Shown one piece after another: positions 1-64,000 of a stretch of 64,000 nucleotides of DNA. The translations under genes and the position numbers were made by a program. Position 1 is the first letter of the stretch; each line of letters starts with the position of its first letter. Source of the DNA: Bdellovibrio sp. SKB1291214 (lineage in GTDB: Bacteria > Bdellovibrionota > Bdellovibrionia > Bdellovibrionales > Bdellovibrionaceae). Location: NCBI RefSeq assembly GCF_002209355.2, contig NZ_CP106855.1, positions 434,001 to 498,000 of the forward strand, in the 5' to 3' direction. The notes under the pieces were generated by a model that saw only the letters and a program-made list of their open reading frames with translations, ran no database searches and was not told the origin of the DNA.

Positions 1-1613
1 CCACCCACCAACAACGAGATTGCAGCAATAGAACTTAAAAGCATCGACATGGTTTTACTGCTACTTTCAATCGCCGCTTGCAGGTCCGCCATATTGAAAA
101 TTTGGAAAGCATCGTCTTGTTGTGACAAAGGAACGCGGTGACGTTTATTCAAAACTTCCTTCAGTGAATCTTGAGTTTCATCGATCAACTCTTTTTGTCC
201 CACTTCAACGTCGACGGAATCGACATAAGTTTTACCAAACAGTCGGTACATGGCCGTCTGTACCGGAACGATAATGCGGTCGTCTTGGTCGTTGGGGCCT
301 TGCGCACCTTTTTCAGGCAGCATTCCGATCACTGTGAAATTGATTTTATTGATCTTAATTGATTCCCCAATGGGAGATTTGTCTCCAAAGAGTTCACGGG
401 AAACTGTGCGACCTATGACTGCCACAAGAGCGCGTCGCTGATTTTCGTCATCCGAGAAAAAGCGTCCCATCACAGGTTCTGCGTTTCTGACTTCCACAAA
501 GGCCGTCGACACCCCCGCCACCGAGGTGTTCCAGTTTTTATTTAAGTAAGTCACCTGACCGCGACCACTCACATTGGGAACCACGTTCTTAATTGAGGGA
601 ATTTGTGCTTTTAAAGCGGCCACGTCATCCGTGGTGATACGAATTCGAACACCTGACTCCTGAGCGACGCCAGAAACACGCACATTCCCCGCGCGCAAAA
701 TCAAAAGATTCGAACCCATCGATGCTAATTGCTTTTCAATCGATTGTTGAGCACCCGTACCAAGTGCCAACATCGTAACCACCGCGGCAACCCCGATCAA
801 AATACCCAGCATCGAAAGACCGGAACGAACTTTATTAGCTGCCAAAGTTTTCCAACCTTGATCAAAGTGCTCGATCATTTCACCGAAATGAAATTCGGTA
901 TGCAGAGATTGATCCGATGTATGGGATGCAACAGTATTCAGTGGTGCTTTGCGCTCGTCACTTTGAACCACCCCGTCACGCATGCGGATCAGGCGATTGG
1001 CTTGCTCCCCGATTTCTTCCTCGTGGGTCACAATCACTACAGTGATGCCCTGGGCATTCAGGGACTTAAGAATATCCATGATTTCTTTTTCGCTGCGTGA
1101 ATCCAAGTTCCCTGTGGGTTCATCGGCAAAAATAATACGAGGATTATTTATCAGGGAGCGTGCAATGGCGACACGTTGCTGTTGACCACCTGACAACTCA
1201 TTCGGTTTATGATCACCACGAGTGCCCAAGCCGACTTTTTCTAAAAGCACCTCGGCTTTGGAAAAATCAAATTTCTTTTCAGAATAGAGCAGCGGCAATG
1301 AGACGTTTTGCCATGCCGGCATTCTTGGTAACAAGTTGAACTGTTGAAAGATAAAGCCAATTTCATCACGACGTAAAATCGCGAGCTCGTCTTCAGATAA
1401 CTTTGAAACTTCGCGACCATGGAGTTTGTACGAACCCGATGTTGGAACATCCAACAAACCCAAAATGTGCATCAACGTAGATTTACCAGAGCCCGAAGGC
1501 CCCATGATTGCCACAAAATCGCCATCCTCAATGGTCAATGTGACATCGCGAAGAGCATCGACGACGTTGTCTCCCATTTTGTATGATTTTTTTATGCCGC
1601 TGATTTCAATCAT
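1..1613 (-). CDS. macB: MacB-type ABC transporter, ATPase fused to permease (partial, runs off left edge)
   Basis: Inner-membrane ABC transporter of the MacB class, which powers tripartite export of macrolides, lipoproteins or peptides. About 537 codons are visible from ATG 1613 to the window edge with no stop. The N-terminal ATPase has Walker A GPSGSGKST (about residues 38-46), the Q-loop FQQFN, signature LSGGQQQR and Walker B IIFADEPTGN. An FtsX-like permease follows: first membrane helix near GLSMLGILIGVAAVVTM, a large periplasmic domain, and the second helix beginning at the edge (SIAAISLLVG). It is the last gene of tolC-macA-macB, 49 bases after macA. The fusion of ATPase and permease in one chain separates MacB from LolCDE. 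The substrate cannot be told from sequence. The RBS is weak (GTGAG, about 6 bases away). Confidence 0.93.
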   Translation of the reverse strand, partial: MIEISGIKKSYKMGDNVVDALRDVTLTIEDGDFVAIMGPSGSGKSTLMHILGLLDVPTSGSYKLHGREVSKLSEDELAILRRDEIGFIFQQFNLLPRMPAWQNVSLPLLYSEKKFDFSKAEVLLEKVGLGTRGDHKPNELSGGQQQRVAIARSLINNPRIIFADEPTGNLDSRSEKEIMDILKSLNAQGITVVIVTHEEEIGEQANRLIRMRDGVVQSDERKAPLNTVASHTSDQSLHTEFHFGEMIEHFDQGWKTLAANKVRSGLSMLGILIGVAAVVTMLALGTGAQQSIEKQLASMGSNLLILRAGNVRVSGVAQESGVRIRITTDDVAALKAQIPSIKNVVPNVSGRGQVTYLNKNWNTSVAGVSTAFVEVRNAEPVMGRFFSDDENQRRALVAVIGRTVSRELFGDKSPIGESIKINKINFTVIGMLPEKGAQGPNDQDDRIIVPVQTAMYRLFGKTYVDSVDVEVGQKELIDETQDSLKEVLNKRHRVPLSQQDDAFQIFNMADLQAAIESSSKTMSMLLSSIAAISLLVG

Positions 1614-1662
1614 AAATTGCTCACAATCAAACGATTAAGTACCGGATATCATTCAGTCAAAA

Positions 1663-2670
1663 CTATCTTGGCGGTGGACTACCGGACCCGCCACCCGATT
1701 TTCTGCTGCTGCCAGGTCCTTTACCGAATGGAGAGAATGGATTAGAGCCGCCTGGCTTACCACTGGACAATTTGACTTCGGCGACCATCGCAACTTCGCC
1801 TTCCTCTGCTCCCTCTAGAATCTCGGTGAATTTGCCATCAGAAATACCGATTTTTACTTCACGACTTTGGGGGCGACCGTCGGGCCCCTGCACGAGCAAA
1901 TAAGTTTTACCGTTTTGAACTTTCAAAGCTTCACTGGCGACAACCAAAATATCTTTTTTATCTTGAACAAAGAACGTCACGTTGGCCGTCATACCACTTC
2001 GCATAAAGTCAGGGGTCTTACCTGCAGGCAAAGCGTCCACCAAATACGTCGTCACACTGTTGACGGTTTTAGAGTCAAAAGCGATCTGATCTGCAGTGGC
2101 TTTAATCTTTTCACCAGGGTATGCATCAAGGACGATTTCAGCGCGTTCTTTCAGTTTGATCTGCGCAATATCCGTTTCATCGACTTGTGCTTTCACTGTC
2201 AAACGATCCGACATCGTTAAGATCGCATCCGTCGTTGTAAACGTCTGACCCGGCTCAACACTTCTTAAAATAATTGTGCCGTTGATCGGCGCCATGATTG
2301 GCGTTGCCAAATATAATTCTGCCCAACGTTTGTACTCCTCCGCACCCTTGGCACGGGCAGCATCTAACATCGCTGCTCTTTCTGTGGAGCTCATAATCGC
2401 AATGATTTGGCCTTTCGTGACTTTTTGGCCTTCACGAACTAATACTTGTTCCATACGACCCGCCACAGGAGCTTTGATCTCAAGACGATTTTCCGGTTGC
2501 ACGGTCCCCGTTGCCAGGATTGTCACTTCGATGTCACCTTTTTTAATAGGCAAACGTTTGTAAGTGACCTCGTTGGCTTTGCTTTGTTTGTAGTAGTAAA
2601 ATCCACCGCCACCCAGCGCTAATATCGCAACAACAGCCCAAGTGATTTTGCTCTTAAAAATATTCTTCAT
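1663..2670 (-). CDS. macA: Periplasmic adaptor (membrane fusion protein) of MacAB-TolC type
   Basis: 335-residue HlyD/RND-family adaptor that bridges the MacB permease and the TolC channel. One N-terminal membrane anchor (TWAVVAILALGGGGFYYY) is followed by a split biotinyl-lipoyl-like domain (VTILATGTVQPENRLEIKAP ... ATPIMAPINGTIILRSVEPG), a very short alpha-hairpin, a beta-barrel domain and a C-terminal Gly/Ser/Pro-rich tail. The start was set at ATG 2670 because it overlaps the tolC stop as ATGA, typical of translational coupling; a longer frame reaching 2703 lies inside tolC. The hairpin (about residues 85-115) is shorter than in E. coli MacA, so contact with TolC may differ. The family call is secure, the substrate unknown. 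Confidence 0.92.
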   Translation of the reverse strand: MKNIFKSKITWAVVAILALGGGGFYYYKQSKANEVTYKRLPIKKGDIEVTILATGTVQPENRLEIKAPVAGRMEQVLVREGQKVTKGQIIAIMSSTERAAMLDAARAKGAEEYKRWAELYLATPIMAPINGTIILRSVEPGQTFTTTDAILTMSDRLTVKAQVDETDIAQIKLKERAEIVLDAYPGEKIKATADQIAFDSKTVNSVTTYLVDALPAGKTPDFMRSGMTANVTFFVQDKKDILVVASEALKVQNGKTYLLVQGPDGRPQSREVKIGISDGKFTEILEGAEEGEVAMVAEVKLSSGKPGGSNPFSPFGKGPGSSRKSGGGSGSPPPR

Positions 2671-3941
2671 AACAACGCTCCTACACCTTGAGCTTTTTCC
2701 CACGCAGCTTCGGCAATGATGCGATCTCGTTTGGAGGTTAGATACTGCTTGGTTTTATTGATCAAATCATTCTCAATCGTGTCCCAGTCTTCAAAGGACA
2801 TCAGTCCGTTATTGTATTTGGCGCGAGCAATATCGGCACGAGTACGAGCTGCCAACACATAGGCATCGTTAACCGCCAACTGCTCAACTGCCTCCACATA
2901 GTCTTTGTAAGCTTTTTTCAACGTTGAAAGAAGACTGCGATCAATCCCAGCAAGATTGCTTTTTGCCGCATACAACTGAGAAGTCACACTCTTCGTCGCA
3001 TAATAATCACGTCCACCATTGAATAAAGGCAAAGTTAATGTCGCCCCCAGTGTCCAACGATCTTGAGTATTAGGATAAAAGTTTTGACCGTAATCTCCGA
3101 CCGTCGCTGATAAATCCAGGCTTGGGAAAAATCCCGAACGTGTATTTCTTAAATTCGCCTCGGACACCGCAACTTGTGCTTCATAAGTTTCCCTATTGGG
3201 AGTGCCCATTGCGATAGATTTGAAATCCGGCTCTTTAGAAGTCGGTGTCGTCAAAGGAAGATCATCTTTGATCAACACGGTTTCTTCACTGTCTATGCCC
3301 ACGACTTTCTTAAGGTCGGCTTGACTGGTATCAACATCATGTTTCGCTTTAAGGCTGTCTAATTGCGCTTGCTTATAATTGGCTTGGGACAAAAGCAATG
3401 AGCCTTTGTTTTCGCGACCACTTTCAAAACGCAGTTGAACAATTCTCAAGTTGTCATTACGGCGCTTCACAATGTCTTCAGAAATTTTTACTGAATCAGA
3501 GGCATAGATGGCAGAGGCAAACGCTGACTTTAAGTCATAGCTCACCTGCGAACGTGTGGAGCGCAAGGCAGCTTCAGAGACGCGAGCATTGCCACGTGCT
3601 TGCTCCACCTTTGAAGAATCAGCGAAACCTTTAAATAGATTTTGGGAAGCAGTTAAAGTCGCAGAATAATCGCCGCTAGAAGTAGCAGTCGCAGCACCAT
3701 CGGAAGATGTACCCGTTTGAGAGTATCCTAAAGCCGCTGATAACTGGGGGAAGTAACCACTTTTGCTGCTTTCAACCGTGTACTTGCTTGCTTTGTAAGT
3801 TTCTTCGGAATACTGCAGGTCCGCATTGTTTTTCTTGACCAGATTCAACGCTTCTTGAAATGACAAAGGTTGTTCAGCCCAAACTAAGGATGAATAAATC
3901 GTCATGGAAATTGTGATAAAAAATGTTCTGCAAGAAGGCAT
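2667..3941 (-). CDS. tolC: TolC-family outer-membrane efflux channel
   Basis: 424-residue outer-membrane factor that forms the exit duct of the MacAB pump. It has a signal peptide (FFITISMTIYSSLVWA), then two OEP repeats with the usual layout: LSFQEALNLVKKNNADLQ at the start of repeat 1, GFFPSLDLSATVG and a TLTLPLFNGG strand in repeat 2, and long heptad-rich helices between. ATG 3941 is preferred over the in-frame TTG at 3947 because an AGAGG ribosome site sits about 7 bases before the ATG and almost touches the TTG. First gene of the tolC-macA-macB operon, overlapping macA by 4 bases. The gene symbol is by family; it may not be the only TolC in the genome. Confidence 0.9.
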   Translation of the reverse strand: MPSCRTFFITISMTIYSSLVWAEQPLSFQEALNLVKKNNADLQYSEETYKASKYTVESSKSGYFPQLSAALGYSQTGTSSDGAATATSSGDYSATLTASQNLFKGFADSSKVEQARGNARVSEAALRSTRSQVSYDLKSAFASAIYASDSVKISEDIVKRRNDNLRIVQLRFESGRENKGSLLLSQANYKQAQLDSLKAKHDVDTSQADLKKVVGIDSEETVLIKDDLPLTTPTSKEPDFKSIAMGTPNRETYEAQVAVSEANLRNTRSGFFPSLDLSATVGDYGQNFYPNTQDRWTLGATLTLPLFNGGRDYYATKSVTSQLYAAKSNLAGIDRSLLSTLKKAYKDYVEAVEQLAVNDAYVLAARTRADIARAKYNNGLMSFEDWDTIENDLINKTKQYLTSKRDRIIAEAAWEKAQGVGALL

Positions 3942-4049
3942 TGGCAATCCTCTTTTCCTCTTACAATTACCCCCGGAATCCGAGGGGAAGTCAAACTTCC
4001 CACTGTTAATCCGGATACATTGTTAGACTATAAAAGAATTGTGTAAAGA

Positions 4050-6437
4050 TTAAGGAGACGCCTCGTATCGAGGCGCAGGCCCGGATTTGTATGCCGTCTT
4101 ATTGAATTCCTCAACGGACTTTTTGAATGCTTCTTGGATTCGCTTTTGTTCAAGTTTGGTTAGATAAAGGTCGGGGCTTTGTCCCATCAATAATTTTACG
4201 GAGCCCTGATTAAGTGTATCGGTACGCATATCGATACCAAACGTCACACCCTCGAGCTTGTTAGGATCCATTTGAGAGCCCAAGTTCTTGCGCAAAAGTT
4301 TTTCAATGGACTCGCCATGAGTACTTAACGAGTTTCTGGTCTCGGCACTTTTTACGCCGTCGTTTACAAATGCAAAGCGCATCTTAGAAGCATACTTGCT
4401 GTCAGCCACTCGACTTAAGACTTTGACTTTTTCCTGCTCACTTATAGGCTTAGCGGCAATCGCCACACAATCATCCCCCGAGCACACGGATTTGATTTTT
4501 CCAGGCTCAACGGATTCTGTAACGACTTTATTAAAGAATTGCTTTTGAGCGTTAACGTCACTGGTGACGGCTTTTTCCGCTTTACGTGCCTCGCTCAGGG
4601 CCGTGTCAACATCTTTGGATTTTGCAAGCGCCTCGGCGGTGCCTTTCATATTTGAAGCACCTAACCCCACAAAGTCCATCGTAAAACCACCGGCCGTTGC
4701 ATCATTCAGGTTGGCGCTTTCGCGCTTTGCAATCATCAATCCCGGAGAGAATTCATCACTTGTTTTCACATAGCGCTGAAGATCTTGCACCGTGGATTCT
4801 GATAAAGTGGCAAGCTTATAACGATTTTTTAAAGAGGTTTGAATAGTCTTTGTGTTGCCCATATTTTTGCGGACGATATCAAAAACTTCCGGTTTGAACG
4901 TTTCACCATCAATGAGCTTTGTTTGTCCCAACTGCTGACGCAATGACACACGATCCGCTTCGACAGCTTGAACCGTTGCGGAAAGTTCCGATTTGAGTTT
5001 TGAATTACTGTAAGAGGCCATCTCCCCTGGAGTGGTTTTCCTTGCGTAACGTGCGGCAGTTCCCGCTTCATCAGCCGTCCGACCGTAACCAGCTTTAAAG
5101 TAGTTATCAGGATGATCCTGTTGGCGGAGCATTTTGTTATCAACGAGGTAATTGGTGAACTCGTTGTTGGCATCCTTAAAGAGTGCTGCCATTCTTTTTT
5201 CCAGATCTGCGGGAACTTTACCCTCAAACGCAAAACGCAGAGATTTAAAGTCGGAGTACTCTGAAACTTTCAAATCCGGGAATTCTTTTTTAAGCTCTTC
5301 CAATCGCTTTAATACAAGATCTTTGTGATAGTTCGTTAAACTTGTCACAAGATTCTTATCTTTCAAAGTATCGTTTAGGTACTTCATTTGACTGTTTTCA
5401 ATATTCACAAAGTAGGCGTTGGCCTCTTTGCCTTTTTCAGCCAATTCAATAAACTTTTCGTTTTGTGCAACTGTCGTGGGATTATAATCCACATATTTTT
5501 TAATAAAATCAGCTCTAGAAACGGCAGCTGATTTTTCCGCGACTGCGACGGTCCGGGCCACTTCAGAACTTTCTTCCGCAACCTTTCCCAAAGCTTTAAC
5601 AGCTCGGGCACCCTTAAACGCAGCGCCTGCCAAAAGCGTGGGATCAATCACCTGTCCTACTGCATAGCATGCCATCTCGGCCTGTGCTTTTGGGTTGTAA
5701 CAATTAAACTTTTGATACTCTTTTTTTAGTTTCGCTTTAATAATCACCGACAGATCTGCAAGTTTAGATTTCTGCTCTGTCGTTAATTCAGTATCTGTGG
5801 GATGCATCTCGGGTGGCTTCGCAGTCATGACGCTGCGATGGATGGAATCAAGATATGCTTTTCGGTCACGAACCTGAACGTACAGAGCCGAGGCCGATAT
5901 TTTACTTAGCTCTTCATCTGACAACGAAGAATAGCGCGGATCTTCTTTGACCAGATCTTTTTTGCAGGCCAGTGATTGGTTACACTGCGAGACAAATTCC
6001 GAACGAAGCTTTTCATTATTTTTGATGTTCTCCCAAGCGGCATCAATCTGCTTACCCAGTCCCATTGCCATGTCTTTTAAAGCAATACCTGTGTCGATCA
6101 ACGAGTTTGTATAACCACGCAGGCAGGCCTTCATCTCATCCGTTGCTGTATTGTCTTCGGCTTGTGCGCACAATCCCGAGACATCACATTTTCGAACAAG
6201 ACCTGCTTGTGCCGGATTTTCTTTCGCAAGCTCATCACACTTTAAGGCCTTACTTTCGATGGCACACTGATGGGCAAATTGCGTAAGAACACTGGACGAC
6301 GATGACTGAGGGGAACACTTCACTTGCGTGCACGCGGCGAGCACACCTACGGAGGACTGAGCCCACGTTTGTGCGACGAACAGGAGTAGGAATATCATAA
6401 TGTAAACGCGCGCTTGCAAACAAACTTCCTTATGCAT
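4050..6437 (-). CDS. Large exported protein of unknown function
   Basis: About 795 residues; not recognised. The start is uncertain: ATG 6437 and ATG 6398 both lead directly into a signal peptide (IMIFLLLFVAQTWAQS), and the frame is open to 6530, which would add an unlikely 31-residue leader. After cleavage comes a cysteine-rich stretch (residues about 22-100: AACTQVKC, HQCAIESKALKCDE, VRKCDVSGLCAQ), then long charged helical segments rich in K, E, A and S to the C-terminus. A second small Cys pair occurs in VCSGDDC near residue 650. No enzyme motif was found. It is monocistronic and divergent from the fibrillin-like gene at 6617. Size, signal peptide and helical content would suit a periplasmic or secreted structural or host-interaction protein, but that is speculation. 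Confidence 0.75.
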   Translation of the reverse strand: MHKEVCLQARVYIMIFLLLFVAQTWAQSSVGVLAACTQVKCSPQSSSSSVLTQFAHQCAIESKALKCDELAKENPAQAGLVRKCDVSGLCAQAEDNTATDEMKACLRGYTNSLIDTGIALKDMAMGLGKQIDAAWENIKNNEKLRSEFVSQCNQSLACKKDLVKEDPRYSSLSDEELSKISASALYVQVRDRKAYLDSIHRSVMTAKPPEMHPTDTELTTEQKSKLADLSVIIKAKLKKEYQKFNCYNPKAQAEMACYAVGQVIDPTLLAGAAFKGARAVKALGKVAEESSEVARTVAVAEKSAAVSRADFIKKYVDYNPTTVAQNEKFIELAEKGKEANAYFVNIENSQMKYLNDTLKDKNLVTSLTNYHKDLVLKRLEELKKEFPDLKVSEYSDFKSLRFAFEGKVPADLEKRMAALFKDANNEFTNYLVDNKMLRQQDHPDNYFKAGYGRTADEAGTAARYARKTTPGEMASYSNSKLKSELSATVQAVEADRVSLRQQLGQTKLIDGETFKPEVFDIVRKNMGNTKTIQTSLKNRYKLATLSESTVQDLQRYVKTSDEFSPGLMIAKRESANLNDATAGGFTMDFVGLGASNMKGTAEALAKSKDVDTALSEARKAEKAVTSDVNAQKQFFNKVVTESVEPGKIKSVCSGDDCVAIAAKPISEQEKVKVLSRVADSKYASKMRFAFVNDGVKSAETRNSLSTHGESIEKLLRKNLGSQMDPNKLEGVTFGIDMRTDTLNQGSVKLLMGQSPDLYLTKLEQKRIQEAFKKSVEEFNKTAYKSGPAPRYEASP

Positions 6438-6616
6438 TTCTTGATTACATATTGATCGGTATTTAGCGAAATGAAGTATAGAGAATCTCATAGGAAAACC
6501 GGCGATTTCGATCACGCCTAGACCTAACATTCGGGAGACTGTGTGTTAAAACACTTTAACTCCACTTTGCAGTCACCGCCGAGGCCTTCATACTCATGGC
6601 TTGGGAGGTACCACGT

Positions 6617-7312
6617 ATGAAAATGAGACACTTTTTCCAGGCTATCTTGATGACACTTTCCTTGGGGATCACTTCAACATCCCTTGCCCAAGAAAATAAA
6701 GATCGCATCACCGAACTGAAGCAGCAGATTTTAGATATCAGTCGCACAGCTCAGGGCGAGTATGATGGAGACGACAATGATCCAACCGTTCGCGCAAAAC
6801 TGGATCCCTTAGTGGATGAACTGATTACGTTAGTCCCAAAAAGAACAGAGACAGAAAAACTTCCCCAAGTTGTGGGAGCCTGGAAACAGGTTTGGGCAGA
6901 TGGCCCTGGTGGTGGATCGCCTGGCTCAGGAGGGGCGTTAGGCGCCGCTATTTTCCAAGTTGTTTTTCCCGATGGTTATTATTGGAATGTTGCTAAAAAT
7001 AAAATTGCGGGTGTTGAGTCGATGGGATTTTTGCGCGGCAAATTTGACATCGATGTTGATAAGTTAAATATCGAATTCACAAAATCCGTGGGCGCACCTG
7101 GATGGTCTGCGCCAGGAACTGAATCTTACATGCTTGCTATGAGAGCGGAAGTTGGAACTTACGATTCAGTTCCAACACCGGGTCCGATTGGCAAAAAAGG
7201 CTTTTTAGCAAACACCTATGTTGACGAAGATATTCGCATCTGTCGCGGTGGTGGCGATGATTTCGGCACAGGAACATACCTTTACGTGCTAGAAAGAAAA
7301 TCGCAGTTCTAG
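6617..7312 (+). CDS. Exported PAP/fibrillin-like protein
   Basis: 231-residue protein with signal peptide (FFQAILMTLSLGITSTSLAQ). ATG 6617 was chosen over 6596 because GGGAGG lies 9 bases upstream and the signal peptide then starts normally. The mature part resembles the PAP/fibrillin (plastid lipid-associated protein) fold: an N-terminal helix (ITELKQQILDISRTAQGEYD), a strand with VVGAWKQVWADGPGG, and the family's C-terminal signature, here TYVDEDIRICRGGGDDFGTG followed by YLYVLERK, close to the plant pattern Y-x-D-x-D-L-R-I-x-R-G...-F-V-L. Members bind lipids or hydrophobic molecules in plastids and cyanobacteria; an exported bacterial form might bind envelope lipid. Assignment rests on motif memory, not a search. 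A TSUP transporter gene follows 49 bases later. Confidence 0.7.
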   Translation: MKMRHFFQAILMTLSLGITSTSLAQENKDRITELKQQILDISRTAQGEYDGDDNDPTVRAKLDPLVDELITLVPKRTETEKLPQVVGAWKQVWADGPGGGSPGSGGALGAAIFQVVFPDGYYWNVAKNKIAGVESMGFLRGKFDIDVDKLNIEFTKSVGAPGWSAPGTESYMLAMRAEVGTYDSVPTPGPIGKKGFLANTYVDEDIRICRGGGDDFGTGTYLYVLERKSQF

Positions 7313-7361
7313 ATTCAGATTAAACTTCCTTGGGGCGCAAGATTCAGATAACGTCACTTCG

Positions 7362-8114
7362 ATGATGGATCTTGCCCCTGAAACATATTTCCTTTTATTT
7401 GCCGTCGGTATCATCGCCGGCACAATTGACTCTATCGCAGGCGGAGGGGGTTTGATCACCGTCCCTGCGCTGCTCAGTGCGGGACTTCCTCCTGCTATGG
7501 CTCTGGGTACAAACAAGCTACAAAGTACCTTTGGTAGTTTCTCAGCAACTCATTATCATTATTCAAAGAAAACTTTCGATCTCTCGAAAATCAAGGCTCT
7601 GATACTATTCACGTTCTTGGGCAGCGCCGTTGGTACGTTTTTAATTCAATCTCTTGATGCCACTCTGCTGAACAAAGCAATTCCTTTCATGCTGATGGGT
7701 TTTGCAGTGTACTTTAGCCTGTCGCCTCGCTTGGGTGATATCGATCAGCACCAACGTATGCCATATGCGGCTTTTTCAATAGCGATGGGCTCGGCGATTG
7801 GATTTTACGATGGATTCTTTGGACCTGGTACAGGCTCATTCTGGGCTTTGGCTTTTGTAAGTCTTTTGGGATTCAATCTTTCAAAGGCAACAGCGCACAG
7901 CAAAGTTTTAAACTTTGTCTCTAACATCACTTCCCTGGTCGTATTTTTAATGGGTGGAAAAATCATTTGGACGGTAGGACTGCTTATGGGCGTTGGACAA
8001 TTTATAGGAGCCCGTATTGGATCTCATTTGGTTATAAATAAAGGGGCACGTTTGATTAAGCCCCTTCTTATCGCTGTGTCTTTGATTATGTCGATCAAGC
8101 TTTTGCTTTCTTAG
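7362..8114 (+). CDS. TSUP (TauE/SafE) family membrane transporter
   Basis: 250-residue polytopic inner-membrane protein with about eight hydrophobic segments. It has the family's duplicated signature: AGTIDSIAGGGGLITVPALL near the N-terminus with GTNKLQ soon after, and in the second half GFYDGFFGPGTGSFWALAFV with AHSKVLNFVSN. Family members move sulfite, sulfonates, sulfoacetate or other organic anions; substrate not inferable. The start is ATG 7362; an in-frame stop at 7349 rules out a longer product, although no good ribosome site is visible. The last 4 bases overlap the convergent gene at 8111. The sulfur operon at 14781-16571 is too far away to be taken as context. Confidence 0.9.
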   Translation: MMDLAPETYFLLFAVGIIAGTIDSIAGGGGLITVPALLSAGLPPAMALGTNKLQSTFGSFSATHYHYSKKTFDLSKIKALILFTFLGSAVGTFLIQSLDATLLNKAIPFMLMGFAVYFSLSPRLGDIDQHQRMPYAAFSIAMGSAIGFYDGFFGPGTGSFWALAFVSLLGFNLSKATAHSKVLNFVSNITSLVVFLMGGKIIWTVGLLMGVGQFIGARIGSHLVINKGARLIKPLLIAVSLIMSIKLLLS

Positions 8115-8485
8115 TGGTTTGTTCCACGCTTAAACGTTTGCACTCGAGCTTGTTGTAGCGTCTTACAAGCTCCGTCTGCAGCCTTCTCTTCACAAGCTTT
8201 GGAAATTTGGTCTTCCATTTCATTCCACAGATCCGAATTTTTACCAGCTGCCAAAATCTTATCTTTCGACAAGGTCTTTAAAGAGGTCACTTTAGGAACG
8301 GTAGCGATCAGCTGTCCCAAGTAATATGACTTTTGTTCCTTGGTGATCTTTTTAAATTCATCCCAATCCATCACGTAAAAAGGCCCGTCTTCTTCGGAGC
8401 CTCCTTGCTGAGTAACTTCAGCTTTTGCAAAAAAGGAGACCGGGAGAATTGCGGCAATAAGAAGTAATTGAACAGAGTTTTTCAT
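8111..8485 (-). CDS. Small exported protein of unknown function
   Basis: 124 residues with a clear signal peptide (KNSVQLLLIAAILPVSFFAKA). ATG 8485 was chosen: GGGGGAG lies 7 bases upstream and the codon overlaps the preceding gene's TGA by one base (TGATG), so the two are translationally coupled. The mature part is acidic and helical, with two cysteines near the end (ACEEKAADGACKTLQQ) that could form a disulfide. No family recognised. Its partner upstream encodes a 3D-domain protein, which hints at a cell-wall role for the pair. The 3' end overlaps the TSUP gene on the other strand. Confidence 0.8.
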   Translation of the reverse strand: MKNSVQLLLIAAILPVSFFAKAEVTQQGGSEEDGPFYVMDWDEFKKITKEQKSYYLGQLIATVPKVTSLKTLSKDKILAAGKNSDLWNEMEDQISKACEEKAADGACKTLQQARVQTFKRGTNH

Positions 8486-9102
8486 CAATTCACTCCCCCG
8501 CTAGTACCTGATGAGGACTCAGCAGAAGACGGTTCAATGACCTCTTGTAAATCCTCGCGTTTAATTTTAGCTGCTTTCCAGAAATCTTCCATTTGACGAA
8601 CAGCTTCTTTGTATTTTGGATTCAAAGTCTTTGTTTTGCGGTTCGTGTACTTCGCAATCTTTTTAAATTTTTTCGTATCCAGACACTTTTCAGGACCAAC
8701 AAGTTGCACGTCTGGAAGATGATCATTGCTAAAAGATGACTTATCCACCTTAGGATCACCAACAAAGAAATCAAATTTATTGGTGCCCTGAACGGCGCCC
8801 CCCGTATCATCAATAATGAAATAGCCCGGGTGAGCTTTCTTTTGACCATTTGGCAACTTCACCATCTTGCCACGCATGGAGGGCATATAGATGATCGTTC
8901 CCATTCTGTTGTGATCAGGATCTGCAGCAATGGAGATATAGGGAATAATGCATTCCCCACCAGCACCCTTGCCGGTTTTACAGCCCTGACGGCGCAGGCC
9001 ATCCATATTGTACAAAGTCGTCGTTGCGATATTACCAGGGCAGGCCCCCAAGGTATAAGAGCCCGAGATACTCGCAAGAAAAATTATAAAAATGGATTTC
9101 AT
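8485..9102 (-). CDS. Exported 3D-domain (double-psi beta-barrel) protein, probable cell-wall enzyme or binder
   Basis: 205 residues with signal peptide (KSIFIIFLASISGSYTLGA). The body matches the 3D domain seen at the C-terminus of MltA lytic transglycosylases and in actinobacterial/firmicute Rpf-like stationary-phase proteins: ISIAADPDHNRMGTIIYMP, then HPGYFIIDDTGGAVQGTNKF and DFFVGDP, carrying two of the three family aspartates in the DDTGG and F-D-F positions. No MltA N-terminal domain is present, so this is a stand-alone 3D protein. ATG 9102 was preferred over ATG 9108 because GAGGGAAG is well spaced only from the second. The C-terminal tail is Ser/Gly-rich. Coupled to the small exported protein at 8111. 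Catalytic activity is inferred, not shown. Confidence 0.78.
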   Translation of the reverse strand: MKSIFIIFLASISGSYTLGACPGNIATTTLYNMDGLRRQGCKTGKGAGGECIIPYISIAADPDHNRMGTIIYMPSMRGKMVKLPNGQKKAHPGYFIIDDTGGAVQGTNKFDFFVGDPKVDKSSFSNDHLPDVQLVGPEKCLDTKKFKKIAKYTNRKTKTLNPKYKEAVRQMEDFWKAAKIKREDLQEVIEPSSAESSSGTSGGVN

Positions 9103-9295
9103 AAGCATCTTCCCTCGAACGATTCACAAAGTACTGCAAGTTAGGGACCGGCCCTACTATCGATATTGAAGCTTTCAGTGTGAATGAACTCATCAAGTGT
9201 GCAAAACACTGGACACTTTTTCAGTTTACAGGGAGTGACTCATTTAGGGAAAAATAGAGTGCCTTGAGAGAGAGGAACTGGACCCGTTCCCCGTT

Positions 9296-9550
9296 TTATT
9301 CTTTTAACATCTGATCCAGCTTGCCTTCTTCGTCGAGAGCTTTCAAATCTGTGTAGCCGCCGACAAGTTTGCCATTGATCAGAATGATAGGAACTGTTCT
9401 CCACCCTGTTTCATTTTTGATGCGATCAATTTCTTCGGGTTTATCAGTAAGATCGATAACGTCGTACTTGATACCTTTGTTATCCATGAAGGTTGTCGCA
9501 CGATCACAATATGGACATGGATTTTTCTTATACATAAGCACTTTAGCCAT
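9296..9550 (-). CDS. grxC: Glutaredoxin (GrxC/Grx3 type)
   Basis: 84-residue dithiol glutaredoxin, the usual full length. It has the CPYC active site (residues 12-15), the TVP cis-proline motif (WRTVPIILING) and the glutathione-binding GGYTDL motif. It reduces disulfides and glutathionylated proteins in the cytoplasm using GSH. ATG 9550 has an AGAGGTG ribosome site. It stands alone, divergent from the methyltransferase gene at 9614 across 63 bases. A small hairpin (GGAAC...GTTCC, about 9273-9289) follows its stop but lacks a T run. Confidence 0.95.
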   Translation of the reverse strand: MAKVLMYKKNPCPYCDRATTFMDNKGIKYDVIDLTDKPEEIDRIKNETGWRTVPIILINGKLVGGYTDLKALDEEGKLDQMLKE

Positions 9551-9613
9551 GTGACACCTCTTTCTCTTTTATTTTTGACATAGACACCATAAAAGGTAAA
9601 GGTTGGAAGCATT

Positions 9614-10267
9614 ATGAAGTGTGTACTTTGCGAAAACCCAGACTCAGCCCGTTTCAAGGTGATAAAAAAACCTGAGCGTAGTTATTATCACTGCAATAGC
9701 TGTGACTTGATATTTATGGCCCCTGAGGATCGCATGTCTGCCATCGACGAAAAGGCGCGCTATGATCAGCACCAAAATGAAGATCAAGCGGGTTACCGAG
9801 CGTTTTTAGCTCCGCTGATGAAGGATGTGGAAGAGTACACAGCTAAATCAGGCAAATCTTCAAATGACATGCACTTGCTTGATTACGGCTGTGGTCCCAC
9901 AGCTTTTTTAGGCGCGTGCTTTGTCTCAAAGGACTATCAGGTCACAAATTACGATTTGTATTATCAGCCTGATCAAGACGCTCTAAAAAAATCCTATAAC
10001 ATCGTCACTAGCACTGAAGTGTGGGAGCATTTTCACAACCCCAAGATCGACATCGAAACTCAGCTGCGCACTTTAAAACCTGGTGGCCTCCTTGCAGTGA
10101 TGACCTCCGCTCATAAAGGCGAAGCTCACTTCCATGATTGGCATTACCGCCGCGATGTTTCTCATGTCTCGTTTTTCTCTGACAAAACGATGCAGTGGTT
10201 TGCCCAAAAATATAATATGAAAACCGTCAAAGCTAAAAGCCCCTACTGGGTCTTTAAAAAGCAGTGA
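9614..10267 (+). CDS. SAM-dependent methyltransferase with N-terminal zinc-finger-like cysteines
   Basis: 217-residue cytosolic class I methyltransferase (Methyltransf_23-like). An N-terminal CVLC ... CNSCDLIF pair (residues 3-34) looks like a small zinc ribbon, typical of this family. The SAM-binding motif I is LLDYGCGPTAFLG (about residue 90) and motif II is VTSTEVWEHFHNP, with LKPGGLLAVMTS after it. Substrate unknown; relatives act on sugars, lipids or small metabolites. ATG 9614 follows a GGAAG site. It is convergent with the MepA gene, 13 bases apart. Confidence 0.88.
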   Translation: MKCVLCENPDSARFKVIKKPERSYYHCNSCDLIFMAPEDRMSAIDEKARYDQHQNEDQAGYRAFLAPLMKDVEEYTAKSGKSSNDMHLLDYGCGPTAFLGACFVSKDYQVTNYDLYYQPDQDALKKSYNIVTSTEVWEHFHNPKIDIETQLRTLKPGGLLAVMTSAHKGEAHFHDWHYRRDVSHVSFFSDKTMQWFAQKYNMKTVKAKSPYWVFKKQ

Positions 10268-10280
10268 GTGGTCGCAGTCA

Positions 10281-11039
10281 TCAATCACCGCATCCAGTGA
10301 CATCGGCAATTTCATTTTGTTGAATGCAATCTTTATAAAAAGGCGAGCAGCGCAAGCGCAGATGGAAATGAGTGTCGTGACCTACGGTCGGCCATAACCT
10401 GCGCAAAATTTCTCGATCTAATGGATTCCCTAGCAGGCCTTGAGCTTTCGCCCATTCACAAAGATAAGTCTTCAATGTGGGATGAATAAAAATCATATAC
10501 ACGGCAGGCGGTGATTTTCCATTCACATCGATTTGCTGTGAAACCAAAATCCTCCAGAAATCCCAATTTTTCTGAGGATTAAACTTTTCAGTCACCATTC
10601 CATTTTCATCAAGGACGGATTCATACTTGGTCTGACCCATAAAATAAACGTCGCCGTCTAATCCATTTTGATGGGACTTGTGAGGGCCATAGGGTCCACC
10701 GTGCTCCAAGGCGATACTTGCGATATGGACTTTATAATTCGGGGAAAAATGTTCTACGTAAAAGGCGCTGGCATTTTTTAAAAGCGAGATCATCATGCCC
10801 GCTCCCCACCCGGTTTCAGCAGAGTTGACTCGTATAAATCCATCACCGGATTCTGGTAAAAGCACTCCGTCTTGCAGGCTTCCATATTGATTGGTTATTG
10901 TTCCATCAGGGTTTTTTATACTGCGTGTTTGGGCGGGTCCTACCGCATGACCTGGTCCCGACAGATCAATCCAAGAACTGTCGGCGAAAGCACCCGAGAA
11001 GCAAAGGACAATAAGGCTTAAAAGGAAAACCGCTTTCAT
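10281..11039 (-). CDS. mepA: MepA-type murein endopeptidase (peptidase M74)
   Basis: 252-residue zinc endopeptidase of the penicillin-insensitive MepA family, which cuts D-Ala-meso-DAP (and LD-) crosslinks in the periplasm. Signal peptide: KAVFLLSLIVLCFSGAFA. Zinc and catalytic motifs are present: HKSHQNGLDGDVYF (H-x5-D pattern) and GHDTHFHLRLRCSP near the C-terminus, plus conserved LYGLQ-like GSLQDG. The start was placed at ATG 11039 to give a normal signal peptide; the frame extends to 11087 with other ATGs at 11060 and 11087, none with a good ribosome site. A TATAAT hexamer sits 6 bases before ATG 11039, so a leaderless transcript is possible. In a predator such enzymes can also serve prey-wall remodelling (inference). 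Confidence 0.88.
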   Translation of the reverse strand: MKAVFLLSLIVLCFSGAFADSSWIDLSGPGHAVGPAQTRSIKNPDGTITNQYGSLQDGVLLPESGDGFIRVNSAETGWGAGMMISLLKNASAFYVEHFSPNYKVHIASIALEHGGPYGPHKSHQNGLDGDVYFMGQTKYESVLDENGMVTEKFNPQKNWDFWRILVSQQIDVNGKSPPAVYMIFIHPTLKTYLCEWAKAQGLLGNPLDREILRRLWPTVGHDTHFHLRLRCSPFYKDCIQQNEIADVTGCGD

Positions 11040-11120
11040 GAATCTATTATAAGACTTCATGTCCACAATGAAACCCACCGAAGGCATGTTTAATTACAAA
11101 ATATTTTTAATTAGACGCGG

Positions 11121-12188
11121 CTACTGACGTAGCTCCGTCCGTAAAGACATCTCATGGGGAACTGCAAAAAACTTAGCAACCCCTTCAAGCATTTCGTCGA
11201 CGTTGCGAGCTTTCGCACACACTCCCGTCAAGGCATTACCGAATGCCAACCACACGCTGGTTGTGCGCACATAAAAGCGCACCTTTCTCATGGCCAGGTC
11301 TTCCCCGAAATAATGACGACAACGCTCGATAAGTTTAATCAGAACTCGTCCGTATTCAGCGCCTTCTTCCTCTGCAGAGCGTGGGGCTTTAAGGCCTCCT
11401 TTGCCGGCTGGAGGCGCAAAGCCAAGTTCCTCACCCAATTGCCACAACATCCAGGGGCGAGCCGCCAATCCGCGACCCGCCATCGCCATGTCACAGCCCG
11501 TCTCCTTTAACATCATCATCGCATCTTCGACGGTTTGCACATCACCATTGCCAATGACCGGGAAATCCACTGCCGCGTGCAAAAGTTTGATCTGCTCCCA
11601 ATCTGCCCAACCACGTCGTTTTTGCGCAGCAGTTCTAGGATGCAAGCAAACCCAGGAAGCCCCCGAATTTCTTAAACCGCCAACAAAGGTTAGCAACTCA
11701 TCCAGTTCTTTTGTCGAACCCACCGCGCGCAGTTTTACACTGACGGGTACGGAGGAATTTTTGACAGTCATGCGCACCACTTCAGCTGCATAATTCGGAT
11801 CACCCATCAGGGCGACACCATAATTGTGCTTTAAAGCTTTTTGCACAGGACAACCCATGTTGATGTCGATAGCTTCAGCTCCCCACTCGATCAAACGTTT
11901 TACGCTGTCTGCGATGGCTTGCTCTTCGTTACCAAGAATTTGGGGAACAAGGCCCGGCTCATGGGCCGCCCGCATAGTTTCAGGAGTTGTTTCTAAGTTT
12001 TCGCCGGGGATACGACGAGAGTTTAACATCTCTGTTGGCCAAATCGTGTAAGCACCATCGGGTAAATACTCGCGCATCACTTCACGCAAAGCCACGTGGG
12101 TCAGGCCCACCATGGGGGCCAAACACAAAGGAAAATTAACTTTGCCATCAAGAATGGGTCTATGCAGACCTAGCTTTACAGAATTCAT
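11121..12188 (-). CDS. dus: tRNA-dihydrouridine synthase
   Basis: 355-residue FMN-dependent Dus enzyme that reduces uridine to dihydrouridine in the tRNA D-loop using NADPH. Visible motifs: substrate/FMN motif LAPMVGLTHVALR (start of barrel), INMGCPVQKA with the catalytic Cys (about residue 110), VSVKLRAVG, HPRTAAQKRRGWADW, and IGNGDVQTVEDA, followed by GCDMAMAGRGLAARPW. INMGCP is more like DusB than DusA or DusC, but the rest diverges, so no letter is given. ATG 12188 follows AAGAGAG; the frame starting at 12203 lies in the preceding terminator. The C-terminal helical domain is present, so the gene looks intact. Confidence 0.93.
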   Translation of the reverse strand: MNSVKLGLHRPILDGKVNFPLCLAPMVGLTHVALREVMREYLPDGAYTIWPTEMLNSRRIPGENLETTPETMRAAHEPGLVPQILGNEEQAIADSVKRLIEWGAEAIDINMGCPVQKALKHNYGVALMGDPNYAAEVVRMTVKNSSVPVSVKLRAVGSTKELDELLTFVGGLRNSGASWVCLHPRTAAQKRRGWADWEQIKLLHAAVDFPVIGNGDVQTVEDAMMMLKETGCDMAMAGRGLAARPWMLWQLGEELGFAPPAGKGGLKAPRSAEEEGAEYGRVLIKLIERCRHYFGEDLAMRKVRFYVRTTSVWLAFGNALTGVCAKARNVDEMLEGVAKFFAVPHEMSLRTELRQ

Positions 12189-12200
12189 ACTCTCTTTAAA

Positions 12201-12226
12201 CAAAAAGACTCCCAGGTGGGAGTCTT
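12201..12226 (-). terminator. Intrinsic terminator after the DUF6580 gene
   Basis: A perfect 10-base inverted repeat (AAGACTCCCA / TGGGAGTCTT) with a two-base centre, followed on the minus strand by TTTTTG. It closes the minus-strand run 16571-12258 just before dus. Confidence 0.85.
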
Positions 12227-12257
12227 AGTAATTCATTCTCATTATCGAATGACTTAA

Positions 12258-12776
12258 TTAAACCAGTTTTGCATTTGGTTGCAGAGCATACTTTTTAACA
12301 AGCTCATAACCGCCAAACATCACAGCGCAAAAGAAAATATCGCCTGCCACTTGATTTCCAAAGAACGGAATCGCAGCCACATAGCACTCCACCAATCCTT
12401 GAGCGGTTGGTGCATACATGCCACCCATGATCCAAACACCAAAATTTGAAACCAAGAAGAACACAGAGCTTGCTGCTAAAGAAAGTCCGCCGATGCGAGC
12501 CACTGATTTTTTTTCAGTCAGGAACCAACCCATCATCACGATCAACGCGAAACCCGCATAAACGAAGAATGTCGTATTGTGGAAACCACCCAATACCAAA
12601 TCGCTAAGCGCCAGCGCTGCCATCGGCACCAAGAGCGATTGCTTTTTGTCATTGAAATAAGCGCCACCGAACAAAGCCATGGCACCAATTGCAGTGAAAT
12701 TCCAAGGATGCGGAATCAGACGAGAAAAGGCCGCAGCCAAAACCATTACTGTTAATATGATCATGCGTGTAGTCAT
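12258..12776 (-). CDS. DUF6580-type multipass membrane protein (ECF S-component-like)
   Basis: 172-residue inner-membrane protein with five or six hydrophobic segments. It carries the family features PHPWNFTAIGAMALFGGAYF near the N-terminus, ALSDLVLGG, and a C-terminal GDIFFCAVMFGGYE segment. The family is predicted to be a substrate-binding membrane component similar to S subunits of ECF vitamin transporters; no ligand is known. It follows acs by 13 bases and ends at a strong terminator, so it is the last gene of the sulfur/acetate operon. Confidence 0.8.
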   Translation of the reverse strand: MTTRMIILTVMVLAAAFSRLIPHPWNFTAIGAMALFGGAYFNDKKQSLLVPMAALALSDLVLGGFHNTTFFVYAGFALIVMMGWFLTEKKSVARIGGLSLAASSVFFLVSNFGVWIMGGMYAPTAQGLVECYVAAIPFFGNQVAGDIFFCAVMFGGYELVKKYALQPNAKLV

Positions 12777-12789
12777 GCCCAGGAACCTA

Positions 12790-14727
12790 TCACTTGTTCA
12801 TGCGGTTGTCTACTAGCTCCTGAACCACTCCAGGCTCAGAAAGCGTGGTGATGTCACCCAGCTGATCTGGTTGATTTTCCGCGATTTTTCGCAGAATTCG
12901 ACGCATGATTTTGCCAGAACGAGTCTTAGGCAAACGCGGCGCCCACTGAATTAAGTCCGGAGTCGCAATAGGCCCAATCTCTTTGCGAACGGTCTGTACC
13001 AACTCCTTACGCAAGTCCTCAGAGGCCGCGATTCCGGTTTTCAAAGTCACATAGGCGTATATTCCCTGACCTTTGATTTCGTGAGGATAGCCCACAACAG
13101 CTGCTTCTGCGACGCTTTGATGTGCGACCAAAGCAGATTCAATTTCCGCAGTTCCCAGTCGATGACCAGAGACGTTGATGACGTCGTCCACACGCCCCGT
13201 GATCCAATAATATCCATCTTGATCGCGGCGACATCCATCACCGGTGAAATAATAGCCCGGATAAGTTGAAAAATAAGTTTCTTCAAAACGTTTGTGATCA
13301 CCAAAAACGGTGCGCATCTGACCCGGCCAAGAATCTGCAATCGCCAAAACTCCCTCACCAGCTCCGTCAATTTTCTGCCCCTCTGGTGTTAACAAATGTG
13401 GTTGCACGCCAAAGAATGGTAATGTTGCGGAACCGGGTTTTAAGGGAGTTGCTCCTGGCATCGGCGTGATCATAAAACCACCCGTTTCGGTTTGCCACCA
13501 TGTATCCATGATTGGACAACGACTATCACCGACGACTTCGTAATACCACACCCAAGCTTCAGGATTAATGGGCTCTCCCACCGTTCCTAAAATTCTTAAC
13601 GAAGAACGATCGCAGTCCTTGACCCATTTTTCCCCTTCACGCATCAAAGACCGCAATGCCGTTGGCGATGTATAAAATAAATTTACTTTATGCTTTTCTA
13701 CGATCTGCCAAAAACGCGACGGGGTTGGATAATTGGGAACGCCTTCAAAAAACAAAGTCGTCGCGGCGTTCGCCAATGGACCATACACGATGTAACTGTG
13801 CCCCGTCACCCATCCCACGTCTGCCGAGCACCAATAGATATCCTGATCGTGATAATCAAAAACATACTGATGAGTTGCGCTGGCCCACAAAAGATAACCA
13901 CCGGTCGTATGCAAAACTCCTTTGGGCTTGCCTGTTGAGCCAGACGTGTAAAGAATAAACAAAGGATCTTCCGCATCCATTTGCTCTGCTTCACATTGAT
14001 CGCTGACTCCTTGGACCATGTCGTGATACCAAACATCCAAGCCATCTTTCATTTGGACATCGATGCCGGAATATTTTACGACCAATACTTTTTGAACAAC
14101 ACTGGCTTTTTCAACGGCTTTGTCTACGTTCACTTTCAAAGGAACAGATTTACCACCTCGGAAACCCGAATCCGCCGTGATGATTATTTTAGATTTTCCG
14201 TCCCTGACACGATCGCTGATCGAGTCAGGTGCAAATCCTCCAAAGATCACCGAATGAACGGCACCTATGCGTGCGCATGCCAACATCGCATATACAGATT
14301 CCACGATCATCGGCAAATAAATGGTCACCACGTCACCTTTTTTAACGCCCATTTTTTTAAGGACGTTCGCAAAGCGACACACTTCGTGGTGAAGCTCTTT
14401 GTAGGTAATTTTCTTAGATTTTAAATTGATGTCATCGGCTTCCCAAATCAAAGCCACTTTATCTGCCTTCGTCGCCAAATGACGATCGATACAGTTATAG
14501 GAAACATTCAGTTTGCCGCCCTCGAACCATTTAATACTGACGGGTTTTTTGAAAGATGTGTTTTTAACTTTGTCCCATTTTTTAAACCAGTGCAGGCGCT
14601 CAGCTTCTTTCGCCCAAAAGCTTTCGGGGTCTTGAACAGATTGCTGATACATGTCTTTGTATTTTTGAGGCGTGATCAGTGCGTTTTTTTCAAGTGAAGG
14701 ATTGATAGGATAAACGTCTTTGTGCAT
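12790..14727 (-). CDS. acs: Acetyl-CoA synthetase
   Basis: 645-residue AMP-forming acetate-CoA ligase, full length for the family. Motifs: P-loop [28 protein letters not shown], the hinge [21 protein letters not shown], and the acetylation-controlled lysine in [17 protein letters not shown], implying possible control by a Pat/CobB-type system elsewhere. ATG 14727 follows GGAG at good distance; the longer frame uses GTG 14745 without such a site. It lies 53 bases downstream of the DUF6691 gene and 13 bases upstream of the DUF6580 gene on the same strand, so it may be co-transcribed with the sulfur genes. Confidence 0.97.
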
Positions 14728-14780
14728 GCGAAGCTCCTTCGTCACATTGAGCTTTTATCCTATTCTCATTTGCTTATCGG

Positions 14781-15230
14781 TCAATTCTTTTTGCGGAGCT
14801 CTTTTGATCTTTCAAAGATGCGATAGATCAACATTCCCGAGAGCATACTAAAAGTAAAAATAATTGCGGACATGGAGCCCGCACCTACTGAGGTGACCGC
14901 AGGACCGGGGCAGTATCCTGCAAGTCCCCAACCCAGTCCAAAAATCACACTTCCCACCATCAGAGGTTTCGTAATTTCCGTCGCCTGGGAGAGGTGAAAT
15001 TGTTTATCAAACAACGGAGATTTTCTGTTACGAATCGAAAAGTAAACAATCGCGTGAATGGGTACTGCGCCCAGCATAACAAACATCAAACTTGGATCCC
15101 AGTCAGGTCCCCAAGTTAAAAACGCAATCACTTTTTGTGGCTGAGTCATACCGGAAATCCCCAAGCCTATGGAAAATAAAAACCCCACAAGCAAGGCCGA
15201 CCAATTGCGCAGATTTTTGATGTGTTCCAT
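14781..15230 (-). CDS. YeeE/YedE-type sulfur transporter, second half (DUF6691)
   Basis: 149-residue membrane protein with four hydrophobic segments. It carries the YeeE/YedE signature in FSIGLGISGMTQPQKVIAFL and GLGWGLAGYCPGPAVTSVG, including the Cys in YCPGP that in YeeE takes part in thiosulfate relay. It starts directly after the stop of its partner (TAG-ATG, no gap), the standard arrangement for split YeeE/YedE pairs. With the MBL protein upstream it probably handles thiosulfate or sulfide-derived sulfur. Confidence 0.9.
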   Translation of the reverse strand: MEHIKNLRNWSALLVGFLFSIGLGISGMTQPQKVIAFLTWGPDWDPSLMFVMLGAVPIHAIVYFSIRNRKSPLFDKQFHLSQATEITKPLMVGSVIFGLGWGLAGYCPGPAVTSVGAGSMSAIIFTFSMLSGMLIYRIFERSKELRKKN

Positions 15231-15653
15231 CTACACGCCCACAATCCAGCGAAGAAAATTCGCCACCAACATTCCAGTTATCATAAAGCAAATCGTTGCG
15301 ATGATAGATCGCGGAGACATGCGCGCAACTCCACAAATGCCATGCCCACTCGTACAGCCGCTCCCCATGACAGTTCCAAATCCCACCAGCAGACCGGCCA
15401 TCAAAATCATGGCGGAATTCCTACTGGGAAGCGGTTCAAAGTATGCTGGATTTTTAAGTGTCAAAACTATGCCACCCGTGATCATGCCGATAACAAAAAA
15501 CAGACGCCAGAAATAATCCGATTTGTTGTAAGTGAAAAGGCCGTTTAAAATACCACTGATCCCAGTCACTCGACCGTTCAAAATCAGAAAAAGTGCCGTC
15601 GCAAGTCCAATGACCGCTCCGCCCCCTAAAGCCATTAAGATATTCTCTTGCAT
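15231..15653 (-). CDS. YeeE/YedE-type sulfur transporter, first half
   Basis: 140-residue membrane protein with the family motif NGRVTGISGILNGL and, in the second half, GFGTVMGSGCTSGHGICGVAR, which supplies the conserved cysteines. It forms the other half of the transporter with the gene downstream. ATG 15653 follows GGGAGGA at 6 bases; an upstream ATG at 15668 has no such site. It lies 51 bases after the MBL-fold gene. Transport of thiosulfate or persulfide sulfur is inferred from YeeE work and operon context. Confidence 0.9.
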   Translation of the reverse strand: MQENILMALGGGAVIGLATALFLILNGRVTGISGILNGLFTYNKSDYFWRLFFVIGMITGGIVLTLKNPAYFEPLPSRNSAMILMAGLLVGFGTVMGSGCTSGHGICGVARMSPRSIIATICFMITGMLVANFLRWIVGV

Positions 15654-15704
15654 AAAAAATCCTCCCAAGGTGGATTTACTAAACGCAGCTTCCCGGTGAA
15701 AATA

Positions 15705-16571
15705 TTAAGTCAGAATCGGAATTTTCAAAAAACGTTTGCCGTGAGCATCTGATTCTGGCAAGTGTCCCGCCCGAATATTGATCTGCAAACTAGGAAGCAA
15801 CAATTTGGGTGTTGGCAGAGTCGCATCACGCTTTGTACGGAACTCTACGTATTGCTCCTCTGTCGTGGTGCTCGTCAGCTGAATGTTTTTTGATTTTTCG
15901 TCAGCGACGGAAGTTTGACACAAAATCTGACGGCCGCCGGGTTGATAATCATGGCAGACAAAAATTCGTGTCGTTTCTGGCAAAGAATAAATTTTTGCAG
16001 TGATCGAGTGATAAAGCTCTTTCGCTGAACCGCCTGGGAAGTCACAACGGCCCGTTCCTGAATCCGGCATAAACAATGTATCACCACAAAACAAAGCATT
16101 ATCAAAAAGGTATGAAGCGCAAGCCGGCGTGTGTCCCGGCGTGAATAAGACCTTAAAAGAGATCGTTCCCGCATTCACCGTTTCGTTATCCTTAAACAAG
16201 CGATCAAAAACTTTTCCGTGAACATCTGTGGACTTTTCATCCAAGCCATAGAGATCCCGCCAGATTTTTTGTACGACAGTGATACGTTCACCGATACAGA
16301 GTGGCGCCTCGGGGAATCGTTCTTTAAAGAACTGTGCTCCCGTCACATGGTCGGCATGAACGTGGGTTTCAAGGATCATTTTAGGCTGAAGATTCATTTC
16401 TTGAATATAGGCCAGTACCGCCTCGGAGGATTTGTTGGAAAATTTGGAAGCTGCCGGGTCATAATCCCACACCGGATCGATCACCACCGCATCAAGACTT
16501 GCCGGATCGTGAACAACATAGGTCATAGTCGACGTTGCAGGATCAAAGAAGTTCTTAATCTCAATGGACAT
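15705..16571 (-). CDS. MBL-fold hydrolase, persulfide dioxygenase/ETHE1-like (BigR-operon type)
   Basis: 288-residue metallo-beta-lactamase-fold protein. Metal motifs: ETHVHADHVTG (about residues 68-78), FTPGHTPACASYL, CGDTLFMPDSGTGRCDF and VCHDYQPGG. The GDTLF...GTGRCDFPGG pattern is typical of the ETHE1-like group that oxidises glutathione persulfide to sulfite. Unlike some relatives there is no fused rhodanese domain. First gene of a minus-strand run with two YeeE/YedE halves, supporting sulfide or thiosulfate handling. CGGAGA precedes the ATG. Iron-dioxygenase versus plain hydrolase cannot be decided from sequence. Confidence 0.87.
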   Translation of the reverse strand: MSIEIKNFFDPATSTMTYVVHDPASLDAVVIDPVWDYDPAASKFSNKSSEAVLAYIQEMNLQPKMILETHVHADHVTGAQFFKERFPEAPLCIGERITVVQKIWRDLYGLDEKSTDVHGKVFDRLFKDNETVNAGTISFKVLFTPGHTPACASYLFDNALFCGDTLFMPDSGTGRCDFPGGSAKELYHSITAKIYSLPETTRIFVCHDYQPGGRQILCQTSVADEKSKNIQLTSTTTEEQYVEFRTKRDATLPTPKLLLPSLQINIRAGHLPESDAHGKRFLKIPILT

Positions 16572-16660
16572 GGGGTCTCCGATTTGTAGTGTAAAACAAT
16601 TCTAGAGGTAGGGCCTTACTTTGGGTAGCAAGCCTGCGTCAGGCCTGATACAGTGATTTC

Positions 16661-18001
16661 ATGAACAACTTTTCAGACTTTGCCCTTATTCCATCTTTGA
16701 CAAAAACCCTGACTGCATTGCGCATCACCAAGCCCACTGAAATCCAGAAAAACACGATTCCACTCTTGATGAGCGGCCAATCTGTAGTGGGTATTTCAGA
16801 AACCGGTAGCGGTAAAACATTGGCTTACGCTTTGCCAATGTTACACCTTCTAAAATCTTTGGAAGAGGAAGGCCATCCGGTGACGGCAGAGGCCTCTCCA
16901 CGGGCCGTTGTTTTAGTTCCAACTCGCGAATTGGGCGAACAAGTTTCCAAAGTCTTTAAGAAATTGACTCATGACACTCGCCTGCGTGTCCGTCCCGCCC
17001 TGGGTGGTATGGCTATGGAGCAAGCGAAAAGAAATGTCTCTGGTGTTTTTGAAATCTTACTGGCAACTCCGGGCCGATTGTCCCAATTAATGGATTTAGA
17101 TCAAATCAATCTGACTGACGTTTGTATGTTAGTTTTCGATGAAGCCGATCAAATGATGGATCAAGGATTCTTGGATTTGTCGAACAAAGCCTACTACGCT
17201 TGTCCACAAGACGTTCAAACAGCGATGTTTTCTGCAACGATGTCCCCGACTGTTCAGGATTTGATGGAAGAGATTTTTTCCAGCGCAGAGCTTGTTAAAA
17301 GCTCAGGCAGCGGGAAAGTCGTTAAAACTTTGACGACGAAGAATCTGACTGTCAAAGATGGCAATCGTTGGGAGCAATTGGATCGCATCTTAAAACAAAA
17401 AGTTGAAGGTGGAACAATCCTTTTTGCCAACACTCGCGAGCAAGTTGATAAGATCGCGCAGGAGATGGAAGCGAAGGGTTATAAGGTCGCACTCTACCGT
17501 GGCGAAATGGAAAAAAGCGATCGTAGATCCAACTTAAAGAAATTCACCAATGGCGAAATCAAATTCTTGGTAGCGACTGATTTAGCGGGCCGTGGTTTGG
17601 ATATCGAAAATGTCGATCGCGTGATCAACTATCACCTTCCGAAACAAATGGACAATTATCTTCACCGCGCTGGTCGTACAGCCCGTGCCGGTCGCGAAGG
17701 AACTGTAATCAACCTTGTCACGGAACGTGATGAGCCGTTGATCAGCAAACTTGAGGGCCGTAAATCAGACAACTACGATCGCTCCAAATACAACTCGCAC
17801 CCACGTGCTCAAGGCAGACCAGGTTCAGCTCTAGGTAAAAAATCTGCACACAAACCTGGCGACAAAAAACCAATGAAGGGAAAACCAAAGTCTGGAAAGC
17901 CAGCTCCTGGTAAAAAACCATCGGCAGGCAAACCTGCTGCGGGCAGCAAACCCGCAGGAGCAAAACCAGCTTCCCGCAAATCCCCGTTCAAAAAACGCTA
18001 A
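16661..18001 (+). CDS. DEAD-box RNA helicase with basic low-complexity tail
   Basis: 446 residues. Helicase core in order: Q motif (ITKPTEIQKNTIPLL), I SETGSGKT, Ia PTRELGEQV, Ib ATPGRL, II DEAD in VFDEADQMMD, III SAT, IV ILFANTREQ, V ATDLAGRGLDIENV and VI HRAGRTARAG. All catalytic motifs are intact. The last 75 residues are disordered and rich in K, P, G, A (GKP and KPA units), like the RNA-binding tails of RhlE/CsdA helicases that act in ribosome assembly or cold adaptation. Which subgroup cannot be fixed. The start at 16661 has only a weak ribosome site. It ends just before a long palindrome and a shared terminator. Confidence 0.95.
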   Translation: MNNFSDFALIPSLTKTLTALRITKPTEIQKNTIPLLMSGQSVVGISETGSGKTLAYALPMLHLLKSLEEEGHPVTAEASPRAVVLVPTRELGEQVSKVFKKLTHDTRLRVRPALGGMAMEQAKRNVSGVFEILLATPGRLSQLMDLDQINLTDVCMLVFDEADQMMDQGFLDLSNKAYYACPQDVQTAMFSATMSPTVQDLMEEIFSSAELVKSSGSGKVVKTLTTKNLTVKDGNRWEQLDRILKQKVEGGTILFANTREQVDKIAQEMEAKGYKVALYRGEMEKSDRRSNLKKFTNGEIKFLVATDLAGRGLDIENVDRVINYHLPKQMDNYLHRAGRTARAGREGTVINLVTERDEPLISKLEGRKSDNYDRSKYNSHPRAQGRPGSALGKKSAHKPGDKKPMKGKPKSGKPAPGKKPSAGKPAAGSKPAGAKPASRKSPFKKR

Positions 18002-18011
18002 TCCCAAAAGA

Positions 18012-18060
18012 TGCCAGGTCCTATTTCTTCGCGCAATGCGCGAAGAAATAGGACCTGGCA
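18012..18060. repeat. Long perfect palindrome, 24-base arms
   Basis: The arm TGCCAGGTCCTATTTCTTCG plus CGCA (18012-18035) is repeated in inverted form at 18037-18060 with a single base between. It sits between the helicase stop and the shared helicase/dnaK terminator. It is far longer than needed for termination and its outer bases (TGCCAGG / CCTGGCA) resemble REP/BIME-type palindromes. No second copy was noticed in the window. Confidence 0.85.
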
Positions 18061-18065
18061 CCAAA

Positions 18066-18106
18066 AAAAAGCCCCTGGGTTTCCCAAGGGGCTTTTTGGT
18101 TTTTTA
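18066..18106. terminator. Bidirectional terminator between helicase and dnaK
   Basis: Hairpin AAAAAGCCCC-TGGG / CCCA-AGGGGCTTTTT with A run on the left and T runs (TTTTTGGTTTTTT) on the right, suited to end both the plus-strand helicase and the minus-strand dnaK transcripts. Confidence 0.9.
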
Positions 18107-18127
18107 CAAGTTTTCGAACAAGAATGA

Positions 18128-20038
18128 TTAGTTCACGTCTTTGTAGTCTGCGTCGATCACATCGTCGCCGTCAGCTTTTTTCTCGCTGCCAGCGTCTGCA
18201 CCTGCTGCGCCACCTTGACCCGCATCACCTTGAGCACCTTGCTTTTTGTAAAGCTCAGAAGTCATTGTGTGAGTCAAAGATTGAAGCTTGTCGAAAGCTG
18301 CTTTCAATTCATCAGCAGATGCGCCTTTGTTCTCAAGAACTTTTTTAGCATCAGCGATGGCATCGTTCGCAGTTTTAACTTCAGCTTCAGGCAATTGAGA
18401 ACCAGAATCCTTGATCAGTTTCTCAGTTTGGTAAACCAAGTTATCCAAGTTATTTCTGTGAGTCACTGCCTCTGCTTTTTTCTTATCTTCTTCTGCGTGA
18501 CCTTCAGCATCTGCTACTGCCTTTTTGATTTCCTCTTCAGACATACCGCTTTGAGCAGTGATTTTGATCTGTTGAGTTTTACCAGAAGACATATCTTTCG
18601 CAGATACGTGCAAGATACCGTTCGCGTCCATGTCGAATGTTACTTCAACTTGAGGAACGCCACGTGGAGCTGGTGGAATACCCACTAGTTCAAAACGACC
18701 TAGTGTTTTATTGTCACTAGCCATCTTACGCTCACCTTGAAGAACGTGGATGTCTACGGCTGGTTGATTATCGGCTGCTGTCGAGAACACTTGTGATTTC
18801 TTAGTAGGAATCGCCGTGTTGCGCTCGATAAGCGGAGTCATCACACCACCCAAAGTTTCAATACCCAATGAAAGCGGAGTTACGTCTAGCAACAACACGT
18901 CTTTCACGTCACCCGCAAGTACGCCCCCTTGAACTGCTGCACCGATAGCAACAACTTCGTCTGGGTTCACTGTGCGGTTTGGCTCTTTACCGAAGAAGTC
19001 TTTAACTGCTTTTTGGATTGAAGGGATACGTGTAGAACCACCCACCAATACAACTTCGTCAATTTCAGAAGCTTTCATACCAGCATCAGCCAAAGCTTTG
19101 CGGCAAGGCTCCATAGAGCGTTTCACTAGATCTTCAGTCATTTGATCGAATTTTGCGCGAGACAATTTAGTTTGCAAATGCTTAGGACCTGTTTGGTCTG
19201 CCGTAATGAACGGAAGATTGATTTCAGTTTCTTGAGCAGATGAAAGTTCGATTTTTGCTTTCTCAGCCGCTTCTTTCAAACGTTGAAGAGCCATTTTATC
19301 GTTTTTCAAATCGATACCTTGGTCTTTTTTGAACTCAGTGATCAACCATTCCAAGATAACTGTATCGAAGTTGTCACCACCCAAGTGCGTGTCACCGTTC
19401 GTAGAACGAACTTCAACAACACCGTCACCAACTTCTAGGATGGAGATATCGAATGTACCACCACCGAAGTCGAAGATAGCGATCTTCTCTTCTTTTTTCT
19501 TATCCATACCATACGCCAATGCAGCCGCTGTTGGCTCATTGATGATACGTTTGATTTCAAGACCTGCGATACGACCCGCGTCCTTAGTAGCTTGGCGTTG
19601 AGCATCGTTGAAGTAAGCTGGAACAGTCACAACTGCTTCAGTTACTGGCTCGCCCAAATAGTCTTCCGCAACTTTTTTAAGTTTCGCAAGAACTGCAGCA
19701 CCGATCTCTTCTGGAGATACGTTTTTGCCTTGAACTTTGAAAGCACAGTCATTGCCTTTAGCAACAACAGTGTAAGGAACAAGTTTGATTTCTTCTTGAA
19801 CTTCTTCGAAACGACGACCGATGAAACGTTTTGCAGAGTAGATTGTATTCTCTGGATTCGTCACCGCTTGACGTTTAGCGATTTGACCAACAAGACGGTC
19901 GCCATCCTTAGTGTAAGCAACAACTGAAGGAGTCGTACGAGCACCCTCTTCGTTCACTAGAACTTTGGCTTCTCCGCCTTCCATAATAGCGACGCATGAG
20001 TTTGTCGTCCCTAAGTCGATACCAATAATTTTACCCAT
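18128..20038 (-). CDS. dnaK: Chaperone DnaK (Hsp70)
   Basis: 636-residue Hsp70, full length. ATPase motifs [22 protein letters not shown] and [14 protein letters not shown]; linker [19 protein letters not shown]; substrate-binding domain and a GA/GD-rich C-terminus ending in [11 protein letters not shown], the conserved DnaJ/GrpE-interacting tail. ATG 20038 follows AAGGAG; the longer open frame to 20095 carries a non-conserved leader. dnaJ and grpE are not adjacent here. No CIRCE (TTAGCACTC-N9-GAGTGCTAA) and no clear sigma-32 promoter was seen in 20039-20146, so its heat control is not visible. Confidence 0.98.
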
Positions 20039-20146
20039 GTTTGATTTCTCCTTAAATGCCCACCTGGATTTCGTAATCATCCCAGTGTCAGCCAATACCG
20101 TGGTAATTTATTAATTAAAGCTTGAATAACACAGGATAAATGTGGG

Positions 20147-20458
20147 TTCGGATGGCATTCCGTCAAGCTGCCGAATTACTTTTTTTCATTCGAAAAAAGG
20201 GCTCTTATTTTACCCGTATTATCAGCTACTTAGACATAAGCCTCCTGCTTACTTCGGAGGCACCAACCCTTGCGCTGCGCGCAAGACGTGACGGAATCTT
20301 AATCCAGTTCAGTACAAGCTTACGGACTTTTAACTCGTGTTACACCGCACCTTAGGGAATGATGATCCTTCGCTCCTCTCTTAAAAACACAAAGTTCCTT
20401 AAGGAAAGAGTCCCTCTAGGCCCTGGTGAAACCCTTCATTCCCAGGGCCATTTTTTTT
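20147..20458 (+). ncRNA. Candidate structured non-coding RNA with intrinsic terminator
   Basis: No convincing protein is encoded between dnaK and 20534, but the plus strand is strongly structured. ATTCCGTCA (20157-20165) pairs perfectly with TGACGGAAT (20289-20297), closing a domain that contains three hairpins: 20179-20199 (C-T6/A6-G), 20240-20261 (GCCTCC/GGAGGC) and 20269-20285 (CTTGCGC/GCGCAAG). A second domain runs to a strong terminator at 20419-20458. The 5' end is a guess from a GATAAA hexamer at 20135. It is not tmRNA, RNase P RNA or SRP RNA by signature; 6S RNA could not be confirmed. It could also be two RNAs, or a long leader, but the terminator stands before the next gene. Confidence 0.6.
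20419..20458 (+). terminator. Strong intrinsic terminator of the candidate ncRNA
   Basis: GGCCCTGG (20419-20426) pairs with CCAGGGCC (20442-20449), followed by A and eight T. The 3' arm overlaps TCATTCCC (20436-20443), which is also complementary to GGGAATGA at 20355-20362. Confidence 0.9.
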
Positions 20459-20533
20459 GCGCAAAATGTGTGTGAACAGCCCCTCTTGACGAAAGTTCCT
20501 GCTGACTTCACCGTCTTGCTATAAGGAGCTCAT

Positions 20534-20791
20534 ATGAAAATCGTTATCCTTTTATCGATCATCTTAGGCGTTTCAATGGCGAATGCTGCCGACAGTGGCG
20601 AGCACACAGCCAACACAAATCCACCAACAGCACGAGAGAACACGACGACCAATGAAGGAACTGGAATGGAAAGAAAAGATCCCTCATCCAGTGCCTTTAA
20701 AAAACATCGTGGCGATGCCAGTCGCAGCAAACAGACCAAAGCGAAATCCTCGAGCACTGAAGAGCCCGTATCACCGAGTCAAACGAAATGA
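20534..20791 (+). CDS. Small exported disordered protein
   Basis: 85 residues; a clean signal peptide (KIVILLSIILGVSMANA, cut before ADSGE) followed by a hydrophilic region rich in T, S, K, E, N and P with no predicted fold. TAAGGAGCTCAT gives a good ribosome site. It follows the ncRNA terminator by 75 bases and ends at its own terminator, so it is monocistronic. No family recognised. Confidence 0.75.
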   Translation: MKIVILLSIILGVSMANAADSGEHTANTNPPTARENTTTNEGTGMERKDPSSSAFKKHRGDASRSKQTKAKSSSTEEPVSPSQTK

Positions 20792-20792
20792 A

Positions 20793-20816
20793 AAAAGCCC
20801 GCATCAGCGGGCTTTT
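20793..20816. terminator. Bidirectional terminator
   Basis: AAAAGCCCGC / GCGGGCTTTT with a four-base loop, between the small exported gene (plus) and the dipeptidase gene (minus). Confidence 0.9.
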
Positions 20817-20830
20817 CTATTCAGAGTTGC

Positions 20831-21439
20831 TTATTCTAGGATCAAATGTTTTCCATGCACTTGATCTTTCGGCAAGGCATTGAAATGCCACCACTCGTGC
20901 TCAAGAACTTTGAAGCCTTGATCTTCCATAAGATTTCTTAAGATCATGCGATTGCTAAATTGAAGATTCGAAAGTTCACCCGATTTTAGGAATTGTTGTT
21001 CAAGCTTAGGTTGCGCCAGTTCTCTGAAATCGTCAAAGCCCGTCCCCATATCCAGATAATCACCATCCCGTTCAATCAAAGTCAGATCCATGGCCATGCC
21101 AAAATTATGCAATGATCCCGGATGAGGAGGCGCCACGTAATTCTGAAACGGAGTGCCCTCAAGATGTTTGTAAAACTCTGCCTGAATACTGCGGGGACGA
21201 AGTGCATCCCAAATCAGAAATTTTAAGGTGGGATGTTTCCTTTTAAGCTCTTCACAAGCGCGCATGAACATATCATAGGCTATTGGCGCCACGAAACAGC
21301 GATCAAAACCCTGATACACGTCACGATTCATAAAGTTATCCGCAGTGGCGTACTTTAATTGCAATGACACTTGTTCGGAATCTTTGATCTCGCGAAAGTT
21401 TTTTTCAATCCATTCAATTTGTTTCTCAAATGATGTCAT
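20831..21439 (-). CDS. D-Ala-D-Ala dipeptidase, VanX/DdpX family (peptidase M15D)
   Basis: 202-residue zinc dipeptidase without signal peptide, so cytoplasmic. Motifs: IWDALRPRSIQAEF with the conserved Arg, the zinc-binding GSLHNFGMAMDLTL (SxHxxGxAxD) and EHEWWHFN with catalytic Glu and third zinc ligand. VanX-type enzymes hydrolyse D-Ala-D-Ala; in non-resistant bacteria they recycle wall dipeptide as a nutrient. No vanH/vanA neighbours exist, so resistance is unlikely. A 94-base gap with a hairpin separates it from catB upstream. Confidence 0.9.
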   Translation of the reverse strand: MTSFEKQIEWIEKNFREIKDSEQVSLQLKYATADNFMNRDVYQGFDRCFVAPIAYDMFMRACEELKRKHPTLKFLIWDALRPRSIQAEFYKHLEGTPFQNYVAPPHPGSLHNFGMAMDLTLIERDGDYLDMGTGFDDFRELAQPKLEQQFLKSGELSNLQFSNRMILRNLMEDQGFKVLEHEWWHFNALPKDQVHGKHLILE

Positions 21440-21497
21440 GCAAATACTTTACAAGGATTCCCTGCTCGTTCAACCTATTAACTTCTTAAACTATCAT

Positions 21498-21531
21498 CCC
21501 CTTGCGCAATTTGAAATGACTGTGCAAGGGG
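21498..21531 (-). terminator. Hairpin downstream of catB
   Basis: CCCCTTGC / GCAAGGGG arms with an 18-base loop just after the catB stop. There is no T run on the minus strand, so it may be a weak terminator or an RNA 3' stabiliser. Confidence 0.5.
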
Positions 21532-21533
21532 GC

Positions 21534-22187
21534 CTATAAGGCAGTGACTTGAGCATCGACTTTGCGTTTTTCCCAAAAGCGATACAGTTCTACGATGTCA
21601 CTGTTCGTTAGCAGTGGCATTGCCTCAGCTAGCAAAGTTTTAGACCAATCCCACCACTTCATTTCTAAAAGCATCGAGATCTGTTGATCAGAAAAGCGTT
21701 TGCGCACGACTTCTCCACCACCCACGACGATGGAATAAGGTTCTATATTTTTCGTAACAACAGCGCGAGCCCCGATCACCGCTCCGTCTCCCACCCGCAC
21801 CCCAGGCATAATCATCGCTTCGGTGCCAATCCAAACATCATTACCGATGACGGTATCGCCAGCTGGACGATATGAATTCTGAGCTTTTGCAAATGTTGGA
21901 TCGTGAGTGATAAATGCGAAGGGATAAGTGGATGCCCATTCTTTGCGATGACCTTGATTTCCTCCCATCAAAAAGGCAGCTCCCGAACCAATGGAACAAA
22001 ACTTTCCGATAATTAACTTATCTACATCGGAACGATCCCGTGGCAGATACCATGCGCAATCGTCGAATGAATGGCCATGATAGTAACCGGAATAATAGCT
22101 GTAATCGCCAACCATGATATTAGGATTCGTTGTTTGTTCTTTAAGGGATTTGCCGGAGAATGGAGTGGGAAAATAATTATTTGTCAT
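21534..22187 (-). CDS. catB: CatB-type chloramphenicol/xenobiotic acetyltransferase
   Basis: 217-residue hexapeptide-repeat acetyltransferase, the typical length of CatB/XAT enzymes, which O-acetylate chloramphenicol with acetyl-CoA. Signature segments: [59 protein letters not shown] (His80 aligns with the catalytic His) and [20 protein letters not shown], then [20 protein letters not shown]. The usual GGNPAK loop near residue 170 is replaced by [10 protein letters not shown]. It sits alone, not in an integron or transposon, so it looks like a chromosomal intrinsic gene. True substrate is not certain. Confidence 0.92.
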
Positions 22188-22263
22188 GCCTTAAGCGTAG
22201 GCACTGGGACATGAACCCTCAAGTAAACAATATCAAGTCCCGCATAGTACACATTTTGGACTC

Positions 22264-22644
22264 TTAAATCTTTACGAATTTTTTGGCTAAATTTGTCAGA
22301 AGATAAATCACCGAGCAGGAAGCAAATGCCGCAGCTCCCAGTCCCCCACCGATTCCCCGGGCAAAGGGAATTAGAAACGTAAAAATCATTCCAAAGATGA
22401 TGCTGGCAATTAACACTCTTCTCCAGCCTAAGCGCGATTTATCTGTCATGCCGACGAAGGTCGCTCCAAAGAATGCTGCCTGCAAAGCTCCCTCCCAATT
22501 AATCCCTGTCAGCTTTAAGCAAATCACGAAGATCAAGGTAGGAAACGCGGACGCGCGAACTGTCGGCCAATGATGTGTATGAATTAAATAATAAGTGATC
22601 TGTGCGCTGATCATTGAAACCAGCATCACTCCGAATAACGTCAT
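22264..22644 (-). CDS. Small membrane protein, second of a related pair
   Basis: 126 residues with about four hydrophobic segments; family not recognised. Its central-to-C-terminal part (ATFVGM ... RRVLIASIIFGMIFTFL ... GIGGGLGAAAFAS) aligns with the same region of the upstream protein (GAFVAM ... QILMVSAIGSLIYFAM ... GLGGRLGLIAFIS). The start overlaps the upstream stop by four bases (ATGA). The pair probably forms a heteromeric membrane complex; function unknown. Confidence 0.75.
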   Translation of the reverse strand: MTLFGVMLVSMISAQITYYLIHTHHWPTVRASAFPTLIFVICLKLTGINWEGALQAAFFGATFVGMTDKSRLGWRRVLIASIIFGMIFTFLIPFARGIGGGLGAAAFASCSVIYLLTNLAKKFVKI

Positions 22645-23027
22645 AGCATCACCTTCAATGCCAACCCCAATAACGATGAAATAAAAGCGATTAATCCCAA
22701 CCTGCCACCAAGCCCCTTAAAGTATCTGCTCATGGCAAAATAAATCAGACTTCCAATGGCAGACACCATCAAAATCTGCCAAAAACCTTGTTCTGTGATT
22801 TTAGAGCCCATTGCCACAAAGGCACCCATATAGATATTTGCATGGACGTGGGTGCTTTCGATTCGTTTGGTTTCAGGAATAAAAGTTCCTAGCAGGCCGG
22901 TCACGGCCGCCGCTTCCACAGGAGTCATGCCTGATCGAGCCTGCAAGAAAAAGCAGGACATACATCCCAATAAGAATGTGAAAAACTTCAGCAGCCAAAG
23001 CTGAAAGTATTGAAGTGGCAAAGTCAT
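22641..23027 (-). CDS. Small membrane protein, first of a related pair
   Basis: 128 residues; not recognised. Hydrophobic segments at about 12-30, 36-50, 66-98 and 105-127, with a polar THVHANIYMG loop before the second half. Shares the G-x-F-V-x-M ... G-L/I-G-G-x-L-G ... AF-x-S pattern with the protein encoded downstream, so one gene probably arose from the other by duplication. CAGGA lies 6 bases before the ATG. Divergent from the YkgJ-like gene by 34 bases. Confidence 0.75.
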   Translation of the reverse strand: MTLPLQYFQLWLLKFFTFLLGCMSCFFLQARSGMTPVEAAAVTGLLGTFIPETKRIESTHVHANIYMGAFVAMGSKITEQGFWQILMVSAIGSLIYFAMSRYFKGLGGRLGLIAFISSLLGLALKVML

Positions 23028-23061
23028 GGCTAATCCTGACGAACAAAGCTATTCTTAAGAA

Positions 23062-23712
23062 ATGACATTTTCTGAGTTTCTGGCACAGCATCCCCGCCTG
23101 ACAAGGTCTTTTAAAAACTTTGTCACTGAATATGAAACAAAGTTGGATGCGGCTACATTTGAATCCTTTTTGAACTCTTTAGGGACCGAGTTGTCACGAA
23201 TTCATAGTGAGCTGAGTGAAATTTCTGATGATGTATTGCGCGCTCGTGCCCTTCATCACCTGGTCGAAGCAGAAATCGAATCGGAAAAAGATATCAAGAT
23301 TAGCTGCCGTAAAGGATGCTCCGCTTGTTGCCATATGGAAGTCGAAATCACAAGTTACGAGGCAAAGATCCTGAGTCAACTCGTCAAAGAAGGTCACGCA
23401 ATTGACCGTGCAAGATTAAAGCGGCAAAGCCAGCGAACTTTGCAAGATCCTCAGTGGAAACAAGGCCCCCGTCATGCGGACAACCCTTGCGTATTTCTAA
23501 ATGGCGAAGGCTCCTGCAGTATTTATGAACACCGCCCCGTCATGTGCCGCAGGCATTCCGTAACCACTCCACCGAAAAATTGCGATACTTTGGATGCCAC
23601 CATCACAGTCCGCTATTTTCCTAAAGTAGACTTGTACATCAGTGCCGCCAATCAAGACCAACATATGACTATCGGACCGATGGCCAAAATGCTGGAAATG
23701 GAACTGACTTAG
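23062..23712 (+). CDS. YkgJ-family cysteine-cluster protein
   Basis: 216-residue cytosolic protein with the YkgJ/CxxCxxCC cluster: CRKGCSACCHME (residues about 88-99), then NPCVFLNGEGSCSIYEHRPVM and CRRH. The eight-cysteine pattern binds zinc or an iron-sulfur cluster; family members have been linked to protein or flagellin modification (FliB-like), but here no target is evident. The N-terminal 80 residues are helical. It ends 7 bases before the convergent 59-residue gene. Confidence 0.9.
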   Translation: MTFSEFLAQHPRLTRSFKNFVTEYETKLDAATFESFLNSLGTELSRIHSELSEISDDVLRARALHHLVEAEIESEKDIKISCRKGCSACCHMEVEITSYEAKILSQLVKEGHAIDRARLKRQSQRTLQDPQWKQGPRHADNPCVFLNGEGSCSIYEHRPVMCRRHSVTTPPKNCDTLDATITVRYFPKVDLYISAANQDQHMTIGPMAKMLEMELT

Positions 23713-23718
23713 GTAATT

Positions 23719-23898
23719 CTATTTACTCAAGTCCTTGCGTGATCTTTCGTCGACTTGTTTTCCAGTGGTATCAGCGGTCCCTGAATACTGTCCTTTTCCA
23801 GGGTTTCTTTCTTCTAGTGGATTCGACTTGCTAATGCCATTGTCGCCTTGGTCTATGCCGGGAATTCCAGTTACGCCGATGGGTTTATTTTGTTCCAT
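23719..23898 (-). CDS. 59-residue hydrophilic protein
   Basis: A small gene with a strong ribosome site (GGAGGCCTT before ATG 23898) and a stop at 23719. The product begins MEQNKPIGVTGIPGIDQG and is rich in G, N, D, K, S and T with no hydrophobic segment or Cys, so probably disordered. The opposite-strand frame across the same bases has no ribosome site. No family recognised. Convergent with the YkgJ-like gene. Confidence 0.65.
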   Translation of the reverse strand: MEQNKPIGVTGIPGIDQGDNGISKSNPLEERNPGKGQYSGTADTTGKQVDERSRKDLSK

Positions 23899-24022
23899 AA
23901 GGCCTCCTATTCTTAGAGTCCATTATGGCGAGCAATGACTATTTCAGTATTTTGAATATCGGGAATATGTGAAATTTCACAAGCGCCACTTATCTAAAGG
24001 CCAATTTATTGCAAAAACAAAA

Positions 24023-24382
24023 TCACTCATTATATTTTCTATTAGAGCCTTTGGCCGTCTCGATAGGATATTTAGCTGCGTTTTTTGCAAGCTTTTTGTG
24101 AACTGCTGCACCTATATCAATTTTGTTCATCTGAGCAAAGCGCAAAACAAAGAACATCACATCAGCCAATTCATCCGAAACTTTTTCTTTAAACTCCGGT
24201 GTGCTCATTTTTTCTTGGATTTGGGATTCAGTTTTAAAGCGAAACAAATCCAAAAGCTCGTTCGCTTCCGTTGACATACCGATTGCCAAATCCTTGGGAG
24301 GATGAAATTGATCCCAATCACGCTCCTCGCAGAACTTTTGAACCGTTTTGATGATTTCAGAAATGGAATCCTGGTGTGCCAT
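24023..24382 (-). CDS. MazG-like nucleotide pyrophosphohydrolase (dCTPase/RS21-C6 type)
   Basis: 119-residue all-alpha NTP pyrophosphatase. The metal-binding motifs are STEANELLDLFR (ExxE) and VSDELADVMFFVLRFA (ExxD), in the spacing of the compact DCTPP1/MazG group that removes non-canonical dNTPs. It starts one base after the tag stop, so both form a two-gene nucleotide-damage operon: one removes alkylated base from DNA, the other cleans the pool. A basic C-terminal tail ends the protein. Confidence 0.9.
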   Translation of the reverse strand: MAHQDSISEIIKTVQKFCEERDWDQFHPPKDLAIGMSTEANELLDLFRFKTESQIQEKMSTPEFKEKVSDELADVMFFVLRFAQMNKIDIGAAVHKKLAKNAAKYPIETAKGSNRKYNE

Positions 24383-24383
24383 C

Positions 24384-25010
24384 TTACTTCTTCTTTTTAG
24401 ATTTTTTACCCGGAGTCGGTTTTAATGCGGCGGCCGTATCGGGCTTCATTGTCTTGCTTTTATTTTTTTGATTCCACATAGGTTTAGATTTGATGATCTT
24501 GTTATAGACCTCACAACCCTTTTCATGGGCACCAGGCAAATAACCAGAACTTAGCAAAAACTCGTTCACGATTTCGCCACCGGTGAACTTAAACGTCTTT
24601 TTGAAAAGCTTCACCCATTCCTCTTTAGTCAGGGGATGGTGGTAAGCTAGCCATTTTTTAAAGGAACCGAATTCCTTTTGAATGACTAAGATGGCTTTTG
24701 CGTTTTCAATGGCCGCATTGATCTTCAAACGATTGCGAATGATACCGGGATCCTTCATCAATCTTGCACGATCACTTGCTTTGTAGGCCGCAACTTTCTT
24801 GATATTGAAGTTATGATACGCTTTACGGAACGTGTCCTGCTTTTTCAGAATCGTTTCCCAACTGAGACCCGCCTGATTGATCTCCAAAATCAAGCGGCAA
24901 AATAATTCGTCGTCGTCGTGAATTGGAAAACCATAAGCTTTATCATGATAAGGCTTATGAATGGCTTTCTTTTCATCAGACATGTGAGCAATTGCACGGC
25001 AGTAAGACAT
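24384..25010 (-). CDS. tag: DNA-3-methyladenine glycosylase I
   Basis: 208-residue Tag glycosylase that excises 3-methyladenine. Characteristic segments: YCRAIAHMSDEKKAIHKPYHD with the aromatic pocket, DDDELFCRLILEINQAGLSW and DPGIIRNRLKINAAIENAKA. The zinc-snap Cys near the N-terminus is present (SYCR), and the C-terminal HEKGCEVY supplies a second Cys. After that comes a non-conserved lysine-rich tail (KSKKKK). ATG 25010 follows GAGG; the frame is open to 25121 but that part overlaps the divergent LLM gene's leader. Coupled to the MazG-like gene. Confidence 0.92.
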   Translation of the reverse strand: MSYCRAIAHMSDEKKAIHKPYHDKAYGFPIHDDDELFCRLILEINQAGLSWETILKKQDTFRKAYHNFNIKKVAAYKASDRARLMKDPGIIRNRLKINAAIENAKAILVIQKEFGSFKKWLAYHHPLTKEEWVKLFKKTFKFTGGEIVNEFLLSSGYLPGAHEKGCEVYNKIIKSKPMWNQKNKSKTMKPDTAAALKPTPGKKSKKKK

Positions 25011-25109
25011 AATAACCTCGGCTGTCGTCATGCTAACAATTTTTTGTGCACTTTTACAATGCTTAAAACCACGAACTCCCGTTACACTAGAAAGGTCACA
25101 GGAGTTTTT

Positions 25110-26147
25110 ATGGCAGTACAACTTGAGATGGGTTTAGATACTTTCGGCGATGTTACTTATGATCTGAATGGTCGAACGCTGTCACAGGCTCAAGTCATTC
25201 GCAATGTCGTTGCGGAGGGAGTATTAGCAGACCAACTGGGGTTAGATTTTTTCGGGGTGGGCGAACATCACCGCGATGACTTTGCAGTTTCTGCTCCTGA
25301 AATTGTCTTGGCTGCCATCGCGGCACAAACGAAGAAAATTCATCTGGGCTCTGCAGTGACGGTTTTAAGTTCCGACGATCCAATTCGTGTGTTCCAAAGA
25401 TTCGCCACGATCGATGCCGTTTCAAATGGTCGAGCCGAAGTGATCATGGGACGTGGATCGTTTATTGAATCCTTTCCTCTATTTGGTTTTGACCTGCAAC
25501 AGTACGAAGAATTGTTTGAAGAAAAACTGGACTTATTCGCGCAGATTCTTAAAGGCAATCCGGTCAACTGGGAAGGTAACACCCGAGTTCCAGTCACCAA
25601 TCAAAGCGTGTTCCCGCAAACTGAAAAACCAATCCGTACTTGGATTGGCGTGGGTGGAACTCCAAAATCCGTTTTGCGAGCCGCTCACTACGGTTTCCCC
25701 CTGATGCTTGCAATTATTGGCGGCGATCCGAAAGGCTTTAAACCCTTTGTGGATCTTTACTATAAGTCACTCACGCAGTTCAATCAGCGCACGCAACCCG
25801 TGGGTGTTCACTCCCCTGGATTTATCGCTAAGACTGACGAGGAAGCCAAAGAAACCATCTGGCCACACTATCGCACGATGATGAACCGTATCGGTAAGGA
25901 TCGCGGTTGGCCGCCGATCACGAAGGAACAATTCGAGCATCAACTGGGCGAAGAGGGGTCCTTGTATGTGGGCTCCCCCGAAACTGTAGCGAATAAAATC
26001 GCAGCGACGGTCAAACATTTGGGAGTTTCAAGATTTGATTTGAAATACAGTTTGGGCAGCTTGCCGCATGAGGATCTTATGAAATGTATTGAGCTTTACG
26101 GCACCAAAGTGGTTCCTTTAGTGCGCGAAATGCTGTCACAGAAATAA
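25110..26147 (+). CDS. LLM-class flavin-dependent oxidoreductase (luciferase-like)
   Basis: 345-residue flavin monooxygenase-fold protein of the Atu2307/SP_0267-like group. Segments: MGLDTFGDV with strand 1, DQLGLDFFGVGEHHRDDF (EHH motif at the barrel top), AAIAAQTKKIHLGSAVTVLS, SNGRAEVIMGRGSFIESFPL and WIGVGGTPKSVLRAA. It would use FMNH2 or F420 to oxidise an unknown substrate. ATG 25110 follows AGGAG; a longer frame from 24918 overlaps tag and is not conserved-looking. Divergent from tag. A hairpin terminator follows. Confidence 0.92.
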   Translation: MAVQLEMGLDTFGDVTYDLNGRTLSQAQVIRNVVAEGVLADQLGLDFFGVGEHHRDDFAVSAPEIVLAAIAAQTKKIHLGSAVTVLSSDDPIRVFQRFATIDAVSNGRAEVIMGRGSFIESFPLFGFDLQQYEELFEEKLDLFAQILKGNPVNWEGNTRVPVTNQSVFPQTEKPIRTWIGVGGTPKSVLRAAHYGFPLMLAIIGGDPKGFKPFVDLYYKSLTQFNQRTQPVGVHSPGFIAKTDEEAKETIWPHYRTMMNRIGKDRGWPPITKEQFEHQLGEEGSLYVGSPETVANKIAATVKHLGVSRFDLKYSLGSLPHEDLMKCIELYGTKVVPLVREMLSQK

Positions 26148-26150
26148 ATA

Positions 26151-26187
26151 AAAACGATCGCGCGCTTCAGGTGTGATCGTTTTCATA
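26151..26187 (+). terminator. Terminator after the LLM gene
   Basis: AAAACGATC (26151-26159) pairs with GATCGTTTT (26175-26183) around a 15-base loop, ending in four T. The rest of the gap to 26391 holds no gene that I can see. Confidence 0.65.
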
Positions 26188-26391
26188 GCCCGCTCCTATT
26201 TGGTAATCTCCCCTCCGAATTCTTACTTTTCTGAAAAGTCCGCGAACGTTCCGAAGGAAAAGTTAGGGAACACCATTCACCAACGTATAGAGTTCGACTT
26301 GAATTGAGTCGAATGACAAAGATTTAGTTTAACGAACTATTCCGTTTGTTACTCTTGTAATCAGTCTATTTCTTTTTGTTTGGGGGATGAA

Positions 26392-28515
26392 TTGAGAAAG
26401 GCCATCATCGCAAAAGCCTTGCGCTACGGAGTGAAGCCCTATCTGGTGATAGCTGCTTCCACAGTGACAATACTTTCATTCCAAAACTGTGGTGAAGGAT
26501 TCAACGTTATCCAGAATTTGCAAAGTGTCGCTGGCACCAATCAACCTGAATATATTGAAGAGTCGGCAGAGTTTGCGCAAGGTCGCGATTTATACAACCA
26601 AAACTGCGCCGGCTGCCATGGAGTATTTGCTAACAGTACAATCTCTGGTAAATCTCTCATCGATATAAAGGCAGCGATCGCCAATGTGCCGCAAATGTTT
26701 GCCTTTCAAGCACTGTCTGAAACTCAGTTACAACTCATTGCTCTGGCGTTAAATCCCGGCTCACCAGGAACTGTGACGCCGACGCCAACACCGTCGCCAT
26801 CGCCGACAGCAACGGCAACAGCGTCGCCTTCACCTACGACGACGGCCACCGCCACTCCTTCTCCGACAGTGTCACCGTCGCCAACGGTGACCGTGCCTGC
26901 AAATACATTTGCGTGTCAGCCGGGTGAGGACCCCGGCGTCAGAGATTTCCGCCGCCTCTCACGTCGGGAATACTTGCAAACCTTAAAACTTTTATCTTAT
27001 GGCCGCGTTAATATCGATAGTCTTCAAAGCGATATCGATAACTTACCAGCTGACGTTGTAACAGGCGTTTTCGACTCTACCGATGCGACCGTTTCTGCCG
27101 CTCACGTGGAGGCGTACCTGAATCTGGGTAAAAAAATAGCAAATCTATTTGCAACAAGCTCCACTTGGAGAGCGGCTGCAATGAACAACTGTAACACCAC
27201 CAATGGTATGACAGAGACTTGTTGGACAAGCTTTTTTAATGGCTTTGGTCGTTTGGTCTTCCGTCGTCCTTTAACAACAGCGGAACAGCAAATTTATAAA
27301 GACCTTTATAATTCTGAGTTCGGTGGAAATCTAAATGACGGTTTAACTGTGGCTATCATGGCAATGCTTCAATCGCCAAATTTTATCTATAAAAATGAAT
27401 TGAGTGGTACTCCTGTCAATGGCCGCGAGGACCTAGTCAAAATCACTGATTACGAACTGGCATCGCGCATCGCTTTTCTGGCGACAGGACGTGGGCCTGA
27501 TACTGCTTTAATGAATGATGCCGTCAGTGGAAACTTGGCAACTGTCGAAGGTTATAAAACCGCAGTGAATCGAGTGTTTGCCACAGCGGAATCTAAAGAA
27601 CACATCGCCGAATTCTATAATCAGTGGCTGGGTATCAATCGTATGCCATCTTCCAATCACTCCACTTGGTTCCTAGGAAATGTTCCCCGTGCTTCGATTC
27701 AGCCAGAAGCCATGCAAGAAATGAGGGACTTCACGAACTACTTTACCTACTCGGTGGCCGGTAGTTACAAAGACATGATGACGTCGTCGACAAGTTTTAC
27801 TCAAGGTCAGGCGTTAACACTGATTTACGGTGCAGCTAAGGGTGAAGCCCTTTCACCGGAAGAGCGTCCCGGGTTGATGAGTCGTGTGGGCTTCATGTTT
27901 AGCCCCACTGATAACTCGAGCTTAGTGCATCGCGGACTGGTGATTCGCAGAAATATCCTCTGTGATTCAATACCACTTCCGACTATTGCTGCGGATGAGA
28001 AAGAACTATTTGCTCCGCCCGTTCCAGATCCAACGCAGTCGCAACGTCAGCAGATTGAAACTCGCACCTCACCCGTGCGCTGTCAGGCCTGCCATTCGTT
28101 GATCAATCCGATGGGCTTTGTGATGGAAAATTACAATGCCTTTGGTAAATATCGCACCGTCGAAAGTATTTTCGATGCAAATGGAAATATCCTGGCAAAT
28201 CACCCCGTGAATGCAAAAGTAAAACCGAACATCGAATCCGCGAATGAAGCGGAGGTGAACGGTCTTAAAGAAATGTCGATAGCCATCGCAAATTCCTCCA
28301 GAGGCCCTGCCTGCATGGTCAAACAATGGAGCACGTACACAATGGGTCGAGCGGTTACGGCTGCAGATAATTGCGCGATGAACACCAGCTTTTCGCAGTT
28401 AACTGATCCAGGCAAATCAAGTTCCAGCGGTGATCAACCAGGTACTATTTTAAATATGATTAAATCCCCTGCGTTCGACGCTAACTTCCGTTTGCGTAAA
28501 CGCGGTGCTCAGTAA
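26392..28515 (+). CDS. Exported cytochrome c / DUF1592-DUF1588-DUF1585 protein
   Basis: About 707 residues. TTG 26392 is taken as start because GGGGGA ends 4 bases upstream; the frame opens at TTG 26380. The N-terminal hydrophobic segment ends in LSFQNCGEGF, possibly a lipid-attachment Cys though not a canonical lipobox. Next a small cytochrome c domain with heme motif CAGCH (residues 72-76), a Thr/Pro/Ser linker, then DUF1587 (RRLSRREYLQTLKLL), DUF1592, DUF1588 (LVIRRNILCDSIPLPTIA) with a second heme motif CQACH (residue 564), and DUF1585. Such proteins are common in Planctomycetes and myxobacteria and always pair with DUF1552 proteins, as here. An oxidoreductase role outside the cytoplasm is inferred; the substrate is unknown. 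Confidence 0.9.
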   Translation: MRKAIIAKALRYGVKPYLVIAASTVTILSFQNCGEGFNVIQNLQSVAGTNQPEYIEESAEFAQGRDLYNQNCAGCHGVFANSTISGKSLIDIKAAIANVPQMFAFQALSETQLQLIALALNPGSPGTVTPTPTPSPSPTATATASPSPTTTATATPSPTVSPSPTVTVPANTFACQPGEDPGVRDFRRLSRREYLQTLKLLSYGRVNIDSLQSDIDNLPADVVTGVFDSTDATVSAAHVEAYLNLGKKIANLFATSSTWRAAAMNNCNTTNGMTETCWTSFFNGFGRLVFRRPLTTAEQQIYKDLYNSEFGGNLNDGLTVAIMAMLQSPNFIYKNELSGTPVNGREDLVKITDYELASRIAFLATGRGPDTALMNDAVSGNLATVEGYKTAVNRVFATAESKEHIAEFYNQWLGINRMPSSNHSTWFLGNVPRASIQPEAMQEMRDFTNYFTYSVAGSYKDMMTSSTSFTQGQALTLIYGAAKGEALSPEERPGLMSRVGFMFSPTDNSSLVHRGLVIRRNILCDSIPLPTIAADEKELFAPPVPDPTQSQRQQIETRTSPVRCQACHSLINPMGFVMENYNAFGKYRTVESIFDANGNILANHPVNAKVKPNIESANEAEVNGLKEMSIAIANSSRGPACMVKQWSTYTMGRAVTAADNCAMNTSFSQLTDPGKSSSSGDQPGTILNMIKSPAFDANFRLRKRGAQ
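26762..26902 (+). repeat. Low-complexity Thr/Pro/Ser-coding linker
   Basis: Imperfect tandem codons such as ACGCCGACG, CCGTCGCCATCG and ACGGCGACA code for a T/P/S/A-rich spacer between the cytochrome domain and the DUF1587 domain. Such tracts are prone to slippage and may be O-glycosylated. Confidence 0.8.
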
Positions 28516-28524
28516 GAGGTTCGT

Positions 28525-30021
28525 ATGCATTGGAATAAACTTTCACGCCGTCAATTTTTAAGAGGTACCGGTGGGTTTGCATTAGCCCTTCCGTTTCTTC
28601 CCTCCATGCTGCCTCAAGCAGAAGCCCAAACGGGACCGACTCTTAAAAAACGCTTTATCGCTATCCACAATGGTCACTGTCAGGCCGTCGAGCACTGGTT
28701 GCCAGATCCTGCAAAATTCACATGGAATGAAAAGCAAACCTATGCTCGCGAAGTCGCGCTTTCCGCAATTCCAAACACGATGTCACCAGTTTTGGGCAGT
28801 CAATTTGATTCCCTGCGCTCTAAACTGTTGATTCTGTCGCGCCTTGATCCTCTTTCAAAAACGCCGAATCACAATGCGGAGTGCATGCTGACCGGGGGAG
28901 TCCTCTCGGAAGCGACTTCAAGCATTGACCAAGTGATCGCTAAATTCCTTTATGGTGGCTCGCCGTTAAATCTATATGTGAAGTCCGTGGATGACGGAAA
29001 TTACACGGGGGCTTCGCACGTAAGTGTTTTAAATAAACAATACGTCCCTGGACAGTTCAATCCGTCGGCGGTGTTTTCAAGCATGTTTGGCAGTGGGCCC
29101 ACCACAACACCGACGAATACAGCAGATAAGCTGACCCGCCGTGATATTTTGGTGGTGGATAAAGTTTATGCTGAATACGTTAATTTACGCTCGAACAAGC
29201 GTCTGTCTAAAGATGACTTAGCTCGCGTGGAGCAACACATGGCTTTGATCAATGATCTACAAAAGAAATTAAATGCCAACGTTTCAGCTCCGCCTGCAAT
29301 GACCTGCAATTCCCCGACAGGACCATCCACATCACCAACGAAATCCAGCAACCCAGCGGATTATCAAGTCGTGATTGATCAGATGTTTGATGTCATCGAG
29401 GTGGGAGTTAAGTGCGGAAAAATCCAAGTTGCCACTTTGATGATGCACGTTTACGACTATTTCAGCGGTTCCGTAAACTTTGTTCCCGGCATCACGGGAT
29501 CTAATCGCTTCCATGAAGACATCAATCATGCGGGTACCAGTGAATTGCGCGCGATGAAACTTGCTATGATGACTTTTTTTGCAAATCGCGTTTCACGATT
29601 TTTGACCCGCATGGATGTCGTTGAGGATTCAACAACCGGCTCGACCTATTTGGATAATTCTTTGATCCTTTGGGGGAACGACCAAGGGACCACAAAAAAT
29701 ACCAATGCCCATAATTCAGTGAACAATCCTGTCTTGCTTGCGGGAAGTGCAGGTGGTTATTTAAAACCGGGTCGCCATATTGATTATGGACCGTCCTATG
29801 GAAATTTGCGCCGCCCTATTGGAGGAGATGAAGGCGACTATAAACGCGGTCGTCCATACAATCAGCTTCTCATCACCATCATGCAAGCAATGGGAATGCA
29901 ACCAGCAGATTATGAAGTGGGTGCGACTCAAGGATACGGTGTGTACGGCACCTTAGAATCCAGCTATACGTATTTGGGAGTCAATCACCGCCGTGAAATT
30001 CTGCCACTGATTAAAGGCTAA
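28525..30021 (+). CDS. Tat-exported DUF1552 protein
   Basis: 498 residues. A twin-arginine signal opens the protein (LSRRQFLRGTGGFALALPFL then AEAQ cleavage), so it is exported folded, often with a cofactor. The rest matches DUF1552: FIAIHNGHCQAVEHWLPD, HNAECMLTGG, FHEDINHAG and ILWGNDQG segments, similar in layout to the sulfatase-like DUF1501 group. It starts 9 bases after the cytochrome/DUF1592 gene, with AGAGG before its ATG, so the two form an operon and probably a complex. Substrate unknown. Confidence 0.9.
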   Translation: MHWNKLSRRQFLRGTGGFALALPFLPSMLPQAEAQTGPTLKKRFIAIHNGHCQAVEHWLPDPAKFTWNEKQTYAREVALSAIPNTMSPVLGSQFDSLRSKLLILSRLDPLSKTPNHNAECMLTGGVLSEATSSIDQVIAKFLYGGSPLNLYVKSVDDGNYTGASHVSVLNKQYVPGQFNPSAVFSSMFGSGPTTTPTNTADKLTRRDILVVDKVYAEYVNLRSNKRLSKDDLARVEQHMALINDLQKKLNANVSAPPAMTCNSPTGPSTSPTKSSNPADYQVVIDQMFDVIEVGVKCGKIQVATLMMHVYDYFSGSVNFVPGITGSNRFHEDINHAGTSELRAMKLAMMTFFANRVSRFLTRMDVVEDSTTGSTYLDNSLILWGNDQGTTKNTNAHNSVNNPVLLAGSAGGYLKPGRHIDYGPSYGNLRRPIGGDEGDYKRGRPYNQLLITIMQAMGMQPADYEVGATQGYGVYGTLESSYTYLGVNHRREILPLIKG

Positions 30022-30034
30022 AAACAATGCGGGT

Positions 30035-30853
30035 TTAGAACATAAAGCCCGCTCTGAATTCATCCACGGATTGATCATAGTTTACTAAAGTTTCTGCATA
30101 ACCGTGGTAATATTGAACATAAAAAGCCGGAACGACTTTAATTCCACCGACGTGGAAGTTCATACTGATCTGATAGCCACCTTTATTAAACTCTGTTCCC
30201 CACTTACCACCGGGGTTGACATTAATAACAGCTTCCAGTTGATCGAACATAGAATCAAAGAGCTGAATAAATTTAACTTCGCCTTCGACAGGTCCAACAT
30301 AGTCATAGATGTCGCGATTGGTTTCATCAACATCGTACAGCAGTTTCACTTTTGCAGAAAATTGCACAACCCAGCTTTTTGATTCAAAGGCCCAATTAGC
30401 GCGCAAGTAACTTTGGTTATACGAACGAGAGTCCGCACCCGCTTTTCCATTGGAGTTGTGTTCAAAAATACCTAAATCCAAAGAGCGAATGGATTTACGG
30501 TCATAATCCCAACGGTAAAAAATCTCTGGATTGTACGTGGCATCCTGAAAGGGTTTGGATTCTTCTTGGAGTTCCCAGAAAATAATTTGGCTATAGGCAA
30601 AATTCAATGGAAACTGTTCCGCCAAAGGCACTCGAAAACTAAATTGCAACTTGGATGAGGGCTCCCCATACGCAAAGTAGATCGGCTTATAATAAAGAAT
30701 TCGCAGCTGCTCTCGTTCCTCTAAAGCCGTTAGTTTCTTTGACTTGTTGATCAAAGCATTCTGCCCTAAAGAATCCTCAGGCGTTTCCGTGGAAGTCTGA
30801 GCATTGGCGATCAGCGGAAGAATAAATAATAAAATAAGTAAAAATCTAAACAC
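30035..30853 (-). CDS. pldA: Outer-membrane phospholipase A (OMPLA)
   Basis: 272-residue beta-barrel phospholipase A1/A2. Signal peptide: FRFLLILLFILPLIANA. Active-site region FEHNSNGKAGADSRSYNQSY matches the H-x-S-N-G ... S-R-S-x-N pattern with catalytic His, Ser and Asn. The C-terminal strand has VQYYHGYAETLVNYDQ and ends in Phe, as barrel proteins do. Starts at GTG 30853 after AGGACGAG. It is co-transcribed with the 49-residue membrane peptide 8 bases upstream. The enzyme is normally dormant and activated by dimerisation and calcium when the outer membrane is disturbed. Its 3' end forms a hairpin (30030-30053) with the convergent DUF1552 gene. Confidence 0.93.
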   Translation of the reverse strand: MFRFLLILLFILPLIANAQTSTETPEDSLGQNALINKSKKLTALEEREQLRILYYKPIYFAYGEPSSKLQFSFRVPLAEQFPLNFAYSQIIFWELQEESKPFQDATYNPEIFYRWDYDRKSIRSLDLGIFEHNSNGKAGADSRSYNQSYLRANWAFESKSWVVQFSAKVKLLYDVDETNRDIYDYVGPVEGEVKFIQLFDSMFDQLEAVINVNPGGKWGTEFNKGGYQISMNFHVGGIKVVPAFYVQYYHGYAETLVNYDQSVDEFRAGFMF

Positions 30854-30861
30854 CGCTCGTC

Positions 30862-31011
30862 CTAATTCACAGGGTTAGCGACAGGTTGGTCAACGGGGCT
30901 GGTTGGTGCTGGTTTATTCGGATTAAAAAGAAGTGGATACACCACGACCGTTACGCCGAACACCACAATTAAAATAAGTGCTACTGTTGCCATTGATTTT
31001 TTATTCCACAT
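30862..31011 (-). CDS. 49-residue single-pass membrane protein
   Basis: A short gene with AAGGAG before ATG 31011 and a stop at 30864-30862. The product has a basic N-terminus (MWNKKSM), one membrane helix (ATVALILIVVFGVTVVVYPL) and a proline-rich tail (NPNKPAPTSPVDQPVANP). It lies 8 bases upstream of pldA, so it is probably co-expressed. No family recognised. Confidence 0.7.
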   Translation of the reverse strand: MWNKKSMATVALILIVVFGVTVVVYPLLFNPNKPAPTSPVDQPVANPVN

Positions 31012-31317
31012 CGCCACCACTCCTTGAGTATGCATTCATCATGCAAAGCAAAGGATGTGCACAAACTGAAGTTGCTTTAAAACAAACCAATTGCATTATA
31101 CGCAGATGCGCTTTTTGAAAATCCCATTCTTCCCCAAGCGCCTGACCCTTTTTGCCCCATGACAAATGGATCTAATAAGTATTCTTTCTCTAAGTTTTTG
31201 ATCCAAATAATGGCATTCAGGATCAAATTTTGATACTTTAAAACCCGCTCTTGAAGTGCCATCGTAAACGGCGCAAAACTGCATTCATACCGCCCCTCTT
31301 ACAAAGGAGAGACAGAT

Positions 31318-31422
31318 ATGAAAGCACTGTGGAACTGGCTGACGACACCTGGCGCCTCTGAAGTAGACATGGCCTTGCTGGAAAAAGAATTCGGTACAGG
31401 ATTCATGAACTGGAAAGATTAG
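31318..31422 (+). CDS. 34-residue peptide upstream of an XRE regulator
   Basis: ATG 31318 follows a good AAGGAG site; the stop is at 31420. The product (MKALWNWLTTPGASEVDMAL, then LEKEFGTGFMNWKD) is amphipathic with three Trp and no signal peptide. It ends 6 bases before the XRE regulator gene, so the two are co-transcribed. It might be a leader peptide, a ligand of the regulator or a small protein in its own right. Confidence 0.6.
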   Translation: MKALWNWLTTPGASEVDMALLEKEFGTGFMNWKD

Positions 31423-31428
31423 CTACAC

Positions 31429-32256
31429 ATGGATATCCAAATTCAAAAGATCAAAACAGTCCTTAAAGAACAGCTAAAAAAACGCAAGATGACTTATGAG
31501 GATTTAGCTAAAGACCTTCAAGTGTCTGTTCCAACAATCAAACGTTGGATGGGCGATCACGACTTGGGACTGCAAGATCTTTTCAGAATTTGTGATATTC
31601 TGGATCTGACTCTTTCGGATCTGCACGCATTGAGTTCGAATGTCAAAAACTCTAAAACTCCGAATCGCTTGACGGATGAACAACAAAAGTTCTTAGCAAA
31701 GAACATGAACTATTTGTCCTTCTTTCTGCAAATTCACGACGGCAAAAAGCCTCAGGAAATTGCCGAGCGCTATAAATTGACCAAACTATCCGTCGACAAA
31801 TATTTGGTGAAGCTTGAAAACTTAGGCTTGATTAAAGTGACAGGTAAACTGCGAGTTAAATCCACTTTTGATGATCAAGTTGATTTTGGGGATGGCCTTT
31901 TAGCTAAGACCTATTACAAGCGCTGGATCGATGGCACTGGAGAATTCTTTACGCAAGTGATCACTCACGCACTCACTAATGAGCAGTCCATTGACGAAAA
32001 AACACGTGATCACAAAACTCATGCAACTTACTCGATTCAAAGTGTCAGACTCACGAAAGAAAGCTATCTAAAGTGGGCGACAGAAAATGCAGCGGCTATC
32101 ATGCAACTTACCGCAATCAGCAAGATTGAAGAGAAGGCTTACAAAGACGACGAGCTTTTCACCGCAGTGATTTTAAATGCACACACATCGTTAAAAAAAG
32201 ACTCCAAATTCCTAACAATGATCGATGAGTTCGCCGGAAAAATTGAAAACATATGA
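31429..32256 (+). CDS. XRE-type transcriptional regulator with second winged-helix region
   Basis: 275 residues. N-terminal Cro/C1-type HTH at about 8-65 (LKKRKMTYEDLAKDLQVSVP then TIKRWM), followed by a second DNA-binding-like region at about 105-145 (KPQEIAERYKLTKLSVDKYL plus VKLENLGLIKVTGKLRVKS, a winged helix pattern). The C-terminal 130 residues are of unknown fold and could sense a ligand. It sits between the 34-residue peptide and the receiver/phytochrome block, 180 bases before the latter, so it may or may not regulate it. Layout recalls TIGR02147-like regulators common in Bdellovibrio, but the match is not firm. Confidence 0.82.
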   Translation: MDIQIQKIKTVLKEQLKKRKMTYEDLAKDLQVSVPTIKRWMGDHDLGLQDLFRICDILDLTLSDLHALSSNVKNSKTPNRLTDEQQKFLAKNMNYLSFFLQIHDGKKPQEIAERYKLTKLSVDKYLVKLENLGLIKVTGKLRVKSTFDDQVDFGDGLLAKTYYKRWIDGTGEFFTQVITHALTNEQSIDEKTRDHKTHATYSIQSVRLTKESYLKWATENAAAIMQLTAISKIEEKAYKDDELFTAVILNAHTSLKKDSKFLTMIDEFAGKIENI

Positions 32257-32436
32257 CATGCCTTTAACCCCCCGTAGTATGGCATAACGCACCTATTCTA
32301 AATGTGGTTTAACAGCTTTATGTCAACACTGTGTTATTCTCATTACATGAAAGCAAACTAAAAAACGTTTCTTCACTTTTCTATTACTCATTGGCAAAAC
32401 TTCCTGTAAGAAATTTTCATTCTTTGGGAGGCAGCT

Positions 32437-32796
32437 ATGAAGAAAGTTCTAGTAATCGAAGATTCCAGAGACCTTTTGACACTTTACGTGCGCTACCTCA
32501 ATGAGATCGGATGCGAAGTCACGTCCGCAACATCCGCCCACGAAGCTCTTCATATTCTTGAAGACAGCACTCCAGATCTTATTCTTATGGATCTCACATT
32601 TCCAGATATGCCGACGATGGATTTTTATATGCAAATTTCTGCAAATCCAAAGTGGGAAGCCATCAAAAAAATACTGGTAAGTGGTCGCGATGACCTTCAT
32701 ACTTGGATGGACGTGTTCAATACGTCTCAAGGCCTTCGCAAACCTGTGCAAAAGAGAGATATCGTACAGGCGGTCAATAAGGAATTAAATCAGTAG
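32437..32796 (+). CDS. Single-domain response regulator
   Basis: 119-residue CheY-like receiver. Acidic pocket ED at residues 8-9, phospho-acceptor Asp52 in LILMDLTFPD, Ser in KILVSG and the conserved Lys in GLRKPVQK. No output domain. It begins the light-sensing run: the hybrid kinase starts 19 bases later. It could be the exit of the phosphorelay or a phosphate sink. GGGAGGCAGCT precedes the ATG. Confidence 0.93.
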   Translation: MKKVLVIEDSRDLLTLYVRYLNEIGCEVTSATSAHEALHILEDSTPDLILMDLTFPDMPTMDFYMQISANPKWEAIKKILVSGRDDLHTWMDVFNTSQGLRKPVQKRDIVQAVNKELNQ

Positions 32797-32815
32797 CTGA
32801 AGAGTTGGGAGTATC

Positions 32816-35800
32816 GTGCCTCATCGTGATTTACAGACGACGTCCGATTGGATTATCGGCGTTGGTGCTTCTGCAGGTGGGTTAGAAGCCATTTCGGCGT
32901 TCGTCTCCAAATTTACTACAGAATTTCAAGGTTCCATCGTCGTCGCTCAACATCTCGCTCCGCACTCAAAGAGTATGTTGACTGAGCTTATAGCAAAGCA
33001 AGCGACGCTTCCGGTACTGGAAGCGCGCGACGGTGAAAAATTAGCTTCATCCACGATTTATATAGTACCTCCGAACTATGATGTCGCTATCTCCAACAGA
33101 ACAATTCATTTATTGCCGGTTGACTCACACACCAGACCCAAACCGTCTGTAGACGATTTCTTTTTGTCTTTGGCTAAGAATCACGCACCTAAAATTGTCG
33201 GAGTTATTTTATCTGGAACTGGGTCCGATGGCTCTGTGGGAGTTCGAGCCATCCATGATGCCGGCGGAATTACCATCGCCCAAAGCGGCGACAGCGCCAA
33301 GTACGATGGCATGCCTCAATCGGCTGTAGAGACTTCCTGTATTGATTCAATTTTGAATCCTGAAGAGATGAGCCAACAGATCCAGGAATATATCACCAGA
33401 CAATCTCAACCTGCCAGATCGAACTTTTCTGCAGAAATACTGAGAGAGTGTCTGAAGTTCATTCAGGAAAAAACCGGTTCAGATTTCAGTCTGTATCGCC
33501 CTACTACTGTCGTGCGCAGACTGCAAAAGCGCATGGGGTTTTTGAAAATTGATCATATCGAGGACTATCTTAAATATTTAAAAGACAGCTCCAATGAAGC
33601 GCACCTTCTCTCCCAAGATCTTTTGATCAGTGTGACTTCTTTTTTCCGCGACAGAGACGCCTTCGATACTTTGAAAAAGACCCTGACAGAACTTATTTAT
33701 AGTAAACGGATGCCGTCAGAAATTCGCATGTGGGTGGCAGGATGCGCAACGGGGGAAGAAGCTTATTCCATCGCCATGCTCATGTCAGACTTGCTGGACC
33801 GACTGGACAAGAATTTTCCTGTTAAGATATTCGCAACGGATTTGGATTATGAGGCTTTATTAGAAGCTCGTAACGGCGTTTATAAAAAATCGGAAGTTGC
33901 AAACATTCCATCAGAGTACTTGCATCGCTACTTCATCCCACGTGACGGTGAAAAATTTGAAGTTTCAAAAAAGCTTCGAGAAATGGTCTTGTTTGCAAGA
34001 CAAGACATGATTCACAATCCTCCGTTTGTAAAACTTGATTTTATCTCGTGCCGGAATGTTCTAATTTATTTTGAACCGGAACTTCAGAAAAAAGTCTTAG
34101 ATATATTCCATTACGCCTTGGGACCTTCCGGAATTTTATTCCTGGGTAAATCTGAATCCCTTAGTTCAGCGGCAACTCTTTTTGAAACCTTAGATAAAAA
34201 ATCTAAGGTCTTTAGAAAACTGAATGTTCCATCGATTATTCATAGCACGCGCAATCAGACCGGAAACTCGATGAGTTATTCCGATATTGTGACTGTAAAA
34301 AAACGCCCCTCTGATGCAACCCTGCTCGAAAAAGGGATGTTACGTTTATTACGCGACTATCATCACTGTGCCGTGATTACGGACATCGATACGAACATCA
34401 TCCAAGTAATCGGTGATGTTTCCCATTTTGTGGGTTTTTCAAGTACCTCGTCTGACTTTAGATTAGTGAATTTATTGCCTCGCGAAGTCAGCCTGGAACT
34501 ACCTATCTTGATTCGAAAATGCCGCGGCAATGAAGGTGTTCACCGCAGCCAAATTTATAAAGATAAAAATAATAAAAAAAGTGCGATGCGCATGGTGGCC
34601 CGCGCACTGACAACCGGTTCCGACGCGGAATACTTTTTGATTGATTTTGAAAACATCAAGCAGCGTAAAACAGCGGAACGAGAAGTCCAAGGTCCGGTAA
34701 CCTCCGTTGATGCACAAAAAATCCTAGAAATTGAGCAGGAACTTTATTCCACGCGAGAACACTTGCAAACAGTGATCGAAGAACTGGGCGTGGCTAACGA
34801 AGAAATGCAGGCGCTTAACGAAGAACTGAGTTCTGCCAATGAAGAACTGCAAAGTGCCAATGAAGAGTTAGAGACTACCAACGAGGAACTGCAAAGCAGT
34901 AATGAAGAGCTCGTGACGGTCAATGACGAAATTATCGGAAAATCCCACGAGCTTAAAGAATTAAATATCAACCTTTTGAACGTTCAAGAAAGCATCGGTT
35001 CGGGGCTGATCGTCGTTGATGAAAAACGCCGTATTCTTCGTTTTAACAAGCCGTCACAAAGTATTTTTAGAATATCTCTGGCTGACATCGGAAAAGATGT
35101 CACGACACTTTCCACGAATTTAGAGCTTCCGAACTTTAAAGATTTAATCGACGAAACTATTTCAAAACAAAAAAGTTCTGAATCGTTTTGTGAAAGCTAC
35201 GACAAAATCTATCAGTTGCGTTGCCAACCTTTCTTAGATGAAGTTCAAAATGTTTTGGGTGCGATTTTACTATTCGTGGATACCACAGAGCTTGTAAGAA
35301 CCAGTGAAAAACTTGAAGTGCGCGAACAGCAGATCCGCTCGATCGTGGAAGGCTTTTCAAATCCAATTACGGTTAAAGACCACTTCGGAAAATACATCCT
35401 TGTAAACCAGGCTTTCCGCGATTTCTTTGGATTAAAGGACACCGATGTCGCTGGCAAATCCGACAGAGAACTATTTTCCGAATCCACTGCGATCTCTCTG
35501 CGGGATACGGATCTTGAAGTTATTCTGACGGGACAGGCGATAAAAAAAGAAGAAATCTTCTCTCACAACGGTAAAGAATCCGTATTTTTAGTAAATCGCT
35601 TCCCGCTTTTTGATCGCAACCGACCTTACGCAGTTTGTATGATTGCAACTGACGTGACGATACAAAAAAATGCACAGCACGAACTGCGTGAAAGCGAATC
35701 GCGCTATAAAGCCATCATTGAAGATCAAGCAGTTTTGGTCTGCCGTCATTCACCGAATGGACGCTTGTTATTCGTTAACACGGTTTTTGCAAATCAATTT

Positions 35801-37642
35801 GGCGGCAATGCTGCAAGTCACCTGGGTCACTTTTTCCATGAATATATGAATATTCAAGATCAAGCCCGCGTGAAGCTTGAGCTTAACAGCTTGAATCCCA
35901 AAGATCCCGTGGCGCAATCGGAAGTACGTATCTATCGCGAAGACAATTCTTTGCGATGGGTTCGTTGGTTCCACCGCGGTATCTTCAATGCTGACGATGA
36001 ACTTAAAGAAATTCAAAGCGTCGGCTTTGATGTGACAGACTACCGTGTTCGCGCTGACCGTTTCTTAGAAAACGAGTCCGTCTTCACAACTATCTTTAGT
36101 AATACCTCCGAAGTCATCTTGATCCTTCGCCGCGTGGCCGGGGATTATCAAATTGAATATCTAAATAATGCGGCATCGAAGCTCTTGGAAAAACGCCAAG
36201 GGGAACTTGTCGGCAAGAAATTGCGTGAAGTACGTACAGCAGAACGCGCGTTTGAGTTGATCCAACGCTTTAATGAAGTTCTGGATAAAAAGACATCTTT
36301 CAGTCTGGATGAGCACTGGAATATTCCAGGTGTCAATGTTCACATGTCTAGCACGCTGTTACCTGTACCGGATGCCAATGGCGAACTGACTCGGGTGGCG
36401 ATGATCAGTAAAGATGTCTCCGCTTACAAATCGATCGAAATGGATTTGCGAGCAGCCAAAGAAATTGCCGAAGAAGCGAATATTACAAAAAGTAACTTCC
36501 TGGCTTCTATGAGCCACGAACTGCGCACACCACTGAACGTGGTTTTAGGGATGTCGCACCTTTTACAGGAAACTTCCCTCAATCAAGAGCAAGCTTCGTA
36601 TGTTTCAAGTATTGACCGATCCAGCAAAGCACTGCTTTCCCTGATCGAAGATATTTTAGATATCACCAAAATCGAATCCGGAAAAATCACGCTGACTCAT
36701 CAAGCATTTAATCTTTCGACATTAGTTTCTGATGCTGCTTCTATGTTTGAAATTCAGTGCCAAAGCAAAGGGGTCCAGCTTAAAACCACCATCGATAAAC
36801 AGGCAGACTGCACTGTTATCGGCGATCCGGGGCGTCTGCGTCAGATCATTGTCAACCTTTTAGGGAATGCGCTAAAGTTTACCGATCGCGGTCATATCAC
36901 TTTACGATTAATTGTTCGTCCAAGTGAAAATGCCGGCGAAATTCGCGTGCGATGTATCGTCGAAGACACCGGAATAGGTATCGCCAAAGAACATCATTCA
37001 AAAATCTTTCAGCGATTCTCTCAGGTTGAGTCTGGACATTCGCGCCGTTACGGCGGTTCGGGCTTGGGCTTGGTCATTTCACGCCAAATCGCGACTCTTA
37101 TGAATGGGGATATGGGTTTTAGCAGTGAACCTGGTAAAGGCAGTATCTTCTGGTTTGAAGCCGCCTTGCAAATCGGTACTCGCAAACAAGTTGAAGAAGA
37201 AACAGAACGCCAACGTTTTATCAACCAACCACCGAATATCGAAGTTAAAGGTTTAAAAATCCTTGCGATCGATGACAATGAGGAAAATCTTTATATCATC
37301 GATCTATTCTTAAAACGTTTAGGCCACATCCCGACCAAAGTTGCTTCCGGTAAAGAAGCCCTGGCACTGATCGAAAAGGAAAAATTTGATATTGTTCTCA
37401 TGGACATTCAAATGCCGGAACTTGATGGTTATACTCTGACCAAAAAAATCCGCGCCCTTGACGGCGAGAAATCGGAAGTCGTGATTATCGCTTTAACGGC
37501 GAATGCTATGTCCGGAGACGCGGAACGATGCAAAGAAGCTGGAATGAATGATTACATAACCAAGCCAGTGCGCATTGATATTCTAAAAAACACTATTGCC
37601 CATTGGGCGCCAAGTTTAAAAGGAATCGAAAATGAACAATAA
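32816..37642 (+). CDS. CheB-CheR-PAS-histidine kinase-receiver fusion protein
   Basis: 1608 residues, GTG start after GGGAG. Domains in order: CheB methylesterase (about 12-190) with catalytic Ser19 in GASAGG, His46 and Asp138 in GTGSDG; CheR methyltransferase (about 205-475) with SAM loop GCATGEEAYS near 308 and SCRNVLIYF; a PAS-like region; a heptad coiled coil (NEELSSANEELQSANEELET, about 650-710); three to four PAS domains (730-1215); HisKA with His1234 in SHELRTPLN; HATPase with NLLGNALKF, DTGIGI and GGSGLGL; receiver with Asp1530 in LMDIQMP. All key residues are intact. No chemoreceptor gene is near. The stop overlaps the phytochrome gene by 11 bases, so kinase and photoreceptor are translated together. 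Confidence 0.95.
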   Translation: MPHRDLQTTSDWIIGVGASAGGLEAISAFVSKFTTEFQGSIVVAQHLAPHSKSMLTELIAKQATLPVLEARDGEKLASSTIYIVPPNYDVAISNRTIHLLPVDSHTRPKPSVDDFFLSLAKNHAPKIVGVILSGTGSDGSVGVRAIHDAGGITIAQSGDSAKYDGMPQSAVETSCIDSILNPEEMSQQIQEYITRQSQPARSNFSAEILRECLKFIQEKTGSDFSLYRPTTVVRRLQKRMGFLKIDHIEDYLKYLKDSSNEAHLLSQDLLISVTSFFRDRDAFDTLKKTLTELIYSKRMPSEIRMWVAGCATGEEAYSIAMLMSDLLDRLDKNFPVKIFATDLDYEALLEARNGVYKKSEVANIPSEYLHRYFIPRDGEKFEVSKKLREMVLFARQDMIHNPPFVKLDFISCRNVLIYFEPELQKKVLDIFHYALGPSGILFLGKSESLSSAATLFETLDKKSKVFRKLNVPSIIHSTRNQTGNSMSYSDIVTVKKRPSDATLLEKGMLRLLRDYHHCAVITDIDTNIIQVIGDVSHFVGFSSTSSDFRLVNLLPREVSLELPILIRKCRGNEGVHRSQIYKDKNNKKSAMRMVARALTTGSDAEYFLIDFENIKQRKTAEREVQGPVTSVDAQKILEIEQELYSTREHLQTVIEELGVANEEMQALNEELSSANEELQSANEELETTNEELQSSNEELVTVNDEIIGKSHELKELNINLLNVQESIGSGLIVVDEKRRILRFNKPSQSIFRISLADIGKDVTTLSTNLELPNFKDLIDETISKQKSSESFCESYDKIYQLRCQPFLDEVQNVLGAILLFVDTTELVRTSEKLEVREQQIRSIVEGFSNPITVKDHFGKYILVNQAFRDFFGLKDTDVAGKSDRELFSESTAISLRDTDLEVILTGQAIKKEEIFSHNGKESVFLVNRFPLFDRNRPYAVCMIATDVTIQKNAQHELRESESRYKAIIEDQAVLVCRHSPNGRLLFVNTVFANQFGGNAASHLGHFFHEYMNIQDQARVKLELNSLNPKDPVAQSEVRIYREDNSLRWVRWFHRGIFNADDELKEIQSVGFDVTDYRVRADRFLENESVFTTIFSNTSEVILILRRVAGDYQIEYLNNAASKLLEKRQGELVGKKLREVRTAERAFELIQRFNEVLDKKTSFSLDEHWNIPGVNVHMSSTLLPVPDANGELTRVAMISKDVSAYKSIEMDLRAAKEIAEEANITKSNFLASMSHELRTPLNVVLGMSHLLQETSLNQEQASYVSSIDRSSKALLSLIEDILDITKIESGKITLTHQAFNLSTLVSDAASMFEIQCQSKGVQLKTTIDKQADCTVIGDPGRLRQIIVNLLGNALKFTDRGHITLRLIVRPSENAGEIRVRCIVEDTGIGIAKEHHSKIFQRFSQVESGHSRRYGGSGLGLVISRQIATLMNGDMGFSSEPGKGSIFWFEAALQIGTRKQVEEETERQRFINQPPNIEVKGLKILAIDDNEENLYIIDLFLKRLGHIPTKVASGKEALALIEKEKFDIVLMDIQMPELDGYTLTKKIRALDGEKSEVVIIALTANAMSGDAERCKEAGMNDYITKPVRIDILKNTIAHWAPSLKGIENEQ

Positions 37643-39200
37643 TCCTGAACTAAGCCTGATTTTAGGCGACTTGGCCGAGTGTAATAACGAAGCGATTCAT
37701 CTTTCCGGAGCCGTGCAAAGTCATGGCTGTGCTATTTTCTTTACTTGGCCAGACAGACGAATTGTCGCTCATTCCGCCAATTGTGCTTCCAAATTAAAGA
37801 TTCCCACCAACCAGCTGGAACAGGGTCATTTGGGATTTTTGTTTGATACCAGCATCCTTATTAAAATCGAAAATTTGATTCGAAAGGGAAACCTGGGTGC
37901 GGGACGCTATTTCACTTGCGAATTGGACGGAATAAAAACAGACGCTTATTTGTATGAAACATACGGCGTCTATTGTGTGGAGCTTGAGCCAGGACAAGTA
38001 ACATCCGTCGATGAAGAGCCCTTTCAAGCTGAATTCATTTTACAGCAGTTCATGTCAGAACTAAAAGACACCCGCGAGATCAAAGAGGCCGCCAACATCA
38101 CCTGCAAGTATGTTCGCAAAGCCACCAATATTGATCGTGCGATGATGTATAAGTTCATCCCTCCAGCTTGGCATGGAGAGGTTGTGGGCGAAGATCGTGT
38201 GCTTGGTGCTCATTCATTCATGAACCACCGTTTTCCTTCCTCCGATATACCAAAACCAGCCCGCGACCTTTACCTGAGAAATAAAGTGCGCTTAATCAGC
38301 GATTCTCAAGCCGATATCTCGCCTATTATTCCCAATTTAAATCCGATGACTCGCACAAAATGGAACTTATCGGATTCTCGTCTACGTTCCGTGGCTCCCA
38401 TTCATTTAGAATATTTGCGAAATATGGGTGTCAGGGGCTCAATGTCGTTTGCCGTTATTGTTAAAGGTGAGCTGTGGGGTTTGATCGCATGCCATCACAT
38501 GTCCCCTTTTAATCTGTCACACGAAATTCGCGCGATCTGTGCGGTGATGGCTGATGCTTTCGCGGCCCATGCTTCATTGATTGAACTTTTCGAAGGACAG
38601 ACTGTTAAATCTGTTTTCGATGCGAAATTGCGAAAAATCGTAGAGTCTGTGATTTCGGTGAAAGATCCTGTGGATGCTTTATTCCGTCAACATTCCTATT
38701 TAATGGATATGTTTTCGGCAACCGGTTTAGCTTTGTGTGGTAACAAGCGAGTCGATATCGCTGGCATCACTCCCCCAAGTGCGATGCTAAAAAATCTAGC
38801 CTCCGGCCTGCGTGAGCTTTTAGAGAAATCTGAAAAGCCCTATATCGCCACTGCCAATTTAGCGGAAATGCTTCCAGCCTTTGACAAAATTCGCGAAATC
38901 GCCTGCGGGATTCTTTGCGTCCCATTGAATGATGAAGACAACTCTTTGTTAATTTTATTCCGTCCCGAGCTGATAAAAGTCATTACATGGGGAGGAGATC
39001 CAAATAAGAATCTAGAGAAGAAGAATTTCTCTGGACGTATTAACCCTCGCAATTCATTTTCATCTTGGGAAGAAGTCATCCGAAATAGCAGTAAGGGTTG
39101 GGCTCCCTACAAAATTGATGGTTTAATGTTTTTGAAACAGGTCGTGGTCGACACTGTCGCGCAAAAAAACTTCCTGATTTCTCAACTGACCGCAAAATAA
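37632..39200 (+). CDS. bphP: Bacteriophytochrome photosensory core (PAS-GAF-PHY) without output domain
   Basis: 522-residue red/far-red photoreceptor. PAS: AECNNEAIHLSGAVQSHG, with Cys17 at the bilin-attachment position of bacteriophytochromes. GAF: DRAMMYKFIPPAWHGEVVGE, then FPSSDIPKPARDLYL with the conserved DIP Asp, SVAPIHLEYLRNMGV with the chromophore His, and LIACHH. PHY: INPRNSFSSWEEVIR contains the tongue motif PRxSF. The chain stops after PHY; there is no histidine kinase, GGDEF or other output. It overlaps the upstream hybrid kinase by 11 bases and is followed by heme oxygenase, which makes its biliverdin. Signal transfer to the neighbouring kinase through protein contact is inferred. 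Confidence 0.93.
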   Translation: MNNNPELSLILGDLAECNNEAIHLSGAVQSHGCAIFFTWPDRRIVAHSANCASKLKIPTNQLEQGHLGFLFDTSILIKIENLIRKGNLGAGRYFTCELDGIKTDAYLYETYGVYCVELEPGQVTSVDEEPFQAEFILQQFMSELKDTREIKEAANITCKYVRKATNIDRAMMYKFIPPAWHGEVVGEDRVLGAHSFMNHRFPSSDIPKPARDLYLRNKVRLISDSQADISPIIPNLNPMTRTKWNLSDSRLRSVAPIHLEYLRNMGVRGSMSFAVIVKGELWGLIACHHMSPFNLSHEIRAICAVMADAFAAHASLIELFEGQTVKSVFDAKLRKIVESVISVKDPVDALFRQHSYLMDMFSATGLALCGNKRVDIAGITPPSAMLKNLASGLRELLEKSEKPYIATANLAEMLPAFDKIREIACGILCVPLNDEDNSLLILFRPELIKVITWGGDPNKNLEKKNFSGRINPRNSFSSWEEVIRNSSKGWAPYKIDGLMFLKQVVVDTVAQKNFLISQLTAK

Positions 39201-39210
39201 GGAGCCAAGG

Positions 39211-39780
39211 ATGGAACACAAACCCGCTGTGATGATGACTTTGAAAGAATCCACAATGGATTTACATAAAGAAATCGAACAATACATGCCGGTGTTCCGT
39301 TCTGACTTTGACGTTTCAAAATACCAGGACCTTCTTGGAAAAATGTATAACTTCTATTCTGCCTTCGAGAACAATTTAAAAAGCTCCTTAGACTCTCAGG
39401 GCGTCTCCGAATTTTATCAAGACCGCTTCAAAACACCTCGTATCGAGGCTGATTTGCAATCACTTGATGCGAAGCCTTTGGTTAAACCCGTGACGGACCT
39501 ACCTTCCATCGACAGCCTTCCCGCGATTGCAGGGGCTTTATATGTGATCGAGGGCTCTTCGTTAGGTGGCCAGGTTATTTCGAAACATCTGCATGAAAAT
39601 TTAAAGTTAGAACCCGAGCAAATTCGGTTTTTCGGGGGCTATGGTCCGCAGACAGGCAAACGCTGGCAAGAGTTTCAAAAATGGATGGGCACTTTGGATT
39701 TCAATGAAGAGGACACCCAGGTGGCTGTTGCTTCTGCCAGAGACACCTTTAGGTCCATGTTGAATTGCCTAAAAAACTAA
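39211..39780 (+). CDS. bphO: Heme oxygenase (biliverdin-producing, phytochrome-linked)
   Basis: 189-residue HemO/BphO-type enzyme that opens heme to biliverdin, CO and iron. Proximal His19 in MDLHKEIEQYM; distal helix glycines in YVIEGSSLGGQVISKHL; FFGGYGPQTGKRW near the C-terminus. AAGGAG precedes ATG 39211, 10 bases after the phytochrome stop. Its place in the operon says the product is chromophore, not only iron release. A small G+C hairpin (about 39785-39808) follows without a clear T run. Confidence 0.94.
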   Translation: MEHKPAVMMTLKESTMDLHKEIEQYMPVFRSDFDVSKYQDLLGKMYNFYSAFENNLKSSLDSQGVSEFYQDRFKTPRIEADLQSLDAKPLVKPVTDLPSIDSLPAIAGALYVIEGSSLGGQVISKHLHENLKLEPEQIRFFGGYGPQTGKRWQEFQKWMGTLDFNEEDTQVAVASARDTFRSMLNCLKN

Positions 39781-39946
39781 GTTTCCAGCGGCTTTTAAAC
39801 AGAGACCGCTGATGTTTCGTTAAAGTGTTTCGTTTTGAGACTCAATTTTTTCTTTTTCGTCTAAGTTTTCCGCAAATTCGCCTTTGGTCCAGGACATTTT
39901 CAGCCGATAGGTCTAGTAGCTGTTAGTAATGGGTAAGGAACTTAAG

Positions 39947-40144
39947 ATGATCAAATCAATCGCTCTTGGACTTGTAGGTTTGTCGGTGATGGCTCAACTT
40001 CTCTCTTTCGCACCGATTTCTTCAACAGAATTGAAAATTGAAGCGTCTCCTAAGACCGCCTTCAAAACTGAAGGGGCATGCATGTCGCGCATTCTGGATA
40101 AGGCTCCAAGAATGGCTGCCAAAGAGATTTGCCGACTTGGTTAA
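39947..40144 (+). CDS. Small exported protein of unknown function
   Basis: 65 residues from ATG 39947 (AAGGAAC upstream). Signal peptide IKSIALGLVGLSVMAQLLSF then a short basic mature part with two Cys (GACMSRILDKAPRMAAKEIC) that may form a disulfide. Not recognised. Monocistronic, closed by a strong terminator. Confidence 0.65.
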   Translation: MIKSIALGLVGLSVMAQLLSFAPISSTELKIEASPKTAFKTEGACMSRILDKAPRMAAKEICRLG

Positions 40145-40175
40145 ATGTTTCCGCTCTCGCAAATACTTAGAAATA

Positions 40176-40203
40176 AAAAGGGACCACTAGGGTCCCTTTT
40201 TTA
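40176..40203. terminator. Bidirectional terminator
   Basis: AAAAGGGACC / GGTCCCTTTT with loop ACTAG; T run continues to 40202 and overlaps the stop codon of the convergent GST gene. Confidence 0.92.
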
Positions 40204-40872
40204 TTTAAACTCAATCGGTTTGGCTTTTTCGGATTTAGCGTCTTCCACCCAAAACTGAACACCGTGATGGTCTTCAATATTTTTCATGTATTGCTTAACC
40301 ATGCGGTCACTGATTTTAATTCCGTAGTGTTTGAAACGGAATACAACCGGCGCAAAGAAAGCATCTGCGATACAAAAATCACCGAACAAAAAGGGACCTT
40401 CACTGACCTTCAAGGCATCCTTCCACATTTTTAGAATGCGCTCAATTTCGTAAGCCGTTGCTTCCGTTAAATGCTTAATGGGTTCCGTGCGTTTCAGATC
40501 CATGCTTAAATTCGTGCGTAAATGAGGGAAGCCTGAGTGCATTTCAGCCGCATAGCTTCTGGCCAAAGCTCTTGTCCCAGCATCTTCCGGCCATAATTTT
40601 GCTTCAGGAGAAAGTTCATTCAAGTATTCTGCGATCGCCAACGAATCCCAGATAACGCGTTTACCTTGCTTTAGAACGGGCACTTTTCCTGAATCAGTGT
40701 ACTTAGCAATCTGAGCTGCCGTTTTTTTATCATCAAGTTTGATATTGATTTCTTTAAACGGAAGACCTGATTGCACTGCTACTAACCATGCTCTCATGGA
40801 CCATGAAGAATAGGTTTTATCGCCAATCACTAGATCGAAATATGGTTTGTCGCTGTGTACGTGAAACGCCAT
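40201..40872 (-). CDS. Glutathione S-transferase family protein
   Basis: 223 residues. Thioredoxin-like N-domain beginning DLVIGDKTYSSWSMRAWL, with the SSWS-type active-site serine region of zeta-like bacterial GSTs, the cis-Pro segment GKVPVLKQG and glutathione-gripping WDSLAIAEYLNE. The all-helical C-domain includes FLFGDFCIADAFFAPVVFRF (N-capping box region). It conjugates or isomerises using GSH; the substrate is unknown. Stand-alone gene. Confidence 0.93.
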   Translation of the reverse strand: MAFHVHSDKPYFDLVIGDKTYSSWSMRAWLVAVQSGLPFKEINIKLDDKKTAAQIAKYTDSGKVPVLKQGKRVIWDSLAIAEYLNELSPEAKLWPEDAGTRALARSYAAEMHSGFPHLRTNLSMDLKRTEPIKHLTEATAYEIERILKMWKDALKVSEGPFLFGDFCIADAFFAPVVFRFKHYGIKISDRMVKQYMKNIEDHHGVQFWVEDAKSEKAKPIEFK

Positions 40873-40975
40873 CGGAAACTCCTCTTGATACGAAAAGGTT
40901 TTCCAACGTCTGGTTGAAAAAGTACATCAATTTGGAGAAGCCCCGATGATTTTGTTATGCGTTACCGTAATTTTT

Positions 40976-41989
40976 TTAAGGAAGTCCCCCGCCTCCCGCT
41001 GAGCCATAGATCTGCCCCGTTGCATAGCTCGCATCGCTTGCTGCAAGTTGAACATAAATCGAGGCAAGTTCGGCGGGTTGACCGGGTCGACCCATGGGAC
41101 TGTCTTCCCCGAATTTCTTTAGTTTTTCTTGTGTTGCTCCACCACTGACTTGCAAGGGCGTCCATATCGGACCCGGGGCGATACCATTCACGCGAATTCC
41201 TTTGGGAGCCAGTTGTTTTGCGAGAGAACGCACATAACTCGTCGTCGCAGCTTTAGTTTGAGCATAGTCATATAGTTCTGCAGAGGGATCTGTTGCCTGC
41301 ACAGAACTCGTACCGATGATACATGAGCCTGGCTTTAAATGCGGTAACGCCGCTTTAATAGTCCAAAACGGAGCATAAATATTCGTCTTCATTGTCGCAT
41401 CGAAATCTTCGGTGCTTACATCCATAATCGAAGCTCGTGTTTGCTGTCTGGCTGCATTGTTCACTAGTATGTCCAGACCACCTAATGCTTGAACCGCTGT
41501 ATCCACCAACTGTTTACAAAATGCTTCACTACGAAGGTCACCGGGAATTGCCACCGCCGTTCTTCCCTCAGCTTTTATCAACGCGATAACTTCTTTAGCG
41601 TCGGATTCCTCGGCCGGCAAATAGTTAATAGCTACATCAGCACCTTCTCTGGCATACGCAATGGCACACGCGCGTCCCATACCGGAGTCCCCTCCGGTAA
41701 TTAATGCTTTTCTTCCCGCAAGTCTTCCCGATCCAACGTACGATTTTTCACCATGATCTGGTGGCGGATTCATTTTACTTGCAAGACCCGGCCAAGGTTG
41801 TGACTGGGATTTAAACGGAGGTTTTGGATATTTTTTCGTTGGGTCTTGCAGAGGTTGTGCAGACCTTTTTACTTTCATTTCTTTTTTTTCGTCAGCCGCA
41901 TAGACATTGAGCGGACTGATTGCCGCAGCGACAACACCCGCCCCCAAACTTCCAATCAATTGGCGACGACTCAAATCTTTCTTTTCCAT
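40976..41989 (-). CDS. Tat-exported SDR oxidoreductase, YghA-like
   Basis: 337 residues. A twin-arginine leader (LSRRQLIGSLGAGVVAAAIS ... VYAAD) precedes a complete short-chain dehydrogenase. After a proline-rich linker come PPPDHGEKSYVGSGRLAGRK, the cofactor motif TGGDSGMG, NNAARQQ, the catalytic Ser and YDYAQTKAA (Tyr-x3-Lys), then GIRVNGIAPGPIWTPLQVSG. Body sequence follows E. coli YghA closely. Export would place an NAD(P)-dependent enzyme in the periplasm, folded with its cofactor. GGGxxxP C-terminus is typical. It stands alone; 193 bases separate it from the divergent low-complexity gene. Confidence 0.92.
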   Translation of the reverse strand: MEKKDLSRRQLIGSLGAGVVAAAISPLNVYAADEKKEMKVKRSAQPLQDPTKKYPKPPFKSQSQPWPGLASKMNPPPDHGEKSYVGSGRLAGRKALITGGDSGMGRACAIAYAREGADVAINYLPAEESDAKEVIALIKAEGRTAVAIPGDLRSEAFCKQLVDTAVQALGGLDILVNNAARQQTRASIMDVSTEDFDATMKTNIYAPFWTIKAALPHLKPGSCIIGTSSVQATDPSAELYDYAQTKAATTSYVRSLAKQLAPKGIRVNGIAPGPIWTPLQVSGGATQEKLKKFGEDSPMGRPGQPAELASIYVQLAASDASYATGQIYGSAGGGGLP

Positions 41990-42182
41990 TAATGTTATTC
42001 CTTTCGTAAAAAGAAATACTGTAGCTTGCGAGCTTCAAAGAGGGATCATGTAATTAAGCAAGTCTGGCTTTTGCGAAATCCCAACAGGGCCTCTGTTTAT
42101 TGAAACAAATCTTGAATGTGGACTTTCGCATTTCGTAGGCGCGTGTCTGAATGTCTCAGTAAATAAAACCAAGGAGGATAAA

Positions 42183-42923
42183 ATGACATCTCGTTCATCT
42201 TACAGCAGAGATCGCGGCGATCGCATGGATCGCAATCAACGCCAAGGGCGTATGAATGAATTTAACTATGAAAATCGCGGTAGTTCACAATTCGACTCCC
42301 GTCGCGAACCATCTGATTACTACAGCGGTCGCGGGGCCTATGGGCAAGATCGTTATGAAAACGCGTCTCGCAACCAATATGATCGCTATAACCGAGATCA
42401 TGAGCACAGATATTTTGACGAGGACTATGAAGGCAATCGCGGCTTTCAGGGTAACTACGATTCCCATGCAGATCGCGATAGTTATGGCCAACAAAGCCAG
42501 AGCCGTCGCCCCTACGACCAAGAATATCGCGCGTACGAGCGTAATCAGCCGTCACAAAGAATGGGCCGTAGTTGGGAAAGTGATTCTAATGACTACTATA
42601 CGGAGCGTGGCGACCGTCAAAATCATGGTCAAGACTACGGGCAAAACTATCAGCAAAATTATGGTCAAGGTTATGGAAACCAAGGTTACGGTGGCCAAGG
42701 GACTGGCAGTCAACGATACGACAGTCAAGGATATGGCGGGCAAAGTTATGGTAGCCAAGGGAACCGCCAAAATTATGGGGGACGCTCTAATCAGAACTAT
42801 GATCAAGGTGGTTATCGCCAAGAATATTCTGCCAACACCAATATGAATAACGATAACTGGCAAGATCAGTCTTATCGGGAATCAGCTCGCCGCAGAGGTG
42901 GCAGACTCAACAATCAGTATTAA
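42183..42923 (+). CDS. Low-complexity Y/G/Q/R/N/D-rich protein (prion-like)
   Basis: 246 residues, almost wholly low-complexity. Residues 1-140 alternate Arg/Asp/Tyr/Asn (SRDRGDRMDRNQRQGR, ENRGSSQF), and 145-215 are built of GYG/SYG/NYG-Q units (GQNYQQNYGQGYGNQGYGGQ), ending in RRRGGR. No signal peptide, Cys or hydrophobic core. Composition resembles the FUS/TAF15-type prion-like and RGG domains that condense with RNA, which is rare in bacteria. AAGGAGG lies 6 bases before ATG 42183, a strong site suggesting high expression. The MBL-fold gene follows 21 bases later. Function unknown; could be a stress or spreading-type disordered protein. Confidence 0.8.
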   Translation: MTSRSSYSRDRGDRMDRNQRQGRMNEFNYENRGSSQFDSRREPSDYYSGRGAYGQDRYENASRNQYDRYNRDHEHRYFDEDYEGNRGFQGNYDSHADRDSYGQQSQSRRPYDQEYRAYERNQPSQRMGRSWESDSNDYYTERGDRQNHGQDYGQNYQQNYGQGYGNQGYGGQGTGSQRYDSQGYGGQSYGSQGNRQNYGGRSNQNYDQGGYRQEYSANTNMNNDNWQDQSYRESARRRGGRLNNQY

Positions 42924-42944
42924 AAAAAACGACAGAGGGCCGGT

Positions 42945-43856
42945 ATGAAAATTCACCACTTGAACTGTATTTCTTCGTGCCCTCTGGGGGGACATCTCAT
43001 GGACGGGATTTCCCCCTCGTCTTTTCAACGAGGACATCTTTGTAATCATTGTTTACTCCTAGAGACAAACAATTCGTTGGTCCTCGTCGACACTGGATTT
43101 GGCACAAGGGATGTGCAAGATCCAGGGTCGCGCCTTAGTTCTTTTTTCCTGCAAATGTTAGCGCCGGAATTCAAAGGCGAATTGACCGCTATTCGCCAAA
43201 TAGAAAGTTTGGGATTTGATCCCCGCGATGTTCAGGACATTATTTTAACTCATTTGGATTTCGATCATGCGGGTGGGCTCGATGACTTCCCTCAAGCCCG
43301 AGTGCATATGCTGGACGCCGAAAAGCGCAGCGCCGAAATGCAAGAAACATGGTTAGATCGTCAAAGGTATCGGCCTCAACAGTGGAATTATAAACAAAAT
43401 TGGAAAACTCACCCCAGCACTCATGGGGAAAGTTGGTTTGGATTTAAAAAGGTCACTCCTCTGCCCGAACTTCAAGATCAAATTGCGTTGGTTCCGTTAG
43501 CGGGACACACTCTCGGGCATGCGGGTGTTGCCATTAATACTGGAGGACAGTGGCTCCTCAACGCGGGTGATGCCTATTTCTATAAAGACGAAATGAACTA
43601 CGAGAACCCAAATTGCACGCCGGGCCTAGAATTTTACCAGACACTGATGGAAAAAGACCGGGGTCAAAGAAAAGACAATCAACGCAGGCTTCGCGAGATC
43701 AAAAAACATCACGGCACAGAAGTGGAAATATTTTGTTCTCATGATAACAGAGAGCTTGAAGAGCTTAAAACTTTAGAGCGCACGCCCTACCCACTTAACA
43801 CAGGACAAGGCAAGACGGCGCAAGAATTAAATTCAGAATCGAACCATCATCGCTAA
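42945..43856 (+). CDS. MBL-fold metallo-hydrolase
   Basis: 303-residue cytosolic hydrolase. Metal-binding motif ILTHLDFDHAGGLDDF: the HxHxDH pattern has Asp in place of the second His, as in a widespread subgroup. Further ligands: LAGHTLGHAGVAI, LNAGDAYF and FCSHDN. It begins LNCISSCPLGGHLMDG and has CNHCLLLE. Substrate unknown; lactonase-like activity is possible. It follows the low-complexity gene by 21 bases and its last 24 bases overlap the convergent porin gene. Confidence 0.9.
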   Translation: MKIHHLNCISSCPLGGHLMDGISPSSFQRGHLCNHCLLLETNNSLVLVDTGFGTRDVQDPGSRLSSFFLQMLAPEFKGELTAIRQIESLGFDPRDVQDIILTHLDFDHAGGLDDFPQARVHMLDAEKRSAEMQETWLDRQRYRPQQWNYKQNWKTHPSTHGESWFGFKKVTPLPELQDQIALVPLAGHTLGHAGVAINTGGQWLLNAGDAYFYKDEMNYENPNCTPGLEFYQTLMEKDRGQRKDNQRRLREIKKHHGTEVEIFCSHDNRELEELKTLERTPYPLNTGQGKTAQELNSESNHHR

Positions 43857-45203
43857 GTTTATGCGATCTTCGGTGTTGACCAGATCTGGTTTCCAACCCG
43901 AGGGTTGTGTCGATGTGTTAAGTCCATCCGCTGAAGTCACGCCACCAGGCCCCGCAAAGTATCCCACGTTTGCTTCACGGTGAATAAATTCAGAGCGGAA
44001 TGTGATGTATTCATTCGGCATATAATCAAAGGTCGCAGAGGCATCCCACGCGCGGAATTCATCACCGGGGTTTTGCGAAAAGTACGGATTACCATTGCTA
44101 TCTAAAGCTGGATTTGTGGCACTGGCTCCGCCACTGGCACCAGTCTGTGAAGTTTGGATGGGTGGAATCAATACAAGGTAGCGTCCAGGATTATTAATCA
44201 TTCCCGCCCCTAAGGTCAGAGCGTACTTATCATTTGCAAACCACAGGCGATTGTAAGCCATCACTCCGATAAAGTACTGACTTGGAGTTTTGCTATCGCC
44301 ATTTGTACACTGTACACCACCACCATTTTCGCAACCGATGTCAGCAGTGATTGAAAAAGCACCTTTACTGATAAACTTTGAAGGCGTATCCAGGTATTTG
44401 TATTGAACCGAGTTATCACTGTGCATGCGAGTACGCCCTGGTGTTCCTAACGTATCAGATCCTACGTAGCCGTTAAACACCCAGGACCAGTCTCCCGTCG
44501 GACGATAGTTCACTTGGTACCCCACACCTGGGGCCTCATTGAACATTCCATAAGACTGCCAACCATTGATCAACCACAGCTCCGTTTTCAAGCGGTCCGT
44601 TGGAAACATCTGCAAGCGCAGTCCATTGAAAAACCACGGGGTGTTTGCCGAAGTGTAGGATGCTTGATAAGCCCAGTTCTCGAAATTGTAGTAACTGAAC
44701 AAACCAATGTAAGACATAAAAATGCCGGCATCTAAGTTCACACCGTTCATTGCATCCCAATGATAGCCACCATACGCTTCAGAAACATAGCGGTATGCGG
44801 TATTTGCATCCCACTGCCCCCGAGCCGTGGAGGCATCATTTCTGGGAGTCATTGAAGAATACATTCCGAACTGAGTCATGATACGACCCCGTACATTTTC
44901 ATAGTGGAAATCACCTCCCAAACCTAATTGAGTGACTTGCAATTCATTGGTGCGTCCCGAGGATGTCGAGCCCACCAGCGTGTGATCTTTGGGTGTGTTA
45001 AAATCAAGGACGGCATTCGTGTCTGCTAAGAACGACCCCGTAAAATACTTTGAATCTAACAAGGCAGATTTTTGCCGGTTGTTACCGTTCATCCAGGTAA
45101 AATCTGCGAATGCGAAGGGCTCTTCCGCCCCCGCCAAGGATGAAAAAGCAATTAGACTTGCGCTCAAACCCCAGCGCAAAAGCCATGATGATCTGTTGAT
45201 CAT
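43833..45203 (-). CDS. Outer-membrane beta-barrel protein, BBP2/OmpL-like porin
   Basis: 456 residues with signal peptide (LLRWGLSASLIAFSSLAGA). Features of the BBP2 family: FADFTWMNGNNRQKSALLDS at the start, YYNFENWAYQASYTSANTPW with FFNGLRLQ, and alternating aromatic strands ending in NLAMMVRF with C-terminal Phe. ATG 45203 has AAGGAG at 6 bases; the frame is open to 45239. A Cys pair in GCENGGGVQC may be a loop disulfide. It probably forms a diffusion channel. Downstream of the polysaccharide operon but separated by 145 bases with its own likely promoter. Confidence 0.85.
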   Translation of the reverse strand: MINRSSWLLRWGLSASLIAFSSLAGAEEPFAFADFTWMNGNNRQKSALLDSKYFTGSFLADTNAVLDFNTPKDHTLVGSTSSGRTNELQVTQLGLGGDFHYENVRGRIMTQFGMYSSMTPRNDASTARGQWDANTAYRYVSEAYGGYHWDAMNGVNLDAGIFMSYIGLFSYYNFENWAYQASYTSANTPWFFNGLRLQMFPTDRLKTELWLINGWQSYGMFNEAPGVGYQVNYRPTGDWSWVFNGYVGSDTLGTPGRTRMHSDNSVQYKYLDTPSKFISKGAFSITADIGCENGGGVQCTNGDSKTPSQYFIGVMAYNRLWFANDKYALTLGAGMINNPGRYLVLIPPIQTSQTGASGGASATNPALDSNGNPYFSQNPGDEFRAWDASATFDYMPNEYITFRSEFIHREANVGYFAGPGGVTSADGLNTSTQPSGWKPDLVNTEDRINLAMMVRF

Positions 45204-45253
45204 TGGGAACTCCTTTGTTTTGCAAAGGAGAATAAGCACGGGCGCATAAAGAA

Positions 45254-45274
45254 GGTGTTAAAACACCCCCCAAA
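45254..45274 (-). terminator. Weak hairpin after the polysaccharide operon
   Basis: GGTGTT / AACACC around a short AA centre. Read on the minus strand it is preceded by a G run and followed by TTCTTT. Only six pairs, so efficiency is doubtful. Confidence 0.35.
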
Positions 45275-45347
45275 AAAGTAAAGACTAAAACATTTTATTT
45301 AATTTTTATTTTTGATCTGGTGCTTTTTATTTGAATCAGGCAGCCAC

Positions 45348-47495
45348 TTAAACCGCCACCATATATTTCTGAAGAACGGCTTCAACAGTCGCAAGACTTA
45401 AAGGCTTTGCCACATAGTCCGTCATACCGACTTGCAAACAGCGTTCTCTTTCATCAGCCATTGCACTGGCTGTCATCGCGATAATTGGAACGTTTGCATA
45501 CTTTTCGATCTCGCGAATTTTTTGAGTGGCCAGATAGCCATCCATCTCCGGCATATGACAATCCATAAGGATGAGATCGAAATCGTCCTCATTCGCTTTT
45601 TCAAGGGCGAGCTTTCCATTTTCTACAACAATGAACTCATGCCCCAGTTTTGCCAGCATCCCGCGGATGATTAGCTGATTGACGGGGTTGTCCTCTGCGA
45701 CCAAGATATGAAGCTTGCCGTTTTTAGAAGGGGTTGCATGAACCACTGGCAGCACTTTAGAGGTTGCCTTATCCAGTACCAACTTAAACCAGAATGTTGA
45801 ACCACTGCCCTCTTCGCTGAAGAAACCAATGTGCCCGCCCATCAATTCAACTAAGGATTTGGTAATTGAAAGCCCTAATCCGGTCCCACCATATTTGCGA
45901 TTTGTAGCGGCATCGACTTGCTCGAATCTGCCAAAGATTCTGTCCCGGGCATTTTCAGGAATACCGATACCAGAGTCTTTGATTTGAACTTTGATCTCAT
46001 ATTGCAGCTCGCTGATGGATTCAACGTGAACGAAAACATCCACACCACCTTTTTCAGTAAACTTCAAGGCGTTGCTGATTAAGTTTACGAGGACCTGACG
46101 GAAGCGCGCAGGGTCACCCATCACGTTTGTCGAAGTTCCCAGATTTTCATGAAGCTGCAGATAAATCGACTTGTGGCGGGCTTGGAAGTTCATCAAGCTA
46201 ATCACTTGCTGAACAACTGGTCCTAAACTAAACGGGACCGTTTCTAGGTCAATTTTATTCGCTTCAACTTTAGAATAATCCAAAATGTCGTTGATAACAC
46301 TTAAAAGGCTTTCTGCTGAGGCCTTAATCAGTTCTGCATATTTTTTTTGTTCTTTATTAAGTGGAGTATCTAACAGTAAATCCGTGACACCCATCACACC
46401 ATTCATCGGAGTTCTGATTTCGTGACTCATGGTCGCTAGGAATCGACTTTTTGCCTCTGAAGATTGAATGGCTTGCGCTTCTGCGGCTTTGGCATCGTCG
46501 GCCAAGCGCTTTAATTTATTGGTGCGAGCACTGTCGCGTTTAAAACGCCAACCAAATGCAGCAAGAACAAAAGCCAATAATGACCCGAAGGCCAAAATCT
46601 TAAATTGCATCTGCGTTGCTTCGGCAAAGGCTTCTTTCGCTGGCCGGTCTAAAACGATCACCCACCCAAAACCATCTGAATCAAATTTCGTAGCCAAAGT
46701 TGTCCGGGCCTGGCCTTCTAATAACACTCCAGCGCTCCCGTGATCATGCACGTGATAATGATTGCGCTCTCCCGGTGCTGGCATGTCCTCGGCTGTCATC
46801 TCTGGCATCTTATTTTTCTCGCCCAGAATGACTTTACCCTCTTTGGAGTATATCGTCAGACGAACTGGAAAGCGGTCACGAAGTGGTTTGATCCATTGCT
46901 CGCTGACTTCTTTAGCCCAGCGCCAACTTAAGTGGGCAGCAAGGACCCCCACGATTTTTCCATCATGATAAAGAGGTGTCGCAAAATCGAAAAAGCGGAT
47001 TGGTTCCGCCTCTGTGCCGCCCAGAAGTTTATTTAAAAGGACAGCGTCGTGAACATCCCCAAAATAGTCTTTCTTTTGACCGTGGATATACCAATCCCTT
47101 TTAGAAATATCTGCACCTTCTAAAAGTCCTTCCTTACTGGCAAGGACCCGACCGTTTAAATCCGAAATACCAATCCACGCAAACTCAGGAAATGATTTTG
47201 CAAGCTGATTTAAAACCGCGCGCTTTTGGGCAACGGGAACCTTGGGATCAGTCAAGTTTGTTAACGTCGCCAAAGTTTTAATTTCTCCAGCACGCGCCCC
47301 AATAACCACGTCCATTTTGTCAGCGATATTGTAAGCCATGTCAGACAAAGTATGGCCCTGTTCGTATTCGATGCGGTCACGAACGGCTCGCCCGATAAAC
47401 CAGCTTAACAGGAAAGCACAAATGAAGATTACACCCGCCAAAATGAAGGACGTTCTGAAAATGAATCGCGAGTAAATCCCCTGAGTGCTCATCAT
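45348..47495 (-). CDS. Membrane hybrid histidine kinase (Cache-HisKA-HATPase-receiver)
   Basis: 715 residues. First membrane helix at about 13-35, a double-Cache-type periplasmic sensor (about 40-290; FPEFAWIGISDLNGRVLASK, KRDWYIHGQ), second helix near 300-318, a coiled linker, HisKA with TMSHEIRTPMNGVMG, HATPase (NLISNALKF, DSGIGI, GGTGLGLSI) and a receiver with LILMDCHMPEMDG. It starts within the HPt stop (ATGA). As last gene of the RR-YaiO-HEAT-GT2-HPt-HK operon it probably senses an extracellular small molecule and feeds the HPt and receiver encoded with it. Confidence 0.94.
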   Translation of the reverse strand: MMSTQGIYSRFIFRTSFILAGVIFICAFLLSWFIGRAVRDRIEYEQGHTLSDMAYNIADKMDVVIGARAGEIKTLATLTNLTDPKVPVAQKRAVLNQLAKSFPEFAWIGISDLNGRVLASKEGLLEGADISKRDWYIHGQKKDYFGDVHDAVLLNKLLGGTEAEPIRFFDFATPLYHDGKIVGVLAAHLSWRWAKEVSEQWIKPLRDRFPVRLTIYSKEGKVILGEKNKMPEMTAEDMPAPGERNHYHVHDHGSAGVLLEGQARTTLATKFDSDGFGWVIVLDRPAKEAFAEATQMQFKILAFGSLLAFVLAAFGWRFKRDSARTNKLKRLADDAKAAEAQAIQSSEAKSRFLATMSHEIRTPMNGVMGVTDLLLDTPLNKEQKKYAELIKASAESLLSVINDILDYSKVEANKIDLETVPFSLGPVVQQVISLMNFQARHKSIYLQLHENLGTSTNVMGDPARFRQVLVNLISNALKFTEKGGVDVFVHVESISELQYEIKVQIKDSGIGIPENARDRIFGRFEQVDAATNRKYGGTGLGLSITKSLVELMGGHIGFFSEEGSGSTFWFKLVLDKATSKVLPVVHATPSKNGKLHILVAEDNPVNQLIIRGMLAKLGHEFIVVENGKLALEKANEDDFDLILMDCHMPEMDGYLATQKIREIEKYANVPIIAMTASAMADERERCLQVGMTDYVAKPLSLATVEAVLQKYMVAV

Positions 47496-47914
47496 GCTGC
47501 TTCCGTCTCGATTTTCGAAAAGCTTACGACAAGCTGGTTCAATTCAGGAACGAATTTAGTTGTTCTTTTCAACACATCGGCGAACTGCACAACCAATTGC
47601 TCTTGAGTCCATGTTGCGGAGTTCACCTCAATCGTGCGAACGGCATCAGCAATGGATTGATCGTGAAAGTTCGAAATGGCTCCTTTGAATTTATGAGCTG
47701 TCGCATGAATCTTTTTAGGATCCTTGTCATCGATGGCTGCTTTAATGTCAGCAATCTGTGCTTCGTAGCTTTCTAAAAACAAACCTGCGGCTGCAATGAA
47801 AATCATGAACTCGCCCAAATAGCGCGTATCCATCATTTCCGCTAGTTCCGGTATATTAAAGCCTGCTGGCTCTAATTCCGGGCATGATTTTCTGATTGTT
47901 ACTTCAAGACTCAT
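47492..47914 (-). CDS. HPt phosphotransfer protein
   Basis: 140-residue four-helix protein with the phospho-accepting His74 in TAHKFKGAISNF, matching the HPt pattern A-H-x-L/F-K-G. No other domain. GGGGGAG precedes its ATG. It bridges the hybrid kinase downstream and the single receiver at 51044, which completes a His-Asp-His-Asp relay inside one operon. Starts 9 bases after the glycosyltransferase stop. Confidence 0.88.
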   Translation of the reverse strand: MSLEVTIRKSCPELEPAGFNIPELAEMMDTRYLGEFMIFIAAAGLFLESYEAQIADIKAAIDDKDPKKIHATAHKFKGAISNFHDQSIADAVRTIEVNSATWTQEQLVVQFADVLKRTTKFVPELNQLVVSFSKIETEAA

Positions 47915-47923
47915 TCGCTCCCC

Positions 47924-49312
47924 CTATTTTTTGGCGAATCCCGTTCGTTTCATCTCACCCCAACTATGGTTTCCTTTGAAGTGATCGATTAACGCCTTCA
48001 TCCGCCAATAGGAATTGATCTGACGATAACCAAAATTTTCGAAAATAGTTGATACTACTAAAAGGCCTATGTCACGCAGTCTTGTATAGCGATGATAGTA
48101 CAGCTCACCAATCACTACGGCACCCACGGAAATAAGCATTCCGTATAATATACTTGCTATGACCAAAGTAAAAATGCGATCACTTTCGACCAATCCAAAC
48201 ATGATACCCAAAGTAATTGCAATATACGCTGAAAGTTCGATAAATGGTCCCAATATATCGACGATGAAGTTATATGGGAATGCGAACATTCCAATCACTC
48301 CGTACTTGGGATTAAACATCATACGACGGTTTTCATACAGGCTTTGCAACAAGCCCACTTGCCATCTGCGACGTTGACGCTGCAATGTTTTTAAGTCTGA
48401 GGGAGCCTCGGTCCAGCAAACCGGGTCTGGCAGAAAACAAATGGAATACTTTTTATTCATGTCGCGATATTTGCGGTGCATACGAACCACCAGGTCCATA
48501 TCCTCGCCCATGCTGTCAGCTTGATATCCACGAACTGCGACGACGGCGTCTTTACGGAAAATACCAAAGGCCCCAGAAATCACCAGTGTCGAACCTAAAA
48601 CATCAAGACCCACACGACCGCAAAAAAAGCTGCGTATATATTCAACGATCTGCACTCGTTCCAACCAGCCGTCGGGCATTCTGTTGTCAACAGGTCGACT
48701 GTTTTTAAAAGTCGAACCATTAGCCAGCTGAATCGTACCGCCCGAAGCAATGGTATGAGGGTTCTCCGTAAACGGCATGGAGATCGCGAGCAAGGCATCA
48801 TCATTAAGTACCGAGTCAGAATCCACTGCACATACAAGATCATGAGAGCAATAATCGATAGCCACGTTTAAGCTATCTGCTTTTCCTGAATTCGGTTTAT
48901 CAATCAAAATTAAATTCGGGTGAATTTTGGAGCGATAAATGCCACGCACGGGTGCACGGCCCAGATCAGACATACGCACCACTTCGTCGGGCTCAAGCAA
49001 ACAGATTTTTTTCATAACCTCAAAGGTGCCATCCTTTGACCCGTCGTTCACAACCACAACTTCAATTTGACCGTACTTCAAACGAAGCAATGAATGGACT
49101 GAATCAACGATTGATTTTTCTTCGTTGTAAGCAGGAACGATAATTGAAACTGGAGGGGAAAATCCGTAAGACTTTCCATCACCTAATAAAGGCTTAATAA
49201 TTTCGCGACGGCGGATTGATATCAACGCCAGCATGAATAAGAAGATATAAAAGCTATTGATCGTCAAAAAGTAATAGGCAACGACTCTTAAGTACCACTC
49301 TAGAAAATTCAC
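47924..49312 (-). CDS. GT2 membrane glycosyltransferase (PgaC/cellulose-synthase-like)
   Basis: 462 residues, GTG start overlapping the HEAT gene stop (GTGA). N-terminal membrane helix, then a processive GT2 catalytic domain: VSIIVPAYNEEKSI, VVVNDGSKDGT, NSGKADSLNVAIDY, DSDSVLNDDALL (DxD), GEDMDLVVRMHR (ED catalytic base) and QRRRWQVG (Q/RxxRW). Several C-terminal helices form the translocation channel. Such enzymes polymerise and export a linear glycan (poly-GlcNAc, glucan or similar). No PgaB/BcsZ or PilZ partner is in the operon; the sugar is unknown. Confidence 0.93.
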   Translation of the reverse strand: MNFLEWYLRVVAYYFLTINSFYIFLFMLALISIRRREIIKPLLGDGKSYGFSPPVSIIVPAYNEEKSIVDSVHSLLRLKYGQIEVVVVNDGSKDGTFEVMKKICLLEPDEVVRMSDLGRAPVRGIYRSKIHPNLILIDKPNSGKADSLNVAIDYCSHDLVCAVDSDSVLNDDALLAISMPFTENPHTIASGGTIQLANGSTFKNSRPVDNRMPDGWLERVQIVEYIRSFFCGRVGLDVLGSTLVISGAFGIFRKDAVVAVRGYQADSMGEDMDLVVRMHRKYRDMNKKYSICFLPDPVCWTEAPSDLKTLQRQRRRWQVGLLQSLYENRRMMFNPKYGVIGMFAFPYNFIVDILGPFIELSAYIAITLGIMFGLVESDRIFTLVIASILYGMLISVGAVVIGELYYHRYTRLRDIGLLVVSTIFENFGYRQINSYWRMKALIDHFKGNHSWGEMKRTGFAKK

Positions 49313-50328
49313 GCTGCACCACCTTTGACGGATTCCATCATTTGATAATAAAGACGGCGGCCCTGGGGGCTGTCATCAAATGAAAGTCTTTCGATCAAAT
49401 CAAACTTCAAATCGGGTCTGATCTTAATCAAAGCCAAATAAGCAAAGTTTCGAAGCGTCGGAGACTCCACATGAGTCATTCGAACCAATAACTCCTCGGT
49501 ATCACCATCTGGCGCTACCGTTAAGCACATGGCATACTTGCGAAAATGGAATTGCTCAAACTCAGGGTGGCCCTCTGAACGAAGACCATCGATCAACTGA
49601 TCTTTTACAATAGGCATCGCTTCGGCAATTTGCAGACGGAAAACCACATCCAAACAGATTCCCAAAACATCCGGATCAAGATGCGTCTGAAGCAAGTACA
49701 GGAACTGCTCCGTATAACCTTTGGCGTACATCTCTAATAAATGAAGAGCTGTATCCATACGGTCGAGTTTTGCTAACGTCAGCAGTTCTTTACCCATATT
49801 GACATGTAACTTGGGGTATCTCACCTTCAACAAAAACTTTAAAGCGGCAAAATGCACGTAAGGCGAACTATCATTCAGCATTTTTGCGACGGTGCTGCCA
49901 GATTCCAAGTCCTGCAGGGTATCGATACGCGATAAAGCGGCAAGTCTTGTGGGAAAGCTTCCACCCAATAAGGCATCACGGTCCTCTTTTAAGAAACCTA
50001 GATCCTGATAGAGCTTAAATAAGTTATCACGATAGGAGCCGCTGACACTGCCAATGGCACTTAAGATTAAACCGCGAATAACTTTACGATAACGGGATTT
50101 TAAAAATTTTAAATCAGCGATATCCGTATTAACGCCCACACAAATATCAGTAACGCGTTCTTGAAGTTTGGGAATCATTTCCTTGTTTTCTTTTTCTATT
50201 CCCTTGCGATAAGCGGTGATAAAAAAGATTAAGGCTACAGCCATGGAATTGAGAATGACCTGAAATAATATCAGGTACATCGCCCAATCGCCATTTAGCT
50301 GTTGCTCTAACCATCCTACCAAATCCAT
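49309..50328 (-). CDS. Membrane-anchored HEAT-like repeat protein
   Basis: 339 residues. One membrane helix (MYLILFQVILNSMAVALIFF) then a cytoplasmic helical domain with HEAT-like units: PTRLAALSRIDTLQ, VHFAALKFLLKVRYP, TLRNFAYLALIKIRPD. Probably a scaffold that joins the receiver or the synthase to other partners. It begins 13 bases inside the YaiO-like gene and ends within the GT2 start, so stoichiometric expression is likely. HEAT-like proteins of this type accompany GT2/YaiO clusters in other proteobacteria (recollection). Confidence 0.8.
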   Translation of the reverse strand: MDLVGWLEQQLNGDWAMYLILFQVILNSMAVALIFFITAYRKGIEKENKEMIPKLQERVTDICVGVNTDIADLKFLKSRYRKVIRGLILSAIGSVSGSYRDNLFKLYQDLGFLKEDRDALLGGSFPTRLAALSRIDTLQDLESGSTVAKMLNDSSPYVHFAALKFLLKVRYPKLHVNMGKELLTLAKLDRMDTALHLLEMYAKGYTEQFLYLLQTHLDPDVLGICLDVVFRLQIAEAMPIVKDQLIDGLRSEGHPEFEQFHFRKYAMCLTVAPDGDTEELLVRMTHVESPTLRNFAYLALIKIRPDLKFDLIERLSFDDSPQGRRLYYQMMESVKGGAA

Positions 50329-51047
50329 CTAATGCCAGTACCCCATTGTGAACCGCTACGCATATGTCCCTGATAATCTTCTAAATTAAGAAAGATATGC
50401 CCAAGTCTGTGATAATAGGTCACAGTCAAACCATAAGAATCAAATTGATCAATGAGTCCCACGTCCTCACGATTTTCTCCACCTGCCCAAGATATTTCTG
50501 CACCCACACTTTTATAACGTGTGCGCAAAAACTCACGATGAGCATGATGCCAACCACCGTCTTCGTAAAACCAACTGCTATGGCCAATGCTCGTCATATC
50601 AGTGATAAAGAAAATGGCTTGCGGCTGTAGGCTGTAAACATCACCTGTCGCATAGTGCGCATAATGAAACCCCATTGAAAGGTCCCATTTCGAAAAATAT
50701 GTCGTATGGGGAATCAAAGAGGCCGAGGTCTGAGCTCCAACAACTGTGTCCCCGGCATAGGCGCCAACAAATTCCAGATAGCTGTGATATTTTTTAAAGA
50801 CGGCGGTGTCGCCAAATAAGATTGCATCTCGATCAAAGCCAGTGGTCGGTGTATAATCACGGTGTATGTGCTCGTAACCTAGATAATAACTGTTTGTATC
50901 GCTTGATTTGCCATTGAACTGAATTCTTTCGCCGGCTTCGTGATAAACGTTGCCATAGTCGCCTTTTGCATAAGACAAATCGACAGATTCAAAACCTGCA
51001 AACGCATTGAAAGAAAAAAACACGGACGCCAGGACAAACTTAATCAT
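50316..51047 (-). CDS. YaiO-like outer-membrane beta-barrel
   Basis: 243 residues with signal peptide (KFVLASVFFSFNAFA). The barrel has alternating aromatic strands: SYYLGYEHIHRDY, YHSYLEFVGAYAG, WDLSMGFHYAHY, YGLTVTYYHRLGHIFL, ending WGTGIRWIW with C-terminal aromatic. Resembles the YaiO family found beside GT2 synthases, where it likely forms the glycan exit pore. Start overlaps the receiver stop as ATGA. Confidence 0.8.
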   Translation of the reverse strand: MIKFVLASVFFSFNAFAGFESVDLSYAKGDYGNVYHEAGERIQFNGKSSDTNSYYLGYEHIHRDYTPTTGFDRDAILFGDTAVFKKYHSYLEFVGAYAGDTVVGAQTSASLIPHTTYFSKWDLSMGFHYAHYATGDVYSLQPQAIFFITDMTSIGHSSWFYEDGGWHHAHREFLRTRYKSVGAEISWAGGENREDVGLIDQFDSYGLTVTYYHRLGHIFLNLEDYQGHMRSGSQWGTGIRWIW

Positions 51048-51415
51048 GTGCGACCCAAGGTGATCTTCACCTTCGCAAGAATCAAAGGCAAATTATAGGG
51101 TTTCGTTAAATGGTCCAAGGCCCCGATTTCTAAGCTTTTCAAAGAAGCTTCTTCGGATTTATTCGAAGTCAGAACGATGGTTGGTGGCAGCACGTTTCTT
51201 TCGCGGGCGTGCCAAATCAATTCAATTCCAGAAAGTCCTGGCATTGAAATGTCCGTGATCAATAAATCAAACTTACTTACAGCTAAATGCTGTTCCAAAG
51301 CTTGTTGACCATCGGCCGCGCGTGACACTTGATATCCCGCCGATTTCAGAGCGCGCTCTAAGATCATTCCTTCGATTTCACTATCTTCAGCTATAAGAAT
51401 CCGTTTATTTTCCAT
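51044..51415 (-). CDS. Single-domain response regulator
   Basis: 123-residue receiver heading the polysaccharide operon. ILIAEDSEIEG acidic pocket, phospho-Asp in DLLITDISMPGLSG, Thr in IVLTSN and Lys in LTKPYN. No DNA-binding output, so it probably acts by contact, for example on the HEAT protein or synthase. It would receive phosphate from the HPt encoded five genes down. Confidence 0.93.
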   Translation of the reverse strand: MENKRILIAEDSEIEGMILERALKSAGYQVSRAADGQQALEQHLAVSKFDLLITDISMPGLSGIELIWHARERNVLPPTIVLTSNKSEEASLKSLEIGALDHLTKPYNLPLILAKVKITLGRT

Positions 51416-51685
51416 AAGTACAATTCTCTTCGGCGAGGCAATAGAGAATATATAGGGCCTGGGAATTGAAGCTGAGAATACTCCGATATCAAAACGTTCT
51501 AAAATTATCCGAGCGACATCTCAGGAAAATTTGAATGTGGTGTCCCCTCACATCCAAACTCTGAGTGATGTCATTCTGTTACGACTGAATTACACCCCAG
51601 CAAGTTCTCATCATGTGACTACTGAACTTTGGGCCGTCATCCGAATAGATCCGCATATACATAAATTTTTAATTAGAGGACGTAT

Positions 51686-52975
51686 ATGGGAACCTTAAAT
51701 TTAAAACTGATTTTGGCGACCGCTGCGATTTGCGCACTGGCGGCGTGTTCTACGGATTCTGGAATAAGTTGCGATGACAGACTTTGCAACACATATACTG
51801 ATCTCGCGATCGATCAATCCGATGTCACTGGCCAGGATATGGCAGCCTACAGCAGCGGTGGCGGGCTTCATTCGATGGCTCTTTTAGGTGACGTCTTATC
51901 CCTAACGCCCACATTAACATTAGTCGGAACTTTGGCACCACCCACTGTGAATGGCGCCCAAGTTCAAGCAAGCGATATCGCTGTAAGTGGATCAAAAGTC
52001 TATGTGGCGTATAATACGCGAGGTGCTACGCAAGCTGGCGCCATTGATGTGATTGATATCTCAAACCCTTACGCCTTGACGTTGCCGTCACAGGCTCTTT
52101 ACCCGACTTCAGATATTCATAAGGTTTATGTAAAAGGAACTTCTTTATATGCTGCTGGCGCGACCTCGGATAATGGTGGCGGAGGCAACCTGCAGAAGAT
52201 CACCCTGGATGCTAATGGTAAACTGACGTCCACGGTATCTTCTGTATTTTTAAGAAGTGCAGCAGATCCAACGATTCCAGCCTACGCAGGAACAAGTGTC
52301 GTCGCAGCTGGTAGCTATATATATGCTTTGTCAGGTAATAACGGAGGACTCTCGATTTTGAACAACTCCGACCTTTCAACAGTGGGATTTACTGCACTTC
52401 CCGATGCTCGTGATATCTCTTTTGATAGCTCAAGCAGTTCTCTCTATGCAGTGACAGGTAAAACTGCAAGTGCGGAGTCTTTAGTAAAACACTATGACCT
52501 AAACGGCAGCTTGCTCAGTTCTGGTAACGTCACTTTGTCAAATGGTGTGATCGATGAAGCAAAATCCACAATTACAACAGGCGCGACCTTCCAAATTGCG
52601 ACGAACGGTTACGGCGGTGCGCGCTTGATATGTTTATCCTCTGGCGCGATTTTAGGGACAGCAACAAATCCGACAGTGACGGGCCTGACGACAGATAAGA
52701 CCACTGCCAACGCAGCCGCTTTCGGGGCAGGTTATATGTTCGTTGCAAATGGTGAAGCTGGGGTGACTATTTATTCAGTCAATACGTCTTCACTTGTTTC
52801 AGGTTGCAGCTTAGTGACTATTACTTATTTAGGCAGATTTTCACTGGGCGCGAATGCTTCCGCGAACAACATCTTTTATACAAATGGTCACTTAGTTGTA
52901 GCAACCGGTCAGATGGGCTTTAAGATCGTAAAAGTAACGACATCTGTTCTGTCAGGCTTAGTACAAGCACTGTAA
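51686..52975 (+). CDS. Lipoprotein with beta-propeller-like repeats (LVIVD-like)
   Basis: 429 residues. Lipoprotein signal with lipobox LAAC (Cys21), then a Ser/Asp spacer. Repeats of the form 'D-I-A-V-S-G-S-K-V-Y-V-A' (residues about 95-110), HKVYVKGTSLYAAGA, SYIYALSGNNGGLSIL and FYTNGHLVVATGQMGFKIV suggest a six- or seven-bladed propeller of LVIVD type. Such surface lipoproteins are usually binding scaffolds. AGAGGAC precedes ATG 51686. The 270-base gap upstream, divergent from the receiver operon, holds promoters only as far as I can see. A terminator follows. Confidence 0.85.
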   Translation: MGTLNLKLILATAAICALAACSTDSGISCDDRLCNTYTDLAIDQSDVTGQDMAAYSSGGGLHSMALLGDVLSLTPTLTLVGTLAPPTVNGAQVQASDIAVSGSKVYVAYNTRGATQAGAIDVIDISNPYALTLPSQALYPTSDIHKVYVKGTSLYAAGATSDNGGGGNLQKITLDANGKLTSTVSSVFLRSAADPTIPAYAGTSVVAAGSYIYALSGNNGGLSILNNSDLSTVGFTALPDARDISFDSSSSSLYAVTGKTASAESLVKHYDLNGSLLSSGNVTLSNGVIDEAKSTITTGATFQIATNGYGGARLICLSSGAILGTATNPTVTGLTTDKTTANAAAFGAGYMFVANGEAGVTIYSVNTSSLVSGCSLVTITYLGRFSLGANASANNIFYTNGHLVVATGQMGFKIVKVTTSVLSGLVQAL

Positions 52976-52995
52976 TCTTAAATTCAAACCCACCG

Positions 52996-53034
52996 GGGGA
53001 GCTGGGAATTTCTTCTGGCTCCCCTGTTTTATTT
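52996..53034 (+). terminator. Intrinsic terminator after the lipoprotein gene
   Basis: GGGGAGC (52996-53002) / GCTCCCC (53018-53024) followed by TGTTTTATTTT. The remaining bases to 53196 contain no gene I can support. Confidence 0.85.
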
Positions 53035-53196
53035 TAAAAAATTCAACATTCAAATTCCCAACCTGAGACACTCGCACAAGCCGATTCTTGTCGCCACCCG
53101 CGGCCCTTGACAGCATTCATGGGATATTCGCGAGTTTATGGCAGCTGATCCTGGTACAGATCTGGCATTTTCCATAGGTATTCGTGGAGGTTTATA

Positions 53197-53916
53197 GTGT
53201 CTCAAAATGGGAAATATCAACTGATCATTCCAGTGGTATTGATGCTTGGAGCTTGGTGGTTTCACCAATCCACAAAGTCGACTCCTATTGAAAAGTCATC
53301 GGCCTTTGAACAAAGTTCTGATACAAAATTAAAAAGTGCCATTCCTTTGGCGGCAACGAAATCCCATCAAGCCGTTCAAAATTCAGCTCAACAATCGGTG
53401 GCTTCATCGGTCGTCCCAAAAGCTGCTGGAAGCTCCAAATTCAGTCCCCGCCTTGAGCGACATGTGAATTATATTGCCTTGATGCTTACTCGTCCTGATG
53501 TTGCTATTCCTCAGCAAGCTCTGGCAACAGCCCATTTGAATGCGGAAGAAATCGCGCAACTAGGAAATGCTGTGATTGATACTCAAGCTGACGCTTCCAC
53601 TCGTCAGGCCAGTTTATTTATTCTTTCTAAATCAGGTGCCAAGGCGATTCCTGCTTTAGGTATGATCGCAGCCTCAAAGTTTAAAGATTCCACTGCGCAA
53701 ACAGAGGTTCCACTGCGCATCACTGCTCTGGAATCTTTAGATCAAATGACTGCAAACTCGGGCGATGTTTTAAAAGTGATGCAAAACACGATCGAAAATC
53801 AAAACAACAAAACTTTGGTGTTCCTTGCGACAATCAGTGCCGGAGGAATTAAAGAAGGACGTCCCGGAAAATTGGGGCGCGCCATGGATCAGATGATTAA
53901 AGAAAAAAGCCTGTAA
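53197..53916 (+). CDS. Membrane-anchored helical (HEAT-like) protein, partner of the metzincin-motif gene
   Basis: 239 residues, GTG start after GGAGG. Short N-terminal hydrophobic segment (YQLIIPVVLMLGAWWF) that is either an anchor or uncleaved signal, a Ser/Lys/Gln-rich spacer to residue 85, then helical repeats (VNYIALMLTRPDVAIPQQAL, DASTRQASLFILSKSGAKAI, PLRITALESLDQM) similar to HEAT units. No enzyme motif. The next gene starts 9 bases later, so the two are co-expressed; this may be a chaperone or inhibitor for it (inference). Confidence 0.78.
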   Translation: MSQNGKYQLIIPVVLMLGAWWFHQSTKSTPIEKSSAFEQSSDTKLKSAIPLAATKSHQAVQNSAQQSVASSVVPKAAGSSKFSPRLERHVNYIALMLTRPDVAIPQQALATAHLNAEEIAQLGNAVIDTQADASTRQASLFILSKSGAKAIPALGMIAASKFKDSTAQTEVPLRITALESLDQMTANSGDVLKVMQNTIENQNNKTLVFLATISAGGIKEGRPGKLGRAMDQMIKEKSL

Positions 53917-53925
53917 GGATTTAAT

Positions 53926-55305
53926 ATGAAACTGCCCTTATTTAGCAAAATCTTATTTTTAATCGTTTCAACTAGCTTCACCGTTGCAATGGCTGAAGAC
54001 AAGGTTGCCTGCCTTTCTCAAGACTCTATGCAATTCGCGTTTCAACATTTTCAATTCGAAGACGTCGATGCCCATGGCAACGTCATTAAGACATATTCTG
54101 CAAGCGACGCCTGCGAGCAAGGTTTGTTTAAAGCAACAATCGACTCTATTGATTATATTAGAAAAGTGCCGCAAAAAACCTTGCCTGCTAATTTCCAAAC
54201 AGCCGTTAGCAAAGAGGGTGCGACAAATTTCCTAACAAAACGTATTAAGACGATTCAATTTGAAGCCCAAGACAGCACGAACTGCGATATCGGAACTGTT
54301 GCCTTTGTTTTTAACCGTGAACCGATCATGCACATCTGCCCTCAAGCAAAAAAACTGAAGGCGATGGATTTTTCTGCATTCCTAGAACACGAAGCACGCC
54401 ATACAGAGGGACACCCTCATGTTAATTGCACCCAAGGTGTCTTAAAAAGCTATGACGGGGCTGCATGTGACGATACCTACAAGCAACAAGGATCCTATGG
54501 AATTGGTTTAGGATTTGTACTTCAAGTTTATTTTTCCACTGAAAATGAAGCGGTCAAGCAACAAGCCCGCTCTGCCGCTATTCAAGATGTGCTTAATCGT
54601 TTCAACCAGTTACCATTAGATATGGTTAAGGGCGGAGTTTTCGTTGACGAAGAAGACTCGGTTTCTTTCTATGATGGTGCTCACGAGACTAAATTCGGTT
54701 CCATGGCTGACGAGATTGCGACCATTTCATTTGTTTCGAACATTCCGTATATTTTCTTTAAAAACGGCAAAGTCACATCTTACGATTTTACCCGTAACTG
54801 GAATTACCGCGAGGGAGCACTTGTTGATAACTACAACAAGCTTTCCCAGCAGGAACGAAACGAGCTTTTGGATGTGTTATCGACGAGTGATGATTATTGT
54901 TTCCTGACTCCATCCCGCGTTCAATGCTTGTTAGAAACAAATAATTTCGCTGAATTTTCATTCTCGGCCTTAAAGCCACTGAATTTTGTGAACGTGAATC
55001 AGTCCTACGTCAGCGGTATTATTGTCTTAGCAAATGATGGCAAATCTTATAAATTGCCCAAGTCTGCAGATTTCGCATCTGCTAGCGAATCAAATCTTCA
55101 GATCGACAAGACATCGTATGCTTATCCAGAAGTCACATCCTATGCGGAAATGGCCAACGGCCGAGTTTTAGGTATTTCGCAAAAAGGCTTTATGATGGAA
55201 AAAGTTAAAGGCTCGTCAAAATGGATTCGCGCAAAAGAATTCGGCGACTATAAATTCAAAAAAATACTTCCTTACAAGTGGTCAAAACGTCTTGAAAGTC
55301 TTTAA
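53926..55305 (+). CDS. Secreted protein with HExxHxxGxxH zinc motif (putative metalloprotease)
   Basis: 459 residues with signal peptide (PLFSKILFLIVSTSFTVAMA). Residues 155-165 read HEARHTEGHPH, a complete HExxHxxGxxH metzincin-type motif with Glu156 as possible base. Cys residues at 120, 138, 168 and near 178 flank it and may form disulfides (NC-DIG, HICPQ, VNCTQG, ACDD). The remaining 250 residues look beta-rich without recognised domain. No clear Met-turn was identified. Known metzincin families do not match by eye, so this may be a divergent or independent zinc peptidase. Operon with the helical protein upstream; strong terminator downstream. Confidence 0.72.
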   Translation: MKLPLFSKILFLIVSTSFTVAMAEDKVACLSQDSMQFAFQHFQFEDVDAHGNVIKTYSASDACEQGLFKATIDSIDYIRKVPQKTLPANFQTAVSKEGATNFLTKRIKTIQFEAQDSTNCDIGTVAFVFNREPIMHICPQAKKLKAMDFSAFLEHEARHTEGHPHVNCTQGVLKSYDGAACDDTYKQQGSYGIGLGFVLQVYFSTENEAVKQQARSAAIQDVLNRFNQLPLDMVKGGVFVDEEDSVSFYDGAHETKFGSMADEIATISFVSNIPYIFFKNGKVTSYDFTRNWNYREGALVDNYNKLSQQERNELLDVLSTSDDYCFLTPSRVQCLLETNNFAEFSFSALKPLNFVNVNQSYVSGIIVLANDGKSYKLPKSADFASASESNLQIDKTSYAYPEVTSYAEMANGRVLGISQKGFMMEKVKGSSKWIRAKEFGDYKFKKILPYKWSKRLESL

Positions 55306-55338
55306 AAAAAAAGCGGACCACCAAGTCCGCTTTTTTTT
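55306..55338. terminator. Bidirectional terminator
   Basis: AAGCGGAC (55311-55318) / GTCCGCTT (55325-55332), flanked by nine A on the left and eight T on the right; serves both convergent genes. Confidence 0.93.
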
Positions 55339-55349
55339 AGTTTTACCGG

Positions 55350-55766
55350 TCATCGGCAGTACTGCCCGTGATTTTCGCCGAGGTTCATAAGTATTGGTTC
55401 AGCGTCTTTTCTTTTGATGGCGATCCAGGGTGGATCTGTGACGACGATTTGATAATCTGTTTCCGTCACATAAGGTAAAGATTCTTTTGAAAGTTCGTTG
55501 CGTAAGCCCGTGCAAAGGTCTTCGGCTCTGAAAAACGCGTAGTTCCTCATGTGATATTCTTTCAAGAAGGCTTTTGCTGAAATGCCTGTGGGAAATTTTC
55601 CTTGGCAGTCGCTGCAGTTATTTAAAAAACTCTCGACCTGATTGGCGATGACAACAATCTGACGTTTTTTAGCTTCCTTCATCGAGTCGCCCACGACCAA
55701 AACATAAACGACGAACACGACCATTAAGATTCCAAAAAACACTGATATATACTTTAGAACCTTCAT
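55350..55766 (-). CDS. Single-pass membrane protein of unknown function
   Basis: 138 residues from ATG 55766 (GAGGGCGGG upstream; an earlier ATG at 55784 is less well placed). One N-terminal helix (YISVFFGILMVVFVVYVLVV), then an exported domain with four Cys (NNCSDCQGKFPTG, EDLCTG, GQYCR) likely in disulfides. The layout (helix, short helical stalk, small domain) resembles pilin-like proteins, but there is no prepilin cleavage site. Not recognised. Confidence 0.72.
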   Translation of the reverse strand: MKVLKYISVFFGILMVVFVVYVLVVGDSMKEAKKRQIVVIANQVESFLNNCSDCQGKFPTGISAKAFLKEYHMRNYAFFRAEDLCTGLRNELSKESLPYVTETDYQIVVTDPPWIAIKRKDAEPILMNLGENHGQYCR

Positions 55767-55983
55767 GCCCGCCCTCTTCAGCACTACTATAAACTTTGCG
55801 CCATTTATCGGACAAGCCCCAATACATGATGCGTCAAACGCCCTGAGTCTTAACTATTATGAATTATCATTGCCACCAGGACAGTAATGGGACAAACACT
55901 TGGGCAAGATAAACCGCATATAAGCGATTAATATGGAATCGCGTTTCTACCGGGCACCGTAAAAGCCTGTCTATGGAGGTCCC

Positions 55984-56850
55984 ATGAAAGCAATGCTTTC
56001 TTTCGTTCTTGTTGTCTGTTCGTTGTTCATCACGGTGTCGGGCCAAGCTGCTCTTCAATCTGAGGGCATCCCTTATTACGGCGAACAATTTTATCGCGAT
56101 CTTTCTTCCGGTGTTTCTAACGACGAATTGAAAGACAAACTTCAACACATCCTTTTGGCTAAGCACAAAGTGGTTCAAGGCTCTTACGACGAAGTTTCTG
56201 ATAACTGCTCTGGCCAAGGTTGCTATGAACACGTTGTCCTTGGTTACGATGGCGCTCGTACTTGGATGATGGGCACGTACTACATCACTAAAGTTGATGG
56301 TCAGTATGCGATTCCTGATATGTATTGTGCAAAATACCGTACAGCTTCTGAATTCAGCGGCAACGGTGCACCAGCTCCAGGCAGATATCCAGATGGCAAC
56401 ATCTTGAACACAGAGCACACATGGCCACAAAGCCGCTTCTCTAACGAATTCAACAAGAACATGCAAAAATCTGATTTGCACCACTTGTACCCGACTGATA
56501 ACGAAATGAACTCCACTCGTGGTAACTACGAGTTCGGTGAAGTTGTTCAAGACGCAAAAAAATTGAAATGCCCAGTTTCTCGCTTCGGTAAACCAGCGGG
56601 TGGCGGCAACGACGTTTTCGAACCACCGACGGCTCACAAAGGGAACGTTGCCCGTGCCTTGTTCTACTTTGCAACGAACTACGGCATGCACATCAGCCCT
56701 CGCCAAGAAGCTTTCCTTCGCAAATGGCACAAAGAGGACCCTGTTGACCAAGAAGAAATGAACCGCAACGTGGAGATCTTCAAAGTTCAAGGCAACAGAA
56801 ATCCATTCATCGACCACCCAGAGTTGGTTGACCGTATTAACAAATTCTAA
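55984..56850 (+). CDS. endA: Secreted endonuclease I (EndA/Dns family)
   Basis: 288 residues with signal peptide (KAMLSFVLVVCSLFITVSGQA). Endonuclease_1 family motifs: NTEHTWPQSRF, SDLHHLYPTDNEMNSTRGNY (beta-beta-alpha-metal site with general-base His and Mg ligand Asn), EFGEV, GNVARALFYFATNY and the C-terminal EEMNRNVEIFKVQGNRNPFI then DHPELV. It degrades DNA, and often RNA, outside the cytoplasm; in a predator it would help digest prey nucleic acid (inference). GGAGG precedes the ATG. A codon choice richer in C than its neighbours suggests high expression. Terminator at 56873-56904. Confidence 0.95.
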   Translation: MKAMLSFVLVVCSLFITVSGQAALQSEGIPYYGEQFYRDLSSGVSNDELKDKLQHILLAKHKVVQGSYDEVSDNCSGQGCYEHVVLGYDGARTWMMGTYYITKVDGQYAIPDMYCAKYRTASEFSGNGAPAPGRYPDGNILNTEHTWPQSRFSNEFNKNMQKSDLHHLYPTDNEMNSTRGNYEFGEVVQDAKKLKCPVSRFGKPAGGGNDVFEPPTAHKGNVARALFYFATNYGMHISPRQEAFLRKWHKEDPVDQEEMNRNVEIFKVQGNRNPFIDHPELVDRINKF

Positions 56851-56872
56851 TTCGATTCAAAATTCAAAAATG

Positions 56873-56904
56873 AAAAAGCCAGGGGAAACTCTGGCTTTTT
56901 TTTT
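56873..56904. terminator. Bidirectional terminator
   Basis: AAAAAGCCAG / CTGGCTTTTT with an eight-base loop and nine T; the right end overlaps the stop codon of the convergent methylase gene. Confidence 0.92.
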
Positions 56905-58225
56905 ACACAGAAAACGTGATCAGAAGCTCTTTTATTTGATTGCTCTTATGCCCTTCACGTCCTAGCGTCGAGTGCTCGTAGTGGACTTCTTTGACTTCAT
57001 TTCTGTATCCGTACTTTTGGGCGGTTTTAATGATCGCCTCTTGGGAAATCATTCCTGTATTTGAGTATGACAACAAGACCGCTTTACCTCGCAGGGCTCC
57101 CCATTTAAATATTTCTTCGAAAGCCGATTGTACGGTCATCCCCTGACAAAAGGGAGACTGATGACGATCAGTTCGATAGCGACCCTTATACTGCGGCAGC
57201 TGATAGTCATACTTAACCAAAGATTCAGTGGCGTGATAAAACCTAGAGTAATGGACGAAAGAATATGGTGGGTCCGCATAGATCAGATCGTACTTTGCCG
57301 CCAATTCATCAGACGCTAAAACATCGCGATAGTCGATCGCAAGGGACATGCCTTTATTTCCCTTAGATGCTCCCAAGTAATCAAAAATCTCGATCAGTTT
57401 TTTTAGGAAGTAATCATAAACCACCCGGTCGCGATATAAAAAGACGTCAGTAATTGAATACAACGTTTTTAGATCACGATAAGTCGCAAAATGACCGGTA
57501 CCTGACGAGCAATAGCTATGAGCATATAACAATGCTGTCATTGCTATATGGTACCCCCTTGAATCGAGGTGGAAAACTTCCTGGATGGCATATCTTAATG
57601 AATCAATATCAATCGCCTGCTGCAGACTAAAATAAGCCTCTGCAAAAAGCAGCGTTGTTTGCACATAGGGATATTGCTTTTGATTGGTGCTTCGCTCTTG
57701 ATATAGTCGCCACAGATTTTCAAGATCTGCGGAAGGAGTCTTAAAACCGTTCGTCGGATTTGGAAAGGTCGCAAAGAATTTTAAGTATTCGTGACGGAGT
57801 TCTTCCGTCCAACCTCTTTTCGGAATTTGGACAAAACGATTAGATTCTTTAAGTGATGGCCCCAACAGCGTCGATAGGTCCCAGCGATGCAGTTCAAATT
57901 TTTTACGAAGTGGTATTAGCTTTTCTTTAAACTCTTCAATTTCCGACGGGGAAAACGCCCCGATCAAGGCTTCACAGATCACTCGGCTGTAGCTTTGGAT
58001 ATCATTTGATACGATCGAATAGGAGTCTTGCAGGTAAAGCCCGACAGAGCCTGTGCCCGCAAAAAGATCTAAGACTCCACCTTGGCCTTTTAGAATACTG
58101 TCGACTTCGGATTTGATATCAGGAAGCAGCTCACGCTTACTTCCCATATATTTCATGACGTGCAGATATTTTTCGTCTGTGCGAAGTTCAATACGTCGTT
58201 CTGAGTTAATAGTCTGAATATCCAC
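56903..58225 (-). CDS. D12-class DNA adenine N6-methyltransferase
   Basis: 440 residues. Motif I region MKYMGSKRELLPDI and VLDLFAGTGSVGLYL, and catalytic motif DLIYADPPYSFVHYSRFYH (DPPY), the alpha-class (Dam/DpnM) arrangement. It is larger than Dam because of an insert of about 150 residues (about 115-270) that may be the target-recognition domain. It starts at GTG 58225 without a strong ribosome site; ATG 58156, just before KYMGSK, is an alternative. No restriction endonuclease gene lies beside it, so it looks solitary. Recognition sequence unknown. Confidence 0.9.
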   Translation of the reverse strand: MDIQTINSERRIELRTDEKYLHVMKYMGSKRELLPDIKSEVDSILKGQGGVLDLFAGTGSVGLYLQDSYSIVSNDIQSYSRVICEALIGAFSPSEIEEFKEKLIPLRKKFELHRWDLSTLLGPSLKESNRFVQIPKRGWTEELRHEYLKFFATFPNPTNGFKTPSADLENLWRLYQERSTNQKQYPYVQTTLLFAEAYFSLQQAIDIDSLRYAIQEVFHLDSRGYHIAMTALLYAHSYCSSGTGHFATYRDLKTLYSITDVFLYRDRVVYDYFLKKLIEIFDYLGASKGNKGMSLAIDYRDVLASDELAAKYDLIYADPPYSFVHYSRFYHATESLVKYDYQLPQYKGRYRTDRHQSPFCQGMTVQSAFEEIFKWGALRGKAVLLSYSNTGMISQEAIIKTAQKYGYRNEVKEVHYEHSTLGREGHKSNQIKELLITFSV

Positions 58226-58280
58226 AGAGATAAGACTACTTGATCAGAACGACGTTTCATTCTTCAAAACGGCTTTTTGA

Positions 58281-60752
58281 TTAAGAACATTTCGCGCGAA
58301 GCGCCGACCTTTGCGTATAAATGTCAGAGATCGCTTGTGCCAGATTCTTCATATGGATGGGCTTTGTTAAATAGTCATCCATCCCTGCATCCAAACATTT
58401 TTCGCGGTCCCCTGCCATCGCGTGAGCTGTCAAAGCCACGATTGGAATCGTGTGAATTTCAGGGCGGCCATTAGAACGAATCGTGCGAGTCGCCTCGTAA
58501 CCATCCATTTCCGGCATTTGACAATCCATCAGGACTAAATCGTATTTATTATTTGCTAGCGCTTCCACGGCAAGTCTGCCGTTTTCCACAACTTCGCACG
58601 TGGCGCCTAATTTTGTTAGCATGGCTCTTGCGATTGTTTGGTTTACGGCGTTATCTTCAGCAACCAAAATATGCATACCACTGATTGAAGGAACGTCTGT
58701 TGCTGTACTTGGAGTTGCTGTCACTTGTTTTTTCTCCTCGCCGATCATCTCTAACGGAACTGTAAACCAAAACTTGGAACCTTGGCCTTCGACGCTATCC
58801 ACACCGATTTTGCCACCCATTAAGTCTATCAATCCGTGAGCGATCGACAAGCCTAAACCTGTGCCGCCATATTTTCTAGTCATCGAACCGTCAGCTTGCG
58901 AAAAGGCCTTAAATAATTTGTCTAACTGATTAGCTGGAATACCGATGCCCGTGTCAGCGACTTCAAAGCGCACAACAGCTTTACCGTTGATGTTTTTTCC
59001 TGCCGACAATGCGATGGAGATCTCGCCTTTTTCTGTAAATTTAATCGCATTTCCAACTAGGTTTAATAAGACCTGACAGATACGCCCTGGGTCCCCGTTA
59101 AAGCTGCTTCGCAAATCCACTGGTAACATCGTCGTTACTTTTAGATTTTTTGAATCTGCAAACGGCATCACCGAGCGGATTGATTGCTCAACGATATCTT
59201 GCAGATCAAACTTCACATTCTCAACACGCATCTTACCAGCTTCCACTTTCGAGAAATCCAAGATGTCGTCCACGATCATCAAAAGATGAGAAGCTGAGTG
59301 TTGCACAGTTAAAAGCATTTCTTTTTGCTCTTCGGTTAAATCGGTCATCGCCATCAGTTCACTCATTGCGATCACACCATTTAGTGGAGTGCGAATTTCA
59401 TGAGACATATTCGTTAGGAAATCTGATTTCGCAGCAGAGGCCTCTTTGAGCGCGCGATTGGCTTCGACCAAACGACGTTCCCGCTCGCGAATGTCTGAGA
59501 TGTTCACAGAAACACTCATAGAGCCGGTACGTTTTCCGTCCCCATCAAAAAGCGGAACGATTGAAAGATGCAGGTCCACTGTCTTACCGGATTTAGTCAC
59601 ATACTCGAGCTCACCCGCATACTTTTCTAGTCGTTTGTTCACTTGATTTGAAATCGATTCAGTATCGGCTTCGCTGGCTTCAATTGTTTCATAAACACTT
59701 CTGCCTAAAAGCTCTTGCTCAGTCCATCCGGTGATTTGTTCATTCGCTTTATTCCAGGTGGTGATTTTTTTATTCTCATCAAATAAAGCAATCCCTACAG
59801 GAACCAAGTCGATTAATTTTTTAAGTGTCATGTTAGTAGCTTGCTCACGAGAAACCGCGTTTCTTTGCTCGGTGATATCGTGAAGAGTAATGACTGCACC
59901 AAGCTTAGTACCGCCTTTACCAAAGATCGCCTGACCGTTCATTTTCAGCTTAGTTTTTTTACCGGAAACGGAACGGACAACCATTTCCTCGTCTCTGATG
60001 AGTTGATCATGCAAAGCCCGATAAAGTGGAATCTCTTCCATCTTCATCAACGTTTCGCCATCAGCGTGGAAGAGTTGAAAATAGGAAGCCCACTTTTCTG
60101 GGGGTACATCTTCATCGTAAGCTTGCTCTAAACCATGGAATCTGCGGCTGGCGCCATTTGACAAACTGACTTTGCCGTTTGCATCACACGCAATCACGCC
60201 GTCAAAGAGATTTTCTAGAACAGCGTTCAGAAAGTCTTTTTGCTTTTCTAAATCGGCCTGCGCTTTTTGTTTTTCATCGATGTCAGTGATACGTGCTTCC
60301 AAGAAATACATCGCCATACGCGCTAAGCGCTCAAGGGACTTGATTTGAGTTTCAGTAAGAGTTTTAGTTTGCGGAGAGAATACACACAAAGACCCGATCA
60401 CCACGCCATCCGGCGTGATCAGGGGCGCCCCCGCATAGAAGCGCACCTTTAAGCCACTTTTTACAGAAGGCAAATCTTTAAATCGTGGGTCTAAGCTTGC
60501 ATCTTGAAGCACCATAACTTTGCGCTCTTCGATCATGTGCCCACATATAGTCTGCTCGCGCGGAGCCTCTATAATATCCGTACCGACGTGGGATTTAAAC
60601 CAGATACGCTCATTATCTACGAAGCCGATCAATGCCATAGGCACATCACAGACTTCAGCTGCTAACTGAGTGATCTCGTCAAATGTTGACTCTGGAAGTG
60701 TTCCCAAAATGTTATATCTCTGCAGAGACTGCTGTCGTTTTGTTTCTGGCAT
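58281..60752 (-). CDS. GAF-PAS-PAS hybrid histidine kinase with receiver
   Basis: 823-residue soluble kinase. GAF at about 15-160 (EVCDVPMALIGFVDNERIWF, CGHMIEERKVMVLQDASLD), PAS at 180-300, a second PAS at 310-430 (VPVGIALFDENKKITTWNKA), HisKA with NMSHEIRTPLNGVIA, HATPase (NLVGNAIKF, DTGIGI, GGTGLGLSI), and receiver (ILVAEDNAVNQ, LVLMDCQMPEMDGYEA). No membrane helix, so it senses an internal signal. GAGGATG precedes the ATG. Monocistronic; its partners are not in the window. Confidence 0.95.
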   Translation of the reverse strand: MPETKRQQSLQRYNILGTLPESTFDEITQLAAEVCDVPMALIGFVDNERIWFKSHVGTDIIEAPREQTICGHMIEERKVMVLQDASLDPRFKDLPSVKSGLKVRFYAGAPLITPDGVVIGSLCVFSPQTKTLTETQIKSLERLARMAMYFLEARITDIDEKQKAQADLEKQKDFLNAVLENLFDGVIACDANGKVSLSNGASRRFHGLEQAYDEDVPPEKWASYFQLFHADGETLMKMEEIPLYRALHDQLIRDEEMVVRSVSGKKTKLKMNGQAIFGKGGTKLGAVITLHDITEQRNAVSREQATNMTLKKLIDLVPVGIALFDENKKITTWNKANEQITGWTEQELLGRSVYETIEASEADTESISNQVNKRLEKYAGELEYVTKSGKTVDLHLSIVPLFDGDGKRTGSMSVSVNISDIRERERRLVEANRALKEASAAKSDFLTNMSHEIRTPLNGVIAMSELMAMTDLTEEQKEMLLTVQHSASHLLMIVDDILDFSKVEAGKMRVENVKFDLQDIVEQSIRSVMPFADSKNLKVTTMLPVDLRSSFNGDPGRICQVLLNLVGNAIKFTEKGEISIALSAGKNINGKAVVRFEVADTGIGIPANQLDKLFKAFSQADGSMTRKYGGTGLGLSIAHGLIDLMGGKIGVDSVEGQGSKFWFTVPLEMIGEEKKQVTATPSTATDVPSISGMHILVAEDNAVNQTIARAMLTKLGATCEVVENGRLAVEALANNKYDLVLMDCQMPEMDGYEATRTIRSNGRPEIHTIPIVALTAHAMAGDREKCLDAGMDDYLTKPIHMKNLAQAISDIYTQRSALRAKCS

Positions 60753-60910
60753 ATACGTACATCCTCACAATTAACTCTTCGGTGTTAAGGACCTTTGATT
60801 AGAGCTCTTTAATGCGAGAGACAGTACGATTCGACGCTTGTAATTTAAGTGTCCTATGGAATCTCAGGCTGGAGCGAATAGCTGAGTTTAGAAGTAATTA
60901 AATTCTGAAT

Positions 60911-60941
60911 TAGAGAGATCCGCGCAATTGCGGTCTCTCTA
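60911..60941 (-). terminator. Hairpin downstream of the M16 gene
   Basis: AGAGAGA-CCGC / GCGG-TCTCTCT with one bulge, 10 bases after the M16 stop. There is no T run, so it may be an RNA-stabilising or rho-assisted end. The rest of 60753-60950 shows no gene. Confidence 0.5.
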
Positions 60942-60950
60942 AACTCGGAT

Positions 60951-62948
60951 CTAAGCAGCAATAGAAATGCTTTCTTGTTGCTGCTGTTTTACCAAGATTT
61001 GTGTCAATTCCAATGCGGCTTTATCAGCTTGGTTCACACTGTAATAGTAGGCTTTGCCATTTTTCAAATGAATCAAGAGACCTTTTTGCCAAAATTTTGG
61101 CGTCACAAAAAAGTTTCTGAAGCCCACTTGTTTAAACCAAAGCTTAAAGGCGAATGGATGGGCGATTCCACGGAATGACTCTACTTTCGAGATTTGCTCC
61201 AGAGGAATTAGTTTAGAATAATAAGTCACACTTTTAATCATCAGCTTGCCATCAACCACCATCATCTTTCGTGGCATCAATGCATAAACTCCACAAGCAA
61301 TTAGAATTGTTCCGAACATCCAAACGACGCTGGAAAGATAGTTTGAAAGAAACAAATGACTTTGAATAAACTGGGACTGTGTCGCAAATCGTGTCAGCAA
61401 CATCTGGAAATGGATCACTCCCACATAAACTGCAACCAAGCCCAACGCTTCCATCATTTTCACTGGCGGATATTGGATCTTACGAATCCATTGCAAGCGA
61501 TCATGAGCAAAAGGCTTCGTAAAGAACTTGCGCAAGCCAATAAACGACACAACGGCCGTTAAGAAATACAGAACGTAAATATCAAAGGTAAAGAACAGAT
61601 ACGGAGAATACACCATCTCGTAAGCGTGGTTTTCATTAAACGTCGCCTTTAGACTACTCTTATATTCATCCAATTTCATATTTTGCAAAACTTGGAACGG
61701 AGATACAAAGGAGCCGTACTCTTCCAATTGACTGTCATAATGGGAGGCAAGGCTCATCATCTTTTCTGCGTCACGGCCCATCAGCTGATACTGAGAAAGA
61801 TACAACGTGATGGCCTCTTTCATCTGAGCTTCCGTGATTTGCCCTTCACGGGCTTCTTTCTGGATGTAATCCTTGGCGATATCGATATTTTCTAGCAAAT
61901 GCTCTTTTGGTGTTTGGAACTGAATGGCCCCATAGCCATAACCGCGATTGAAATACACACTCGCGTTGGCAGAGTACGTTTGCCCTTTGATGTTACGAAT
62001 TTCTTTCATCAAGCGATGAGTTAAAAACTCCATATAGAGCTGAGCGATTTCGGTATCTTTAAAGGACATATTCCATGCTTTAGCACCGAGGTACACATAA
62101 GGATTTCCATCCCACAATGTGCGACGAACAAAGGGACGTTCCACTGGATTCGGAGTTTCAGGGGCTGGCATCTTTTTGCCCTCTTTCGCTGGCAATGAAC
62201 CCCATGTCTTTTCAATCTCGGCCATCATTTGTGCGCGGTCATACTTACCCGCCACAAATAATTTCATATTCGCTGGGTAGTACCAATCGGCATAGTGCTT
62301 TTCCAATTGTGCAGGTTCCAATTTGCGGTTGGAAAGTTGTTCTTCCGTGCGTGTGAAACGATCTTCGTTACCCTTGATGCCGAATTCACTTTTCCAAAAC
62401 CCAGGTTCACGCAGATAACTTGGATAAAGATAATCCATCGGGTTGAAACCCAGAGTTTCAGAAATAGGCCCCGGGCGCCCGATCTCAAGTTCGACGGTGC
62501 CTTTTTCTTTCTGCACGAACTCTGGCAAGATACTTGGAACAAGAATCATTTTACCAAAGCTTTCCAAAAGCCACGTGCCCTTTTTAGCAGGGATCGAACC
62601 AAAGTAACTTGTCACGCGACTGGATGTGGAACCATTGGCCTCGCCACCCGCTTCACGGATCAACTGCAAATATGTCATTTCGTCTTTCAAGGATTTATCG
62701 CGGAACAAAACGTGCTCTAGCAAATGCGAAATGCCGTATTCACCCGATTTCTCGATATCCCAACCAACCCCCACTTCAAGACGCAGTGAAGTTGTCGTGG
62801 CTTCATCACTTGGAGCCAAGAAAACCTGCATACCGTTTTTTAGTTTGATGTGTTCGATCTTTTTATAAGGATCCTCACCGATTTCAGCAGCGGCGAAAAT
62901 TTGAACAGAAAAGATAAGTGCGATTAAAGAAATAAGTAGTTGTTTCAT
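60951..62948 (-). CDS. M16-family zinc protease fused to a membrane/PH-like C-terminal domain
   Basis: 665 residues. ATG 62948 gives a signal peptide (KQLLISLIALIFSVQIFAAA); the frame extends to 63071 but that part is not conserved-looking and overlaps the divergent gene. M16 domain: inverted zinc motif HLLEH (residues 75-79) and downstream KGTVELEIGR for the third ligand, then a second M16 half (PANMKLFVAGKYD, GQTYSANASVYFNRGYGYG). After residue about 440 come three membrane helices (FFTFDIYVLYFLTAVVSFIG; LGLVAVYVGVIHFQMLLT; SVVWMFGTILIACGVYALMP) and a beta-rich end (MMVVDGKLMIKSVTYYSKLI ... LLIHLKNGKAYYYSV) like a bacterial PH domain. This tail is not usual in M16 enzymes and would tether the protease. 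Confidence 0.87.
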   Translation of the reverse strand: MKQLLISLIALIFSVQIFAAAEIGEDPYKKIEHIKLKNGMQVFLAPSDEATTTSLRLEVGVGWDIEKSGEYGISHLLEHVLFRDKSLKDEMTYLQLIREAGGEANGSTSSRVTSYFGSIPAKKGTWLLESFGKMILVPSILPEFVQKEKGTVELEIGRPGPISETLGFNPMDYLYPSYLREPGFWKSEFGIKGNEDRFTRTEEQLSNRKLEPAQLEKHYADWYYPANMKLFVAGKYDRAQMMAEIEKTWGSLPAKEGKKMPAPETPNPVERPFVRRTLWDGNPYVYLGAKAWNMSFKDTEIAQLYMEFLTHRLMKEIRNIKGQTYSANASVYFNRGYGYGAIQFQTPKEHLLENIDIAKDYIQKEAREGQITEAQMKEAITLYLSQYQLMGRDAEKMMSLASHYDSQLEEYGSFVSPFQVLQNMKLDEYKSSLKATFNENHAYEMVYSPYLFFTFDIYVLYFLTAVVSFIGLRKFFTKPFAHDRLQWIRKIQYPPVKMMEALGLVAVYVGVIHFQMLLTRFATQSQFIQSHLFLSNYLSSVVWMFGTILIACGVYALMPRKMMVVDGKLMIKSVTYYSKLIPLEQISKVESFRGIAHPFAFKLWFKQVGFRNFFVTPKFWQKGLLIHLKNGKAYYYSVNQADKAALELTQILVKQQQQESISIAA

Positions 62949-63043
62949 GCCACACCTATCGGAATAAACTTTTAAAAGTTTACAGCCTAAGGCTAGACAA
63001 TAGACCAGTTGCCCCTCGAAAATTCGCCTCCTATAATCAGAAC

Positions 63044-63604
63044 ATGAAAACAATTTACTATGGCGCCACAAGTTTAAACGGCTTCATCGCGGACGAAAAC
63101 AACTCCTTGGATTGGCTTTTCCAATTCAGCGACGGAGACGTCCCGCAGTCTTATACAAACTTTATTAAGGATGTAGGCGCCATCTGCATGGGCTCACATA
63201 CATATGAGTGGATGTGGGAGAATCAAATTTCCAAGGCCGAGGATCCTGCGAAGGCTTGGCCGTATCAGATGCCTGCGTTTGTCTTTACGACTCGAAAGCT
63301 GGTTGAGATCCCTGGTGCTGATGTTCGCTTTGTTCAGGGCGATGTCCGCCCGGTGTTTGAGGCGATGAAGAACGCTGCTGGTGGCAAGAATCTTTGGGTT
63401 GTTGGTGGTGGGGAACTCGCTGCTAAGTTTTACGATGCGGGATTGTTGGATGAATTGATCTTGCAAGTTGCACCGTTAACGCTAGCAGGAGGTGCTCCCC
63501 TGTTTCCTAGAAAGATCCACCCGCCGATGAAGCTAATCTCGGCGGAAGCGATTAAGAATTTGTTTGTTGAATTGAAATATAAAATTTCTCAGAAAGAATC
63601 ATAA
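63044..63604 (+). CDS. RibD C-terminal/dihydrofolate-reductase-like protein
   Basis: 186 residues of the RibD-C reductase fold. Starts with YYGATSLNGFIADENNSLDW (family N-terminal strand and loop), then AICMGSHTYEW, VFTTRKL and the NADPH-binding GGKNLWVVGGGELAAKF followed by DELILQVAPLTLAGGAPLFP. Members are stand-alone, of unknown substrate, used in stress or resistance. Divergent from the M16 gene by 95 bases. Confidence 0.9.
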   Translation: MKTIYYGATSLNGFIADENNSLDWLFQFSDGDVPQSYTNFIKDVGAICMGSHTYEWMWENQISKAEDPAKAWPYQMPAFVFTTRKLVEIPGADVRFVQGDVRPVFEAMKNAAGGKNLWVVGGGELAAKFYDAGLLDELILQVAPLTLAGGAPLFPRKIHPPMKLISAEAIKNLFVELKYKISQKES

Positions 63605-63616
63605 ATCCAAAAATCT

Positions 63617-64000
63617 TCAGTTATCGAAATCAACACCAAAGCTATTCGAAAACTTTTTCATATCCAGCACAAACTTACGTTCACTTAATCTAATATTTTC
63701 AATTTCAATGGAAACTTCCTCCCCATTCAAAGATTTTCGAAGATTCTGATGTAAAATACTTTGATTTGATAAAAAGTTATTTAAATCTTCCGGCTTAAGA
63801 TTATCTCCGACCCAGAGTTTTACTTCTGTTTTTTCATCCTGCGGTTTGCCAAAGTATATTACTCCGTCGATTATAAATCGATTAAATTCTTTTGCAGACC
63901 GAACCGGATGACCGTCAATCTCCATGCCATTAAAAAGCCTCTGACCAAGTACAAGACAAGTGTGAATAGCTTCGTCGCCATTAATTTCAAATCCAACTTT
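63617..64000 (-). CDS. Unknown protein, 5' end beyond the right edge
   Basis: An open frame continues without stop from the window edge down to 63617, at least 127 residues. An internal ATG at 63925 could suggest a shorter protein, but the frame upstream (KVGFEINGDEAIHTCLVLGQ) reads as normal protein, so the gene is most likely truncated by the window. The visible part is mixed alpha/beta and charged, ending NSFGVDFDN. Family not recognised. Convergent with the RibD-C gene, 12 bases apart. Confidence 0.7.
   Translation of the reverse strand, partial: KVGFEINGDEAIHTCLVLGQRLFNGMEIDGHPVRSAKEFNRFIIDGVIYFGKPQDEKTEVKLWVGDNLKPEDLNNFLSNQSILHQNLRKSLNGEEVSIEIENIRLSERKFVLDMKKFSNSFGVDFDN

Follow-up and report, generated by a model that had tools for sequence, protein, structure and literature searches.

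Locus organization

The window, a stretch of 64,000 nucleotides from Bdellovibrio sp. SKB1291214, carries four genes on its + strand between positions 32437 and 39780, in the 5' to 3' order receiver, hybrid kinase, phytochrome and heme oxygenase. The receiver gene (32437..32796) encodes a single-domain response regulator of 119 aa (Pfam Response_reg, 4.6e-16), and the large gene behind it (32816..37642, whole, with a GTG start) encodes a CheB-CheR-PAS hybrid histidine kinase of 1608 aa, as judged from its ORF and Pfam matches. The third gene (37632..39200) encodes a kinase-less bacteriophytochrome of PAS-GAF-PHY type, 522 aa long and recognized by Pfam, PDB matches and a structure model, whose Cys17 codon lies at 37680; the last (39211..39780) encodes a putative heme oxygenase of 189 aa that would supply biliverdin (Pfam Heme_oxygenase, 1.2e-19). 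A gap of 19 bp separates the receiver and kinase genes, the kinase and phytochrome genes overlap by 11 bp, and 10 bp lie between the phytochrome and heme oxygenase genes. The ORFs thus confirm the layout described in the initial annotation, with its 11-base overlap, a receiver ahead of both genes and the heme oxygenase behind them. Rfam gave no match at the locus, and scans for promoters and terminators did no better there than the chance level.

The phytochrome

The Pfam architecture of the 522-aa protein is PAS_2-GAF-PHY, with no domain past PHY, and its PHY domain is the only one in the whole genome. The chromophore pocket is complete, with Cys17, DIP (residues 205-207), His258, Tyr261, His288 and PRxSF (472-476), so the residue check and Pfam agree with the earlier description of a chain that has Cys17, DIP and PRxSF and stops after PHY. 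The AlphaFold2 model is a canonical photosensory core (pLDDT 87.7, pTM 0.83) that terminates in a helix at residues 492-521, and the kinase is absent from the chain. Among solved structures it is closest in fold to PsBphP, DrBphP and Agp1 (PDB fold E about 1e-45), and the top PDB sequence match spans residues 1-512 (1.5e-81). In domains, fold and pocket residues this is a bacteriophytochrome core, but it lacks the same-chain kinase that defines a phytochrome histidine kinase.

The CheB-CheR-PAS hybrid kinase

Pfam finds in the kinase, in order, CheB, CheR_N/CheR, PAS_10, several PAS domains, HisKA, HATPase_c and Response_reg; Pfam and the structure model together give the fuller order CheB-CheR_N/CheR-(PAS-like)-coiled coil-PAS_10-PAS x3-HisKA-HATPase-receiver. 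The CheB methylesterase domain (residues 14-189, 32855..33382; Pfam 3.4e-52) has Ser19, His46 and Asp138, and these catalytic residues are kept in all 15 of the partner proteins compared (15/15). The CheR_N and CheR methyltransferase region follows (residues 213-463, 33452..34204; Pfam 1.5e-11 and 5e-56), and its motif residues are kept in the partners compared with one Gly-to-Ala change, in G030. The catalytic residues being intact, the proposal that the CheB and CheR domains are able to act appears sound as far as sequence can tell. A tentative PAS-like domain at about residues 503-614 (34322..34657), unseen by Pfam, is suggested by how helices and strands follow one another in the AlphaFold2 model. 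Behind the coiled coil come PAS_10 and three further PAS domains (residues 722-1205, 34979..36430; Pfam), HisKA with His1234 and HATPase_c (36488..37165; Pfam 6.3e-21 and 1.8e-27), and a C-terminal receiver domain with Asp1530 (37259..37597; Pfam 1.8e-25). Thus the signatures of a hybrid kinase, the HisKA His, the HATPase boxes and the receiver Asp, are all present.

Pairing in Bdellovibrionota

PHY domains are present in 27 of 369 genomes of the phylum Bdellovibrionota. The kinase was searched for among 197 relatives with its middle part (residues 500-1215); an alignment had to serve as query, as a contig scan with the single sequence gave no match. Orthologues at E<=1e-149 occur in seven of the 197 genomes (G000, G015, G032, G091, G099, G103 and G118), the next-best match being 1e-52, and these are exactly the genomes that have this clade of kinase-less phytochromes. 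In every genome showing both genes they are adjacent on the same strand, kinase first, with a spacing that ranges from overlaps of 1 to 26 bp up to an 18-bp gap (the value for G118 depends on the start chosen). Two further pairs are found in G271 and in the MAG contig L076, which is apparently the same contig as G272. Contig ends cut the partner gene in G091 and L076, and in G099 the pair is spread over two contigs, the partner running off one and the phytochrome starting at the edge of the other. These phytochromes form one clade (support 100/99), as do their partners (100/100); the identity matrices of the two correlate weakly and uninformatively (r = 0.33).

The heme oxygenase gene adjoins the pair in the window and in G015, G118, L201, L076, L261, L263, L266, L267 and L270, and its place varies: downstream in the window and G015, upstream in G118, and on the opposite strand beside the pair in L201 and L076. 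A receiver gene adjoins the pair in the window, L201 and L076, and is thus recurrent and not universal in relatives. Conservation of the whole four-gene order, for which the initial annotation had called for a genome search, is therefore not seen; only kinase-then-phytochrome is constant, and heme oxygenase and receiver shift. Its view of the giant protein as the phytochrome's dedicated partner fares well, given that both occur in the same seven of 197 genomes, adjacent and on one strand, with the partners forming a single clade. The same pair occurs in a Silvanigrellales MAG (L081), where, however, the CheB-CheR protein stops after a PAS domain, with no kinase or other output.

Two neighboring arrangements were seen in passing. 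G030 has a row (L029:3315-10306) of an Hpt protein, a CheB-CheR-ATPase protein, a hybrid kinase and a kinase-less phytochrome, possibly a complete phosphorelay. A second phytochrome of G091, a full-length hybrid kinase (L074:4399-7533), is encoded convergently with the split one.

Pairs in Gammaproteobacteria and other phytochromes

In a sample of 398 Pseudomonadota the closest matches to the kinase middle region have E-values of 1e-41 to 1e-71. Twelve such loci were fetched, and at four of them (G748, G649, G383 and G768) an output-less phytochrome lies directly downstream of a large CheB-CheR-PAS-GGDEF-EAL protein; the large protein of G383 is in two frames and the phytochrome of G768 is frameshifted. 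A further PHY search of 369 genomes of the class of G748 added three more. In G1007 and G844 a CheB-CheR-PAS-GGDEF-EAL gene is followed by the phytochrome gene and then the heme oxygenase gene; in G908 (L267:7956-14784) PAS-GGDEF-EAL, CheB-CheR, phytochrome and heme oxygenase occupy separate neighboring frames whose boundaries are possibly assembly errors. The nudF-yqiB-cpdA-yqiA-parE-like genes that flank the locus in two of these seven genomes suggest that all seven are Gammaproteobacteria, and a heme oxygenase gene often accompanies their pair. The seven phytochromes group with that of G030 in a second clade (100/99), and the backbone of the phytochrome tree is weak on whether the two clades of split phytochromes have a common origin. 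In a first tree the G030 phytochrome had appeared as an isolated long branch; it joins the second clade once the gammaproteobacterial members are added.

The comparison set of about 72 other phytochromes from several phyla (L078-L151 minus L081 and L126) continues in frame well beyond PHY, and at none of these roughly 72 loci is a CheB-CheR fusion next to the phytochrome. L126 (Phyllobacterium, 528 aa) had seemed kinase-less, but an HWE-type kinase adjoins it in a shifted frame, so it was left out of the count. The short PHY frames of G363, G347, G313 and G423 were also set aside as split phytochromes, being contig-edge or probably frameshifted copies.

The system is thus not confined to the Bdellovibrio group and is wider than first thought. 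The idea that its output is a separate giant phosphorelay protein holds for the separate protein but not always for the phosphorelay, which is replaced by GGDEF-EAL in Gammaproteobacteria and by nothing in L081. As outputs vary (kinase, GGDEF-EAL, none), the constant core is a stand-alone phytochrome with CheB-CheR, and the output is swapped. Gene order and phylogeny show this pairing to be dedicated and recurrent.

A probable light sensor in two proteins

We favor, with a probability of roughly 0.7, a two-protein light sensor in which the separate phytochrome contacts the CheB-CheR-PAS protein and biases its output. Light control by contact is probable because a sensor without a signalling half is encoded directly behind the gene of the giant protein in two phyla. 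Heme oxygenase, as its family suggests, would make biliverdin, which the phytochrome, with its intact pocket, would bind covalently at Cys17, toggling between Pr and Pfr. The output-less phytochrome would then touch the CheB-CheR-PAS protein translated just ahead of it and, in this organism, bias the hybrid kinase and the kinase's own receiver, with the small 119-aa receiver as a possible phosphoryl acceptor; in Gammaproteobacteria the biased output would be GGDEF-EAL, that is, c-di-GMP. The phytochrome could also act on proteins other than its CheB-CheR neighbor.

The NEEL coiled coil and its proposed methylation

Between CheR and PAS_10 the kinase has a coiled coil of NEEL heptads (residues 638-712, 34727..34951), a proposed methyl-accepting segment picked out by its conservation and by lying inside a continuous helix predicted at residues 632-728 in the AlphaFold2 model. 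It is the best-conserved segment of the kinase (mean pairwise identity 0.81 versus 0.72 for HisKA and 0.57 for CheB). The sequence SSANEELQSA within it fits the methylation consensus of chemoreceptors; the strict consensus gives only one exact heptad match per orthologue, at the same site, and relaxed matches repeat along the coil. The strict triple NEE heptad is found in 19 of the 197 genomes, and in the cases fetched CheR lies upstream in the same chain every time except in G091, where a contig end cuts the chain. Since CheB-CheR proteins with neither kinase nor GGDEF, among them L081 and L254, have the coil as well, coupling to a kinase does not explain why it is so conserved. The G908 CheB-CheR protein, in its own frame in a possibly frameshifted assembly, has no coiled coil, which argues that methylation in cis is not universal. 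The model of the kinase fragment is weak (pTM 0.38) and cannot place the coil relative to CheR.

It is plausible that the coil is the methylation substrate of the CheR and CheB of the same protein. More speculatively, CheR would add and CheB remove methyl groups on the Glu pairs of the adjacent coil, and such methylation may give the sensor a chemoreceptor-like adaptation or memory. The wider picture of a modular family, in which phytochromes dock on a self-methylating CheB-CheR hub with built-in adaptation and a swapped output (phosphorelay or c-di-GMP), we offer tentatively, at somewhat less than even odds. A precedent for methylation in cis is the hybrid kinase RsbK of Bacillus cereus, similarly controlled by methylation of its signalling helix by RsbM (PMC4574943); there the methyltransferase is a separate orphan, with neither methylesterase nor phytochrome.

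Alternatively, the CheB and CheR of the partner, their catalytic residues being intact, might act in trans on array chemoreceptors, so that light would alter methylation and swimming and the kinase or c-di-GMP output would be a parallel branch. The genome has three more CheR proteins, all stand-alone, which makes a methylation-based chemotaxis system probable; these, however, are already able to serve receptors, the coil that follows CheR within its own protein is a more obvious substrate, and an unsystematic look noted no chemoreceptor, CheA or CheW at the loci examined. We consider action in trans unlikely.

CheB-CheR-coiled coil-PAS proteins of about 1100 aa also adjoin hybrid kinases of about 860 aa (L254:5950-9315, L256:155-3517, L258:7513-10860 and L259:5124-12022), which recalls the hub idea in a setting that has no phytochrome. 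The L254 protein, the one of these whose domains were typed, has no output domain.

Chromophore supply and loss of the pocket

Heme oxygenase is encoded in nine of the ten searched genomes with split phytochromes, and the pocket residues are intact in nearly all split phytochromes of both clades (G768 and G908 are only partly readable). The sole genome of the ten without heme oxygenase is G032, which is 99% complete, and its phytochrome alone has Tyr in place of Cys17, DIA in place of DIP and His in place of Tyr261. That these residues and the enzyme went missing together fits bilin as the input in the other members. It also suggests that the kinase-phytochrome pairing can outlast covalent bilin binding, and since the pair persists in G032 despite the damaged pocket and the missing heme oxygenase, light is maybe not the input everywhere. 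The phytochrome core might even be a chromophore-optional regulatory subunit of the CheB-CheR protein, with light not the main input here; the G032 pair speaks for this, but with the pocket kept in all other members and a heme oxygenase so frequent, often beside the pair, we regard it as quite improbable. The G032 protein (L073:10001-11590) is possibly a light-blind descendant that is still paired with its kinase.

It is very improbable that phytochrome and kinase are mere operon neighbors with other partners each (for example a transcription factor or a non-cognate regulator), for although adjacency of genes alone is no proof of contact, the same pairing has turned up in both phytochrome clades and in two phyla, combined with different outputs, and both genes move jointly to different chromosomal sites.

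Relation to known systems

Phytochromes are usually viewed as one-chain switches in which a helix twists the attached output. The canonical bacteriophytochrome histidine kinases (DrBphP, PsBphP, Agp1 and SaBphP2) have the same PAS-GAF-PHY fold and pocket, often with an adjoining heme oxygenase gene, but carry a kinase or other output in the chain; here nothing follows PHY, and a CheB-CheR protein encoded by its own gene is the partner. Haloarchaeal sensory rhodopsin and Htr resemble our pair in joining a separate photoreceptor to a methylatable transducer, and differ in having a membrane rhodopsin, the chemotaxis kinase CheA and separate methylating enzymes. Methylation of that transducer is discussed in PMC5812497. 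In PapB-PapA a stand-alone BLUF photoreceptor likewise regulates an effector in another chain, a separate EAL protein (PMC8846402), but the sensor is a blue-light flavin protein and there is no CheB-CheR. A CheB-CheR hybrid, RC1_3878, is mentioned for Rhodospirillum centenum (PMC2890560), and such CheB-CheR-PAS fusions share the fused methylesterase and methyltransferase. Those fetched here typically have the NEEL coil and PAS chain, as does the window kinase; unlike it, most have no phytochrome neighbor. The open-access literature searched (subscription journals lay outside its scope) contained no account of output-less phytochromes partnered by CheB-CheR, of the NEEL heptad or of a phytochrome partner for CheB-CheR fusions.

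Judged by its sequences, the gene pair is real, dedicated and recurrent, and it is an unusual modularity of known kinds of protein, phytochrome and CheB-CheR fusion, for which we infer the mechanism. Naturally split pairs would let the contact between photoreceptor and effector be studied and rebuilt, and would serve as ready-made two-part near-infrared tools. The CheB-CheR link raises the question whether the fused enzymes methylate their own coil and thereby give memory to kinases and c-di-GMP enzymes.

A variable chromosomal site

Only two of 24 genomes of the genus carry the unit. In three others (G011, G012 and G022) both flanking genes are present, HTH at 77-79% identity and GST at 86-90%, but the space between them is filled by other genes, and the photoreceptor unit, including the receiver, is absent there; in G015 the unit has different neighbors. 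The four genes of the locus therefore appear and disappear together. The HTH gene upstream (31429) had been considered a member of the unit, but G011, G012 and G022 have it as part of their backbone. The HTH-GST interval (32256-40201 of the window) holds different genes in each close relative examined and is thus a variable chromosomal slot; beside it, at 26380-30021, a DUF1592-type cytochrome and DUF1552 protein pair is kept in relatives.
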